64,000 bases of DNA from the NCBI GenBank assembly GCA_963565915.1, contig OY751495.1:3348001-3412000 (forward strand). Reading direction: 5' to 3'. Below are positions 1 through 64,000 of this stretch, one piece after another. Within the stretch, counting starts at the first letter, position 1, and every line of letters begins with the position of its first letter. A program made the position numbers and the translations under genes. The DNA comes from Entoloma clypeatum. Its lineage: Eukaryota; Basidiomycota; Agaricomycetes; Agaricales; Entolomataceae. A model generated the notes under the pieces. The model was not told the origin of the DNA and did no database searches. It saw only the letters and a program-made list of their open reading frames with translations.

Positions 1-1571
1 ATGAAGGCGCTCTCCATGCTGGTAGAGGATGCACGGGAGCGTTACAAAGTCACAAGCCGGCCCAACGTCACCGTCCACATGGCGGACTCGGTAACGATGT
101 CTTCAATCTTTCGTTCACCCTGACGTCTCACTTCTTTGTTTCAAGCCTACATATGGCCCTACCTTTGTGTGGACCAACGTCAAACAAAAAACCCGTCGGC
201 CGCTCAGTTCCATCATCCTACCCAAAGGCATTGTCGAATCGCTAATCCAAGATGCCCAAGAGTTCATTGACACCGAATCATGGTATGTCGACGCTGGCAT
301 TCCTCATCGTCGGGGGTACCTCTTGTATGGCCCTCCTGGTACCGGCAAAAGTGCGTTCTTCTGTTCACGTTCCCCGGCGTGAATTGATTTCTTCCCTCAT
401 AGCTTCAACAATATACGCATTGGTACGGATTCTCGATCCTTTCCCAACTATCCACTCACATTCCATCGTAGGCTGGTGAACTCGGCCTTGAAATATATAG
501 CCTGTCGTTATCCTCTGGCTTGTAAGTCCCTATTGCCGATCTTTCCTTTCGTGGGGATATTCAAACATCCACGTATCCAGCATCGACGATACCTTCCTTC
601 AAAAAGCCGCATCCTCCATCCCAAAAAACTCTATCCTCCTCATCGAGGACATCGACTGTGCCTTCCCATCACGCGACGACGATGACGAAGAACTCTCCCC
701 AGCCAACCAATTCGGCATGGTCGCCCCAACGGGCTTCAAACGCGCCAAATCCGCGGTCACCCTTTCAGGGCTACTCAATGTCCTCGATGGCGTAGGTAGC
801 GAAGAGGGCAAGCTCTTCTTTGCCACCGTAAGTCCTCGCATCATCCCCCTCCTATGAGGGTTCACCGAACACAATGTTCCACAGACCAATTATGTCGACC
901 GCCTCGACCCCGCGCTCCTCCGCCCCGGAAGAATCGACAAGAAGGTCGAATACCACCCCGCAACGAAAGAGCAGGCTTCCGCGCTCTTCCTGCGCTTCTT
1001 TGCCCGCCCCGGCAGCAGCGACACCACCACCACCACCGACAAGAGTGAGAAGGCTCCGCTATCTCTATCGCAGCTCTCGGACCTTGCTGCCCAGTTCGCC
1101 TCGCACATCCCACACCAGACCTTCTCCACCGCCGAGCTCCAGGGCTTCCTCCTCCTGTGCAAGCAGCACCCCGAGCTCGCGCTCAAGACCGTCAAAGCGT
1201 GGGTCGACAGGGAGCTCGTGGAGCGGAGGGAGAAGGAGGAGAGGGACGAGGAGCGGAGGAGGAAGGGGAAGGAGAAGAGGGAGGCGATGGGGGGTGGTGG
1301 CGCGGCGGATACGATGGCTGCGCGGTTGGCGGCAATGTATGGAGGGTTTGGTGCGGGGTTGGGAGGGCCGGCTGTTATGGGGGGGCCGGGGATGGTCACG
1401 GGGGGGACTCCGAAGACTCCGACGACCCCGACGCCTGCGTATGCTGATAGTCAGAAGCAGGCTGGGGTCAGGGAGGCTTCTGTGGATGCGGCTACGGCTA
1501 CGGCTACGGCTGAGGAGGGGGGTGGGGAATCGGCTGCTCAGGAGGAGGTCGTCGTCGTGGTTCCTGCGTGA
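1..1571 (+). CDS. BCS1-like mitochondrial AAA ATPase, 5' partial
   Basis: AAA+ ATPase of the BCS1 family. BCS1 of the inner mitochondrial membrane translocates the folded Rieske protein into complex III, but basidiomycetes carry many BCS1-like paralogues, so the exact role is inferred. Six exons fit in one frame: 1-90, 146-350, 403-422, 472-521, 581-827 and 885-1571, giving 432 codons plus stop. Seen in order: the end of the BCS1-specific N domain, Walker A GPPGTGKT split by an intron, [19 protein letters not shown], Walker [12 protein letters not shown], the sensor stretch [21 protein letters not shown], then [17 protein letters not shown] with the arginine finger. The tail is rich in Glu/Arg and then Gly/Ala/Thr/Val and probably disordered. 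The membrane segment and true start lie upstream of the window; the ATG at base 1 is probably internal. The next gene is convergent. Confidence 0.9.
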
Positions 1572-2357
1572 TTTTGATTCGATTTTTTGCTTGTTTTGTC
1601 GTGTGCTGCTCGTTATGTATAAAACAAGAACGATCTAGTATTTAGCATTTCTGTTTCTGTTTCTGGATTGTCTGTACATACTAACATATACAGGTCTTTC
1701 GTTAATGAATATTCCATCCCTTCCATTGACAGATCGCTCACACCTAAGTTACTTGGGTCCAGCAGACATGATTTCCCCCCGGGCGAAGAACCCACCAGAC
1801 GTTGGTAAATTTTGGCGCTGGAACATTTCTTCTGTGTTCACAGGGGGAGGGGGGGGGGTTGTGAGGACGGAAACCTAAGGAGGGTTCACATCCTTTATAG
1901 ATTAATTCTAGAGCAGGAATTAGTTACGTTGGCAACTGACTGTAGTCCACATGGCACAGTGATAACAAGGACTGATATACTTGTATGTGTGATGCCAAGT
2001 TTTCATCTTTGCCCCCCCCCCCCTCGCGGTGTCTGGGTTCGAGTGGTGCCGATGTTGAACCCAAGCCATTCAGATTACCTTCAGGCGCACCGCATGGGGT
2101 CACTCACATCGGCACCACACCTCAAATATAATCTGACGAGATGGTCTCAGTAGTCAGATGGGTCCTTGTGGCATACCCAAGATGAATTCTTAAACCTTGA
2201 ATAACCAACGACTTGGGGCTATGCTTCTACCCCATCCAGAAACCCTCAGTGTCCATTCAGAACGTTTCAGCACTTCTAACGTCTAAACGGAAGCAGGTGT
2301 CACTACTGTATTCCCCAGCAGGTCCAGGGGAAACAAACGAATGTTCGACGCACATTG
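1572..2357. other. 3' flank / intergenic, homopolymer tracts
   Basis: Between the convergent BCS1-like and lectin genes I see no supported coding exon. It carries a G-run near 1845-1860 and a C-run near 2011-2024, either of which could be slippage-prone. Presumed 3' UTRs. Confidence 0.5.
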
Positions 2358-2908
2358 TCAGTGAAAAGACCAAAACTGACCCTTGTCATTAGAATGCTCT
2401 TTAAGCACGACGGGCGTACCCTCAGCACTGCCCGTCAGCTCACATACTCGGGGATATTTCCACATTCCGATCCTGCAAAGAGAGAACGACCAATCACTCT
2501 CCATCAAGGCTCTCCTGTGAGATACATACATACTTGTAAGTCCCCTGGTAATCGAGGATAGCCCAACCGTACGGCTGATCGGAGGCAAAGACATTCCCTG
2601 TGGTACATGGTAGGCAAGATATTTCCCAGTGGCTGAGTTTTTCAGGCTGTAGGCGTTAGTACCGGTGTGCTGGACAGCCCACTGCGCAGCACCACCCACA
2701 TCAGGACGCGCCGGAATAGAAGAAAAGTCACAGACCCACAGGTACAGTTGTTGCAGATCGTCCACCAACAGCTGGGGGGTAAATAGAGTGAGTTGGATAA
2801 CCAGAGACCATCGAGCAAAAGGACAAGACCCCTGTCGTGGATGAACTCCAGTGTGAGGAGATTGTATTTGAGGTTGTTAATAACGTAGACGCCGGGTTTG
2901 AGGGACAT
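2358..2908 (-). pseudogene. Ricin-B-like (beta-trefoil) lectin gene with a frameshift
   Basis: Small fungal beta-trefoil lectin-type protein, normally a sugar-binding cytosolic or secreted protein; no enzymatic domain is present. The first exon (2809-2908) starts MSLKPGVYVINNLKYNL, the usual opening of mushroom ricin-B-like proteins. A 37-bp intron leads to an exon reading DAVGGRSAT. Later exons give WAVQHTGTNAYSLKNSATG, then FASDQPYGWAI, and after an intron ending near 2437 the closing trefoil repeat GTPVVLKEHSNDKGQFWSFH before the stop at 2358. The segments KYLAYH and FASDQPYGW lie in different frames with no room for an intron, so one base is lost or gained near 2600. Either the gene is a young pseudogene or there is a base-call error. 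No signal peptide is seen. An upstream ATG at 2929 would add seven residues. Confidence 0.6.
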
Positions 2909-3294
2909 TGCGACGAGTGCGAGGTTCACAGCGAGGGTTACTTCTCTTTATAGCCCTCGTGGGCGGTTATCCAGGGGGGTTTGCTGAGGGATAACTGCAT
3001 CACGAGTGTTACGTCAAACTCGCCTCAGGAGTCATGCGCGCGGGACGGGATATTGGAAGCTTTAAGATCGAGACCGAGCTTTCCTTCTGGAAAGGTGTAT
3101 AGACAGGGTCAGCAATTGTGCAGGACATCAATAGTTCGAATGCCGGGTGAAACCCCCCTTAGTGTTCAACAGCGAGAAGGTGTATTGAGTCTTTGATCAC
3201 ATAATCGTATGAGAAGAATCATTTTGCGTGTCCGGTTGAATACGACAGGATCTTGGAGGATCTCGTTGGAACCAATCGATATAGTATACATGCA

Positions 3295-4331
3295 TTACAT
3301 TTCACCGCATTCTGAATGTCCAAAAGAGGTTTATCAACCGCTTATGCGGCAAAAAGCGGATATGGACTCACCAGTAATCTTAACAACCAACTTCGGCCGA
3401 TTGTTAGCGCCAGTGGGGACGTTCTCGATCTTCCGCAACGTGAGCATTCCATCAAGCACTTTTCCAAAGACGACGTGTTTTCCATCAAGGAAATCGCACT
3501 TTGCCGTCGTTATGAAGAACTGGTATGGTTGAGTAGTCGACTTGGTCTTTTCAAGAACAAAAAAAAAACAAGGGACCAACCTGGCATCCGTTCGTATTGG
3601 GGCCGGAGTTGGCCTTGGATAAGGTTATTGACGGATTTCAAATACATGATAGGTGGAAGAATCACCATCGAGAGAAGGCCCGGACCAGTATGTTTCTCTT
3701 TGAAGTTTTCGTCCTACGGAAGAGTTTGGAGTCGTCACTGAGCCTTCCACAGGGAAACTTACGGGAAATTTGTCCCCATATATCGAAAACGAACCCGTCC
3801 CGTCCCCTTTCAGAAAATCCCCCCCTACGATGCGTGTCGTGATCAGTAGAATGTTGCATGGATTGAGCAAGCCTAAGACCTTGGCACATGAAGTTTGGGA
3901 CGCTGTGTCGCGTGTAAAGTCAGCGCTCTGACATCAGCTCTCTAGAGATGAGCCATACATACACTCTGAAAAGTATGAATGAGACAGGACAAAATATCGA
4001 GATGCAGGAGACAAACCTGTGAAATGTTGCATGCTTATACCCCTGCGGCCGAGAATTTACCCTGGACAAGCAACTCGTCTTTTCATGTCGCAGGATCAGA
4101 TGAAGCCACGAAATGTTACCTGTATTCGCCCGTACATAGTTGTCTGAAGTTCTCTGCCGTTCTACAGGTCCTGGATATGAGCCCAACCGAAAAAAAAATG
4201 ATGCCATTGCACGCGTACTTGGGCGCCATATCGCTAAAAAGCTCCATTTTGAGTCTTCCTGCAGGCGTCTCGCCTATCTGGATATCCATGAAGACGACGG
4301 GACGAGTCGTTGAGGACGTTGACGAGGACAT
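3295..4331 (-). CDS. Cyclophilin, PPIH-like peptidyl-prolyl isomerase
   Basis: Single-domain cyclophilin of about 175 residues that isomerises Xaa-Pro bonds. The sequence resembles the U4/U6.U5 snRNP cyclophilin PPIH, so a spliceosomal role is likely by family. Exons joined in phase include 4219-4331, 4120-4161, 4017-4061, 3880-3902 and 3763-3824, then four more to the TAA at 3295. Visible: [34 protein letters not shown] with the catalytic Arg, [73 protein letters not shown] and the last exon ECGEM. The usual active-site Trp (CDWLDGKH in PPIH) is Phe here, which in cyclophilins generally lowers cyclosporin binding. No targeting peptide is visible. All splice junctions are GT-AG and the frame is intact. 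Confidence 0.9.
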
Positions 4332-4361
4332 GATGGAGGCGGGAACAGAGCGGATTACATA

Positions 4362-4684
4362 ATGCCCGGTTTAGTTGCCGGGTTTGTTTCGATCGCGAAC
4401 CTGAAGTTTCTACTGCCAATGCAGGCAACCGCAATCCGGAGGTCTTCATTCAAATTTATGATCACCCTGAGGCTGACCATGTCTCTGTATAGACTATACT
4501 CAGGCTTTATCTGCTCTCTCCACAGTTGCTTTTCCGCGAAGATTTGCGGGGGCTTCAAGACTTCTTGGGGTCTCGGCGCGGGAGCTTCATCGCCAGTTCT
4601 TTCCCAACAGGTGCGCTGACAGTATACGAACAAGGGAACGTGTCTTTCGCTCCGAGGACCACAATGATACTGGCTGCTACCTGA
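4362..4684 (+). CDS. Possible small spliced gene, function unknown
   Basis: Candidate gene inferred only from splice logic. A 7-nt first exon ATGCCCG at 4362-4368 joins across a GT...GCAG intron to 4425 ([21 protein letters not shown]). A 39- or 45-bp intron ending at 4525 then leads to [18 protein letters not shown] and [18 protein letters not shown], with a stop at 4682-4684. The product would be about 75 residues. Composition looks protein-like, but I recognise no family. The start lies only 30 bp from the divergent cyclophilin start, which is tight. Further coding-like stretches follow in another frame (4710-4960, rich in Ser/Arg), so the real gene may be longer and spliced differently. 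A 142-codon open frame on the minus strand overlaps this stretch and looks less protein-like. Confidence 0.3.
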
Positions 4685-4976
4685 AGTTCTGATAATCCAC
4701 TCGCATTCAGATGATTTAGAACCACGCCACCCCATGTTCGCCACACTGCACATATATTGAATCTTTCCCATTCCTCTTCCCACCGCTCTTCCTCGCTTGA
4801 GCGACGACCGCTGAGACGATACAGCCTACGGAATCAAGAATGCCAAGTCCAATACTTCTCTGACCGCTCGCCTAGCGATGTGCCATGCGATAGGTCGTAC
4901 AGGTTACCTGTAACGTCCAGAGTCGTGCGATACTCGCAGATCTTTGCTGTCGTCGGCTGAAGCGATCCCGACAGAT

Positions 4977-5332
4977 ATGAGTGAGAGACAACTCAAAGGT
5001 AACCACGCTCCAATCGACTAGATTTTCGTCCCATTTTCTCCTTTTCTGTTGCCGGAATTTTTTTGGGCCGATTCCCGATTTTTTTCTTTTATTCCTTCAG
5101 GCGCAACCACTTCCTCGGCGTCTCTGCCAGCCTTATGGCAAAAACTTGGCGAATCAGCCGATGTCGTCAAACAAGACACACGGTTGGAAGAAAAGAAGGG
5201 CTATAGGTATTCAATGACCTTGTTCCGCAAAACCACAATGTCTCATGCCAACACAGGATGTTTCGTTCCGGACGGGGAAACAAATCAACTGATTCGCGAA
5301 TGGCGAATAGTGATACGCTTAGCAGGCTTTGA
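4977..5332 (+). CDS. Possible small spliced gene, function unknown
   Basis: Start ATG at 4977 (MSERQLK). A roughly 100-bp intron runs from GTAACC to a pyrimidine-rich TTCCTTCAG, then comes an exon reading GATTSSASLPALWQKLGESAD and VVKQDTRLEEKKGYR. A 50-bp intron (GTATTC...CACAG) leads to a final exon rich in Ser, Arg and Asn, with TGA at 5330-5332. The predicted peptide is about 67 residues, hydrophilic, with no signal peptide or membrane segment. I do not recognise it. It may instead be part of a larger plus-strand gene that includes the neighbouring coding-like stretches. Confidence 0.3.
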
Positions 5333-8256
5333 GACGCTCCAGTCAATGGCGTGGCGTTCGTCAGACTCGAAAGTCCACGAAAGGCAGCGTGTAGCTTCTA
5401 TATCAATTGGAAAGATGCGTTGGGCTGACAGGAAACCTCGATCTTTTGACCAGCTATAGGCCGCGTGTGAGCGACGAGGAGGCTATAGAGATCGGACTTC
5501 GCGTCGCAATTCTAAAGCCTACCTCACTATTCTGACAGGAGCTCTCCATTTGGCCCGGCCACCCCATTCCGTTCGGATACTGCGTCGTTCACGAAGTGGT
5601 GGTACCGAGTGTGATGAACACCTCTCATCATGCTCTGGGCCACGAAGTCTGTCCAAGCGTGAGTCTCGGATTGCACCCAATCAAGTATGTATGTCTATCT
5701 TAGGACTCTGGACCCTAGAATTTGTGCTTTAACGAGTGGTTCAGAATGATTCTTTTGTTCAGTTCACCATTCAAATTCTTGTTGCTCAGGATACCAGATC
5801 TTTTAAACACCTGTGTCAAGGGATTTTCCTTCCGTAGCGAACCGTCAACCGAAAACATGAACTGAATGGCGAACTGAACTGGGAATTAAACACTCCTAAT
5901 ACGAAATATCCCAGGTTCTCATTTTCAAATCCGGATTCAGAGCGGCAGGTTACCTGGTTTATGTCGCCGCCACCACACACACGCTCTTTCGGAAAGACTC
6001 CGTCCTTTCTCAGATTCACCTCTTTTTCACCGCATCTGTATATGATATACCTCCTGCCACCCTGCGAAGATGTTATTTCCACCGGGAAAATCCGAGCAGA
6101 ATCCATTGAACCATGAGGTCCATATCACAGGCCTTTCTGCATGTGGTCCGCAACTAACAATTGGTTTCCATTTTGATGCGCCTCGGCCACACCTGGTGAT
6201 TGAAACGAGTCGACCCTCGTGGGTACGTGCCCGATCAAAGGCTGAGTAGATGAACAACTTGACGTGCAAGTTACCCACTCCGAAGGATGGTTAAACCCTG
6301 AACGTTTGAAGCATGCCCAGTGGGTGAGATTGGAAATTATCATAAATGTCATTTGATTTTTCTTCTTTGTGGTGTTCTTCGATAGCCATGTGCCTTGCCA
6401 TGCTTGGCAGCGATACATGTGGTACAAAAAATCTTCGACCTTCGCAACTTCCGGGATCTCAGGTTGAGCTGGCCTGAATTGTAATTACCTCCATCGGAAT
6501 TTTGAATCACTCCACGACCCTGCCACAGGGAAACGCTTGGCTCGAATCCAGTTGCGTCCGGCAACTCGCATTGGAAACTCGAGGTTGGATATGTAGCTTC
6601 ATGCCCGCGGGCTACGACTCAACATCGTGCGTGTTTTGTTGTGGTCATCGTCATTTCCGGACTGTTTCCATTGCGAAGAAGGCGTCCGAGAGCAAGCACA
6701 GCCACGGCTAATTACAATGTCTGTCACCCCGGGCCCTCCTCGAAGGCGATTACTTACTTGTTCGGTAAGTTTGTGACTTGATGAAGGAATGTACCATAAA
6801 CATGTTTTTCTGCGAAGACTGGCAAAGAACGATAACAACAGGTACTTTCTGGTTTCAGTTAATCCTAGTGCCAGTGGTAGCTAAGCATCAACAGACCGGA
6901 GTCTTGCCCGTTGAGGATTATCCATATTCCGGAAGATTCTGATACTTGATCGTCATATGCATGACGCCATGAGCGGGCTTGAGCAAGCCTTGGATGAACC
7001 CATAGTGGCTGCTTGCGACACGCCCCATCAAACGATGCCATTCCAGTGAGAAAGCGACGACCCAGCAACAGAGTGCCTTTTCAACCGATTGGCTACTACA
7101 ATCTGGTTCTTCCTGAGACGGTCATACTTCACCGTGAATCATGGTTCACCTCACTTGAATTTCGCTTCTCCGCGGCACGGAGAAATTCAGTTGGCTGCCT
7201 GGAATCGCCTGGGCTTGCAACACGCTACAAGCAAATGTTCTTCACCTGTCAAAACTAAATCAGGTTTTGATATGTGATTTCTTGCAGTAGCATAGTACCT
7301 TGGGTTCTACCGCCGGTTTGTTGTGACCTTCGCAGCTGCATACGCATGAATTACGAGTACACACATTCCCTGTGGCGGCGTGTCGATTTCGTTCCTGGCG
7401 GAACTTATCGCTGTCAACGTCAACGTTCAATTTTTATTAAATCTGAATGGCCATCGTGGCCATATTAAATTTGATGATGCCTTTGTCAGCGACGTTAACT
7501 TAATGAAGCGCCGGCTCCGCACATGAATGTTCCCTTTTTCCTGGACACGCATGACAGGCTCATTTAAGATTCGTGAACATGCCAACATCACTTATGGCCA
7601 ACGGACTTCAGGTTGGACCACCAGGCACTATCCATTTATTCGAGACCACCTCGCAACGTTCATATTCATTGCTGAACATGTGGATCAATGCATTTCATGT
7701 CGGGAGCCATATACAACGCATGCGCAGGCTTAATCATAGGTAACAACCCTGTTCGGGTTATTTTTTCCAGAAAACATATACTCAGGGCAAGATACTGATC
7801 GATCAGTTGTAAAGGACAAATTATGGGCAAAACTTATATAACTTCCGGGCTGCAATAAATAATATCTCCGGTCCTGGTCGCTTCTCGGCAATGTTGCCAC
7901 ATATGTTTCTACCCTGGCTTGTTTGAACCCCGGCCTTGCGTTGTCTTCCCTCCTCAAACCTTGCCTGGTTAGGGTCCCGATGTGTTGAGGTGCTATTCGA
8001 GCCTCTTTATCCACTCTCTTTTCTTCCTCATCCTCTCAACTGGATGTCAAAATTTCGTGGTGTGCCTCCCTCTCCTAATCCTCTCTCCAACATTATCGCA
8101 CCCTCCGTCCAATCGAAGGCCACCTCACACCCTCCGCCACACGGCCACAGCCCCCCTTTCATCCCCCTTTCTGAAGGACGCCTGCAACCCTATACATCAC
8201 GCCACGCCTCGTTCCTATCCTCATCGACTCAGAATCATCCCACCCGCGACTCAACG
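5333..8256. other. Unresolved region with scattered coding-like exons
   Basis: No gene can be assigned, but several plus-strand stretches read like protein and are bordered by plausible splice sites: near 5551-5680 (HPIPFGYCVVHEVVVPS), near 6071-6220 (VHITGLSACGPQLTIGFHFD), 6250-6325 (GWLNPERLKHAQW, followed by a GTGAG donor), 6720-6768 and 6970-7050 (SGLEQALDEPIVAACDTP). They could belong to one or two decayed or intron-rich genes. Positions 7,930-8,256 are rich in C and T, as expected for the promoter and leader of the homeodomain gene. Confidence 0.3.
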
Positions 8257-9617
8257 ATGGCTAGGCGTTTCCATGGACAGTCCCCACAAATGCGTGGCAG
8301 ACATATAGTGCACTCAAGCCCCTCCTCGGATTCTCAAGATGACCTAGCAGATACCGAAACAGACAACAAAGGGAGTCAGACGTCTGGGCCACCTGCTCCC
8401 AGCTCTCCGGCCAAGAAAAAGCGTACGCGGACTCTCACAACTCCGCATCAATCTGCGGTGCTGTATGCACTTTTGGCAGAAGTAAGGCGTTCTTTCTCAT
8501 CGTTGGGTCTGAACTCAGCATCCGTTGTTCCACCAGTCGCGCTTTCCGAGCACTGCAGTACGCGAGGAGGTTGGAAGGTCGATAGGGCTAAGCGCCCGCA
8601 AGGTGCAGGTACATCATTCATCTCTGACGGACCAGCGCCGATTGTCTCACACTCGTTTACAGATCTGGTTCCAAGTGCGTGTAAACAATCTCGGCTAGCT
8701 ATATCTAACACGTTTCATGATACCAGAATCAACGCCAGAAAGCGCGGCGTCCTCAAAGCCAGACGGACCCATCACGAAAACGTCCACAGGGGTCCCCAAC
8801 TAGCGGTCTTAGCATCTCAAGCAATGGCACTTACGTCTTCCCGGATCCAGGACCAAGTGCTCCACCGACCGAATCATCTGTCGGCGCAGCCTTGGATCAG
8901 CCTGGACACCGCGGTTACCATTCAGACTCTCCCGCACAACTAGCGGGCCCCGGTATGCCTGGCTCAGATCCTCACATGAGCTCGCGGTATAATGGACGCC
9001 CTATTTTACCGTTGGTCTCCGAGCTCACGGTTGCACGTCCCTCCTCATCTCCCTATATGGGCTCAAGTCAGCGTTATCCTGAAATTTGCAGGTCCCCGTC
9101 TTTGGAATCTCCTGCTTCTCGGCCTACGACAACCAGCAGATTGCATGACCTCTATTTCTCACGTACGCTCCCACCGCTTATAAACACGGTTCACAATCGA
9201 CCCCCCCCACCGGTTCTCTATCCCCCAGGCTCGGGCTCAAGGTTGCCTCCGCTCCAGCGGCAACCCGTGTCTCCGGACACGCCGTTTTCGCACCATTCAC
9301 CAGACGCCGATTCATTGACCCTCCCTCCTCCTTATACCTTACAGCCGCCGCCTCACTGGCGAGCGCAGAGAGACACTTCAGGCTTCGGGTCGCCGAAGCC
9401 ATACTCAAGGACCCCTACCGAGTCGCGGCCGCCGAGTAGATCCTTTAGTCCGCTTAGTCGGCGTTCGACGGATTTTCCGGCCAGCACGACGACACGCGAG
9501 GGTGGTCCCAGGGAGAGAAGCACCTCGGCCGCCGAGGCTCCGCTGCCTCCACGCGTCGGTCGCTATGACCCCGTCAGGGCAGCCTTTATTGTTACGACCC
9601 CGACTGAGTCGCAATGA
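8257..9617 (+). CDS. Homeodomain transcription factor
   Basis: Predicted nuclear DNA-binding protein of 399 residues. Four exons fit without a phase break: 8257-8481, 8537-8608, 8663-8674 and 8727-9617. The homeodomain covers about residues 53-112. Helix 1 lies in KKKRTRTLTTPHQSAVLYALLAE, helix 2 and the turn in SRFPSTAVREEVGRSIGLSA, and the recognition helix is RKVQ-IWFQ-NQRQKARR with the invariant W, F, N and R. Exon 3 is only 12 nt and encodes exactly IWFQ. The N-terminal 50 residues are Ser/Asp-rich. The C-terminal 280 residues are Pro/Ser-rich and probably disordered regulatory sequence. The start MARRFHGQSP is the first ATG after the CT-rich leader that leaves a compact N-terminus; the frame is open further upstream. 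It converges on the RING ligase gene. Target genes cannot be told from sequence. Confidence 0.9.
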
Positions 9618-10067
9618 CCCTTTGCTTGTGCTCGCTCACCTCAAGAAGAAGAATCATCATCTACCTTACCACCTCTGTAATAGGCTGTCATGCCGTTTCA
9701 CGAAATTTATGCCAAAACAGTTACACGCTCTTTTCGCTCCTTCTCTCAAATTGCATCCTGCTGTGTTTCCAAAGCATTTTTTTTTCATTGTTAGACCCCT
9801 CGTTGCATCCTGTCCTTTCATTGCTTACAGCCTTATAATCGACGTAGAGCCTTTGTTGAACATATTTACTTAATTTTGGGCATTCTCTTCCGTTTGTATC
9901 CATCTCCGCCATTGAAATTTGAAAGTCGATACTGTTTCCATAACAATGCATCCTGCATAATGCACGGGTTTCCCAGATTTTCAAACGGGTGCAAAAGGGA
10001 TCGAACACCCCCATCGACTGTGTGATTCCTTGACGACAAATGTATTATGTTGCAAGACAACCGTTAA
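9618..10067. other. Convergent intergenic spacer (3' UTRs)
   Basis: Spacer between the stop codons of the homeodomain gene and the Topors-like gene. I see no supported exon. AT-rich patches are consistent with two 3' ends. Confidence 0.5.
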
Positions 10068-12721
10068 TTACATGCTCTTTTTGGCGGCAGCAAGTCTGAC
10101 CCGCAACTGAGTTCGTCTCCTGAGCTTCGCCTCAGTGTACTCTGCATCCTCTATACCAGGTTCTGCAATTTGTCCCGAGGCTCGAACATTCTCGTCCGTG
10201 AGGGGGCTCTCTACGAGGCTCGGATCAGTATTGGCTCCACCGGCATGACTCCTCTCTCTCTCTAGTCGTGCGAGTAATTCAAAACGATTGACAGAAGAAG
10301 CACAAGAAGACGCAGCTTTCCTAGACGACGGCTCAAGTGGGTGGTCGTGACCGTCAATCTGGCTCCGCGGCGCATCGATGTCCACATGGCAAACGGTCAC
10401 GATGTCTTCTCGGAGATGTCCAAATGAGCTCGAATTGAGAACTGGAGCTGTGGGGCTTTCAGCCCGATGGACGCTCACAAATATTCTGCGATCACAGGTC
10501 TGGGTCAAACCGGGTGACTCCACTCCCTGTGAGTGGGGATGCGAAGTGGTGGGCTCTTTACCATCCGTGGGAGGCGTCGACCGTTCACCACCCTTTCCGA
10601 GGGCGTTGGAAATGGAGACATCCTTGATTATACGTCGTCGCGTTTGTGACATAATCTCTGGCGCAGGTATGCCGTTGGAGAGTGACTTGTTTTCCCTGAT
10701 GACCCTCATGACTTCTTCGGCCGGACTGTCTTGAGGAAAGACCAAGAGAGGGTCCGCGACCGGGTCCGATAGTCGTGTTAGCAAAGCCGGGATCGCAGTG
10801 AAATTTGAACCGGAAAATCCTCGCGCTGGGGCTTCATGCGCGAAGGGCTTGGCTCGCTCTGATCGACGAAATGGGCGAGGGCGATTCACTGAACCGCTCC
10901 CTGACAGATGAGCTTGAACAGATTCCACGAGGCTGCGAGTTCGTGGAGGCTTCTTCTGTGAGCCAGTTTCCTGTGTTTGTGGCGTTATAGCCAAATATAG
11001 CTCGTCCCGAGTGGGCGGGAGGTCCGCTCCATAGTCCATGATACCCAACGTCTCATCGTTGTAGACATCACTCGGTTTTGTCCCTCGAATTGCTTCTCCC
11101 CTAATTTGTGGAATCTCCATATGGCCTGCTCCAAGCATATGTTGAAATGGTTCAATTAGGTCAAAGACGAATGGCTCCCACTGTTCTACACACCTGAGAC
11201 ATTATGTTGACCCACGTTTTCGCCGTCGCTCCGCTGGCTTGGGGATAAACAATCCGTTTCCTCATTATGTTTAGTGGTGCATGCGATCACGGGGCTGCCT
11301 GAGTGCCTCAAAGAGGAGCTTGAATTATTCCGACCAGGAGAAAACGACGAAGCTGAATTGGCTCTGTCGTTAGGGGAGGAAGGTTGTATATAGCGTGACC
11401 GGAATGTGGAGTGAGCGCGTGAAGGTCGAGGTTCGGAAACCTCCCTTCGCCGTTCAGTCCGTCGTCCTGGCATCTCCTCAATTGGTGGAGGCAATTTATC
11501 ATACTTACTCATAAGTGAGAGGATCCTAATTGTCATGATAATAACTTACTTGAACGACAGTGTCGTAAACAAAGAGATCTCGAAAAGGAGATCTAACATA
11601 GCAATATATTTCTAAGATGGTTATCAATCAGTATATCCGTTCCAGCGACAATGATGAAACGGACATAATGCGCGTATAATATTTGCAGAAAAACAATTAT
11701 TTTACTTACCATGGGCAAGATGTTCGGCGTTGGTATGCCGCCGACCATCGGTGGGCGACGGATCCATGTCAAGGAATTCCGCGAGCAATTTAATCGCAGA
11801 ATCGGACCGGATGTCGATCGATTTCATCAAGGATATCACAAACGTAGTGAGAAACTGAGGATATAAGAGGAAATCTGAAAGATGGCCAGAAGAGATGGCG
11901 AGGCACCAACCTCGACGTCCAGATCGTCCCAAACTTGCAATTCCCTTCTCAAAAAAATTGTCGTCCTTGAGATGTACTCGGTCGACGCAGCGAACTGCGC
12001 AGGAGTAGGGAATGGACGATATCGTGTGTATGCATTGGATGCGACGTGCTATGATTCGTATGATTAACAATTTCCTGGATATCAACGAAGCCGACGGGAG
12101 AAACGTTATGATGGGTACCCGTCGTGGGTATCTTAACACTGGTCGAAAACGAACCTTAGCATAGAGTCCATGTTCATAAATCCATCTACGCCTCGCAATA
12201 GACCGATGTAATCTGTCCGATTCCTCCCTAACTGCCTGAAGCCTTTGTTCACGTTCCCTTTCGCGAGCTGTGCGCCGGCGGCGCGCAGTTTCATCGCGGA
12301 GCCGCGTGATTTCTGGAGGTGGCGAAGACGTGCGTAAAGGCGTCAGAAAGTGCTTGCGAAAATCATATTTTGACCTTATATTGTGGATGAAGTAAGTTCC
12401 AATGGATTGCGAACAGAGAGGGCATCGTCGAGATTGTTCTAAGAGTCATTGTTGTGAGGGGATCAAGTAAACGTAGTCATAAGGCTTACGGGACCATAAG
12501 TTTATACACTGAAAACAGAACTCATGCGAGCAAGTGGGTATTACGGTCTGGTCAACGGTTTCTTGCAAGCATATGCTGCACTGTAGCTCGGAGGTGGCAT
12601 TTCCGTCCGTTCTCTCATTGTCTGAAGATTCTGAGTCGGCACGTCGACCCTTGGGTGATGTTTCTGATTCGAGCCTGATGCGCTTTGCGGTTGGCGGTGG
12701 GCTGGTCGAGCGAGTGCTCAT
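10068..12721 (-). CDS. Topors-like RING-type E3 ubiquitin ligase
   Basis: Predicted nuclear ubiquitin (and possibly SUMO) ligase of 742 residues. Seven exons join in phase: 12490-12721, 12155-12438, 11911-12048, 11710-11854, 11550-11611, 11194-11503 and 10068-11125. The N-terminus is Ser/Arg-rich. A C3HC4 RING follows at about residues 48-90, reading CSICLQETVDQTVIPTCSHE and, across the first intron, CPLCSQSIGTYFIHNIRSKY. Next come the Arg-rich helix RLRDETARRRRTARERE, RSIARRRWIYEHGLYAK, and the fungal Topors-type domain with ELQVWDDLDVEFLTTFVISL and KLLAEFLDMD. The rest, about 450 residues, is Ser/Pro/Arg-rich and low in order. The RING and helical core match the Topors/ICP0-like family; substrate specificity is unknown. 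All ligand residues are present and the frame is intact. Confidence 0.88.
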
Positions 12722-12913
12722 TCAAGAGTGTGGCCAGGAGATGGCAAGGAATAAGCTTAGGTTAGTAAGCAGTGGTGTGCCGCTGCGTGATTAGGAAAAC
12801 ACATTGAAAAATTGATGAGTTCAAAAGTACTTATATTCGATTGGTGAAAAACAAGGAACAAAGGCATAAAATGCTGTATGAAGGGGAAAAACCGCTATTG
12901 ACATACAAGATAC

Positions 12914-14976
12914 TCAATCTACCCACTCCAAGTGGCCCAAACTCGCAGCGGTTTCGAATGACGCTTTCGGGACATACTTTCTTCCATTCGCAAACTCTGC
13001 CTCCATCCTTGTCTTGACCGAACGATGAACTTTAACAACCCCAGTCCTCTGCCGCGGAATCGCTCTTCCTCTTCCGAGATTCCATCGCTGTGAGGTCACC
13101 CACGAACCATCGGTACTCTGCCACCGCTGCTTGAACGGAATGACCTCGAGGAACCACCAGGACCACGCAAGATCCAGCTGGTCGTAGATCGGTGCAAGAG
13201 CATCGAGCAGCTCGTACTCCTCCTCAGTCTTCTCCATGGTAACCAAGTCGTCAACCTCGTCAAAGTGCGGCTTAACTTTGGACGAGGGGATGGTCTGGAT
13301 GGTGGATCCCAGGCCGGAGAGCGCAGCCGGGCGTGGGCGAACAAAAGGGTAGAGCGACGCCGGGTCCAGACCGATAGAAGGGAAAGTGTTGGAGATAAAT
13401 AGGATGCCTGTCTCGGCTCTGAAACATTCGCGGATCATCCAGCGCAGTGCGATACGAGCGAGTGTGTTTGGAGTGCCATTGTCCACTGAGCCTCCTCCCA
13501 CATCTACAGTAGGAGTGAAAGACAGTTGAGTGGTATGAAATCAAAGTATAAAGAGGGCATACCGCAATGGCATCCTGCAAACCACACCTGTAAATCTCAG
13601 TCAGTCATGGTACTGGCTGCAAATGGGATCACGACTGACCTCTTCGATATCTGTCAGGCGATTCGAACGGCCGGAATATTTCTTCTCCATCGCTCGCAGC
13701 TTTTCATTCCGAACCTGCTTCGGCACTCCGGTTCCCGCTTTGCTTGTACCGTTGCCGTTAGCGCTACCCACCTCCCCTTTAGGAGAGGGTACCTGAGCCT
13801 TCTGGCCTGGGACAGCGAGAGAACTCTCCTTGGCGGTCGGACGATTCCAGTGGTTCGCCTTGAACTTAGCGCGGCGTTCATCAAGAGCGATAGCGTGGCG
13901 GAATGTGCGAACGATGGTGTTAGAAGTCGTAAACGGCAGACGTCGAGGGAACAATCCAACCGAATTGACGGTATCCCTGCCGCGACTTATGTCAGTTTCA
14001 AGGGAGTAAAATATATGCAAAGGTCGCGTACCAGACCCCAAGGAATTCGATGTCAACGTCCGCGGAAAAGGCTTTCTTGAAAGCATTGGATTGCTTCCAC
14101 CCAATTTCGTCGGTGCGGCTGAACATTCCGTAGGCGAAAGGAACCTGTTGATGATTACACGACGGAAGAAGACCAACTTTGTGAATCATTCCGGCCAATC
14201 CGCGGGCGGTGTATGCGCCTCGTGAGAATCCAAAAATGCAAATGCGATCCCCTGCTTTATCTGGACAACGAGAATGAGGTTAGGAAAATTGAGCCATTAA
14301 CCTTAATTTGGCTTACAGTTCTGCATGAGAAATTCGTAACCCTCTACGCCGAATAAAAAAGTGGTCAACGGAGGTCAAATCGTAGCAAAGGGTACCGAAA
14401 CTTACGCATCACATGGGTGGAAAGGTTCCAAGCGATTGCTTCATCTAAGGACTAGAAATATCGTTAGGTTATCTAGCGGCATTTGTACTAGGCATTGCCT
14501 ACCTTAGAAATCTTGGAGGCCAGTGGTGTGGCGATGCGTGGATGAGTATATGTTCCAATACCGGCCTAAGTATGGATGTTCGCTTGAGAGGCGAATAGGT
14601 GCGTTGACAGGATGAGTAATCACCTGATAGTACACCATTTGTTTGTCACGATCATCCTTCTTCAACGTGGTAAAGAATTCAACGATGTTGGAATTCTAAT
14701 GAAGAATGTTAGCAGCGGCAATGTTCGATTCTCAGGGGGTAAGTACATCGTTGTCAAATCTGATGGGAACAAATGAGCGAGGTTATGGAAGGAGACCGAT
14801 GGATCAACTGACTGATCGCCAGTCCCGTCGAAGCAGAGAATAAGCGTTCGATATGAGTGGGTTGGAGGGATTATGGGAGGGACTTCATTGGAAGGGGAAC
14901 CTTGGAATGTTGAGCTTTGAGGACTTGTCAGTGGCGAATCTACAAGTGTCTCGTGGTCAATACCGGGACCGGCCAT
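12914..14976 (-). CDS. DUF2235 (alpha/beta-hydrolase-like) protein
   Basis: Multi-exon gene, stop at 12914-12916 and start MAGPGIDHETLVD at 14976. DUF2235 proteins share a serine-hydrolase-like fold with the Tle1 phospholipases; fungal members have no settled substrate. In order: LILCFDGTGDQ, then (after an intron) FDNDNSNIVEFFTTLKKDD, MVYYQAGIGTYTHPRIATPL, the nucleophile elbow ICIFGFSRGAYTARGLAGM, DVDIEFLGVW followed by DTVNSVGLFPRRLPFT, IVRTFRHAIALDERRAKF, a Ser/Gly/Lys-rich insertion of about 60 residues, VWFAGCHCDVGGG with the likely catalytic His, and a C-terminal region with WSWWFLEVIPFKQRW. The Ser (GFSRGA) and His expected of a triad are visible. The gene is tandem with the RING ligase but about 190 bp away. 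The insertion between catalytic blocks is of a kind that often varies in length. Confidence 0.88.
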
Positions 14977-16158
14977 AGTGGTAAATGGGATGGTGGGGGG
15001 AATTCAGAAGGGATCCAGAAACAATCATATCCCTGGCGCAGGTTTTTAAGGCGCAGCAAACGGAGGTAAGGGGAGAGAAAAACGGTATTCGGCAAGTATT
15101 CAGGGTAACAGAATCCGGCATTGTATGTTGTATGTGACAATTCCGTCTGTCAGCGAGCGCTTCTAGCTCGTTGATGAACCGGGAACGAATAAGACGGGCT
15201 TTCTGCCAGATCAACTTGAACTTTTCAGGGTATGATGGATCAACACTAAGGATTCTGCCTTAACTTTTCGGAACGTATCTGACAATTCATAACTTTTCTA
15301 ACCGCGCGATCAGCTGCAGAGACACTGAGTACATAGTACGTACATACCGTTTGAAAGGTCGAAAAATAACAAACCAAATTGGGTTAGGCCCTTAATTAAT
15401 TGTTCCATGTCGGAAACATCCGAGGGACGATTGATATCACTCGATCCCATCAAATGAAAGGCACAGAACGGCACACTGGCTGCTCAGTGCTAAGGTACAT
15501 CAGCAAAATAGGCTCATTTACAAGAAATCGGTTTTGCCAGACCATTTCTGCCATTTTCTGGCAGCACATCTATTGTGGTATCATGATTGATTGATGGTTG
15601 ATGGTGTCTTCTGACATCTGAAGCCGACTGGAAAGCCCCGGAACCCAAAACTTGTTGAGGCAACATGTGAGTTTTTTTTTTGAATCAAGTTTATTGTGCT
15701 GGAGGAACTGAGTTCCTATGCTACACATTACATGCAGACAGGTAGGTATGTGGGTGAGCAAGGCTTGGGCAGTGTGTTAAGTCAACACTCTGATCAACCC
15801 TGTGTGATTCGTGTGATAGAACTACGAGAGCCGCGAAATGCCGTGTCCCCCCACTGATGAGGCAGCGGAGAATGAACAGGCCGGCGTGTCCTCCACCGTT
15901 TTAGGCCACGCTTCCCTGTTAACTCCTGAGAAAAACATGACAATACATATGTGTGAGGTGGCTCGTGGGGCGTGCTACAGGTCCGCTGAGCGGAGGGGGT
16001 ATGGGTGACCATGACGGGTGCCTACCAGTTGGGGGGGAGGGGGATTAGTGAGGGGTATAAGTTGGTAGGGGGGGGGTGGGAGGCAGGATGAGGGGGGGGT
16101 GTCGGGCGTTAGTGGGCTGTTTGGGGAGGTTTGTTGGAGTTCGTCGGGGGTCGGACGT
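14977..16158. other. Intergenic, no gene seen
   Basis: Upstream flank of the DUF2235 gene. No spliced or unspliced coding region is convincing. An A/T run lies at 15671-15682, and the last 140 bp are G-rich (separate entry). Gypsy A begins at 16159. Confidence 0.5.
16020..16140 (+). repeat. G-rich tract with quadruplex potential
   Basis: Many runs of four or more G (runs near 16030, 16038, 16050, 16068, 16080 and 16093) lie close together on the plus strand, immediately before the gypsy A target site at 16154-16158. The pattern meets the loose requirement for G-quadruplex formation. Confidence 0.6.
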
Positions 16159-16535
16159 TGTTACGAACACTTTTCTATCTTTTCTCTTCTCTTATCTTTT
16201 CTCATCTTATCTTATCTGATCATAGATAATCTCATCTTATCCAGACACATGGACACGGCATGGTAGATGCACAGTAAAGCACAGTACTTACGCAGCCGCA
16301 GTACCTCATGGAAGATGCATGTTGAGTACCACAACAGTAGTTTACATCAGCGGACCATGGATCGTCCTCATTTATACCACATGTTTAGTAGTAGTATATA
16401 AGGTAGATAGTTTGAACATGGAACCCCAGTCTTGAGCTGGTTTCTACTACTTCAAACCTCATTCTAAGTCCTTTCCCATCGTTCCATGTTTCCTCTCTCA
16501 CAAGGCCTGAGTGTTGGTGTTTAGCATCGCTAAAA
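16159..16535 (+). repeat. 5' LTR of gypsy A
   Basis: 377 bp, nearly the same as the 3' LTR at 22656-23032. The terminal CTAACA has decayed to CTAAAA. A TATA-like TATATAAGG lies near 16395. Confidence 0.92.
16393..16438 (+). promoter_or_regulatory. LTR promoter and self-primer sequence of gypsy A
   Basis: A TATA-like TATATAAGG is followed about 30 bp later by AGTCTTGAGCT (16428-16438), the expected start of the transcript. That 11-mer is exactly complementary to the sequence two bases inside the 5' LTR boundary. Confidence 0.6.
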
Positions 16536-16537
16536 TT

Positions 16538-16548
16538 AGCTCAAGACT
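16538..16548 (+). other. Self-priming PBS of gypsy A
   Basis: AGCTCAAGACT, two bases after the LTR end, is the reverse complement of AGTCTTGAGCT at the predicted mRNA 5' end. This is the layout used by Tf1/sushi elements, which prime reverse transcription with their own mRNA instead of a tRNA. Confidence 0.6.
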
Positions 16549-17404
16549 TGACAGACTCACCTCTTGCACACCATCACACACAACCTCCACATCTACTCCT
16601 TCATCCGACCCTCGCCATTTCCAGGCTTTTTTGTCAAAAGTCCTCGTCATCAAGAAATGTTTTTCAGTTACACCCATTATATTCAGTGTTGCCATTTGAG
16701 ATGCTACAGGAAATGTTGAACCTGTCCTGCACCAAGGTGATCTAAGGCCGACATAGCGAATCTTCAGAGACGTTACTGGTGCATGTACTAGCTTGGAAGA
16801 GAAGGCTAGACACATCTGAATTGCAACAGGTGTAATTGCTCCTGGACCCAGAAGCAGTCTAGTGCGCGTAGGGGATCTGACCGCATAGACTTCATCTTTC
16901 CTAGATCTTCCTCTGTTTGGGTAACCTGACTACCTGAATAGACAGATCGCTCTTTGGGTTTTTACCTTTTAGGTTTTTACATATGTCTAAGTACCATATC
17001 GGGGTTGCATGCCTGGTACAAGACACTATTGATATTTCACACTGGCTCCCATACGCATTTGCAACAACCGTTGGCAGATCCTTGGATTTCTGACAACCAT
17101 AACCACTGTTAACCCGCAGTACCACAAGACAAACCTTACAAACGAGTCGAAGTCTCATTCATCACAAAGAAGCTCAGGAACAAGGATTACGTATCAGTTG
17201 TTCCAAAGTACACATACACTCGGGGAATACAGAGACCACTAACATCAGACCAATTCCTCATCACCAACTACTTCCCCATCGTCCCAAAAGACTTCGCTTT
17301 TGCAACAGCTCCATACAAAACGCAGGACCACTTAGTTTACATCTTCCGACCCATGCACTTCACTGGAAACGACCCTAATTGGTTCTCCAGTCACTAAAGG
17401 AATA

Positions 17405-18662
17405 ATGTCTAACCCCTGGGGGATACAACCCCAAGCAGGGCCATCAGGCACATATGGGTCACAGTACTGGCCTCATCAGGAATCCCAAGAACCATCTTGC
17501 TCTGGCAATACGCCCCCATCATTGGTCACACCAATTCAGGAAACTGCACCTCCACCGCTGCAGCAACCACAAGGGTTTTGGTCACAGCTCTTTGGACTTA
17601 TCACACAAATGCTCGTCCTATTCGCTTCTCTAGTACCAATCTGGAAAGCAAATCAGGAAAGCACAAAGGCAATCGCCAACACGGTCGTTCAAATGGCTGG
17701 ACGACCCCAGGCACAGGCATAGGGACAAACTACCAGTGGATCTAGATCCACTCAAATCAAATTCCCCACACCGGACCCTTTTGATGGCGAACCGGAACAA
17801 GCAGAAAAATGGTTAATGAGCATGGTCTTCTATCTCGAAGGAGTACAGGAGAACAACGACACACAAAAAATCCAGTTCGCATTATTGCTAATCAAAGGAG
17901 GAAAAGCGGACATTGCGACAAACTGGGCAGATGCACGTCGAAGGGAAATCTTATGTCAACAGGCAACAATGCTTCAGAATTGGACAGACTTCACACAACA
18001 CTTTCTAGAGTACTTCAGGTACACAGAAGAATCCAAAGAAGCACAGATGAAACTGGACACATTTACCCAGGGAAGTCTGTTGGCAGAAGAATTCATTACA
18101 GTTTTCAAAGGCTTGGCAATCACATCAGGATATAGCAATATTGATCTTCTCAACAAATTTAAGATCAAACTGAACAAACCATTGCAACGGAAATTACAGG
18201 AAAGAGATGGACTCCAAAATGACTTTGGACGCCTGGTATGAAGCTGTGGTTACAGCTGACAGGGATTGGTGTCACAATGTCTTTTGGGACAAACAATATG
18301 GTGGAGGATCAGAACCCTCCAAGGATAAAGGAAAGGCCCTGGAACGACCTTCAAACACCAATCAGAAACCTCAGGCACTGGCTGTCGCAGCGGTACTGAA
18401 GGCCCCTGATGCCATGGACGTTGATTGAACTAAAAGGCCGATCACATGTTACAACTGCCAAGAAACTGGACACATCACAAAAGACTGCAAAAAGCCAAAA
18501 AAGCAGCACTTTGCGAGACGTCAGGAAGCAGTACCAGTGGCATCGACTTCGAAAATTGAAGAAATTAAGAACATCAACACAGACATGATTATGCAACAAA
18601 TAGTAGCTATGCAGGATCAAATGGACATTATAGCTAAGGGTTTTCAGCAGGGCAGCAAGTAA
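17405..18662 (+). pseudogene. Gypsy A gag (CCHC), disrupted
   Basis: Capsid-nucleocapsid precursor. The first part (from 17405, MSNPWGIQPQAGPSGTYG) ends at a TAG near 17720, after which the same frame continues with FPTPDPFDGEPEQAEKWL and the capsid-like region ending at 18239. A frameshift near 18210 leads to the segment ending MDVD. A TGA at 18426 precedes the zinc knuckle CYNCQETGHITKDC (CX2CX4HX4C). So there are two nonsense codons and one frameshift. The Gln/Pro-rich N-terminus includes a hydrophobic stretch (LFGLITQMLVLFASLVPIW) of unclear role. It lies directly upstream of the protease region. Confidence 0.8.
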
Positions 18663-18670
18663 GCACGGAC

Positions 18671-21600
18671 TTGCCTCACTCTAGTAACATAGTTAGGAAC
18701 ACTTCATTTGTATCTATTTCCTCTTTATCTGACAATGAAGATTACAACTCAAACGTTCCTATCTACATGCACTTTAACTACAGGCCTGCAAGTGGCACTC
18801 CTGAATTTATCGCGCAACAGCTGATAAATCAAAGAATTGATCATGCTACAGCCACATTGAAAACATGGGTGCATGGATCAAGAAGAAATGAGGCAACACC
18901 TGAGACAGTTCAGCTCTTAAATAACCTGGACAACACAAAAGTGATCGACGCCTTGATTGAGTTGGCACAGCCATGAAAGTTTGTTTGTTCAGTAAACAGG
19001 GGGAATCAGTTAGATATTCCCTTGACGATGTTTACACTTGATAACAAGAGATCTTTCACAATGAGAGCTTTACTAGATTCTGGATGCACGGGATCCTGTA
19101 TCGATTGAGAGTTTGTGAATAAGAATCACATATCTATGAAGAAATATCCAATTCTGCTTATGGTATACAATGCAGACGGCATTGATGTGATGATTAAAGT
19201 AAAGAATCACCAAGAGAGACTACAATTAGCGGTATTGTCTCTTGGAAAAACAGAAGTCTTTATTGGGCATGAGTGGCTGAAGTTCCGCAACCCAGATATT
19301 GACTGGAAAACTGGATCTGTCCGATTCATGAGATGTCCTGCGGAGTGTCTATCAGATGAACTGCCAGAAGGATGTGAAGATGAAGATGCCACTCTGTTCT
19401 TGGAAGACCAGGAACATTTGATAGTGGTCGACCTGGAAGCTCGGCTGCTGGTACGTGTGATGACTCAGGTTAAAGAGTTTGTTGAAGAAAAGGATCTTAA
19501 AAATAAGATTCCTCAAGAGTACTGGGAATTCCTAGAAGTCTTCGAGAAGAAGTCGTTTGATAAAATGCCTCCAGAAAGAGAATGGGATCATGCTATTGAG
19601 CTGATACCTGATGCAAAGCCATTAGACTGCAAGATATACCCCTTGAGTCAATTGGAACAGAAACAACTCAACAAGTTTTTGGATGAAAATCTGTCGACAG
19701 GAAGGATAAGACCATCAAAGTCACCAATGGCATCACCGTTCTTCTTTATAAAAAAGAAAGATGGAACACTACGACCAGTACAAGATTATTGGAAGTTAAA
19801 TGAAATGACGGTCAAAACAGATACCCTTTACCGCTCATTCAGGAACTAGTGGACAAGTTGTCCAGGGCTCGTTATTTCTCCAAATTTGATGTACGTTGGG
19901 GATATAACAATGTTAGAATCAAGGAAGGGGATGAATGGAAAGCAGCATTCTGAACCAATTGAGGATTGTTTGAACCCTTAGTAATGTTCTTCGGGTTAAC
20001 AAATTCGCCAAGCACATTTCAAACAATGATGAACACACTTTTCAAAGACATGATCAATGAAGGATTCATCATCATATACATGGATGATATACTAGTATTT
20101 TCAAAAACACTAGCAGAACACAAGGTTCACATCAGAAGAGTATTGGAAAGGTTATGAGAAAACCGATTATTCTTGAAACCAGAAAAATGCGTTTTTAGCA
20201 CCCAAGAAGTAGACTTTCTAGGCCTAATAGTATCAGAAAACTCGGTCAAAGTAGATCCAAAGAAAATCGAAGCAATCGAAGACTGGCCAGTATCAATGGT
20301 CAAAAGAGAAATACAACTATTTATGGGATTTTGTAATTTCTATCGCCGATTCATTGAGGGATACTCCAAGGTAGCAAAACCTCTTAATGAGTTAACAGGG
20401 AAAACAGAATGGTGTTGGAAACAGGAACAACAGGATGCCTTTAATGAATTAAAAAGACGCCTGTCAACCACACCAATTTTAGCAATGCCAAGAAATGACA
20501 AGGCATTCAGGGTTGAAGTTGATGCATCAGAATTCGCAATCGGAGGGATCTTATCGCAACAACAAGAGAACAACAAATGGCAACCAGTCACATTCATATT
20601 GAAATCCCTCAATAGTGCAGAAAGGAACTATGAGATTTACGATGAAGGGCTCTTAGCGGTAATGATAGCATTGGAAGAATGGCATCAATACCTCTTAGGG
20701 ACCAAGAAACCAGTAGAGATTTTGATGGATCATAATAATCTCGAATATTTCTGGAAACCACAGAAACTTAACCGCAGACAAGCCAGATGGGTAATGGAAA
20801 TGCAAGATTATAACTTTATCTTGACACATAGACCAGGCAATCAAAACACTAAAGCAGATATCCTCTCGAGACAAGCAGGACATGAAAGGGGGGTGAATGA
20901 CAAGGAAGATGTCATCCTTCTAAAAGTGGAATATTTTTGATCAATCGAGATCCAGAGTCTAGATCAACAGATCTTAAGTCAGATCAGAACAGACAAGGGA
21001 CGAGAAAACCAAGTCAAACAAAACTTGATGTTGAAGTCCAAAAACTGGGAAGAAGTAGACAGGATTGTTTATTGGGAAAATCACATTTACGTTCCAAAAA
21101 TTCCAGAATTATGTGAATAAATCCTCAAACTGGCACATGACTCTCCTTAACAGGACATCCAGGACAAGCGAAGATGTTTGAAATCGTCACAAGGAATTAT
21201 TGGTGGCCAAGATTACGGGCCGACATTACCAAATACATTCAAAGATGTGAGACATGCCAAAGGACCAAAGTAAAGAGGTCTCTGGCAAATACAGAATTAC
21301 ATCCGAATCAGATCCCTGAGAGACCAGGAGACATGTTCTCAGTAGATTTCCTAGGACCATTACCAGAGTCAGGAGGATACGACATGATCATGGTAGTTGT
21401 GGATTGCTTCAACAAAAAGGGACAATTCATTCCAGTAAACTCAGAAATATCGGCACTTGGAATGGCCAAGGAATGGCGCGATAACATATTCCGAGAATAT
21501 GGAATACCAAAAGGAGTAATCAGCGATTGAGGACCACAGTTCGCTGCGGAGTTCATGAAAGAACTATGTTGCATCATTGGAATAAGACAAAACATTTCCA

Positions 21601-22493
21601 CGGCATATCATCCACACACAGATGAACAAACTGAAAGGGTCAATCAGGAAATTGAACAATATCTACATAAGAATATTCATCAACCACAAACAGGATGATT
21701 GGTTTGAATGATTTGGCCATGGCAGAATTTGCTTATAACAATAAAACAAGTTCAGCCACAGGAGTCACACCATTCTTCTTAGAACGAGGACAACACCCAC
21801 AAATGGGGTGGAAACTGAATAGGTCAGAAAAGCGACCATAAGCAGAGGAGTTTGCGAAACAAATGGCAAAATCACATGAAGAAGCAGAAGTGGTGCTAAA
21901 GCAAGCGGCTGAAGCTCTGAAACAGATCTTTGATAAAAATAAAGGATCCGTGTGCACATATAAAGAAGGCGACCTAATATATGTCGAAGCATATAAAGAC
22001 CGGACACCCTGCCAAGAAATTAGATGACCGACGTCTCAGCCCCTTTCCAATCATGAGAAAAGTCGGAAACACATCATATAAAGTTGAACTGCCAAAAGTG
22101 TGGCAACACTTTGACGTTTTCCACAAGTCACTCCTCACTCCTTTCATACCTGCACAATACACTTCACAATGAAAACCACCACCACCCCCGCCTGAAGTGA
22201 TCAACGGAGAAACTCAATACAAAATTGAGAAAATACTAGATTCAAGAGTCAGGAGACGTGGATTACAATACTTGGTAAAGTGGAGTGGATATTCTATTGA
22301 AGAACACTCATGGGAACCGGCGTCCACCATAAAAATTGACGCGCCAATTGCAGTAGAAGAATTCCATGCAAACCATCCATCGGCACCAAGGCCAATCAAC
22401 ATCCGATCGAATTTCATCTCATACGAAAACCTTACCACTGCGCAACAAACAACCAAGTGGACAGAAGGAAGATGGAACAAGAATTCATTGTGA
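18671..22493 (+). pseudogene. Gypsy A pol (PR-RT-RH-IN-chromodomain), disrupted
   Basis: Polyprotein remnant. A leader at 18671-18976 precedes the protease motif LLDSGCTGSCID near 19070. RT carries [16 protein letters not shown], the catalytic IIYMDDILVF and FLGLIVS. RNase H reads VEVDASEFAIGGILS, and NYEIYDEGLLAVMIALEEWH. Integrase has the zinc-binding RCETCQRTK and the core FSVDFLGPLPESGG. The chromodomain is YKIEKILDSRVRRRG followed by LQYLVKWSGYSIEEHSWEP, which in chromoviruses targets integration to modified histones. In-frame stops occur at about 19108, 19953, 19963, 20155, 20938, 21118 and 21528, with frameshifts near 19820, 21150 and 21690. Several stops look like CGA or TGG turned to TGA. 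It is non-functional but clearly classed. Confidence 0.9.
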
Positions 22494-22726
22494 TAATTGT
22501 TTTCTACACAATAATAGTGGGGCTCATGATAGCCATGTGGGTCACGGCAGCAAAATATAAAGAAATACGAGAAAACTATCAATCAAGGCTAATACAGGAG
22601 TGTGAGATGGAGCTTGAAGAGATTGTGAGGGCACAATCTTTAGGGGGGGGGGTGATGTTACAAACACTTTTCCATCTTTTCTCTTCTCTTATCTTATCTC
22701 ATCTTATCTTATCTGATCATAGATAA
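22457..22726 (+). CDS. Small ORF with a membrane segment at the 3' end of gypsy A
   Basis: An 89-codon open frame overlaps the last codons of the chromodomain frame in a different phase and runs into the 3' LTR. After MDRRKMEQ comes one strongly hydrophobic stretch of about 21 residues (FIVIIVFYTIIVGLMIAMWV), then a charged helix-like region (AAKYKEIRENYQSRL, QECEMELEEIVRAQ). It is intact although the overlapping pol is riddled with stops. It could be a short accessory or envelope-like remnant, or chance. No homologue is recognised. Confidence 0.3.
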   Translation: MDRRKMEQEFIVIIVFYTIIVGLMIAMWVTAAKYKEIRENYQSRLIQECEMELEEIVRAQSLGGGVMLQTLFHLFSSLILSHLILSDHR

Positions 22727-23032
22727 TCTCATCTTATCCAGACACATGGACACAGCATGGTAGATGCACAGTAAAGCACAGTACTTACGCAGCCGCAGTA
22801 CCTCATGGAAGATGCATGTTGAGTACCACAACAGTAGTTTACATCAGCGGACCACAGATCGTCCTCATTTATACCACATGTTTAGTAGTAGTATATAAGG
22901 TAGATAGTTTGAACATGGAACCCCAGTCTTGAGCTGGTTTCTACCACTTCAAACCTCATTCTAAGTCCTTTCCCATCATTCCATGTTTCCTCTCTCACAA
23001 GGCCTGAGTGTTGGTGTTTAGCGTCACTAACA
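22656..23032 (+). repeat. 3' LTR of gypsy A
   Basis: Starts TGTTACAAAC right after the polypurine tract and ends CTAACA before the GACGT target duplication. Confidence 0.92.
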
Positions 23033-23037
23033 GACGT

Positions 23038-23621
23038 AGGACTGAGACCAGAGCGGAACTCCAGAAATGTGGAGGAATGACAAAGGGGAGGGATGTGGCT
23101 TCAAAGTATGTGTTGTGCCGCCGTTTGTTGAATAAGGTGTCCCAATTTCAGGAGGTCAGAGAAGAGGTCAGAGGTGCAGAGGTTCTTGGAGAGATCTCGG
23201 TGAGGGACATGCTGATGTGGAAGTGGTCGGACAATGTTGGAGTTGTGACTCGGACACAGTACTGAGCTTGTTGAAGAGTAACAATGGAGGAGAAGCAGAA
23301 GATGATGATGTTGTTGGTGTATTGTACCACGGCGAGGATCTCTGGCATGAACTGAGAGGAGTGAACTTGGTTGATATTCGAACTGAGGAACTACAGGTAT
23401 GGTATGAGCTTAAATATCTAAATGTGATTACTTTACGGAGATGGTCAGAGTAGGTCCGGAGTTGTGGTGTAAGTTGCCAGCGACTGTATCAAACATCGGA
23501 GATGTCGGTCAATGGACCATGCGGAAAAGGTGATGCATAAGTAAACAGAAATATGAATATGAAATGCATAAAGGCATGGAGTTATGGATATGAAATGCAA
23601 GATGGCAACGTGCAGAGATGC
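23038..23621. other. Flank between gypsy A and gypsy B
   Basis: Target-side sequence of gypsy A. It is rich in GAGGTCAGAG-like short repeats. A minus-strand open stretch (about 23148-23348) could be a decayed retroelement piece, but I cannot place it in a family. Confidence 0.3.
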
Positions 23622-23812
23622 TGTAAGGGCAACCACTTTCACTTTTCACTTTTCCTTTCCTTTCTTCCTTTCCTTTCTATTCCACCATCTCCGATGTCCT
23701 CCGATCGTATCCGCTGTCTCCGACATCTTATCTGCCTCTCCACATCCAACAACTCCGCCCCCATCCGCTACTCTGCATGTCGGATTGCAGGTACTATCAT
23801 TCATCTTGTTTC

Positions 23813-24058
23813 TGTTAAAAGATGTGACCAGACTGGGGTTTGAACCCAGGACCTCCTGGATATATACCAAGTGCTCTAACCAACTGAGCCACCAGGTCTT
23901 CTGGGATTCAACTTGGATAGTACTCCATCTCACTCAACAATAGTACAACCACTGCAGTATCAACATGACAAATGCTCAACCTGAGCTAACCAATTCAGGC
24001 AACTTGCAAATATGGCATGCATCCAATATGAGTTCTGTGGCATATTACTAATCCAACA
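23813..24058 (-). repeat. 3' LTR of the mini element (minus orientation)
   Basis: 246 bp. It differs from the other copy at two sites (A/C and T/C). Confidence 0.9.
23825..23898 (-). tRNA. tRNA-like sequence in the mini element LTR (nominal anticodon UAU)
   Basis: A 74-nt cloverleaf can be drawn: acceptor GACCTGG/TCTGGTC (one mismatch, one GU), D stem GCTC/GAGC, anticodon stem CTTGG/CCAGG with loop TATATAT, a 5-nt variable loop, T stem CTGGG/CCCAG with loop TTCAAAC. Box A TGGCTCAGTTGG and box B GGTTCAAACCC fit Pol III consensus. A run of four T follows after CACATC. Position 33 is A instead of the invariant U, so decoding activity is doubtful. Confidence 0.6.
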
Positions 24059-24104
24059 CTACCACCTAATCTGCCACATCTTACTAAGCAGGCTGCTTGA
24101 AGCA

Positions 24105-24119
24105 CCGGGGCCCATAACC
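24105..24119 (-). other. PBS of the mini element (half initiator tRNA-Met type)
   Basis: GGTTATGGGCCCCGG on the minus strand directly follows the LTR. Its complement contains CCCATAACC, the anticodon loop of initiator tRNA-Met. The same 15 bases occur in copia G at 56072-56086. Confidence 0.75.
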
Positions 24120-24365
24120 TGTTAAAAGATGTGACCAGACTGGGGTTTGAACCCAGGACCTCCTGGATATATACCAAGTGCTCTAACCAACTGAGCCACC
24201 AGGTCTTCTGGGATTCAACTTGGATAGTACTCCATCTCACTCAACAATAGTACAACCACTGCAGTATCAACCTGACAAATGCTCAACCTGAGCTAACCAA
24301 TTCAGGCAACTTGCAAATATGGCATGCACCCAATATGAGTTCTGTGGCATATTACTAATCCAACA
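24120..24365 (-). repeat. 5' LTR of the mini element (minus orientation)
   Basis: 246 bp, adjacent to the primer-binding site at 24105-24119. Confidence 0.9.
24132..24205 (-). tRNA. Second copy of the LTR-borne tRNA-like sequence
   Basis: Identical to the copy at 23825-23898, as expected for the other LTR of the same element. Confidence 0.6.
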
Positions 24366-24484
24366 GTTTCCATTCATCCTTCATCGCTACTCCCGATCAT
24401 TGCTCATCATTCATGTGTCTCGTTTTATCTCTTATTTCATATCTCATTTTACTATTTATCTCGCTAGCTTGCAGGGGAATCCTT

Positions 24485-24624
24485 AGAACTTTCTCTTCAG
24501 ATCTCCCTTGCAAGGTGTGTGTTGTATTACTTATCAGACTGCTCAATCTAAACTTTGGATCTCCCTTGCAAGTATCTGAGTTCGAGTCTTGGATCGTAAG
24601 GTCGCCCTTACAGTAGAAAGTTCT
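24485..24624 (+). promoter_or_regulatory. Self-priming pair of gypsy B
   Basis: AGAACTTTCT in the LTR (24485-24494), about 33 bp after a TATTTAT box, is complementary to AGAAAGTTCT (24615-24624), which starts two bases past the LTR end. The spacing matches that in gypsy A and in gypsy C. Confidence 0.55.
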
Positions 24625-24659
24625 CTTCTAATTGGACCAGGTCCGATTGCATCATTGTT

Positions 24660-25921
24660 ATGATTCCGCGCTTCGGAGCAGCTTCGTCCATGTCTGACTC
24701 CGATACATTTCACACCCCTTCCAGTTCTTCTAATTACCTCTCCATAACTGGTGATTCTGCTCCGCGCATAGTAATGGACGACCCCAATCGCCTTGAACAG
24801 CTCAAGCACGAGTTCCAGGAACAACGTCAAACTCTTGCTGATATCTCGACTCAACTTGACCAACTCCTCCTCGCCTTCAACGCAATTCCTGCCCCAGCTC
24901 CGCCACCTATCCCACCTGCTCCCACACCCACTATTATACCCGCTCCGCTTGCTCCGGCCAATCCAGGTGTGCGTTGAGCAAAACCTGCCAATCTGTCGGA
25001 CTTCAATGGATCGTGCACAAATGGCTGGACCTTTCTAAACTCCTGTGAATTGTTTATGGGGCTGGCTCCGGAACAGACAACCACGCTAAAATTTATTGGG
25101 CCTTATCTTTCATGAAGAGTGGACACGCAGCATGCTTTGCGGATTGCATTATCTGACAGGAGCGGAGGACCGGTGCTCCACCTTATCGGACTTGGGTGGA
25201 CTTCCGTGCAGTCTTTATAGCAGAGTTCACTCTGAAGAATGAGGAACAGGATGCAAGACTGATCCTCGAAGGAGAATCCTATTATCAAGGTCAACGGGAT
25301 GTCGAGACCTATATTGACAAGTTCAAAGACTACATTGACAAAGCAGGCTATCAGGAGGATACCAACATTGTACTCAAATTCCGCCATGGTCTCCGTTCCG
25401 ACATTCAGAACGAGATTGCCACCCTGACCCACAGACGGCCTGCGGATGACAACCCTGATGAGTGGTACTCTGCAGCACGAGTCAATGATGACAATAGGAT
25501 TGCCAACAAAGCCTTCAAAGCCACTGCTCTGACCCGCACCTCCGCCTTCCGCAACATTGTCAGACCAAGAGTACCTGGCACCTCAGTATTTCCTCGCCCC
25601 TACATTCCATTCACTCCATGTACAGCTCTGCTCGCATCCACATCCGCTCCGCCGACAAGGGACCCTAATGCAATGGACATTCATACTTCACACGTCAAAG
25701 GCAAGAATGCCAATGCATGCTTCAGATGTAACAAAATGGGTCACTTTAGTCGTGAATGCCCCCTTCACTTCGACATTCGCTTCATGACAATGGAGGAGCA
25801 GGACGAGTTTGTTATGGAACAACTCATGGTCAAGGACGCAGCGGAAGGCAACTCCGCTCTGCCCACAGAGTCTGCGGAGTTGGAGGAAGGACAGGAGGAT
25901 TTTCCTCCCCACAGTGAGTGA
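24660..25921 (+). pseudogene. Gypsy B gag, disrupted
   Basis: Counterpart of the intact gag of gypsy C. Readable from about 24690 (MSDSDTFHTPSSSSNYLS), with a Pro/Ala-rich linker. A TGA at 24975 stands where C has Arg. About ten bases are missing near 25075, shifting the frame, and a second TGA at 25151 again replaces Arg. From 25196 the frame is open through RLILEGESYYQGQRDVETY and the knuckle CFRCNKMGHFSRECP to 25921. It overlaps pol by a few codons in the -1 frame, as in C. Nonsense codons arise from CGA. Confidence 0.85.
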
Positions 25922-28900
25922 ACAGTGCGCCCTTGTTGTCTGCTAAAAATCGTTATGCTGCCTTATTTATGGAACAATATGATCATATACCCTCCATCTC
26001 TAAGCCTGCAAACGATCCCATAGTCGCACCCAACTCTGCAAATCCCATCCGCCTTCGCCTCTCTAAATGGGAGCGTCGGCTTCCAAAACAATATGTCCTC
26101 GCCTCCGCTCACTCCGACAATTCTATTGAACTAGACATAGTTCTTGAAACTACCGACACCAAAGACACACTATCACAAAAGGCCTTACTCGACAGTGGGG
26201 CAACAGGGTCGTTTATTGAACGCACTCTGGTTGAGAAACATCGACTCTCTACTCGAAAACTACAACGCGCAATTCCAGTATACAACATTGACGGAACTCC
26301 AAACAAGGCCGGAGCAATAACGGAGGTGTTGGATGTAGTGCTCCGCTATCGGGATCACTCGGAACGGACCCAGCTTGCAGTCACAAGTTTGGGAAAACAA
26401 GAAATCGTGTTAGGCTTCACTTGGCTCAAAGAACACAACCCCGAGGTAGATTGAACGTCAGGGGAAGTGAAGATGAGCTGGTCTCCTGCATGATGCCGGA
26501 CATGCCACCAGGAGGCAGTCCAAGAGCGGAAGGAGTGGAAGTTTGAACAAGTCCGTATCCGAGTCTGTTGGATGGGTTCCACTCCGATGTCCGGCCTAGA
26601 GGAGGAGGCTCCACGTGGCCCATGGGTGGAGGATGTCACAGAAGGAGAGGAAGTGGAGGAGTTAGCAGAAGATGCTGAGGAAGAGGATGAGTTTGAGGAG
26701 GGAGATTGTCTTTTTGTCGGAACAGTACCCGCAGAGGCGGAGTTCATCCATGCTTCATCCAATATCTCGCAACGTCTATCGGAGGCCTTCCTCAGTGACC
26801 AAAAGCCTAGATCTTTCCGCGACTCTGTACCAGACCACTTGTTTGACTTCGAAGACGTATTCTCAAAGACCTCTTTTGACACCTTACCAGAAGAGCAGAC
26901 TTCATTGAACTTGTTCCGGACGCCTCTCTGGCGGGTTGTAAGGTATATCCGCTTGCTCTGAACAAACAGAAGGAACTCAACATGTTTTTGGAGGAAAACC
27001 TTGCAACTGGTCGGATCCGCCCTTCCAAGTCTCCGATGGCATCTCCGGTATTCTACATCAAGAAGAAGGATGGCTCCCTTCGGCTCCCTTCGTCTTGTAC
27101 AAGACTACTGGTCACTCAATTCCAAAACTATCAAAAACAAGTATCCGCTTCCGCTCATATCTGAACTGATCAATAAACTTCAATGCGCTCAATACTTCAC
27201 CAAGCTCGACATCTGCTGGGGCTACAACAATGTGCAGATAAAACCCAGAGATGAGTGGAAGGCCGCTTTTCGGACCAATCACGGACTCTATGAACCATTG
27301 GTGATGTTCTTCAGCCTCACTAATAGTCCATCCACATTCCAGACTATGATGAACGAGATCTTTCAGGACCTTATCACTGAAGGTGTAGTCTGTGTTTATC
27401 TCGACGATATACTCATCTTCACGGAGACTCTTGCGGAGCATCGGAGAGTCACATGGATTGTACTGGAACGACTTCGCAAACACAAACTCTATCTAAAACC
27501 AGAGAAATGCGAGTTTGAACAAACGCGCATTGAATACCTAGGCCTTATTATTGAACAAGGACATGTAGAGATGGATCCGGTGAAGGTAGCGGGGGTTGCG
27601 GAGTGGCCTGCTCCGACAAACATCCGAGAAGTACAGTCCTTTCTGGGATTCACTAACTTCTATCGCCATTTTATTGAAGGGTTTTTGGACATCACGCGCC
27701 CTCTTTTCGAGCTCACAAAGAAAGGGCACCTCTGGTCTTGGAGGGAGGGAGAAGTGTCCGCATTTGCAGAGTTGAAGCAGAGGATTACATCCGCTCCAAT
27801 CCTGGTCTTAGCTGATCATGGAAAGGAGTGGTGGATAGAAGCGGATAGCTCGGACTTTGCAACCGGAGCAGTACTGTCCCAATCAACAGAGGATGGTAAG
27901 TGGCACCCTGTCGCATTCTATTCCAAAAGCCTGAGTCTGGTGGAACGCAACTACGAGATCTATGACAAGGAGATGTTGGCGGTGGTCCGCCCATTGGAGG
28001 AGTGGAGGCACTTCCTTGAAGGAGCGGAGAAGACAGTGGAGATTTGGATGGACCACAAAAATCTTGAGTATTTCATGACAGCTCAAAAACTAAATCGACA
28101 ACAGGCTAGATGGTCCTTATACCTCGCTCGTTTCGATTTCAAAACACTTTGTCCTGATGAGCGGACCACGGAGATGGATCGTGGGACAACGAAAACATCA
28201 TCCTTCTTTGACCAGAATTGTTTGCAGTGTGAGCAATGCGTGGGGTAACTGTTCAAGGGGAAGAATGTGACATCCTCCGCCAGGTCTGACAGGGAATCCG
28301 AGAGGGGTTACTGGAGGATAGTGTGGCGGAGGTTGTCAAATCCCTTCCGACCATCAGAGCGGGGTCTGTCCGTAGTGCGGAGTGGAGGCAAGCGGAAGGT
28401 TTGCTCTACTTCAGGGATCATATCTATGTTCCTAACAATCCCCAACTGCATCATCGGATCCTCACACAACACCATGACACTCCAGTGGCCGGACATCCTG
28501 GACAGTGGAAAACCTTGGAACTGGTGTCACACAATTACTGGTGGCCACACATGTCTCGTTTAATAGGTCAATATTGCAAGACATGCGACCCATGCCTCCG
28601 CACCAAGGTCCGACACACTCCGCCCTCCAGAGAGCTCAATCCGCTACCAGTCCCCACGGAGCGATGGCAAGTAACCAGTGTTGACTTCATTACTGAACTA
28701 CCACAAGCCCATGGCTACAACGCTATCATGGTCATAGTGGACTCAGTAGGGAAGCGGGGACACTTCATCCCGACGCACTCCGACATCTCCGCACTCGGGA
28801 CTGCACGCTCCTATATTCAAAACGTCTGGAAACTCCACGGACTACCGGAGGCCATTGTCTCCGACCGCGGACCACAGTTTGTCGCCAAGTTCATGTGTGA

Positions 28901-29771
28901 ACTATACAGGCTGCTTAACATTAAGGTTGCTGCCTCGACAGCCTACCATCTGCAGTCGGACGGACAGACGGAGCGGGTTAATCAAGGATTGGAACAATAC
29001 CTTCGCCTATTCGTCAATGAACATCAAGATGATTGGGACAAATGGCTTCCGATGGCTGAATTTGCATACAACAACCATGTTCACGCATCAACACGTCAAA
29101 CTCCATTCTACATTGACACCGGCCGCCATCCACGCATGGGATTCGAACCTCGCAAGAAGCAGATGGAGATCGAGGTGGTAGTGGATTTCAGCCAGCGGAT
29201 GAAGTCCGCTCTAGAGGAGGCTCACGCAGCACTGACAAAGGCAAAAGACGACATGGCGCGATACTACAACCAGCATCGGAGCACCACTCCGACATTCCGC
29301 CTGGGGGACAAGGTCTTTTTAGACTCATCAGACCTCAAAACCACCCGACCCACAAAAAAACTTGCACATCGATACGTAGGCCCTTTCCCAGTGGTCCGAC
29401 CTGTCGGAACACATGCCTACGAACTTTGCCTTCCCCCTTCCATGTCCTGCATTCACCCAGTATTCCATGTCATCAAACTTTCACTAGTTCCCGACAACCC
29501 TTTCCGATGCCAAGTCCGCTCCCCTCCGCCTCCGACGGTAGTCGGAGAAGAATTGGAGTACGATGTTGAAAACCTCTTGGACAGCCGACTGCATCGAGGC
29601 AAGCTTCAATTCTTGGTCAAATGGAAGGGATATGGCTACGAAGAGAATTCCTGGGAAGCAGAGGACAATGTCCATGCTCCATGCCTAGTCCGCAACTTCT
29701 ACCGACATCATCCGGGAGCTCCACGGCAGATCGCCGCCGTGATATTTGACTTGTTTCGCCTGACATGTTGA
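25918..29771 (+). pseudogene. Gypsy B pol (PR-RT-RH-IN-chromodomain), disrupted
   Basis: The protease ALLDSGATGSFIERTL is followed by TGA at 26452 and TGA at about 26491 (both shared with gypsy C). The linker and RT then resume in frames from 26572 and 27001, with VYLDDILIF and FLGFTNFYRHFIEGF. A roughly 10-bp tandem duplication at 27070-27090 (GGCTCCCTTC twice) and a deletion near 26895 shift the frame. RNase H reads IEADSSDFATGAVLS; a deletion near 28150 removes its end. Integrase (28323-29771) is open with YCKTCDPCLRTKV, TSVDFITELPQAHG and the core around QSDGQTERVNQGLEQYLR, then the chromodomain LQFLVKWKGYGYEENSWE. The open 482-codon integrase tail is the best-preserved part. Confidence 0.9.
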
Positions 29772-29797
29772 GATGCCGTGCCTTGAAGGGGGGGTGA

Positions 29798-30217
29798 TGT
29801 AAGGGCAACCACTTTCACTTTTCACTTTTCCTTTCCTTTCTATTCCACCATCTCCGACGACCTCCGATTGTATCCGCTGTCTCCGACATCTTATCCGCCT
29901 CTCCGCATCCGACGACTCCGCCCCCATCCGCTACTCCGCACGTCAGATCACAGGTACTATCATTCATCTTGTTTCCATTCATCCTTCATCGCTACTCCCG
30001 ATCATTGCTCATCATTCATGTGTCTCGTTTTATCTCTTATTTCATATCTCATTTTACTATTTATCTCACTAGCTTGCAGGGGAATCCTTAGAACTTTCTC
30101 TTCAGATCTCCCTTGCAAGGTGTGTGTTGTATTACTTATCAGACTGCTCAATCTAAACTTCGGATCTCCCTTGCAAGTATCTGAGTTCGAGTCTTGGATC
30201 GTAAGGTCGCCCTTACA
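29798..30217 (+). repeat. 3' LTR of gypsy B
   Basis: 420 bp, TGTAAGGGC to GCCCTTACA. It abuts gypsy D sequence at 30218. Confidence 0.92.
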
Positions 30218-31691
30218 AAAGGGGCCAAGATACTTTTCAGACAGCTTTTTGGAGGGTTGTGTAGTGCGGAAAAACTTGGCCTTCACCCTGCTGTCCTACT
30301 TCAAGTGGAGGGGGCGGAGCATGCCGGAGATCGGCAGGGCCTTGATAGCATTGTTGAGCTTCTAGGATTGTAGATTTGAGCTCTGGTGAAGCTCGTCCAG
30401 GTCTATGATGAATTGTCTGGCATGGGCGGATGCAAGGTCGCACTCTGGATGGACAGAGAGGTTCAGATGATAACCTTTATTGGCAAAGAAGGGCGAGATC
30501 CCGGTCGTAGCACTTGGAGCATTGTTGTACGCGAACTCCACAAGCGGAAGTAGCTCGGACCAGTTGTCCTGCTGATAGTTGCAGAAAATGCGGAGGTACT
30601 GTTCCAAGGTTTGGTTGGTATGTTTGGTTTGACCGTCGCCTTCAGGATGATAGCCAGAGGTGAAGTGCAGAGTCATGTTGAGGGCTTTTCTGAGGGAGTG
30701 GAAAAAGCGGGAGATGAACTCCGGGCCTTGGTTGGAGGTGACATGTTCTGGTACTCCGTGCTTGGAGAACGCATGCAAGATGAACAAGGTGGCTAGATCT
30801 TCAGAGGTGCAGTGGATCGCAGTTGGAACAAATATGCTTTGTTTTGTCATTCGGTCAACAATAACAAGGATTGCATCAAAACCACCAGAGGTCGGAAGTG
30901 TCTCGATGAAGTCCATGGATATGGAGTTCCACAGAAGGTTCAGAACTGGGAGTTGCTTGAGCATACCATAGGGCTAGTGGCATTGAGGTTTAGAGCGCAT
31001 GCAAGTGGTGCAGGATTTGCAATGCTTTTTGACAAAGTCTCGAACACTAGGCTAAGTATAATCTTGTTGAATGAGACTAACTGTCTTGTTCTGTCCAGGG
31101 TGTCTGGAGAGAATATGGTCGTGCTTGTTGCAGAGGATGCAGAGTCGGAGGTTATCAGAGTCAGGGATATAAATGTGACCACTATGATGGAGGAAACCAT
31201 CGGAGTCTATGGACCAGTGTGGTTTGGGCTCCTTGAGATGGTCAGCATAGATTGGGTTGGATGGGAGTGAACGGAGGATGTCGGAATGTAGCTGTTCAAT
31301 GTCCATGATGACTGTGGCACGGAGAACGGGGGTGAACAACTCCGTAGCTCAGAGAGATGCGGACAGCTGTTCTTGGGAAAAGACTGGTCGGAAGTTGCTT
31401 GGATTTACTGACACATAGTCGCTATTCCCCTCTTTGGGATAGACCTCCCATCCAAAGAGTCTGGCTTGGTACCGAGACGTCCAGGGTGGAAGTGAATCAA
31501 GAGGTTGAACTGAGAGAGGAACTCGGACCACTGGGCCTGTTGGCAGGTGAGGACCTTTGTAGTGGCGAAGTACTCCAGGTTCTTGTGGTCCGTGACAACA
31601 TTAATTGGAGCAGGGGAGCCTTCAAGATAATGTTGCCATACCTTGAATGCTTCATGGATAGCAAGTAACTCCTTGTTGTGCATGTCATAGT
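30218..31691 (-). pseudogene. Gypsy D RNase H end and integrase
   Basis: Minus-strand pol fragment. From 31683: [20 protein letters not shown] and [20 protein letters not shown] (RNase H), then a short-type integrase zinc domain and the core SMDFIETLPTSGGFDAILVI, followed by GDGQTKHTNQTLEQYLRIF. The usual catalytic SDRG is SNQGPEF here, so the second Asp of the DDE triad is replaced. Frameshifts occur near 31050, 30965 and 30365. The C-terminal SH3-like domain stops at KYLGPF against the foreign LTR. It resembles sushi/Tf1-like gypsy pol. Confidence 0.85.
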
Positions 31692-34361
31692 TAGTGTTTC
31701 TAACTCCAGTCTCAAGAACCTAAAACCAGACTGAAACCAGACCCGAACAAACCATTTTGAGACCGGACCATGGTCTCAAGTTTGAAGGTTTTCGATCACA
31801 ACCAGTCCTCGGTTCTCTCTGAATTTTAAGATTTGAAAGACCGGCCAAAGACTGGTTTGGACTGGTTTAAACCGGTCTTTTTCACAGAACACTCCGAGGG
31901 CCGGCACCAAGCAAAATATGTGCCATCAGTAAGACTTGAACTCAGCCTCTATAGTATATACACATGGTAATTTCTTGCTCACTCATTCTACATACCCACT
32001 TTTTCACTTCCCAAATAGGCCACTTCCCAAATAGGCACAACCAGCCAAAAAAGGCAAAAGGTGTGTGTGCACCCCCTCTGCCTCGATCAGATGTAGACAT
32101 AGACTTTCAATAAAATTTATAAATATATTGTAACCTTTTCAACATGTGTGCCCCTCATTGCAAGGTCAGTACTGGGTGGATGCATCGTTTCGACATTGGA
32201 TGATGTGCATCACGCGCACATCAAATGTGTCAAATACATGTAAACAAATCCCCAAAAACATCGCACATCTGCTTATTATATCTACACAGGAACAAGTAAG
32301 GGTTTCTACTATATCAATTATGTAGGAGTGGAGTATATCTCACTCAATATGTATTGCTTTTCTGAACTTTACCATGGATTTTAAGTTATAGAGGTGCCAT
32401 GCTCTACAACAAATAATAGTAAACAATGCGCAAAACGCATTGCGCAGGCACACGTGGTGCCTTCCTCATGGCCTAATAATAGTTTGAAGAGATAGAACTA
32501 CTTATGGGATATGTATTCACCTTCTGACACACTTTGTATAATTTTTAGAAGTCTAGATAAGATAGAAATAATGAAATTTGCACATTTCAGAAAAAGTGCT
32601 ATATCTCCCCAAGGAATGGACCAAATTTGAAAAACAAATGTGTGATAAGATCCCCTCAATGTGGAGAATCCAAAGCTGAAATGAAATTTTTTGGTCAAAT
32701 TTTCGATCTATTTTGCTCATATTCACCTTATGAAGTCCTTGAATTGTGTTTGAATGGTCTCAATAGGTTCACATGCAATGGTTAAATAGTATATATATAT
32801 TACATGTAATCTAATGTGGTTGTGGAAAGGAGGAAGTAAGAAATGTTGCTTTTTGTGTTTAAGAGAACTCATGCTGCACTGTTTATCATGATTTACATTG
32901 TGTTTTGATACATCATTCTGCTACATAGACTCTCTACCAAACATAGCTAATGTATGTAACTGTATATATATTTACTATTGGTTTCAAGTATCTCTACATA
33001 AGTTATGAATAATTTTTGGGACTGGTGGTGCCATGGTTTGGACATCAAGAGTACAAGTTTCAATGATGTGCATTGCTTGGCATTGACTGCCAAGCATTTT
33101 CAGCAATTGCTGAAACTCGAACCATAAGTCCATGGCCAGCAAAATGTTCCCACAGTTTTCTTTTCCACCACCTCCACCCAACGGCCACCACTCATGCCCA
33201 ACGGCCCACACTCATGCCCAATGGCCCCTCTAGTGCCCAACGGCCCACTCTCATGCCCACTGGTGGCCTCTAATGCCCAACACCGTCCACTCCCGCCCAG
33301 TGCCGTCCCTTTGAGCCCAACAGCCTCCACTCGTGCCCAATGGCCCCCTCTAGCACCCAACGGCGTTGTCTCACGCCCAACGGCTCCTTTTTGTGCCCAA
33401 TGCCATCCCTTCGAGCCCAACAGCCCCCACTTGTGCCCAACGGCCCCCTCTAGCACCCAATGGCCCTTTTCGTGCCCAATGGTGTCCTCTTGTGCCCAAT
33501 GCCCTCCCTTCGAGCCCAATGGCTCCCTCTCATGCCCAATGGCCTTGACTCATGCCTAACACCCTGCCTTTGAGCCCAACAGCCCCCCATTTGTCTCACT
33601 CATGCCCAACGGCGTCCACTCATGCCCAACAATGTCCACTCACACCCAACGACGTCCACTCATGCCCAACGTGTCCACTCACACCCAACGGCATCAGACA
33701 GTGAGACTCAGACAATACATGCATGTGCCATCCAGTAGCACACACTCGTAGCCTAGTACAGTACATATTATGAGTCTGGACCAGTTTAAACCAGTCCAGT
33801 CTCATCAGACCTGAATAAATGGACTGGTCAGACCGGTCTCTCACTGGTCTGGTCCAGTTTTACAAGGTGTTATGCTTAACAAACTGTTCCAAGGTTTGGG
33901 CAGAGTATGCAGGAAGTGGAAAGGCGAAGAGCAATGTGATTGCTAAATCTAAGGAATCTAACTATGCTACAGAGGGTTTATATAGGTACTGACTATAGGC
34001 GGTAGCGGATGAGTCAGTACTGTGGAAGGCAGTGCACATGAGTAAGGCGACTGCGGAAGGCTATGTACAATGAGTAAGCTGACTGCAGAAAGCGAGTCAG
34101 CGCAGGAGCGAAGTATACCAAAGGGGATGATGAAGTAATGTAGTGAGTCAGACTGGGAATAAAAGGTTGCAAAAGTAGACATTAGACATAGTAAGTTAGT
34201 AAGAGGGCGCCACATTTGGATGATAGGTAAAAGATATGACATGGTCCTCATACCATAGAGTCCGTAACACAAGGTGACAATGTAAAATTGAGACCGGTGG
34301 GGTCCTCGGTCCTTCCTTTTCGGGGGTCAAAAACAAGACTGAACCGAACTTTCAATCACTA
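31692..34361 (+). mobile_element. hAT-1: non-autonomous hAT-like DNA transposon with minisatellite
   Basis: 2,670 bp inserted in gypsy D RNase H. Ends are TAGTGTTTC... and ...CAATCACTA. Flanking 8-mers GTCATAGT and GTTGTAGT match at six of eight positions, as expected for an old hAT target duplication. Both subterminal regions are packed with short repeats of the GACTGGTC / GACCGGTC type in both orientations. No transposase is visible. It shares blocks with hAT-3, including a conserved minus-strand small ORF and the minisatellite. Confidence 0.75.
33180..33690 (+). repeat. Minisatellite of ~20-bp GCCCAACGGC units in hAT-1
   Basis: About 25 imperfect units built on GCCCAACGGCCNNCNCTC. The array gives long open frames by chance because units have about 20-21 bp. 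Related arrays lie in hAT-3 and in the fragment at 37281-37838. Confidence 0.85.
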
Positions 34362-34369
34362 GTTGTAGT

Positions 34370-36476
34370 TGAGTTCTGGGGCAGGAAGGTGCGGGAGTGG
34401 AATGCTACTGGGTGTATCTCCTCATCAGAGGTCCGGATGGACAAAATAGCACCAAGTGCGTAGTTGGAGGCATCCATCTCAATGATAATAGGTTGATCAG
34501 AAATTCAATGAGTGAGGACTGGTGCTTTGGTAAAAGTGAGTTTCAACTTGTTGAACGCACTCTGTGTGGAGTCGGAGAAATGGAATGGAGTACCCTTCCG
34601 GGCGATTTGGGTGAGTGGAACAACAATGTCCGAATAACCGTGAATGAAATGTTGATAAAAATTCACGAATCCAAGGAAAGACTGTATGTCCTTCACTTTT
34701 CGAGGTTCAGGCCACTCTTGGATGGTCTTCACCTTGGTTTCGGACATGTGGAGACCAGAGAGAGAAAGGATGAAACCAAGATATTCGACTGTGTCAACAG
34801 AAAATTCACACTTGTTGGAGCGGACATACAGTCCATTTTTGTGGAGACGTCGGAGAACTTCCTTGACATCGTCGGGGTGCCCCACCAAGGGTTCACTCCC
34901 GGGGAGTTGAGCCTGGTCTGTTTTGGTGGCACAGCTCTCTGTATGGAGTTTCTGAACCTAATCATAGCCAGGGTATGACAAATGCATCCATCTACTTCTC
35001 CTTCTTTCCTAACACGGGTTTTCTAGCTGTGGCCTGTGTCCACGCCGTTCGTCAAAACCTACCGTCTTCCTACACCGCTCCTTGTATTCCAAGTTGCTTT
35101 AATAGCAGGGTCATTCTTAATGGGCTTCCTCCTTGCCCAGAGTAAATGAGAATGTTGTCGAGGTAGACCACCACTGTAACATTGAGGAGGTCACTGAAGA
35201 TATCATTCACAAATTGCTGAAATGCGGCAGGGGCATTGGATAGTCCAAAAGGCATAACAAGCCATTCATATGATCCATAACAAGTGCGGAAAGCGGTTTT
35301 CCATTCATCTCTGTCGGCAATGCAAACAAGATGATATGCATGCCAGAGGTTGAGTTTTCCGGCAGTGGAAAGGAGGTCGGAGATGAGCGGAAGAGGGTAA
35401 TGATCCTTCTTGGTAACTTTGTTCAGGCCCCAATAGTTGACGCACAGGCAGAGGGACCTGTCCTTCTTTCGGACAAAGAGGACCGGAGCACCGTCTGGAG
35501 AGTGAGAGGGGCGAATGAAACCAATGGCTAAATGTTCGTCTATGAAGTTTCGCAGGGAAGATAGTTCAGATTGTGAAATGGAGTACATAGGGCCAATAGG
35601 GGGAGTCGATCTGTCTTCTAACTCAATGCAGAGGTCATACGGACAATGCGGAGCAAGGGTGTCTGCTTTTTTCTTGCTAAAAACATTGGCAAAATTGTGA
35701 TAATCCTCTGGGATATGGGAGAGGTCTGAAGGTTCCTCGGACATGGAAGCGGATTGGGCGGAGATTATGTGGTCGGAGAGGTAAATTCAGAAAGATTGGG
35801 CACCCAGAAGTTTGCAAGCTCGCACAAATGTGGCTGCATTTATCAATGCAATATTTGGAACAACATCTGGAGTTGCAGCGGGTGTGCCGGAGTCGGAGGT
35901 CGGAGTATCGGAAGAGGTCTGCAGAGGTAGCGGAGCTGACCTGGCAGAAGATGTCAAGGTCAGAGACTCCTTCAAGAGCTGTGGATGGAAAGTAATACTG
36001 CCCAATACCCAGTCAATCATAGGATTGTAGAGGGTGAGCCAGTTGTATCCAAGAACCATAGAACAGGAATCGAGCGGAGTCACATAGGCTGTAATGGCCA
36101 TATATTCACTGGAGGAAAAGTATACAGGGAGATCAACCGCCTGAGGATGAAGTGTAATGGGAGTCAATAAAGCAATGAGTAGAGCCGGAGTCCACAAGGG
36201 CAGCTATCAGAGATGTAAGTCAGACACGGAGGGAATTGGGGTCAGAAAGAGCGGAAGGGTTGAGTAGAGCGGTAGTACAGATGGGTTCAACACAGTCCTC
36301 AGGCCGTATGGAGTCCTGTGGACTGCCTGCTCATTTTTTGTTTCGTCTGTAGTCTTGGCTTGGGCAGCACGTGCCTTAGCCTTAGAGGTGGAGGACAAAG
36401 ACTTCAGGCAATCTTTTGCAACGTGTCCAGCTTTGCCGCAAAACATACAGAGGCTGCTCAGAGATGGATATAACAA
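34370..36476 (-). pseudogene. Gypsy D gag knuckle, protease and RT
   Basis: From high to low coordinates: zinc knuckle CMFCGKAGHVAKDC (about 36440), a protease-like domain (35787-36197, ending in [13 protein letters not shown], with the active-site DSG in the frame just upstream), and RT from 35744 with [37 protein letters not shown] and [13 protein letters not shown]. The catalytic YxDD is YLDN. A foreign segment of about 240 bp follows, then RT resumes at 34888 (GHPDDVKEVLRRLHKNGLYV) through FLGFVNFYQHFIHGYS to the hAT-1 site inside the RNase H motif. Several frames are used, so it is inactive. Confidence 0.85.
34895..35140. mobile_element. Small insertion of unknown class in gypsy D RT
   Basis: About 245 bp separate two halves of RT that otherwise join after LIYSG. 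No LTR, tRNA head or terminal inverted repeat is obvious. It could be a short non-autonomous element. Confidence 0.4.
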
Positions 36477-36639
36477 CAGTATAATGCAGGAAACCCTGCA
36501 TACTCTATGAGGGTTGTATAGAGTTCCAGGTGTTTCATGTTCATATTATCTATTATTTGATTAGTGTTAATGAAGTATGGCAGGGCTGAAACCCACATCT
36601 TGCATCAATACCAACCTCAACAATCTTGACTTGCAAGGC
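36477..36639. other. Unassigned spacer upstream of gypsy D
   Basis: AT-rich, no coding signal. Presumably the rest of the gag region or older flank. Confidence 0.3.
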
Positions 36640-36868
36640 TCCAACAATTTTTTTCATCCCCCAGGCAAGTTGCTTGACTCCGGCGCAACACCCTTTCTTC
36701 GAGCCCAATCACGCCCACTGACATTACATACAACATGTATATATTTAGACACAATAGATAATACAAAACCAGTTTGGTCCACCCTCTGTGGGTGCGATGG
36801 ACTGGTCTCAGTCTCGGTCCATCCCTCTCAGAGGCAAAAACCAAACCAAACCAAACCCTCAAACACTA
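36640..36868 (+). mobile_element. hAT fragment, right end
   Basis: Similar to the last 230 bp of hAT-3, sharing CTGACATTACATACA and TATATATTTAGACACAAT, with the same terminal CTCAAACACTA. The left part is missing. Confidence 0.65.
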
Positions 36869-37280
36869 AGTGTTATATTGCACAGAGAATAAGGACAGTC
36901 TTATATACTAGAGAAAAGGGCCGACACCAGTGGCAGAAACCTTGCTTGCAATGTACATTTGATGCTTAATTCGGAAGTAGAGATGATTGAGAATGGACTA
37001 TAATAATAGATACTTTGTTACTATTCAAATAACATGTCGTTCAAGTTTTAACTACTACTTCTAACTTTTTTGGAGGGACTTCCAAAACCAGGATCTAGCA
37101 TTGGGGTGCAACATTTTGTTGGAGTCCCCAACACAGGGGGATCAACAAGGATGCAGATAGACTTCACATTGGCAACATAAGTATTTGATGGCTTTTTGCC
37201 TTCAAAATGGAAATGTGATAATTCAAAAGACACCTGTACCAATGCTCCAGCCAATGCTTTCTTGTACCAATCCAGATTGA
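36869..37280 (-). other. Unclassified sequence between two hAT ends
   Basis: A minus-strand frame (37048-37356, running into the hAT end) reads YKKALAGALVQVSFELSHFH, which looks protein-like, but I do not recognise it. AATAAGGACAGTCTTATATAC near 36889 also occurs in the copia H LTR, so part of this may be a decayed LTR. Confidence 0.3.
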
Positions 37281-37838
37281 TAGTGTTTAAAAGTCCAGTC
37301 CAGTCTTGTTTTTGACCCCCAAAAGGAAGGGACCAAGGACTGGACCAGTCTCTCACTGAGATGGCCTCTTCCGAAAATGAGACCAGACCAGTCAGGGACC
37401 AGTCACACCGGTCTGTTTAATCTGAACTCATGAGACTGGACTGGTTTAAACTGGTCCAGACCTATGTATATTACAACATAAACAATTAATTAATTATTAC
37501 ATGACGCCATTGGGCAAGTGGATGCCGCTGGGTGTGAGTGGGTGTCGTTGGGCGCAACTGGACACGTTGGGTGTATTGAGCATGAGGCGTGGGCCATTGG
37601 GCATGGTTGGTGGCAGTTGGACATGAGAGGGTGCTATTGAGCGCAAAGGAAGGGTGTTGGGTGCAAGTCGATGCAAGAGGAAGCCGTTGGGCTCAAAGGG
37701 AGGCGTTGGGCACAAAAGGGGCCATTGGGCATGAGACGATGCTGTTGGGCGCTAGTGGGGGCCGTTGGGCATGAGAGGGAGCCATTGGGCTCGAAGGGAG
37801 GCATTGGGCACGAGAGGACGCCGTTGGGCACAAAAAGT
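37281..37838 (-). mobile_element. hAT fragment, inverted right end with minisatellite
   Basis: Begins TAGTGTTTAAAAGTCCAG, which matches the reverse complement of the hAT-1 right end, and carries the minisatellite in the reverse direction (CCGTTGGGC units, 37500-37838). It is truncated where gypsy E chromodomain sequence begins. Confidence 0.65.
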
Positions 37839-39592
37839 GAAAATATGATCATAACATCCTTGGGTTCCCACATGTTGTGATCTGGAGTCAGACCTTCCCA
37901 TTCCAACTTTCCTCTCTTCAACCTTGAGTCAATAACTTTAGTAACATCATACTCTTCTTTGCCATTAATAACTATGGGGTTTGGTGTCTGCACCCTTTGT
38001 GATTTAAATAGTTGTTCTTTGAATAACCGGACCCATGATACATTGATAACCGGGTGGATTTTCCAAGTTTTTGGTAACTTAAGTTCTATGGTATTTGATG
38101 AAATAATTTTTGTTACAGCATAGGGCCCGATCCATCATTCGGCAAGTTTCTTTAACGGTTGGTTCAACTTCAGGTCTTTTGTTGACAACCAGACTTTGTC
38201 GCCAACTTTGTAGATCAGCACGTCACTTCTTTTTAAGTTTGCATACTGTTCCATTTCCTCCCTCACTTTTACTAACACCACTTCTGCTTCCTCATGAATT
38301 TTCTTCATTTGCTCTGCAAATTCTTTGGCCAGTTCTGACCTTTCTGCCCTCCAGGGTTCCATGCCCATCCTAGGGTTAAACCCATAATTTACATAGAACA
38401 GCAAAAACTGAGTTGCCATGTGAATTTTATTATTATAGGCAAACTTCATGGTTGCCATCCATTCAGGCCAATTGGTTTGCCAATGGAAGATAAATGATCT
38501 TAGATATTGTTCCAACTCCTGGTTGATGTGTCTGTCCATCTGTTTGTGGATGATATGCCATTGATAATTTAGTTGTGATTCCCAATATTTTATTTAGTTC
38601 CTTCATAAATGATGCTGCAAATTGTGGTCCATGATCTGATGTTAACGATTCTGGAAGTCCATGAAGTTTCCAGACTTCATCCTGATTAGTGTTTGAAAGT
38701 CCAGTCCAGTCCGGTTTTTTGCCCAAAAAATCAAGAACCTAGAACCAAGACTGGTTGAGTGGTTTCTCCAAAATACTGAAACCAGGACTGGACTGGTCAA
38801 AGACTGGTGAATCAGTCTTTCCTTTCTCAAAAAAGTAAGCCAGGACTGGTTTGAACTGGTTTAAACTGATTATTATCCAATTTATTAAAACTGTTTCAAA
38901 GTATCATTTATAACACATTTCAAAACATTTTATAGAAGCTTTGATGAACAAAATCTATGTGAACCTATGACCAGTTTACATTTTTTGAGTCTCAAATCAA
39001 GACTGGTGTTGAACCAGTCTTCTTTTTTTCCAAAATTTGAAGAACCTGAGACTGGTCAATCCTCAAAAATCTGAAACTTGAGACTGCAGTCCAGTCTCTC
39101 ACCAGTCTTTACCAGTCTGGTTCTGGTCCAGTTCTAGATCTTTGAGACTGGACTTCAAAACACTAATCCCGATATAGTTTACAGTAGCTAATCCTTCTGC
39201 TGAGACTTCATCACATGTTCTGATAAAGTGTGATTGCTTTGTCGATCTGCAAGCCACAACTAATACTGTGTTGTACCCCTGAGCTTCTGGGAGTCCTACA
39301 ATAAAGTCTGCCATAATGTGTTTTCATGGTCCTGCATGTTCCGTGTTTGCTTTTAATTTACTGGCTAGCAGTTGAGGCATGTTCTTTGATCATTGACATC
39401 TGTTGCAGCCCTCGACATATGCTTTGACCATGTTTGTAATCCCAGGCCACCAATAATTATGTGTTACCAATTCCAGGGTCTTCCGCTGTCCTGGGTGTCC
39501 TGCAACTGGGTTGTCATGGTGTACTTTAATGATTTCCTCCCTGAGTTCCTGACTCTTCAGAACATACACCTTTCCTCTGTGTAACCAGAGTC
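37839..39592 (-). pseudogene. Gypsy E integrase-chromodomain fragment, split by hAT-2
   Basis: Minus-strand pol remnant. Its 5' edge at 39592 abuts the gypsy C LTR, mid-integrase (LWLHRGKVYVL). Then KVHHDNPVAGHPGQRKTLEL, YVEGCNRCQ, MADFIVGLPEAQGYNTVLV. hAT-2 interrupts the core, which resumes as [20 protein letters not shown] and [17 protein letters not shown]. The tail gives DKVWLSTKDLKLNQPLKKLAE, and a chromodomain EEYDVTKVIDSRLKRGKLEW truncated after MWEPKDVMI at the hAT fragment. There are stops in the zinc domain. It is a different family from gypsy F, which borders gypsy C on its other side. Confidence 0.8.
38687..39165 (+). mobile_element. hAT-2: short non-autonomous hAT-like element (MITE)
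   Basis: 479 bp with ends TAGTGTTTGAAAGTCCAG and GACTTCAAAACACTA, flanked by ATCCTGAT and ATCCCGAT (8-bp duplication, one mismatch). It consists mostly of subterminal GACTGG/CCAGTC repeats. Confidence 0.8.
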
Positions 39593-40026
39593 TGTAAGGG
39601 CGACCTTATGATCCAAGACTCAAACTCAGATACTTGCAAGGGAGATCCGAAGATTAGATTGAGCAGTCTGATAAGTAATACAACACACACCTTGCAAGGG
39701 AGATCCGAAGAGAAAGTTCTAAGGATTCCCCTGCAAGCTAGCGAGATAAATAGTAAAATGAGATATGAAATAAAAGATAAAACGAGACATAGGAATGATG
39801 AGTAATGGTCGGGAGTAGGGATGGGGGATGAATGGAAACGAGATGAATGATAGTACCTGCGATCCGATGTGCGGAGGAGCGGAGGGGCGCGGAGTCGTCG
39901 GATGTGGAGAGGTGCAGAGAGGTGAATAAGATATCAGAGGCAACAGATACGATCGGAGGGCGTCGGAGGGCGTCGGAGATGGTGGAAATGAACGGAAAGG
40001 GAAAGTGCAAAGTGGTTGCCCTTACA
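39593..40026 (-). repeat. 3' LTR of gypsy C
   Basis: 434 bp, bounded by TGTAAGGGC and GCCCTTACA. Confidence 0.93.
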
Positions 40027-40037
40027 TCACCCCCCCT

Positions 40038-43000
40038 TCAAGGCACGGCGTCTCGACGTGTCAGGCGAAACGAGTCGAATATCGCAGCGGAGATCCGACG
40101 CGGAGCTCCCGGATGACGTCGGTAGAAGTCGCGGACTAGGCGCGGAGCGTGGACATTGTCTTCTGCTTCCCAGGAATTCTCTTCGTAGCCATATCCCTTC
40201 CATTTGACCAAGAATTGAAGCTTGCCTCGATGCAGTCGGCTGTCCAAGAGGTTTTCAACATCATACTCCAATTCTTCTCCCACTACCGTCGGAGGCGGAG
40301 GGGAGCGGACTTGGCGTTGGAAAGGGTCGTCGGGAACTAGTGAAAGTTTGACGACATGGAATACTGGGTGAATGCGGGACATGGAAGGGGGAAGGCGAAG
40401 TTCGTAGGCATGTGTTCCGACAGGTCGGACCACTGGGAAAGGGCCTACGTACCGATGTGCAAGTTTTTTTGTGGGTCGGGTGGTTTTGAGGTCCGATGAG
40501 TCTAAAAAGACCTTGTCCCCCGGGCGGAATGTCGGAGTGGTGCTCCGATGCTGGTTGTAGTATCGCGCCATGTCGTCTTTTGCCTTTGTCAGTGCTGCGC
40601 GAGCCTCCTCTAGAGCGGACTTCATCCGCTGGCTGAAATCCACTACCACCTCGATCTCCATCTGCTTCTCGCGAGGTTCGAATCCCATGCGCGGATGGCG
40701 GCCGGTGTCAATGTAGAACGGAGTTTGACGTGTTGATGCGTGAACATGGTTGTTGTATGCAAATTCAGCCATCGGAAGCCATTCGTCCCAATCGTCTTGA
40801 CGTTCATTGACGAATAGGCGAAGATATTGTTCCAATCCTTGATTGACCCACTCCGTCTGTCCGTCCGACTGCGGATGGTAGGCTGTCGAGGCAGCAATCT
40901 TAATGCCAAGTAGCCTATATAGTTCGCGCGTGAACTTGGCGACAAACTGTGGTCCGCGGTCGGAGACAATGGCCTCCGGTAGTCCGTGGAGTTTCCAGAC
41001 GTTTTGAATATAGGAGCGTGCAGTCCCGAGTGCGGAGATGTCGGAGTGCGTCGGGATGAAGTGTCCCCGCTTCCCTACTGAGTCCACTACCACCATGATA
41101 GCGTCGTAGCCGTGGGCTTCTGGTAGTTCAGTAATGAAGTCAACACTGGTTACTTGCCACCGCTCCGTGGGGACCGGTAGTGGATTGAGCTCTCCGGAGG
41201 GCGGAGTGTGTCGGACCTTGGTGCGGAGGCATGGGTCGCATGTCTTGCAATATTGACCTATTAAACGAGACATGTGTGGCCACCAGTAATTGTGTGACAC
41301 CAGTTCCAAGGTTTTCCACCGTCCCGGATGTCCGGCCACCGGAGTGTCGTGGTGTTGTGTGAGGATCCGATGACGCAGTTGGGGATTATTAGGAACATAG
41401 ATATGATCCCTGAAGTAGAGCAAACCTTCCGCTTGCCTCCACTCCGCACTTCGGATGGACCCCGCTCCGACGGTTGGAAGGGATCTGACGACCTCCGCCA
41501 CACTATCCTCCAGTAGCCCCTCTCGGATTCCCTGTCGGACCTGGCAGAGGACGTCGCGTTCTTCCCCTTGAACAGTTACCCCACGCATTGCTCGCACTGC
41601 AAACAATTCTGGTCGAAGAAGGATGATGTTTTCGTTGTCCCGCGATCCGTCTCCGTGGTCCGCTCGTCGGGACAAAGCGTCGGACTTGCCCATTGACTTT
41701 CCAGGTCGATGGTGCATTTTAAAATCGAAACGAGCGAGGTATAAGGACCATCTAGCTTGTCGTCGATTTAGTTTTTGAGCCGTCATGAAGTACTCAAGAT
41801 TTTTGTGGTCCGTCCAAATCTCCACTGTCTTCTCCGCTCCTTCAAGGAAGTGCCTCCACTCCTCTAATGCGCGGACCACTGCCAACATCTCCTTGTCATA
41901 GATCTCGTAGTTGCGTTCCACCGGACTGAGGCTTTTGGAATAGAATGCGACAGGGTGCCACTTACCGTCCTCTGTTGGTTGGGACAGTACTGCTCCGGTT
42001 GCAAAGTCCGAGCTATCCGCTTCTACCCGCCACTCCTTTCGATGATCAGCTAAGACCAGGATCGGAGCAGATGTAATCCTCCGCTTCAACTCCGCAAATG
42101 CGGACACTTCTCCTTCCTTCCAAGACCAGAGGTGCCCCTTCTTCGTGAGCTCGAAAAGAGGGCGCGCGATGTCCGAAAACCCTTCAATAAAACGGCGATA
42201 GAAGTTAGTGAACCCCAGAAAGGACTGTACTTCTCGGACGTTTGTCGGAGCAGGCCACTCCGCGACCCCCGCTACTTTCACCGGATCCATCTCTACGCGT
42301 CCTTGTTCAATAATAAGGCCTAAGTATTCAATGCGCGTTTGTTCAAACTCGCATTTCTCTGGTTTTAGATAGAGTTTGTGTTTGCGAAGTCGTTCCAGTA
42401 CAATCCATGTGACCCTCCGATGTTCCGCAAGGGTCTCTGTGAAGATGAGTATATCGTCAAGGTAAACACAAACTACACCTTCAGTGATAAGGTCCTGAAA
42501 GATCTCGTTCATCATAGTCTGGAATGTGGATGGACTATTAGTGAGGCCGAAGAACATCACCAATGGTTCATAGAGTCTGCGATTGGTCCGAAAAGCGGCC
42601 TTCCACTCGTCTCCGGGCTTTATCCGTACATTGTTGTAACCCCAGCGGATGTCGAGTTTGGTGAAGTATTGAGCGCGTTGAAGTTTATTGATCAGTTCGG
42701 ATATGAGCGGAAGCGGATACTTGTTTTTGATAGTTTTGGAATTGAGTGACCGGTAGTCTTGTACAAGACGAAGGGAGCCATCCTTTTTCTTGATATAGAA
42801 CACCGGAGATGCCATCGGAGACTTGGAAGGGCGGATCCGACCAGTTGCAAGGTTTTCCTCCAAAAACGCGTCGAGTTCTTTCTGTTCGTTCGGGGCGAGC
42901 GGATATACCTTACAACCCGCCGGAGAGGCGTCCGGAACAAGTTCAATGGCGTGGTCCCACGTCCGCTCTTCCGGTAAGGTGTCGAAAGAGGTCTTTGAGA

Positions 43001-43289
43001 ATACGTCTTCGAAATCAAACAAGTGGTCTGGTACGGAATCGCGGAAAGATTTGGGTTTCTGGTTACTGAGGAAGGCCTCCGATAGACGTTGCGAGATATT
43101 GGATGAAGCGCGGATGAACTCCGCCTCCACAGGTACTGTTCCGACAAAAAGGCGGTCTCCCTCCTCAAACTCATCCTCTTCCTCAGCATCTTCTGCTAAC
43201 TCCTCCACTTCCTCTCCTTCTGTGACATCCTCCACCCATGGGCCACGTGGAGCCTCCTCCTCTAGGCCGGACATCGGAGTGGAACCCAT
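40038..43289 (-). CDS. Gypsy C RT - RNase H - integrase - chromodomain
   Basis: 1,083 uninterrupted codons. An acidic leader precedes RT (about residues 100-330: [39 protein letters not shown], catalytic VCVYLDDILIF, FLGFTNFYRRFIEGFS). RNase H follows ([56 protein letters not shown]). Integrase has zinc domain HHDTPVAGHPGRWKTLEL and CDPCLRTKV, and core TSVDFITELPEAHGYDAIMV, IVSDRGPQFVAKF, AYHPQSDGQTEWVNQGLEQY, so all DDE residues are present. The C-terminal chromodomain is LQFLVKWKGYGYEENSWEAE. Apart from the TGAs separating it from the protease this is a plausible active polyprotein and probably the best local source for mobilising gypsy B relatives. Confidence 0.93.
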   Translation of the reverse strand: MGSTPMSGLEEEAPRGPWVEDVTEGEEVEELAEDAEEEDEFEEGDRLFVGTVPVEAEFIRASSNISQRLSEAFLSNQKPKSFRDSVPDHLFDFEDVFSKTSFDTLPEERTWDHAIELVPDASPAGCKVYPLAPNEQKELDAFLEENLATGRIRPSKSPMASPVFYIKKKDGSLRLVQDYRSLNSKTIKNKYPLPLISELINKLQRAQYFTKLDIRWGYNNVRIKPGDEWKAAFRTNRRLYEPLVMFFGLTNSPSTFQTMMNEIFQDLITEGVVCVYLDDILIFTETLAEHRRVTWIVLERLRKHKLYLKPEKCEFEQTRIEYLGLIIEQGRVEMDPVKVAGVAEWPAPTNVREVQSFLGFTNFYRRFIEGFSDIARPLFELTKKGHLWSWKEGEVSAFAELKRRITSAPILVLADHRKEWRVEADSSDFATGAVLSQPTEDGKWHPVAFYSKSLSPVERNYEIYDKEMLAVVRALEEWRHFLEGAEKTVEIWTDHKNLEYFMTAQKLNRRQARWSLYLARFDFKMHHRPGKSMGKSDALSRRADHGDGSRDNENIILLRPELFAVRAMRGVTVQGEERDVLCQVRQGIREGLLEDSVAEVVRSLPTVGAGSIRSAEWRQAEGLLYFRDHIYVPNNPQLRHRILTQHHDTPVAGHPGRWKTLELVSHNYWWPHMSRLIGQYCKTCDPCLRTKVRHTPPSGELNPLPVPTERWQVTSVDFITELPEAHGYDAIMVVVDSVGKRGHFIPTHSDISALGTARSYIQNVWKLHGLPEAIVSDRGPQFVAKFTRELYRLLGIKIAASTAYHPQSDGQTEWVNQGLEQYLRLFVNERQDDWDEWLPMAEFAYNNHVHASTRQTPFYIDTGRHPRMGFEPREKQMEIEVVVDFSQRMKSALEEARAALTKAKDDMARYYNQHRSTTPTFRPGDKVFLDSSDLKTTRPTKKLAHRYVGPFPVVRPVGTHAYELRLPPSMSRIHPVFHVVKLSLVPDDPFQRQVRSPPPPTVVGEELEYDVENLLDSRLHRGKLQFLVKWKGYGYEENSWEAEDNVHAPRLVRDFYRRHPGAPRRISAAIFDSFRLTRRDAVP

Positions 43290-43406
43290 CCAACAGACTC
43301 GGATACGGACTTGTTCAAACTTCCACTCCTTCCGCTCTTGGACTGCCTCCTGGTGGCATGTCCGGCATCATGCAGGAGACCAGCTCATCTTCACTTCCCC
43401 TGACGT

Positions 43407-44105
43407 TCAATCTACCTCGGGGTTGTGTTCTTTGAGCCAAGTGAAGCCTAACACGATTTCTTGTTTTCCCAAACTTGTGACTGCAAGCTGGGTCCGTTCT
43501 GAGTGATCCCGATAGCGGAGCACTACATCCAACACCTCCGTTATTGCTCCGGCCTTGTTTGGAGTTCCGTCAATGTTGTATACTGGAATTGCGCGTTGTA
43601 GTTTTCGAGTAGAGAGTCGATGTTTCTCAACCAGAGTGCGTTCAATAAACGACCCTGTTGCCCCACTGTCGAGTAAGGCCTTTTGTGATAGTGTGTCTTT
43701 GGTGTCGGTAGTTTCAAGAACTATGTCTAGTTCAATAGAATTGTCGGAGTGAGCGGAGGCGAGGACATATTGTTTTGGAAGCCGACGCTCCCATTTAGAG
43801 AGGCGAAGGCGGATGGGATTTGCAGAGTTGGGTGCGACTATGGGATCGTTTGCAGGCTTAGAGATGGAGGGTATAGGATCATATTGTTCCATAAATAAGG
43901 CAGCATAACGATTTTTAGTAGACAACGAGGGCGCACTGTTCACTCGTTGTGAGGAGGAAAATCCTCCTGTCCTCCCTCCGACTCCGCAGACTCCGTGGGC
44001 GGAACGGAGTTGCCTTCCGCCGCGTCCTTGACCACGAGTTGTTCCATGATAAACTCGTCTTGTTCCTCCATCATCATGAATCGGACGTCGAAGCGAAAGG
44101 GGCAT
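43407..44105 (-). CDS. Gypsy C protease region of pol
   Basis: Open -1 frame overlapping the gag end. Contains KNRYAALFMEQYD, a linker, the aspartic protease active site ALLDSGATGSFIERTLVEK, YNIDGTPNKAGAITEVLDVV and the flap-side GLKxHNP-like LGFTWLKEHNPEVD. It ends in TGA where related elements continue with Trp. A second TGA follows about 36 nt later, then the RT frame continues in the same phase. The same two TGAs occur in gypsy B. Whether they are read through or are fixed defects cannot be told from sequence. Confidence 0.85.
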   Translation of the reverse strand: MPLSLRRPIHDDGGTRRVYHGTTRGQGRGGRQLRSAHGVCGVGGRTGGFSSSQRVNSAPSLSTKNRYAALFMEQYDPIPSISKPANDPIVAPNSANPIRLRLSKWERRLPKQYVLASAHSDNSIELDIVLETTDTKDTLSQKALLDSGATGSFIERTLVEKHRLSTRKLQRAIPVYNIDGTPNKAGAITEVLDVVLRYRDHSERTQLAVTSLGKQEIVLGFTWLKEHNPEVD

Positions 44106-45241
44106 TCACGACTGAAGTGACCCGTTTTGTTACATCTGAAGCATGCATTGGCATTCTTGCCTTTGACGTGTGAAGTATCAATGTCCATTGCATTAGGGTC
44201 CCTTGTCGGCAGAGCGGTTGCGGATGCGAGCGGAGCTGGACGCGGAGTGAATGGAATGTAGGGGCGAGGGAATACTGAGGTGCCAGGTACTCTTGGTCCA
44301 ACGACGTTGCGGAAGGCGGATGTGCGGGTCGGAGCAGTGGCTTTGAAGGCTTTGTTGGCAATTCTATTGTCGTCGTTGACTCGTGCTGCAGAGTACCACT
44401 CATCGGGGTTGTCGTCCGCAGGCCGTCCGTGGGTCAGGGTGGCGATCTCGTTCTGAATGTCGGAACGGAGACCATGGCGGAATTTGAGTACTATATTGGT
44501 ATCCTCCTGATAGCCTGCTTTGTCAATGTAGTCTTTGAACTCGTCAATATAGGTCTCGACATCCCGTTGACCTTGATAATAGGATTCTCCTTCGAGGATC
44601 AGTCTCGCGTCCTGTTCCTCATTCTTCGGAGTGAACTCCGTTGTAAAGACGGCGCGGAAGTCCACCCAAGTCCGATAAGGCGGAGCACCGGTCCTCCGCT
44701 CTTGTCGGATAATGCGATCCGCAAAGCGTGCTGCGCATCCACTCTTCATGAAAGATAAGGCCCAATAAATTTTAGCGTGGTCGTCTGCGAACTGTTCCGG
44801 AGCCAGCCCCATAAACAATTCACAGGAGTTTAGAAAGGTCCAGCCATTTGCGCGCGATCCGTCGAAGTCTGAAGGATTGGCGGGTTTTGCTCGACGCATG
44901 CCCGGATTGGCCGGAGCGAGCGGAGCAGGTGGAGGTGCGGGTGCGGGAGCAGGTGGGATAGGTGGCGGAGCTGGGGCAGGAATTGCGTTGAAGGCGAGGA
45001 GGAGTTGGTCAAGTTGAGTAGAGATATCAGCGAGAGTTTGACGTTGTTCCTGGAACTCGTGCTCGAGCTGTTCAAGGCGATTGGGGTCGTCCATTACTAT
45101 GCGCGGAGCAGAATCACCGGTTACGGAGAGGTAATTAGAAGAACTGGAAGGGGTGTGAGATGTACAGTATCTGAGTCGGACGCGGACGAAGCTACTCCGA
45201 AGCGCGGAATCGTGACAACGATGCAATCGGACCCGGTCCAA
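43940..45241 (-). CDS. Gypsy C gag
   Basis: 433-codon capsid-nucleocapsid precursor. The N-terminal Ser/Thr-rich part is followed by a predicted coiled coil (RLEQLEHEFQEQRQTLADIS), a Pro/Ala linker, the retrotransposon gag fold (GWTFLNSCELFMGLAPEQF, IYWALSFMKSGCAARFADRI, YRTWVDFRAVFTTEFTP, KFRHGLRSDIQNEIATL), and a single CCHC knuckle CFRCNKTGHFSRECP. The stop lies about 166 nt inside the open pol frame, and pol is in the -1 frame, a layout normally solved by programmed -1 frameshifting. The start at 45241 is the first ATG; a later start near PRIVMDDPNR is possible. It is intact, unlike its copy in gypsy B. Confidence 0.88.
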   Translation of the reverse strand: MDRVRLHRCHDSALRSSFVRVRLRYCTSHTPSSSSNYLSVTGDSAPRIVMDDPNRLEQLEHEFQEQRQTLADISTQLDQLLLAFNAIPAPAPPPIPPAPAPAPPPAPLAPANPGMRRAKPANPSDFDGSRANGWTFLNSCELFMGLAPEQFADDHAKIYWALSFMKSGCAARFADRIIRQERRTGAPPYRTWVDFRAVFTTEFTPKNEEQDARLILEGESYYQGQRDVETYIDEFKDYIDKAGYQEDTNIVLKFRHGLRSDIQNEIATLTHGRPADDNPDEWYSAARVNDDNRIANKAFKATAPTRTSAFRNVVGPRVPGTSVFPRPYIPFTPRPAPLASATALPTRDPNAMDIDTSHVKGKNANACFRCNKTGHFSRECPFRFDVRFMMMEEQDEFIMEQLVVKDAAEGNSVPPTESAESEGGQEDFPPHNE

Positions 45242-45248
45242 TTAGATG

Positions 45249-45258
45249 AGAACTTTCT
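45249..45258 (-). other. Self-priming PBS of gypsy C
   Basis: AGAAAGTTCT on the minus strand, two bases from the LTR, complementary to AGAACTTTCT inside the LTR. Confidence 0.55.
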
Positions 45259-45260
45259 AC

Positions 45261-45694
45261 TGTAAGGGCGACCTTACGATCCAAGACTCAAACTCAGATA
45301 CTTGCAAGGGAGATCCGAAGATTAGATTGAGCAGTCTGATAAGTAATACAACACACACCTTGCAAGGGAGATCCGAAGAGAAAGTTCTAAGGATTCCCCT
45401 GCAAGCTAGCGAGATAAATAGTAAAATGAGATATGAAATAAAAGATAAAACGAGACATAGGAATGATGAGTAATGGTCGGGAGTAGGGATGGGGGATGAA
45501 TGGAAACGAGATGAATGATAGTACCTGCGATCCGACGTGCGGAGGAGCGGAGGGGCGCGGAGTCGTCGGATGTGGAGAGGTGCAGAGAGGTGAATAAGAT
45601 ATCAGAGGCAACAGATATGATCGGAGGGCGTCGGAGGGCGTCGGAGATGGTGGAAATGAACGGAAAGGGAAAGTGCAAAGTGGTTGCCCTTACA
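45261..45694 (-). repeat. 5' LTR of gypsy C
   Basis: 434 bp. Contains AGAACTTTCT (minus strand, 45379-45388), complementary to the PBS at 45249-45258. Confidence 0.93.
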
Positions 45695-46813
45695 GGATCT
45701 TCCATTGTCTGGAAGTTTTAGCTTGTACGTCAGGGGCCCGAGCACCTCGGAAATGGTGAAGGGTCCTTCTCTTTTGGGTGCCAGCTTTCTGGAAGGGTAT
45801 CCGATTCGGAGGTTCTTTTCTTCTAGCCATACCTGTTCTCCTTTTCCAAATGGAGTGAAGCCTCGTATTGGTCTCTCTGCCATCATCTGACGGGCTAGTT
45901 CATGCGCTACCAGCACTTCATCTCTTGCTTGCTTTAGCTCTTTGAGCCATTCCTCTATGCTTGGCACGTTCGTTTTGTCAAATGCCAATGGTATGTCTCT
46001 TGGTTCGTATCCCATCATTAGATAGAATGGAGATCGTTTCATTGTGGAGTGGGTCCTCTGATTGTGACAGAACTCCATTGTTGAGTTGTGATCATGCCAT
46101 GTTTCAGGATTGTTTGAACAGAACATCCAGAAATAGGTCTCAAGTTCCTGATTTGCACATTCTGTTTCTCCATTGGTTTGGGGGTGATAAGCCGTGCTCA
46201 TTATCAGTTTGATCCCTAGGAGTTGTCCTAGTTCTCTGAAGACCTGAGAAGCGAATTGTGGCCCTCTGTCAGACAGAATAGAGTCTGGGAGTCCGAATCT
46301 TCGGTACACATGGTCCAAATAAAGTTTGGCAGTGAGGGTCACGTCGGTGGTTTTGGTACAAGGGATGGAAATTATCCCCTTCATAGAACCATGGTCTACT
46401 ATGACCATGATACTGTCAAATCTGTTGCTCTCGGGCAGGTCCGTGATGAAGTCGATCATTGTCTGGGAGAATGGTCTGGCGTCCTTTTGTGCCTTGATCA
46501 ACATCAATCCAGGGTTTGTGGGGTGTGTGTTGACTTTCATTTGTTGGCAGGTTGCACATCCTCCAACATAATTTCTGATAAACACATACATTCCTGGCCA
46601 CCAATAGTTTTGCCTAACCAATTCCAAGGTTTTTAGATGTCCTGGATGTCCGCTTGGTAGGGAGTCGTGATATTGTTTCGTTATTTCCCGGCGCAGAGTC
46701 TCATCTGGCGGTACGTAACATCTGTCACGGAAGAATAATATCCTGTCTTCTGTTCTCCATTCTGATAAATGGGATTTAATCGGCAGGGTCCCTGATTCTT
46801 TTAGGGTGGTGAT
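45695..46813 (-). pseudogene. Gypsy F integrase
   Basis: Open for about 330 codons. The zinc domain includes KQYHDSLPSGHPGHLKTLEL and GGCATCQQMKV. The core has QTMIDFITDLPESNRFDSIM, SILSDRGPQFASQVF and STAYHPQTNGETECANQELE with all acidic residues. It ends FTISEVLGPLTYKLKLPDNG against the gypsy C LTR, so the terminal region is lost. The upstream end joins RNase H across hAT-3. Confidence 0.88.
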
Positions 46814-48973
46814 TAGTGTTTGAAGGTTCAGTCTACATAGACCTGAACCGCGGTCTAAGGTCTATAGGTTTTAGAAAATTTAGACTGCAGTTCAGTCTAG
46901 ATTTTTTTTTTTTGACTTAGACCGCAAAAAGACTGGTCTAAACAGGTCTAGACCGGTCTTTTTGCCCTTTGGAATACACCTCCAACCCCCCCCCCCCCCT
47001 AATATTCTACAATTTTTGGAGATTTTTCAGTAATCTGCATAATATTCTAGATATTTATAGTCCAATTTCATCAGTCCAAGGCTTGTTTTGAAGCTACAAC
47101 TGAGTGGAATACATTTCTAGCTTGTATATAAACTCTTGCTCAGAGTCACAAAGGTTAAGAATTGAGTGAAACATGGTGAAAACATAGCTAAAACATATGA
47201 TTACAGTGTTATTTTGTTGTATCTGTCTTTACAGTGCTATTTTTGTTGTATCTGTACTATTATTACTGTGTTATTTTTGTTATATCTGCGTGCCTCTCAT
47301 TGCAGAGCGAGCAATGGGTGGATGCGTCGATTCGACGTTGGATGATGCGCGACATGCACGCATCAAATGTGTCAAATATATGTAAACAAACTCAAAAAAC
47401 ATCGCATTTCTCCTTAATATGGCTACACAGAAGGAAGTAAGCTTACAGACTATATCAATTATGTACCAGAGTATCATATGTTAATAAATATGTATTTATT
47501 TCATGAATGATCACCACAGATTTGAGCATATAGTGATGCGACGCTTTACACCAAACAACAGTAAACAATGTGCAAATGCATCGTGCAGGCGCGTGTGGTG
47601 CCTTCCTCATGATCTAACAATAGTTTAACATGATAGAACTCATCAATATATATGTATTCACCTTCTGAAACACCTTGTATAATTTTTAGATCTCTAGATA
47701 AGATAGAAATGATGAAATGTGCATATTTCAGTAAAAGTGTTATATCTCCATAATGAATGCACCAAATTTGAAAAACAGATGTGCTGTGAGGTCCCCTGAA
47801 TGAGGAGAAAACAAAGCTGAAACAAAATTTTTTGGTCAAATTTTCGACCTATTTTGCTTCTATTCATCTTATTAAGTCCTTGGGCTTGATTTTAATGGTC
47901 TGAGTAGACATACAATGTTACAATGGTATATATACAGTACATATAGACTACAGTGGTTGTGGAAGGGAGGAAGTAAGAAAAGGTTGTTTTTGTGTTTGAG
48001 AAAATCCATGATGATGCCCTGTTGATCATGATTTACAGTGTGCCATTGTTTTGATGCATCATTTCAGAATTCTACCTACATAGCTCATATATTTAACTGG
48101 TTATATGCTTACTATTAGCTTCTAAGTATCTCTACATAAGTTACAAACTATTTTTAGGACTTACAGTGCCACAGATTGGGCATTGAAGGCGCGAGTTTCA
48201 ATGACGCGCATTGCTCAGCATTAATGCCAAGCACTCTTGGCAATTGCCAAAAGTTGAACCATACATAAGTTGACAGCCAGCCCAACATTCCCACACTTTT
48301 TTTATCCCCCACCTTCACTCCACCCAGCCACTTTCCCCCCCCCCCCAATGCCTGCCCTCGTGCACAACGACCCCCTATAGCGCCCAATGGGGTCGACTAA
48401 TGCCCAACGCCCAACGGCTCCCTCTAACGCCCAATGGCCTCCCACTCATGCCCAACGACTGCGACTCATGCCCAACGCCCTCAAACGGCCTCCCACTCAC
48501 GCCCAATGGCCCTCTCTGACACCCAACAGCACCTTCTTGCACCCCATGGCCCTCTCTTGCCCCCAACGACACCCTTTCATCGCAACGTGTTTCCTTCAAG
48601 CCCTACGGCCCCCTCTTGTGCCCATCTGCCGCGACCCGTGCCCAACAGCCCCCCCCTTTCGTGTCTAACACCCTCCAACTCGCGCGCAATGCCCTTTCTT
48701 CAAGCCAAACAGCCCCTTCTCGCGTGCAACACCCTCCCACTCATGCCCACTGACATTACATACAGCGTGTATATATTTAGACACAATATATAATACAAAA
48801 CTGGTTCAGACCGGTGCAGACCGGTTCGGTCCATCCTCTGTGGGTGTGATGGACCGGTCCTGTACAGTCCGGTCCGGTTTTTTACGTTTTTGTGGTATTG
48901 AAAGACCGGTCTCGGTCTTGGTCCATCCCTCTCGGAGGCAAAAAACTGAACTGAACCGAACCCTCAAACACTA
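46814..48973 (+). mobile_element. hAT-3: non-autonomous hAT-like transposon with perfect 8-bp TSD
   Basis: 2,160 bp. Ends TAGTGTTTGAAGGTTCAG and ACCCTCAAACACTA; target duplication GTGGTGAT at 46806-46813 and 48974-48981, perfect. It interrupts gypsy F exactly between RNase H and integrase. The interior shares with hAT-1 a conserved small minus-strand ORF (47546-47839) and the GCCCAACG minisatellite. No transposase is visible. Confidence 0.85.
48360..48740 (+). repeat. Minisatellite in hAT-3
   Basis: About 18 imperfect units around CGCCCAACGGCCTCCCACTC, the same family as in hAT-1 and at the same place relative to the right end. Confidence 0.8.
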
Positions 48974-50611
48974 GTGGTGATGGCTTTTGAGAAGAGTTCG
49001 TCGTTTTCGGTTGCTTTTAGAATATCTCTTTGTAGCTCAAGGTCCACTGTCTTGACAAAGATGTCATCTGGTAAGACAATAATGTCTTCATTGTCGGTAT
49101 CTTCTTCGGGTATATGGTCCAGTTGCCTTGACAAGGCATCCGACTGGATCATTTTTGCTCCTGGGGTGTGTACCAATTTTAGCTCAAACTCGGAGAGATA
49201 CAATCTCCACTGTGCTTGTCATCTGTTTGACTTCTGGGGTTCCTGGTAATATGTCAGGTTTTTGTGATCTGATAGAACAACCATTGGAAATGGTGATCCA
49301 AGGAGGTAGTGCCTCCAGGTTTCCAGTGATTGGATAATTCCCAAGAGTTCACGATCATAAATTTCATAGTTCCGTTCTGCCGCAGAGAATGAGTGCGATA
49401 TATATCCGCAGGGGTGCCAGTCTCCATTCACATCTTGTTGGCGCAGTACTGCTCCTGTTGCCCATTTGGATGCATCAGATTCTATGATGAACAGTTTGTC
49501 AGTGTTTGGCATTAACAATACCGGTGATTCTGCAAATTTGTCCTTTAACGTGTCAAATGCTGTTTGGCAGTCCTCATTCCATTCCCATTCCTGATCCTTT
49601 TTTTTCAGATCATTCAGGGGTTTGGCAATGTCCAAGTAGTGTCCGATAAACCTTTGATAGAAGTTTCCAAATCCAAGGAAGGATCTGACCTGTTTCACAG
49701 TTATGGGTTCTGGCCATTTCGCTATCCCCGATAACTTAACGGGGTCCATCGTGATTTTGCCTGACTCCAAATTCGCATTTTTCCAGGTTGAGATAGAGGT
49801 CATTCTCTACCATCTTTCTGAGTACGCGGAGTGTCCGTTCGGTGTCGTCTTCATCATTGACTGAGAATATGAAGATGTCATCCAAATAAATGAGCAACCA
49901 TCCTTCTTCAAGTTCTTCTTTGAAGATTTCCATGCCTGCCAGTCCGAAGAAGGCAACCAAGGGTTCGTACAACCCTCAATTGGTTTTGAATGCAGCCTTC
50001 CATTCATCGCCAGGTTTGATCCGTACATTGTTGTATCCCCAATGCATGTCCAGTTTAGTGAAGACCTTTGCTCCTTTCAGTTTGTCAAGTAAATCTCTGA
50101 CCAGGGGTAACGGGTATGCATTCTTCACTGTTCCTTCGTTCAATCACCGATAGTCCTGACATGGTCTGAGTTTATCTGAGTCCTTTTTAGCCATGAAGAA
50201 AAATGGTGATGCCATTGGTGATTTTGAGGGTCTGATGTACCCCTTTCAAAGGTTCTCATCTAGGAATTCGTCCAATTTTGTTTGTTCTTCCAGTGACAAA
50301 GGATAAACCTTACAGTCTTTCAGGGTGAAGTCCGGTTTCAAGTCAATCACGTGGTCCCATGGTTTATGTTCCGGTAATCTCTCAGATGCTGTTTTCTCGA
50401 ACACCTTCTGATACTGATTGTATCGTTCTGGTAGTTCTTTCTTTGGTTTGTCCACGGTGTCTGTATTGTGTGAGAGTTTCTGGGAGATTGAGGTTTTGGC
50501 TTGGATCCAAATATCCTCAATGGGTTCATCTGTTGTGACATATGTCCTGAATAGGTCAAGGTCATCGTCTGATCCTTCATCTATCCTTTTCAAGATAGGT
50601 CCATTTGCCGG
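48974..50611 (-). pseudogene. Gypsy F RT and RNase H
   Basis: From 50593: RYNQYQKVFEKTASERLPEH, CKVYPLSLEEQTKLDEFLDE, a stop, then an RT core in other frames with LLIYLDDIFIFS (49736-49972) missing the usual LTNSPATFQ segment before it, [35 protein letters not shown] and LVHTPGAKMIQSDALSRQLD. At least three frame breaks and stops are present. It starts at the copia G LTR and ends at the hAT-3 target site. Confidence 0.85.
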
Positions 50612-50920
50612 TGTTGAAGTTCCACCTGGGCGCTAGCCACAGGTGTACTGAGCAACATAGCTACAGTGGAAGTACTCTACGATACCGCTATGGTCACTTA
50701 CATGGTTTGGAGGGGGTAAGGCTAGTGAGAGCGGTTGAGGCTGGTGAGAGCGATGGAGCTGGTTAAGAGTCAAGAGACAACTTGTTGGTATTGACAGTTT
50801 CCTGGTCTTATATACTGTACTACTGTTTGTACCAACCAAACAAGTATGTAATGAAGATATGTAAGGTCACGTGATGTAATCTAATCTAATCTAATCTACG
50901 TGATGGGAAAAGTTTCAACA
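50612..50920 (-). repeat. 3' LTR of copia G
   Basis: 309 bp, TGTTGAAAC to CTTCAACA on the minus strand. Contains four tandem TAATC units near 50877-50897. Confidence 0.94.
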
Positions 50921-50997
50921 CCCCCCCATATTTAGTACATGCTTCTAAATACATCTTTACTTTTTCCCACATATATATATAGGTACTTTTGTTTCGC

Positions 50998-51624
50998 CTA
51001 GTTTTTTATCAATCCGAAGTACGGGATAACCTTGGAAAAGAGGATTTTTCCCAGATTCTTAGTTAAAAGATCTGCAGGGTTGTTCACTCCTTCAATGAAT
51101 TCGACCGTAATTATTCCTTCGGAGACTTTTTCTCTGACGAAGTGGAATCGCACGTCAATGTGCTTGGATCGTTTCTCGGTTACAGGGTTGGATGCGATAA
51201 AGACGGAACCGTTGTTGTCTCCGTAGATCGGTACTGATCTGATCTGCATTCCAAGTTCGGCAAGCATGCTTCTCAGCCATGTTGCTGCGCGACTGCAATC
51301 TGATAACGCCATATACTCTGCTTCTGTGGAAGAGAGGGCGATGGTCTTTTGCGCCGATGATACCCATGTTACTGCTCCAGACGCCAGTGATATGAAGAAG
51401 CCAGTGGTAGACCTCCTCGTGTTTTCATCTGACGCCCAATCGGAGTCTGTGAATGCATAGATTCCTTTCCCTGAGTCGCCATCATACATGATTGCGTAAT
51501 TTTTTGTCGCCTTTAGATACCTGCAAATATCCCTAGCCACTTCTAAATGGCGTTTGGTGGGATTTGCGGAAAACTGCGACATTTTAATCACGGCAAAACA
51601 GATGTCTGGCCTCGTTCCAATCAT
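50998..51624 (-). pseudogene. Copia G RNase H, continuation after the TGA
   Basis: Same phase as the polyprotein. SVIGSLLYLMIGTRPDICFA bridges the stop, followed by YAFTDSDWASDENTRRSTTG, TIALSSTEAEYMALSDCS and NPADLLTKNLGKILFSKVIP, the full copia RNase H signature with its acidic residues. It ends 77 bp before the 3' LTR. Confidence 0.9.
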
Positions 51625-51663
51625 CAGATATAGGAGTGATCCGATGACGGATTGGTACTTGGA

Positions 51664-54600
51664 TCAGAGTTCCGCATTGGGTTCATCTTCGGATGCCATG
51701 GGTTTGTAGCCCGTAGGGAGTGGGGTATGGGTTGCATTGGATTCACTCATCCCCATGCGTGTGAGTATTTTCTCAAGGTAAGGTACTTGATCAATGAAGA
51801 TCCTCTTCCCACGTTGCCTTATTTGGATAGAGAGAAATTCTTTCGGTTCCCCATCAGGCACAAGGTGCCCTAGGTCCCTACATTCCCATGTGGTCATGAA
51901 GGCCTTTTTCTTCTCTAGCGTGTATTCTCGGTTTGTGCCGAGAAAAGCAGAGTCGTCGACATATATGACGGCGATTACAATTTCCCCTTTGGTACTTTTG
52001 TGAATGAACACTCCCGCATCAGAGTGAAGCCGGACAAAGCCGAGCTTTTTCATGGAGGAATCAAGTTCCCTCCACCAGGCTAATGCGGCCTGCTTAAGTC
52101 CATATAGAGCTTTGAATAGTTGGTACACGAGGTGCTCTTTCCCTTTTACTATGTAGCCCTCAGGCTGTCGCATGTAAATGACTTCTTGGAGCGTTCCATA
52201 GAGGAAGGCTGATGAGACGTCCAACAGTGTCATGAACCACCCTTCAAGGGCTGTCAATGCCAGTATCAGTCGGACGGTTTCATATCTTACGACTGGTGAG
52301 AAGATCTGATCAAAGTCGATCCCTTCCACCTGCGAGAAGCCTTTTGCGACAAGGCGCGCTTTCAGACGCCCGTCGGATTTTTCGTTATAAACCCATTTGT
52401 TCCTTAGGGCTTTCCTCCCTGCAGGCAGGGGTACTAGCTCCGTGATCACCCCGCGGCGTTTGAGCATGTCTAGCTCTTTACGTTCAGCCGCATACCAGTC
52501 TTCTTTATTTGGAAGAGGGTATATGTCTTTATGGGACATTTCAACGATGCCAACTTGGGCTGATATCGCCTCCATCAGGAGGTCATTCATCCATGCCGTT
52601 TGACCGCCCAATCTCCGTCTTCGATCTAATTTTTCAAGATCAGACGCTGGAGTGTCTTCCCCATAGATGCTTCCTGGCATCTTCCGAACTCGTCGTTCCC
52701 TGATCGGTCGATCTGGTACTTGCTCGGGTTCCGGAGTGGGTACTCGTGGTTCGTCATCAGGCTCACTGGCAGGTAGTTCGTTGTCTGATTCAGGTTGATC
52801 CTGTTCAATGGGAACTGAGTCCTGAGGTGTTTCATTGTGACTATCGTCGTCGTTGCTGCCAGGGATGAGATCCTCAAACTCATCAGCCGGCTCTGGGTTT
52901 TCCATTTCTGGATGGTTTTCTGGCAAAGGGTCGATGTGGCATCTAGGGTACTTGCTTTCATCAAAGATAGCTTTCCCACCCATGAAAATCGTGTTAGTCT
53001 CAGGATCCATGAAGCGGTATCCTTTGACCCCTGGTTTTGATCCGAGATAAATCATCAATTGAGATCTTGACTCCAGGGAGTTTCTGCGTTTTTCTTTTGG
53101 GATATATACGTATGCTTGGCATCCGAAGACTCTGACGCTGGACAAGTCGGGGATCTCATTGGTCACCCTGAAATAAGGGGTTTTCCATTCAAGACGCCGC
53201 ATGGGGGTTCTGTTGTATAGAAATGCTGCATGTTCCAAACAGAATTCCCACCACATCGGCGGTAGACATGCGTCGAAACGCAATGCCTGAGATTTTTCCC
53301 ACAGAGTTCGATTTATTCGTTCTGCTCTACCATTCTGCTGATGCTGATATGGGAGTGTGACGTCGATCAGAATTCCATGATCGGCAAGTACATCCTTGTA
53401 TTCATCGAATTCTCCACCTCCATCAACCCGCCATTTTTTAGGGGTGGCGGCGAATTGATTCTGGATCATCGCAAGGAATTGTTTCAGCGCCGTGATGGCG
53501 CCTGACTTTTTCCTAAGCAAGACGACCCAGACATGGGAAGAAAAATCATCCAAAAAGGTAAGGAAATATTTGTACTTGTGGTACGATGCCGTGGATATCT
53601 GTTTCAAGTCCGAATGGATCAAATCAAAGGGTTCGACAGCCCTTGTCACCGAGTTAGGGTAAGATTGATTCGGCATTTTCCCTTTTAGACACCCCATGCA
53701 GCTTTCCTGTGATTTCTCACGTACTAACGTTTTGGGTACTCCTTTGGTACTGGTGGGAATCTTATTGAGCGCCTGGTCATTTGGGTGGCCAAGGCGTTTA
53801 TGCCAGGTTTCAACAGTGATTTCGCTAGAGATCGCGTGGATTTGGTCATAGCGTATTTCAGTGTCTAACCAATAAATGGTTTGTCCGATGAAATGAGGCG
53901 AAAACTGTATTTTGTTCAGCCCTTTAGAGATATTAATTTCTCCACGCATTCCATTAACTTTGTAACCATGGTTAAGGAAGACGCCTAGGGACAGTAGACG
54001 TGTGTCCATATCCGGAATATAAAATACCGGTCGTAGGAGATGGGTTTTAGTTTCCCCATCTAGGGTATGCCGTACTGGAACGGCCCCAACTCCGAGAATT
54101 TCCAGTTTCTTTCCCTTTGCAGCTGTTTGGACAAATCGCTTAGCCTTGAGAGGCCTGTAATACGCGAAGTCTTTGAACTCATGGGTAAAGTGTAATGATG
54201 CGCCGGAATCTAAGATCCACTGAGCGCGTTCTCTCTCTTTGCAGTGTGTGCAGGACGCGGAATGTTTGATATATTTTTTGTACAGATCATCACTAAAGAG
54301 ATCTATACTATCTGCATCGGTACTAGCTAATGTGTATTCAAACGTCTGTGCGTGATTATTAGCGTTTCCCATTTGGTCAAGTTTGAGAGAAGGATGTGAC
54401 GAACCGTCAAGTTCGATCAGCCCATCCTCGAACTGTTCCGGCCCCATTCGCTCGCTTTGATGGTCTATGTCCATCATCCCTAGCGATTCTTCTATCGACG
54501 GGGCTACGCGACGCTGTTTAGCCGGCCTTTCATCGATTTCAGGAATGATGGTGTCTAGGATACGAAGATTCGATCCTGAGGGGTGAGCACCAATGCCGCG

Positions 54601-55725
54601 CGCGAGTTTGCGGACATGGTCGTTCTTTTTCCACACGGATGGTTTTCCAGAAGGAAGCCCGGTGTACTGTGACGGAGGGGGGTTCATTCTTTGCAGGAGC
54701 GACTGCATCTTTGCAGAATCGGGCTGTGCGGTACTTGTCGTTTTCCCGCGACCAGTGACGGTGGTGAAGGATGGCGGCGGAAGAGGAGGGAAGTGGATGG
54801 CGGGAGCAACAAACTCAACCGTTTCTTCCACATGGTCGGACGTGTTGTCCGCATTGTTAGCACTTTTCTTCTGATTTTGCCAACGTCCCTTTCCCTTCTT
54901 CTTCTCAGAAGCCGTACTTGGGTCGGCCGAGTTGGGCTGCTTGTCAGCATCGTTCTGCGAGGTACTTGGCTTCTGCTGCCTTTCCCATTTGGGGTCCTGC
55001 CCCTTTCGCTTTGTCCCGGAGATTTTCCGGGCCTGCTCGTTGGACGTACGAGTGGACCCAATCGAATACTTGCGCCGGTATTCTGATATGATGCTTTCCG
55101 CGACGGCTTTGTATGTGAAGTCGTCGGCGTCATAGACCTGAAAGAGGGCAGTGGAGAGTGACAACCAGGCGTCGGGAATTGCATTTGCCAGGATCATTGC
55201 CTGCATCAGATCGGGGACATCAAAGTTCGAATCGGCGAGCCGAGCGAAAAGAGACCCCAAGTGTTCAATTTCAGGGACGGGGTCACGTCCAGAGAGCTTG
55301 TAGGTGGCGGCGGCCTTGAAGTCGCCGAAGATGACGGCCGGGGATACCTTGGAGTAGGCATCTTTTAATGACTTCCAGGCGTCTTTTGAGGAAGTGGCGT
55401 CCTTGATGTGGCGTCTGATCGCCTCGGAGACCTTCAGGCGTATCGCCCCAAGAGCTACGTCGTCGTCCCTGATCCAGGCTTTTTCTTCCTTGCGGAAGCC
55501 GGGCTGGTCGACCGTGGTGGCCAGCACAGGGGGAGCAGTAGCAGTGGCCCCAGGGGTGGAGACTGTGGTGGTGAAGTCGGCGATGACAGGGCGGGGGATG
55601 TCGCCAGAAACAAGGCGCCAGACTCCTTGATGGAGGAGGTAAGACTTCATTTTTTCGGCCCAGCTCCGGTAGTCGATGCCATCAAAGGCAGTGATTGTGT
55701 CGAGGGCAGAACGAGAGGTAGACAT
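51664..55725 (-). CDS. Copia G Gag-PR-IN-RT polyprotein
   Basis: 1,353 codons from MSTSRSALDTITAFDGIDYR to a TGA after DEPNAEL. The Gag part (about residues 1-230) is of the copia UBN2 type without a CCHC knuckle, followed by a Lys/Ser/Asn-rich linker. Protease QWILDSGASLHFTHEF lies at about 520. Integrase zinc region is WHKRLGHPNDQALN and CMGCLKGKM; the core is LIHSDLKQ, WRVDGGGEFDEY, YQHQQNGRAERINRTLWEKS. RT starts at about 1120 (LRNKWVYNEKSDGRLKARLV, GFSQVEGIDFDQIFSPVVRY) and has VIAVIYVDDSAFLG. The remaining RNase H continues in phase beyond the TGA (50998-51624). One C-to-T change (CGA to TGA) would explain the stop, so this copy was very recently active. Confidence 0.93.
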   Translation of the reverse strand: MSTSRSALDTITAFDGIDYRSWAEKMKSYLLHQGVWRLVSGDIPRPVIADFTTTVSTPGATATAPPVLATTVDQPGFRKEEKAWIRDDDVALGAIRLKVSEAIRRHIKDATSSKDAWKSLKDAYSKVSPAVIFGDFKAAATYKLSGRDPVPEIEHLGSLFARLADSNFDVPDLMQAMILANAIPDAWLSLSTALFQVYDADDFTYKAVAESIISEYRRKYSIGSTRTSNEQARKISGTKRKGQDPKWERQQKPSTSQNDADKQPNSADPSTASEKKKGKGRWQNQKKSANNADNTSDHVEETVEFVAPAIHFPPLPPPSFTTVTGRGKTTSTAQPDSAKMQSLLQRMNPPPSQYTGLPSGKPSVWKKNDHVRKLARGIGAHPSGSNLRILDTIIPEIDERPAKQRRVAPSIEESLGMMDIDHQSERMGPEQFEDGLIELDGSSHPSLKLDQMGNANNHAQTFEYTLASTDADSIDLFSDDLYKKYIKHSASCTHCKERERAQWILDSGASLHFTHEFKDFAYYRPLKAKRFVQTAAKGKKLEILGVGAVPVRHTLDGETKTHLLRPVFYIPDMDTRLLSLGVFLNHGYKVNGMRGEINISKGLNKIQFSPHFIGQTIYWLDTEIRYDQIHAISSEITVETWHKRLGHPNDQALNKIPTSTKGVPKTLVREKSQESCMGCLKGKMPNQSYPNSVTRAVEPFDLIHSDLKQISTASYHKYKYFLTFLDDFSSHVWVVLLRKKSGAITALKQFLAMIQNQFAATPKKWRVDGGGEFDEYKDVLADHGILIDVTLPYQHQQNGRAERINRTLWEKSQALRFDACLPPMWWEFCLEHAAFLYNRTPMRRLEWKTPYFRVTNEIPDLSSVRVFGCQAYVYIPKEKRRNSLESRSQLMIYLGSKPGVKGYRFMDPETNTIFMGGKAIFDESKYPRCHIDPLPENHPEMENPEPADEFEDLIPGSNDDDSHNETPQDSVPIEQDQPESDNELPASEPDDEPRVPTPEPEQVPDRPIRERRVRKMPGSIYGEDTPASDLEKLDRRRRLGGQTAWMNDLLMEAISAQVGIVEMSHKDIYPLPNKEDWYAAERKELDMLKRRGVITELVPLPAGRKALRNKWVYNEKSDGRLKARLVAKGFSQVEGIDFDQIFSPVVRYETVRLILALTALEGWFMTLLDVSSAFLYGTLQEVIYMRQPEGYIVKGKEHLVYQLFKALYGLKQAALAWWRELDSSMKKLGFVRLHSDAGVFIHKSTKGEIVIAVIYVDDSAFLGTNREYTLEKKKAFMTTWECRDLGHLVPDGEPKEFLSIQIRQRGKRIFIDQVPYLEKILTRMGMSESNATHTPLPTGYKPMASEDEPNAEL

Positions 55726-56071
55726 TGTGAATGAATCTAAAAAGGGTTCTCAATCAGTGATGTGTTATGAATATGATTCGAGAAAACAATTGAATGATTC
55801 CTTATGACATATTCCCTTCAGGAATAGCGGTCATGGGAAAACCCTTTATATGTCAGAAACGTATAAGGTGCGATCAACGTTTCCACATGGAGTGTACTAG
55901 GTCAATCCCCTTAGGGACGTCTCATGACAGGTACTTGTCGTAATGACGTTCCCAGGTTCATATGTGAAGAAGTATGACTCAGAACCTAGATCTTTCGATC
56001 GGTTCTTTGCCAACCAGGGTAGAGTGGGCAGGTACTCGCTGTTGCCAGCGTTTCCCAAGTCCCTCTGCTAT

Positions 56072-56086
56072 CCGGGGCCCATAACC
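56072..56086 (-). other. PBS of copia G (half initiator tRNA-Met type)
   Basis: GGTTATGGGCCCCGG directly after the 5' LTR on the minus strand. It pairs with the anticodon stem-loop of initiator tRNA-Met, as in Drosophila copia, which is primed by the 5' half of that tRNA. Confidence 0.75.
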
Positions 56087-56395
56087 TGTTGAAGTTCCAC
56101 CTGGGCGCTAGCCACAGGTGTACTGAGCAACATAGCTACAGTGGAAGTACTCTACGATACCGCTATGGTCACTTACATGGTTTGGAGGGGGTAAGGCTAG
56201 TGAGAGCGGTTGAGGCTGGTGAGAGCGATGGAGCTGGTTAAGAGTCAAGAGACAACTTGTTGGTATTGACAGTTTCCTGGTCTTATATACTGTACTACTG
56301 TTTGTACCAACCAAACAAGTATGTAATGAAGATATGTAAGGTCACGTGATGTAATCTAATCTAATCTAATCTACATGATGGGAAAAGTTTCAACA
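56087..56395 (-). repeat. 5' LTR of copia G
   Basis: 309 bp, one mismatch to the other LTR. Confidence 0.94.
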
Positions 56396-57774
56396 GCCGG
56401 TAGAGCCTCCTTTTTTGGTTTAAGGGCCTCTTCATCATCAATTTCTTCTATCATCACATAGATCTTTTGTTCAGGTTTTTCTTTCATCCATGCAGCAATT
56501 GCAATGGGTTTCTTGTCTTTTGACGCCAAGAGCTCATCAAATGTAATAATGAAGTGCGACTTTTAATGCAAAAGTGCGAAACAGCGGGGATAGTGATGAT
56601 GGAGTGAGAAGTGTGTGTTTGGGCGGGCGAGTAGAAAGAGCTTGTTCTTCTGTTGAGGTTGTATTGTTTTAACCATGGTAACCCCAAAATGGCGGTTTCC
56701 TTTCCAAGTCCGGTGACCAAGAATCTGACATCAAGTTCTTTGTCATCAATCCAGATCTTCTTCCATGTGCAATGGGTGATCGTCCCTTCTTTGTTCTTTG
56801 TTCTGTCCACATTGAACACACAAATGGGCTTTAGTAATGGAATAAGCCCCATTCGGTTGGCTGTGGCGAACTTCTGATCCAAGAAAGTTCCTCCTGCTCC
56901 TGAGTCTATCAGAGCATTTATCTTTAGTTTCTCATCAATGCTTTCTCCTTCTCCTGACATTGAAATGGGGATCGAAAAAGATTTGTCATTCATGTCGGCT
57001 ACAATTACAGGGGATAGGGAGATTGAAAACTGAGCGGGGGCTGACATCGGTACAGGCTGCTTTATTGAAAACCCTGTTTCTCCATCTCGGAGATTAAGGC
57101 ATCTTGTTCCTCATTTGGTAAGTCCTTGAAAATGCCTCGGATATGGGCATATGCATCGGAAGCTTTCTTGAACGTGTTGTTCGCAACCGGGGTCTTTCCT
57201 CCTTTGTGTGCATCAGCACGGTGTCCTGCCTGATGGCAGACAAAGCACAACCCTTTTTTGAAGTGGTCATCTCTTTCTTTGGTGGTTAGCTGGTCAATGT
57301 CCATAGTGTTTGGGTCTGGGGCGAAGTGCGTGTTTTGGGGTGCGGGGTTATAGTTAACCTTGAACTTCTTCTTTCCCCCATCGGGTCTAAGCCTTTGAGA
57401 GACTGCCTTGGCTCTCCTCCACTGGTTGTCCAATCTGGATGCTGTGATGTACCATTTGTCAACTGTTCCTGGGACCTTGTCAAGGCCCAAGATCTTGTCT
57501 CGGAGCACGTGTGGCAATGCCTCCATGAAGTAATCCTTGAGGGATCACTCCTCTGTGATCAAACTTTCTGCAACCCATAGTTTGAATTTTTCTACAAATT
57601 TGTCAGCTGTCATGCCCTCCATCTTCTGTGTTTTCATCATAGTCAACGTGTCTCCTTCTTTGTCAACCGGGGAAAATGATTTCCTCAGTTTCTCAATAAA
57701 GTCCGTGTATTTTGGGTAGGTGGGTACTCCAGCGGTGGTGATGTCTCTGTACCAAGACTCCTTCCACGGCCCGG
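56396..57774 (-). pseudogene. Gypsy F gag and protease
   Basis: The gag fragment (57545-57774 and 57062-57526) has YPKYTDFIEKLRKSFSPVDK and LRDKILGLDKVPGTVDKWYI, with a stop near 57545. The nucleocapsid motif is CFVCHQAGHRADAH, a CCHH variant in which His replaces the last Cys. The protease (56484-57047) reads INALIDSGAGGTFLDQKF and VTGLGKETAILGLPWLKQYN. A frameshift near 56640 follows. The gag start is missing because copia H is inserted at 57775. Confidence 0.82.
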
Positions 57775-58062
57775 TGTTGGAACAGCATACGATCACATCA
57801 ACACCAGAAGTAATCATAGTGGATGTGTCGTCTTGCAGTCCTAGTATTCTCTATGCTATGCACTACAGATCGTGTATCTACGATAGAGGGGAAACCTACT
57901 ACTAACCTTGAGAGGTGTTTGCAGGTGGGGGTTACTTGGTGTGTTCTATTATAAGGACAGTCTTATATACTAGTCTACTTATTTGTACATCATTTGTACA
58001 TCATGGGATTGAGCACATGACGCTATAGATGAAATATCTATAGGAGTGGAATTCGTTCAACA
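57775..58062 (-). repeat. 3' LTR of copia H
   Basis: 288 bp, TGTTGAACG to TTCCAACA on the minus strand. Contains AAGGACAGTCTTATATAC, also present near 36890. Confidence 0.8.
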
Positions 58063-58088
58063 CTCCCCCTTGATGTGTATACATCGGA

Positions 58089-61000
58089 TTATGAAAATGT
58101 CAAGCCTAAATGTTGGCGACATCTTTCAAAGAGTTCCCAACTAAGATTTTTAGTTAGCATATCCGCAGGATTGGATGTGCCTTCAATGTACTCTACAGTG
58201 ATCAATCCACGAGAGATGTATTCTTGGATGATGTGATATCTTAGATTGATATGTTTAGTACGGTGTTCCTGTACAGGGTTGTTCTCAATAAAGATCGAGC
58301 CATGGTTGTCGGCATAGATCGGGACATTCCGCATTAGGAAGCCAATCTCCTGGAAGAGCTGGATTACCCATTTTACTTGGCAGCCACAATCAGACATCGC
58401 CGTGTACTCTGCTTCAGTAGATGAGTGAGCAATGGTTTTTTGTAGATGACAAGTCCAGCCTACAGAAGCACCTGCAAGCTTCAGGAAAAAGCCACTGCAG
58501 CTTCGACGCTAAATCTCATCGGATGCCCAGTCAGAATCTGTGTAGGCATGTAAGCCAACATTTTGATCACCGGAATATGTCAGTCGGTAATCAGAAGTGC
58601 CCATGAGATAGTGGATTGTATACTTCACTTTATCAATGCGTTCCTGGGTAGGATTTGCCGAGAACTGTGATAATGTAATCACGGCAAAGGCAATGTTGGG
58701 TCGTGTACCAATCATTAAATATAGCAGAGACCCTATGATCTGCTGAAATTGTGATCAAAGCGCAGCAGTGGCAGTGCCAGCATTTGCTGTTGGCTTGTAT
58801 CCAGTAGGTAGAGGAGTCTTGGCGATCATTGCATTTGTCATGCCGAATCTCTCTACAACTTTCTGTAAGTAGGCACATTGATCGATCATGATCGTATTCT
58901 TGGTACGTGTGATGCGCATTCTCAAGAATTCAGTGGGTTCACCTAGATCATGAGATTCCCAAATAGCCATGAATTCGGCTCTTTTAACAGTTGTAAGCTT
59001 AGTGTCTGGTCCCATGAACATTGCATCATTGACATAGATTATTGCTAGTATGATGGTTCCGTTCAGGGAATAGAAAACAAAGATTCCGGTGTCAGATATG
59101 ACCCTTTGGAAACCTAGTTTCTTCATGGATTTCTCCATGGCATGCCACCATGCAAGTCCAGCCTGCTTCAAACCATAAATAGCCTTATGCAGGCACCAAA
59201 CAAGAAGTTCTTTGTCTTTTATTTTGAAGCCTTCAGGTTGCATCATGTATAACTCTTCCTAAAGTTTCCCATAAAGGAAAGCAGCAGTTATGTCAAGCGC
59301 AAGAATCACCCAACTCTCAAGCACGGTGGTAGCGAGCATGAGACATACTGTCTCGAATTGAACTACGGGAGAGAATACCTCGTTGAAATTGATTCCCTCA
59401 ATTTGTGAGAACCCTTGTGCAACAAGCCGAGCCTTTTTACGGCCGTTGGTCTTTATGTTGAAGACCCATCGTGATCCGATGGCCTTCCGTCTGGTTGGTA
59501 AAGGTGTTAGATCATAGACATCACGCTGCTTGATGCTATCAAGTTCCTTACGGCATGCGTCCAACCACTCATCCTGGAGGTTTTTCGGCATTTCAGCAAT
59601 GTCGCAAAACTTCATCTCCCGGATATCACGGAACTGTGAGAGATTAGATTCAGCGTGAGGAACGGCTGATGCAAGTAGCGCGTTCAACTCAGCGATCTGT
59701 TTCGTGTCTCCCCCTCGTTTCCAAACTAATCGTTCTAGGTACAAGTTAAATGCTTTTGGACCTAGCTCCACATCATTTATCATTTCGCGCAGTAAGCTCT
59801 CCACATCCGTATCTTCCAAAGGTTCGTCATCAGGAACTTTGGGGTCATCGGGAGGAGTACCGGAAGATCCACTAGGCCCTGCGTCAGGTGGGGCTAAGGG
59901 GGAACTAGGTTCCACTTCTTCCTGTCGTGATTGGGGAACATTGCGGAGCCGGGAAGGCTCACACTGCTGTTTCTCTCAATTCACGGCTTCACGCCAAGAG
60001 TGTGTGCAATTGATGTTGTGTTGTTGTTGCATGGGGTGCCGTTGCTCCCCATAGATGTTGCCTTCCCATCGAGGCGGGTTAGCATTCCTTCATGGTCGAG
60101 GGACATCAGCAGGCAGAGGATTTGCCGGCTGGTTCTGGACCTCAGGGTCATCCTGATTTGAAGGTGGTACATCAGCGCCATCGCGCTGGTTTCCATTTGG
60201 AGCAGAAGGGGGATTGGAGGATTCATCTCCACTTGGCTGATTATACCGGCGGGAATGATAATGAACATCTCTGTCTCCGAAGTGGTGATCAACATTGTCA
60301 TCAGGGTTTCCGTCATCCTGAGACTCATCATGGGAAGGCTCATTTCCCATGGGTGTGTGTTGTGGCACTTTGGTATCCGGACACCTTGGAAAGAGTGTTT
60401 CATCGAATACCGCGGTAGTACCAATAAAGATACTGTTTTTATCAGTCATAAACTGATATGCTTTCATTCCTGGTTTAAAACCCATAAAGGTCATAAGCTC
60501 CGCACATGGATTTAATTTATTCACACGGTGTTCTTCAGGAATATAAACATAGGCAGCGCAGCCTAAAACACGGAGATTAGATACATCCGGTTTTTCCCCT
60601 TTTAGAGATTCAAAAGGTGTTTTTTAATAAAGACGTTTAATTGGCGTGCGATTGTAAACATGCACAGTGTGTAAAATGCAAAACTCCCACCATGATTGTG
60701 GTAAGCAGGTGGCAAATCACATCGCCTGTGCTTTCTCTACAATGGTGTGGTTAATCCTTTCAGCTCGACCATTTTATTGGGGTGTATTAGGAGCTGAAAT
60801 CTCCACAGCAATTTCAAGATTCTCAAGGTATTTTACTACCCCAGTTTCCTTTTTGAACTCTCCCCCTCCATCAAAATGCCATCGGCGAAATTGGGCATTA
60901 AACTGGGTTTTCATAAGTGTTGTCCACTTTTTGAATGCATCAGAGATATCGGATTTGAGTTTTAACAATACCATCCAAGCATGCTCAGAATAGTCATCCA

Positions 61001-63003
61001 AGAAGCTGACATAGTATTCAAATTTGTGATAGGAGACGATTGGAAACTCTTTGAGGTCTGAATGGAGCAACTCAAAGGGTCTGGAAGCATGTGAAGATGA
61101 AGGAGGGAAGCTTTTCAACCTCAACTTTGCTTCTGCGCAGGGACGGCATGGCTTATCCTTAAGGGGAAATTGGACATCCCTTGGGAATCCATCACATGTG
61201 TTGGGTGCCTTTTTCAGGACATCTTTACCAGGGTGTGCAAACTGCTGATGCCAAATGCTGTAATCGGCTTTATAGACATCAATATTTCTAGCATTTAGCA
61301 GCGTGATTTGTTCAACATGTGTATTTACCCAGTATATTGTCGAACCGGGAAAATGAGGTTCACATCTTAGTACACACTTTCCATCTTTGAAGAAACTAAG
61401 ATTGTCAGCTGAGCCAGCGACAGTTAATCCAGATTCTTGAAGAATTTTGCCCATTGACATGAAGCGAGTGGAAAGCTCCAGGACGTGTAGAACCAGATAA
61501 AGCCAAGTCATTAGACTTCTTGGCTTTTCTTGACTCAATGGTATCATGTGAGTGATAAACACGGTCCCTCTTCCTTTTATAGAGATCTTTGCTTTGCCCG
61601 CAGTTTGGGCAGTACAGACAGATTTCTCTTCTTTGTACATTGCAAAGTCACTCATCTCTGCGGTGAGTGCATACTAGTGCCAGAATCCATGATCCACTCA
61701 GCGTCATTAGTATCTTTGGATTTGTTCTTACATTTCGAACATGAGGCAAAATGATCATCAATTTCCTCCAAAGAGGCAGCAATGACAGGTAATTTAAAAT
61801 AGCTACGACCCGGTTCTAGTGACTCATCACAAATCTGGGTGTGTTCTTCTGTCATTGTATGCTCATGTGAAACTTGTGAAAGAACATACCTCAGGTCGTC
61901 GCATGATGAACCTCCAAAAGTCTCATCATCGACATCATCTGCCCAACTGAAACACGTCCGCTTGGACGGTCCAGGTTCATCTTCATCATACTCATACTCC
62001 TCATCAAAGTCCATCACTGTATCAGCATCATAATCTTGGTGTTCCATCAGGAACAGGGAAGCTTTGTCCATTACCTCATTGTCAGGGGTTGAATATATCC
62101 CCAGAATGTCTTCGGGGTATATGATGTTATTGACGTTTTGGAGGGTCTGGGACGTTTCCACAATGCCAAGAGATGTGACAACATTGCGCGCTACCTGCAT
62201 CTCAGGGTACATCGACGGTTGATTAACCGGAGCACCTGTGAAGCGTTGCGCAGACATGTTTGTCATGCGATCGAGGAGTTCTCTCACACCAGCAGTCATG
62301 ATATGTTCAGCTGGACTAAATGTCAACCGCGATTCAAGAGGAGGATGACGACGGGGGTCAGTCATCGGAGTAGAAGATTGTTGGGGGGGAATGACGCGTC
62401 CTGAGCCTGTGACAGTGGTGAAGGGAGGTGTCGGCAGATTCATAGTCATTGCCAACGAAGCAACATGAGAGCAGCCGGCAGTGTTGCCTGCAGCAGCCTC
62501 TTAGGCACACTGGGCCTTTTTCCAACTCCGCAATCCTTCCTTTTTGGGTACAAACGGCTGCTTCTTGTTTTGATCACCGGAATTGTTTGTCGGTGTCTCC
62601 TTTGCCTTTCCTTTTCCTTTGTTCTGTTGATGAAGTTTGCCGGAATTCTGGTTTGACCCAGAAGCATCAGCAGGTCCTGGACCATTGCGCCAGCGGGGTT
62701 CCTGTCCTTTCCGCTTGACAGCGGAGATCTTGTTGGCAGCCAGAAGTTGTGCTTCGGCTTGTACGCACATATGCTCTGCGATTACAATCTCTTCAACATC
62801 TGCAAGTTTGAAAGTGTCTAACTTCCATTCTTTAGCCAGATGTGAACCAAGATGTTTCCACTTGGGAGGTAGATGGTGCACAGCAAGCATCCCTTGCAAT
62901 TTAGGAGCAAAGGGGATCTTGTGCCCGTCGAGGCGTGCCAAGAGATCACGGAATTTAGAGAATTCTGGATGGGGGTCACCACCAGACAGGTGCCAATCGA
63001 GAG
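58089..63003 (-). pseudogene. Copia H polyprotein remnant
   Basis: From high to low coordinates: gag with EPRWRNGPGPADASGSNQN and a Lys-rich linker (62501-63003); a UBN2-like tail and protease EWIMDSGTSMHS (61652-62455); integrase (60774-61655) with WHQQFAHPGKDVLKKAP, LLHSDLKEFPIVSYHKFEYY and WHFDGGGEFKK; linker (60090-60524 and 59915 down); RT (59259-59915, 58755-59246) with GSRWVFNIKTNGRKKARLVA, GFSQIEGINFNEVFSPV and IIYVNDAMFMG, where YVDD has become YVND; and RNase H (58089-58715) with TDSDWASDEI and NPADMLTKNL. Stops lie near 62503, 60627, 60775, 59982, 59260, 58753 and 58512. It is inactive. Confidence 0.88.
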
Positions 63004-63417
63004 TAACTAAGAATCTGGGGAAAGTCCTCTTTAGCAAGTTTATCCCGTGCTTTGGATTACTAAAAAATTAGACGAAAGAGTACCTACATGGGAAAAAGTA
63101 AAAATGTATTTAGAAGTATGTACTAAATATGGGGGGGTGTTGAAACTTTTCCATCACGTGACCTTAGACATCTTCAATTACATACTTGTTTGGTTGGTAC
63201 AAACAGTAGTACGGTATATAAGACCAGGAAACTGTCAATATCAACAAGTTGTCTCTTGACTCTTAACCAGCTCCATCGCTCTTACCAGCCTCAACCGCTC
63301 TCACCAGCCTCACCCTCTCCAATCCAAGTAAGTGACTAGAATGGTTAAGTAGAGTACTTCCACTGTAGCTGTGTTGCTCAGTACATCTGTGGCTAGCGCC
63401 CAGGTGGAACTTCAACA
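63004..63417 (+). mobile_element. Copia G-family remnant (G2): RNase H tail plus 3' LTR
   Basis: Plus-strand end of a second G-family copy: TKNLGKVLFSKFIPCFGLLK, polypurine tract GGGGGGG, then an LTR at 63138-63417 (280 bp). The LTR lacks about 29 bp containing the TAATC repeats present in copia G. The rest of the element is absent. Confidence 0.85.
63138..63417 (+). repeat. 3' LTR of G2
   Basis: TGTTGAAACTTTTCCATCAC to GGAACTTCAACA, 280 bp, diverged from the copia G LTRs. Confidence 0.88.
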
Positions 63418-64000
63418 CAGAGGTCTATGATGGTATAAATGTGTGCTTTGCCAGCAGTGGCTAAGAGGTCGGAGATGAGCGGAAGTGGGTATCGGTCCTT
63501 CTTGGTGATTTTGTTCAGGCCTCGGTAGTCAACACAAAGTCAGAGTGATCCATCTTTCTTTCAGATAAAGAGGATCAGAGCACTGTGAGGTGAACTAGAA
63601 GGTTGATGAAACCGATATTGAGATGCTCATTGATGAAGTCTTGGAGGAATCCAAGTTTGGATTGTGAGAGTGAGTACATCGGACCAATTGGAGGGGAAGT
63701 TCCTTCCTCCAAATTGATCTTGAGGTCATGGGGTCAGTGGGGTGCAAGGATGTCGGCTTTTTTCTTACTGAATACATCAGCAAAATTGTGGTATTCCTTG
63801 GGTATGCCAGAGAGGTCGGGAGCGTCATCGGAGACAGACACAGAATTAGCAGAGATGTCGGAGAGGTGAACGCGGAAAGCATATGCCCCAGGAGCTTTAC
63901 ATGCATGGAGATATGCAGCTGAGATACATGGTAATCTGTGGCAGGTCAGAGGTGTTCGGACTGAGCAGATCAGAGGTGCCCATTGGAGAGGGCGGACACT
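63418..64000 (-). pseudogene. Gypsy fragment of the D family (PR/RT start), runs off the window
   Basis: Minus-strand sequence similar to gypsy D around 35360-35740: [39 protein letters not shown] and INEHLNIGFI, with several stops. It continues beyond 64000. It is interrupted on its 3' side by G2 at 63417. Confidence 0.75.

What the first reader, a model, noticed from the sequence alone, without database searches (positions are those of the whole stretch)
23813..24365. TRIM-like retrotransposon carrying a tRNA-like gene inside each LTR
Seen: two 246-bp LTRs with TGTT/AACA ends, a 61-bp interior, a primer-binding site flush with the LTR, and a 5-bp TSD (GTTTC). Each LTR holds a 74-nt cloverleaf with good A and B boxes and a TTTT terminator just before the LTR end, on the same strand as the PBS. 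Known: the plant TRIM Cassandra carries 5S rRNA promoters in its LTRs, and SINEs use tRNA heads. A tRNA-like cassette inside the LTR of a fungal TRIM would be a parallel invention that could provide Pol III transcription. I do not know of a described fungal case.
Basis: partly seen in the sequence, partly recalled or inferred. Interest (0 to 1): 0.9.

Follow-up and report, generated by a model that had tools for sequence, protein, structure and literature searches.

The report
Mini-retrotransposon with tRNA-like terminal repeats
In a genome that is very likely fungal, this is a 553-base jumping element without genes whose two end repeats each contain a tRNA-like sequence, which likely acts as its promoter, and which is probably moved by the enzymes of a larger Copia element; the kind was described in 2024 as Helenus, and one hybrid copy in this genome joins the two elements physically.

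Summary
On the minus strand lies a 553-bp element: two 246-bp LTRs (2 differences), a 61-bp interior, a GTTTC target duplication, a tRNA-like block in each LTR (Rfam, 53.6 bits) and TTTT just before each LTR's final AACA. It sits in a Gypsy LTR; three other Gypsy LTR copies in the window show the empty site. The 60-Mb genome has at least 41 LTR and 4 interior matches; 14 of 21 complete solo LTRs have perfect 5-bp duplications. The kind is known: Kojima 2024 (PMC10886601) describes Helenus, in fungi too, with tRNA-like LTRs, anticodon-loop primer sites shared with Copia, and 5-bp duplications. Same here: the primer site fits spliced host tRNA-iMet and equals that of a resident Copia family. New here: one Copia copy on C10 holds the TRIM interior and LTR positions 1-238 after its primer site, target duplication intact; the joint falls exactly before TTTT. 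This supports movement by that Copia and hints that the RNA ends at a Pol III stop. Pol III transcription is untested, and the tRNA-like block is not more conserved than the rest of the LTR.

The parts
24120..24365 (-). 5' LTR (246 bp, TGTTGGAT...CTTTTAACA)
24059..24119 (-). interior, 61 bp, too short to code
   Evidence: 4 genomic matches
24106..24119 (-). primer-binding site GGTTATGGGCCCCG, complementary to 14 nt of the 5' half of host initiator tRNA-Met as spliced; same site in a resident Copia family
24059..24067 (-). weak polypurine-tract candidate AGGTGGTAG before the 3' LTR
   Evidence: read from the sequence; inferred
23813..24058 (-). 3' LTR (246 bp), 2 differences from the 5' LTR
24132..24206 (-). 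tRNA-like block of the 5' LTR (LTR positions 160-234; box A TGGCTCAGTTGG, box B GGTTCAAAC)
23825..23899 (-). tRNA-like block of the 3' LTR
24124..24127 (-). TTTT in the 5' LTR, would-be Pol III stop; would have to be read through for a full-length RNA
23817..23820 (-). TTTT in the 3' LTR, would-be Pol III stop
23808..23812 (.). target-site duplication GTTTC, left copy
24366..24370 (.). target-site duplication GTTTC, right copy

Best explanation
The block at 23813-24365 is a 553-bp LTR retrotransposon without genes, built like the Helenus TRIMs, whose tRNA-like LTR blocks likely serve as RNA polymerase III promoters and which is likely moved in trans by a Copia family of the same genome. Likely cycle: Pol III would start at the tRNA-like block of the 5' LTR, read past the short TTTT there, and stop at the TTTT of the 3' LTR, so that the repeated (R) region of the RNA would be roughly the tRNA-like block. 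Copia proteins would package this RNA; the 5' half of spliced initiator tRNA-Met would prime at the site abutting the LTR; Copia reverse transcriptase and integrase would make and insert the DNA. Shown: the anatomy, the TSDs, the empty sites, the fit of the primer site to the tRNA, the same primer site in Copia, and a Copia/TRIM hybrid that has its own TSD. Inferred: Pol III transcription, the splice form of the primer, co-packaging, and the role of each enzyme.
For: LTR, interior and TSD anatomy. Empty sites in three other Gypsy LTR copies of the window. At least 41 LTR and 4 interior matches in the genome. Of 21 complete solo LTRs, 14 have perfect 5-bp TSDs against 14 of 8400 shifted controls; one more (L003) has one after allowing an 8-bp duplication of the LTR start. 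The C6 element has identical LTRs, so it is young. Box A is exact in 29 of 30 and box B in 28 of 30 LTR rows (one of the two misses is a truncated row); T4 in 28 of 30, the other two rows ending before it. Primer site: 14 nt complementary to host iMet across its intron position; pattern search found four such genes, each with extra bases after CATA, and three were read out. A Copia family with its own 326-bp LTR (0 ARAGORN calls in 4 loci holding Copia 5' ends) has the TRIM's 15-nt site GGTTATGGGCCCCGG in 4 of 5 non-hybrid copies read across that junction; the fifth has two changes, and a short fragment (L091) has it too. Hybrid C10:1819747-1825033: Copia LTR, primer site, TRIM interior, TRIM LTR positions 1-238, Copia interior from nt 25, Copia LTR; TSD TTTGC on both sides, LTRs differing at 1 of 326. 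One template switch from Copia RNA to the 3' end of TRIM RNA in a shared particle would give this order, and the joint abuts the TTTT at LTR 239-242. Pieces of another copy hit Copia gag, SH3-like and RVT_2 domains over their cut-offs, and Pol_BBD just under.
Against: No RNA data. The tRNA-like block is not more conserved than the rest of the LTR (12 of 75 against 20 of 171 variable columns in 27 copies, Fisher p 0.41), though the family is young. Its folding energy is ordinary. A T4 also follows the 5' block, so most Pol III transcripts might stop before the interior. Three of the four Ts belong to a TTTAACA end shared with the Copia LTR, so the T4 may exist for other reasons; the LTR piece inside the C11 composite lacks it (CTCATAACA). 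No clean polypurine tract. The hybrid is a single event, its position was judged after the fact, and TTTAAC in both parents leaves room for recombination plus a small deletion. TRIM and Copia LTRs are otherwise unrelated. Two of 21 solo LTRs (L011, L016) have no TSD, two (L027, L029) match at 4 of 5, and two (L009, L017) only through an inferred inversion. The C6 TSD lies in a TA repeat and is weak.
Confidence: 0.72

Rival explanations
1. It is the same TRIM moved by Copia, but transcribed by RNA polymerase II from LTR positions 1-159; the tRNA-like block is a passenger left by an old tRNA or SINE insertion.
For: The tRNA-like block is not more conserved than its surroundings. A T4 in the 5' LTR would stop many Pol III transcripts. 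The cloverleaf is degraded: one non-standard acceptor pair, A at position 33.
Against: Boxes A and B are exact in 29 and 28 of 30 rows. A second family in the genome with an otherwise unrelated LTR also carries a tRNA-like block. The hybrid joint abuts the T4.
Confidence: 0.25
2. The C10 hybrid formed at the DNA level, by recombination at the shared primer site plus a small deletion, and says nothing about RNA ends or shared particles.
For: The usual TRIM and Copia copies share 22 bp there (TTTAACA plus the 15-nt site) and TTTAAC near the other joint. The C11 composite also seems to need a DNA-level exchange (inferred).
Against: It needs two events, and the TRIM LTR lacks its last 8 nt, including the AACA end that an integrated TRIM would have. 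One template switch would give the whole order, and the hybrid has matching TSDs and near-identical LTRs.
Confidence: 0.3
3. A true tRNA-Ile gene pair, or a tRNA gene cluster, rather than a transposon.
For: ARAGORN calls tRNA-Ile and Rfam tRNA.
Against: LTR structure, TSD, empty sites and dispersed copies. Among 18 host tRNA loci compared, the nearest are tRNA-Ile(AAT) genes with at most 58 identical positions of 75.
Confidence: 0.01

Closest known systems
Helenus (Kojima 2024, Biology 13:119, PMC10886601; main text parts 1-5 of 6 read)
   Same: TRIM with a tRNA-like sequence in each LTR, GGTTC box B, primer site complementary to a tRNA anticodon loop (spliced iMet is the dominant type in fungi), 5-bp TSD in fungi, primer site shared with Copia, Agaricomycete hosts on record.
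   Different: Here a Copia/TRIM hybrid links the element to a Copia of its own genome; the paper's interior similarity was between Copia-9_PGr of P. graminis and LTR-1_PTrit of P. triticina. Whether this exact family is in its Table S1 or in Repbase could not be checked.
Cassandra (plant TRIM with 5S rRNA in its LTRs; taken from Kojima's introduction)
   Same: A block derived from a Pol III gene in both LTRs of a short gene-less element; transcription from one LTR into the other.
   Different: 5S rRNA instead of tRNA; plants; transcripts are on record for Cassandra, none here.
Drosophila copia and yeast Ty5 anticodon-loop priming (cited in Kojima 2024)
   Same: Primer site complementary to the anticodon region of a tRNA.
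   Different: Those elements code for their own proteins (recalled).
tRNA-derived SINEs (Kojima's introduction)
   Same: A tRNA-like promoter block on a short non-coding retroelement.
   Different: No LTRs, no primer-binding site; moved by non-LTR retrotransposons.

Membership tests
Helenus (TRIMp3) | Two LTRs, short, no coding capacity | tested here: met
   553 bp, 61-bp interior
Helenus (TRIMp3) | tRNA-derived sequence with boxes A and B in each LTR | tested here: met
   Rfam 53.6 bits in both LTRs; boxes exact in 29 and 28 of 30 rows
Helenus (TRIMp3) | Primer-binding site next to the 5' LTR, in most fungal families complementary to a tRNA anticodon loop | tested here: met
   14 nt complementary to host iMet as spliced
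Helenus (TRIMp3) | Polypurine tract before the 3' LTR | tested here: inconclusive
   only AGGTGGTAG, by eye
Helenus (TRIMp3) | 5-bp TSDs (fungal families) | tested here: met
   window element and 14 of 21 complete solo LTRs
Helenus (TRIMp3) | Primer site shared with a Copia element (fungal families) | tested here: met
   same 15-nt site in 4 of 5 non-hybrid Copia copies; a Copia/TRIM hybrid
Helenus (TRIMp3) | Transcription by RNA polymerase III | not testable with these tools
   no RNA data; the paper calls it unproven for Helenus too
Cassandra | 5S rRNA-derived LTR sequence | tested here: not met
   at gathering scores Rfam finds only the two tRNA matches in the window
tRNA-derived SINE | No LTRs and no primer-binding site | tested here: not met
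   LTRs, primer site and 5-bp TSD present

The most novel reading that the evidence does not exclude
The C10 hybrid is a fossil of one template switch inside a shared particle, from Copia RNA onto the 3' end of a Pol III-made TRIM RNA: it names the working partner of a tRNA-LTR element in its own genome and marks the RNA's end at the Pol III stop, the first physical trace, as far as my searches reach, of Pol III-driven LTR retrotransposition outside Cassandra.
Probability: 0.42. Interest if true: 0.6.

Novelty: new member of a known kind. Interest (0 to 1): 0.42.

Why it matters
Elements of this kind inflate tRNA gene counts: 28 of the 63 tRNA matches scored in this genome (63 of 2495 candidates) lie in LTRs of two such families. 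It is open how a Pol III transcript can serve an LTR life cycle and which element moves it. A partner in the same genome plus a hybrid whose joint abuts the predicted RNA end makes both questions directly testable.

Tried and rejected
Considered and rejected: a real tRNA-Ile gene pair (differs from the host tRNA-Ile genes compared; dispersed with TSDs). An autonomous Copia that owns the tRNA-like LTR (first suspected at C11:2643234-2647829, L079): a 326-bp Copia LTR lies inside that composite and bounds other copies, so the composite reads as Copia nested in a TRIM LTR at GTTGA with the 5' junction exchanged later; the nesting order and the exchange are inferred. Higher conservation of the tRNA-like block: tested, not found. 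Folding energy as support: none. A first iMet pattern without an intron gap found nothing; with a gap it found four places. The BLAST printed nothing and was rerun. LTR matches of the second family 4.5 kb apart on C13 were suspected to bound an autonomous partner; the first is a solo LTR with TSD CCTGA and the sequence between is Gypsy-like. A search of the plasmid collection with the element found nothing. Rows dropped: TSDs were scored on the 21 complete solo LTRs among the 41 matches; truncated pieces, the two full elements and the composites were left out of that count. Conservation used 27 of the 30 aligned rows. 18 loci of the 63 scored tRNA matches were compared with the tRNA-like block. 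Supplementary files of the 2024 paper were not looked at.

Full report
OBSERVATION. On the minus strand of 23813-24365 lies a complete small LTR retrotransposon: 5' LTR 24365..24120, interior 24119..24059, 3' LTR 24058..23813. The LTRs differ at 2 of 246 positions. The TSD is GTTTC. ARAGORN and Rfam each find a tRNA-like block in both LTRs, on the element's sense strand. The element sits in an LTR of a Gypsy element; the matching LTR at 29795-30175 and two more Gypsy LTRs in the window (45700-45303, 40029-39635) run straight through the site with one GTTTC.

COPIES. The 246-bp LTR has at least 41 matches in the 60-Mb genome (the tool calls such counts lower bounds) and the interior 4. Two complete elements are clean: the window's and C6:2150517-2151069, whose LTRs are identical and whose TSD lies in a TA repeat. 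Of 21 complete solo LTRs, 14 have perfect 5-bp TSDs (shifted control 14 of 8400). L003 has one after allowing an 8-bp duplication of the LTR start. L009 and L017, in opposite orientation and 1095 bp apart, carry swapped half-TSDs that an inversion between them would explain. L027 and L029 match at 4 of 5, L011 and L016 not at all.

THE tRNA-LIKE BLOCK. It occupies LTR positions 160-234; TTTT is at 239-242 and the LTR ends at 246. Box A is exact in 29 of 30 and box B in 28 of 30 rows; the T4 is present in 28 of 30, the two others ending before it. An LTR piece inside the C11 composite, not among the 30, has lost the T4. The nearest of 18 host tRNA loci compared is a tRNA-Ile(AAT), 58 identical positions. 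The cloverleaf has one non-standard acceptor pair and A at position 33, so use in translation is unlikely. The block is not more conserved than the rest of the LTR (12 of 75 against 20 of 171 variable columns in 27 copies, p 0.41). This gives no support for selection on the promoter; the family is young, so it is a weak test.

PRIMER. A pattern search found four initiator tRNA-Met genes in the host, each with extra bases after CATA that fit an intron; three were read out. The site GGTTATGGGCCCCG is complementary to 14 nt of the tRNA as spliced, across the splice point (inferred from the usual tRNA intron position). That points to the 5' half of mature iMet as primer. The 2024 paper reports the same for the dominant type of fungal Helenus.

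PARTNER. A Copia family here has 326-bp LTRs unrelated to the TRIM LTR except for the last 7 nt TTTAACA. Its primer site equals the TRIM's 15-nt GGTTATGGGCCCCGG in 4 of 5 non-hybrid copies read across the junction; the fifth has two changes, and a short fragment has it too. A copy at C11:1148222-1153215 has TSD CTTTC and stop-to-stop frames of 841 and 486 codons. Pieces of the C11:2643234 copy hit Copia gag, SH3-like and RVT_2 domains, and Pol_BBD just under its cut-off.

HYBRID. At C10:1819747-1825033 the order is Copia LTR, primer site, TRIM interior, TRIM LTR 1-238, Copia interior from nt 25 on, Copia LTR, with TSD TTTGC and 1 difference in 326 between its LTRs. One switch of the reverse transcriptase from Copia RNA to the 3' end of TRIM RNA, followed by plus-strand transfer on the shared primer site, would give this order. 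The joint falls exactly before the TTTT, where a Pol III transcript would end. It is one event, and the position was judged after the fact; five of 246 positions (238-242) would have looked as good. A DNA-level route (recombination plus a small deletion) remains open.

MECHANISM. Best reading: Pol III transcription from the 5' block with read-through of the first T4 and stop at the second; iMet half-tRNA priming; reverse transcription and integration by Copia proteins. Transcription and packaging are inferred. The T4 in the 5' LTR is a real difficulty: the element's only two T4 runs are one per LTR.

KNOWN KIND. Kojima 2024 (PMC10886601; main text parts 1-5 of 6 read) describes Helenus with these marks, the polypurine tract being the one not clearly met here. 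A 2026 meeting report names Helenus once in its text (passages seen). In the held open-licence library, searches for Helenus with TRIM terms, for TRIMp3, and for Helenus with LTR retrotransposon from 2024 on showed no further study of these elements. So this is a new member of a known kind; the hybrid with a Copia of the same genome is the new part. Whether the family itself is already in Repbase was not checked.

Noticed in passing
L036-L039, L044, L045, L055; C11:4584016-4584296 and others: A second LTR family (255 bp, TGTTGGAG...CTCAACA) with a tRNA block 29 bp from its start, called Leu(GAG) by ARAGORN but Glu-like by eye: 18 matches, perfect 5-bp TSDs in 6 of 6 copies scored, the truncated L044 left out. 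Its LTR resembles the first family's only in the tRNA-like part. No interior was seen in the copies read.
   Followed up: partly
L079 335-4930 (C11:2643234-2647829): Composite: TRIM LTR, Copia interior, Copia LTR, TRIM LTR positions 121-246, TRIM interior, TRIM LTR, with outer TSD GTTAA. Best read as Copia nested in a TRIM with its 5' junction exchanged later.
   Followed up: partly
L017 and L009 (C8:3634703-3636289): Two oppositely oriented solo LTRs with swapped TSD halves, as an inversion between them would leave.
   Followed up: partly
L041, L077 and L050: tRNA-Ile(AAT) variants on C13 and C6 that share flanking sequence, possibly a small duplicated or mobile unit.
   Followed up: no
window 51664-55749: A Copia-like frame of 1361 codons without a stop on the minus strand; its LTRs and primer site were not examined.
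   Followed up: no
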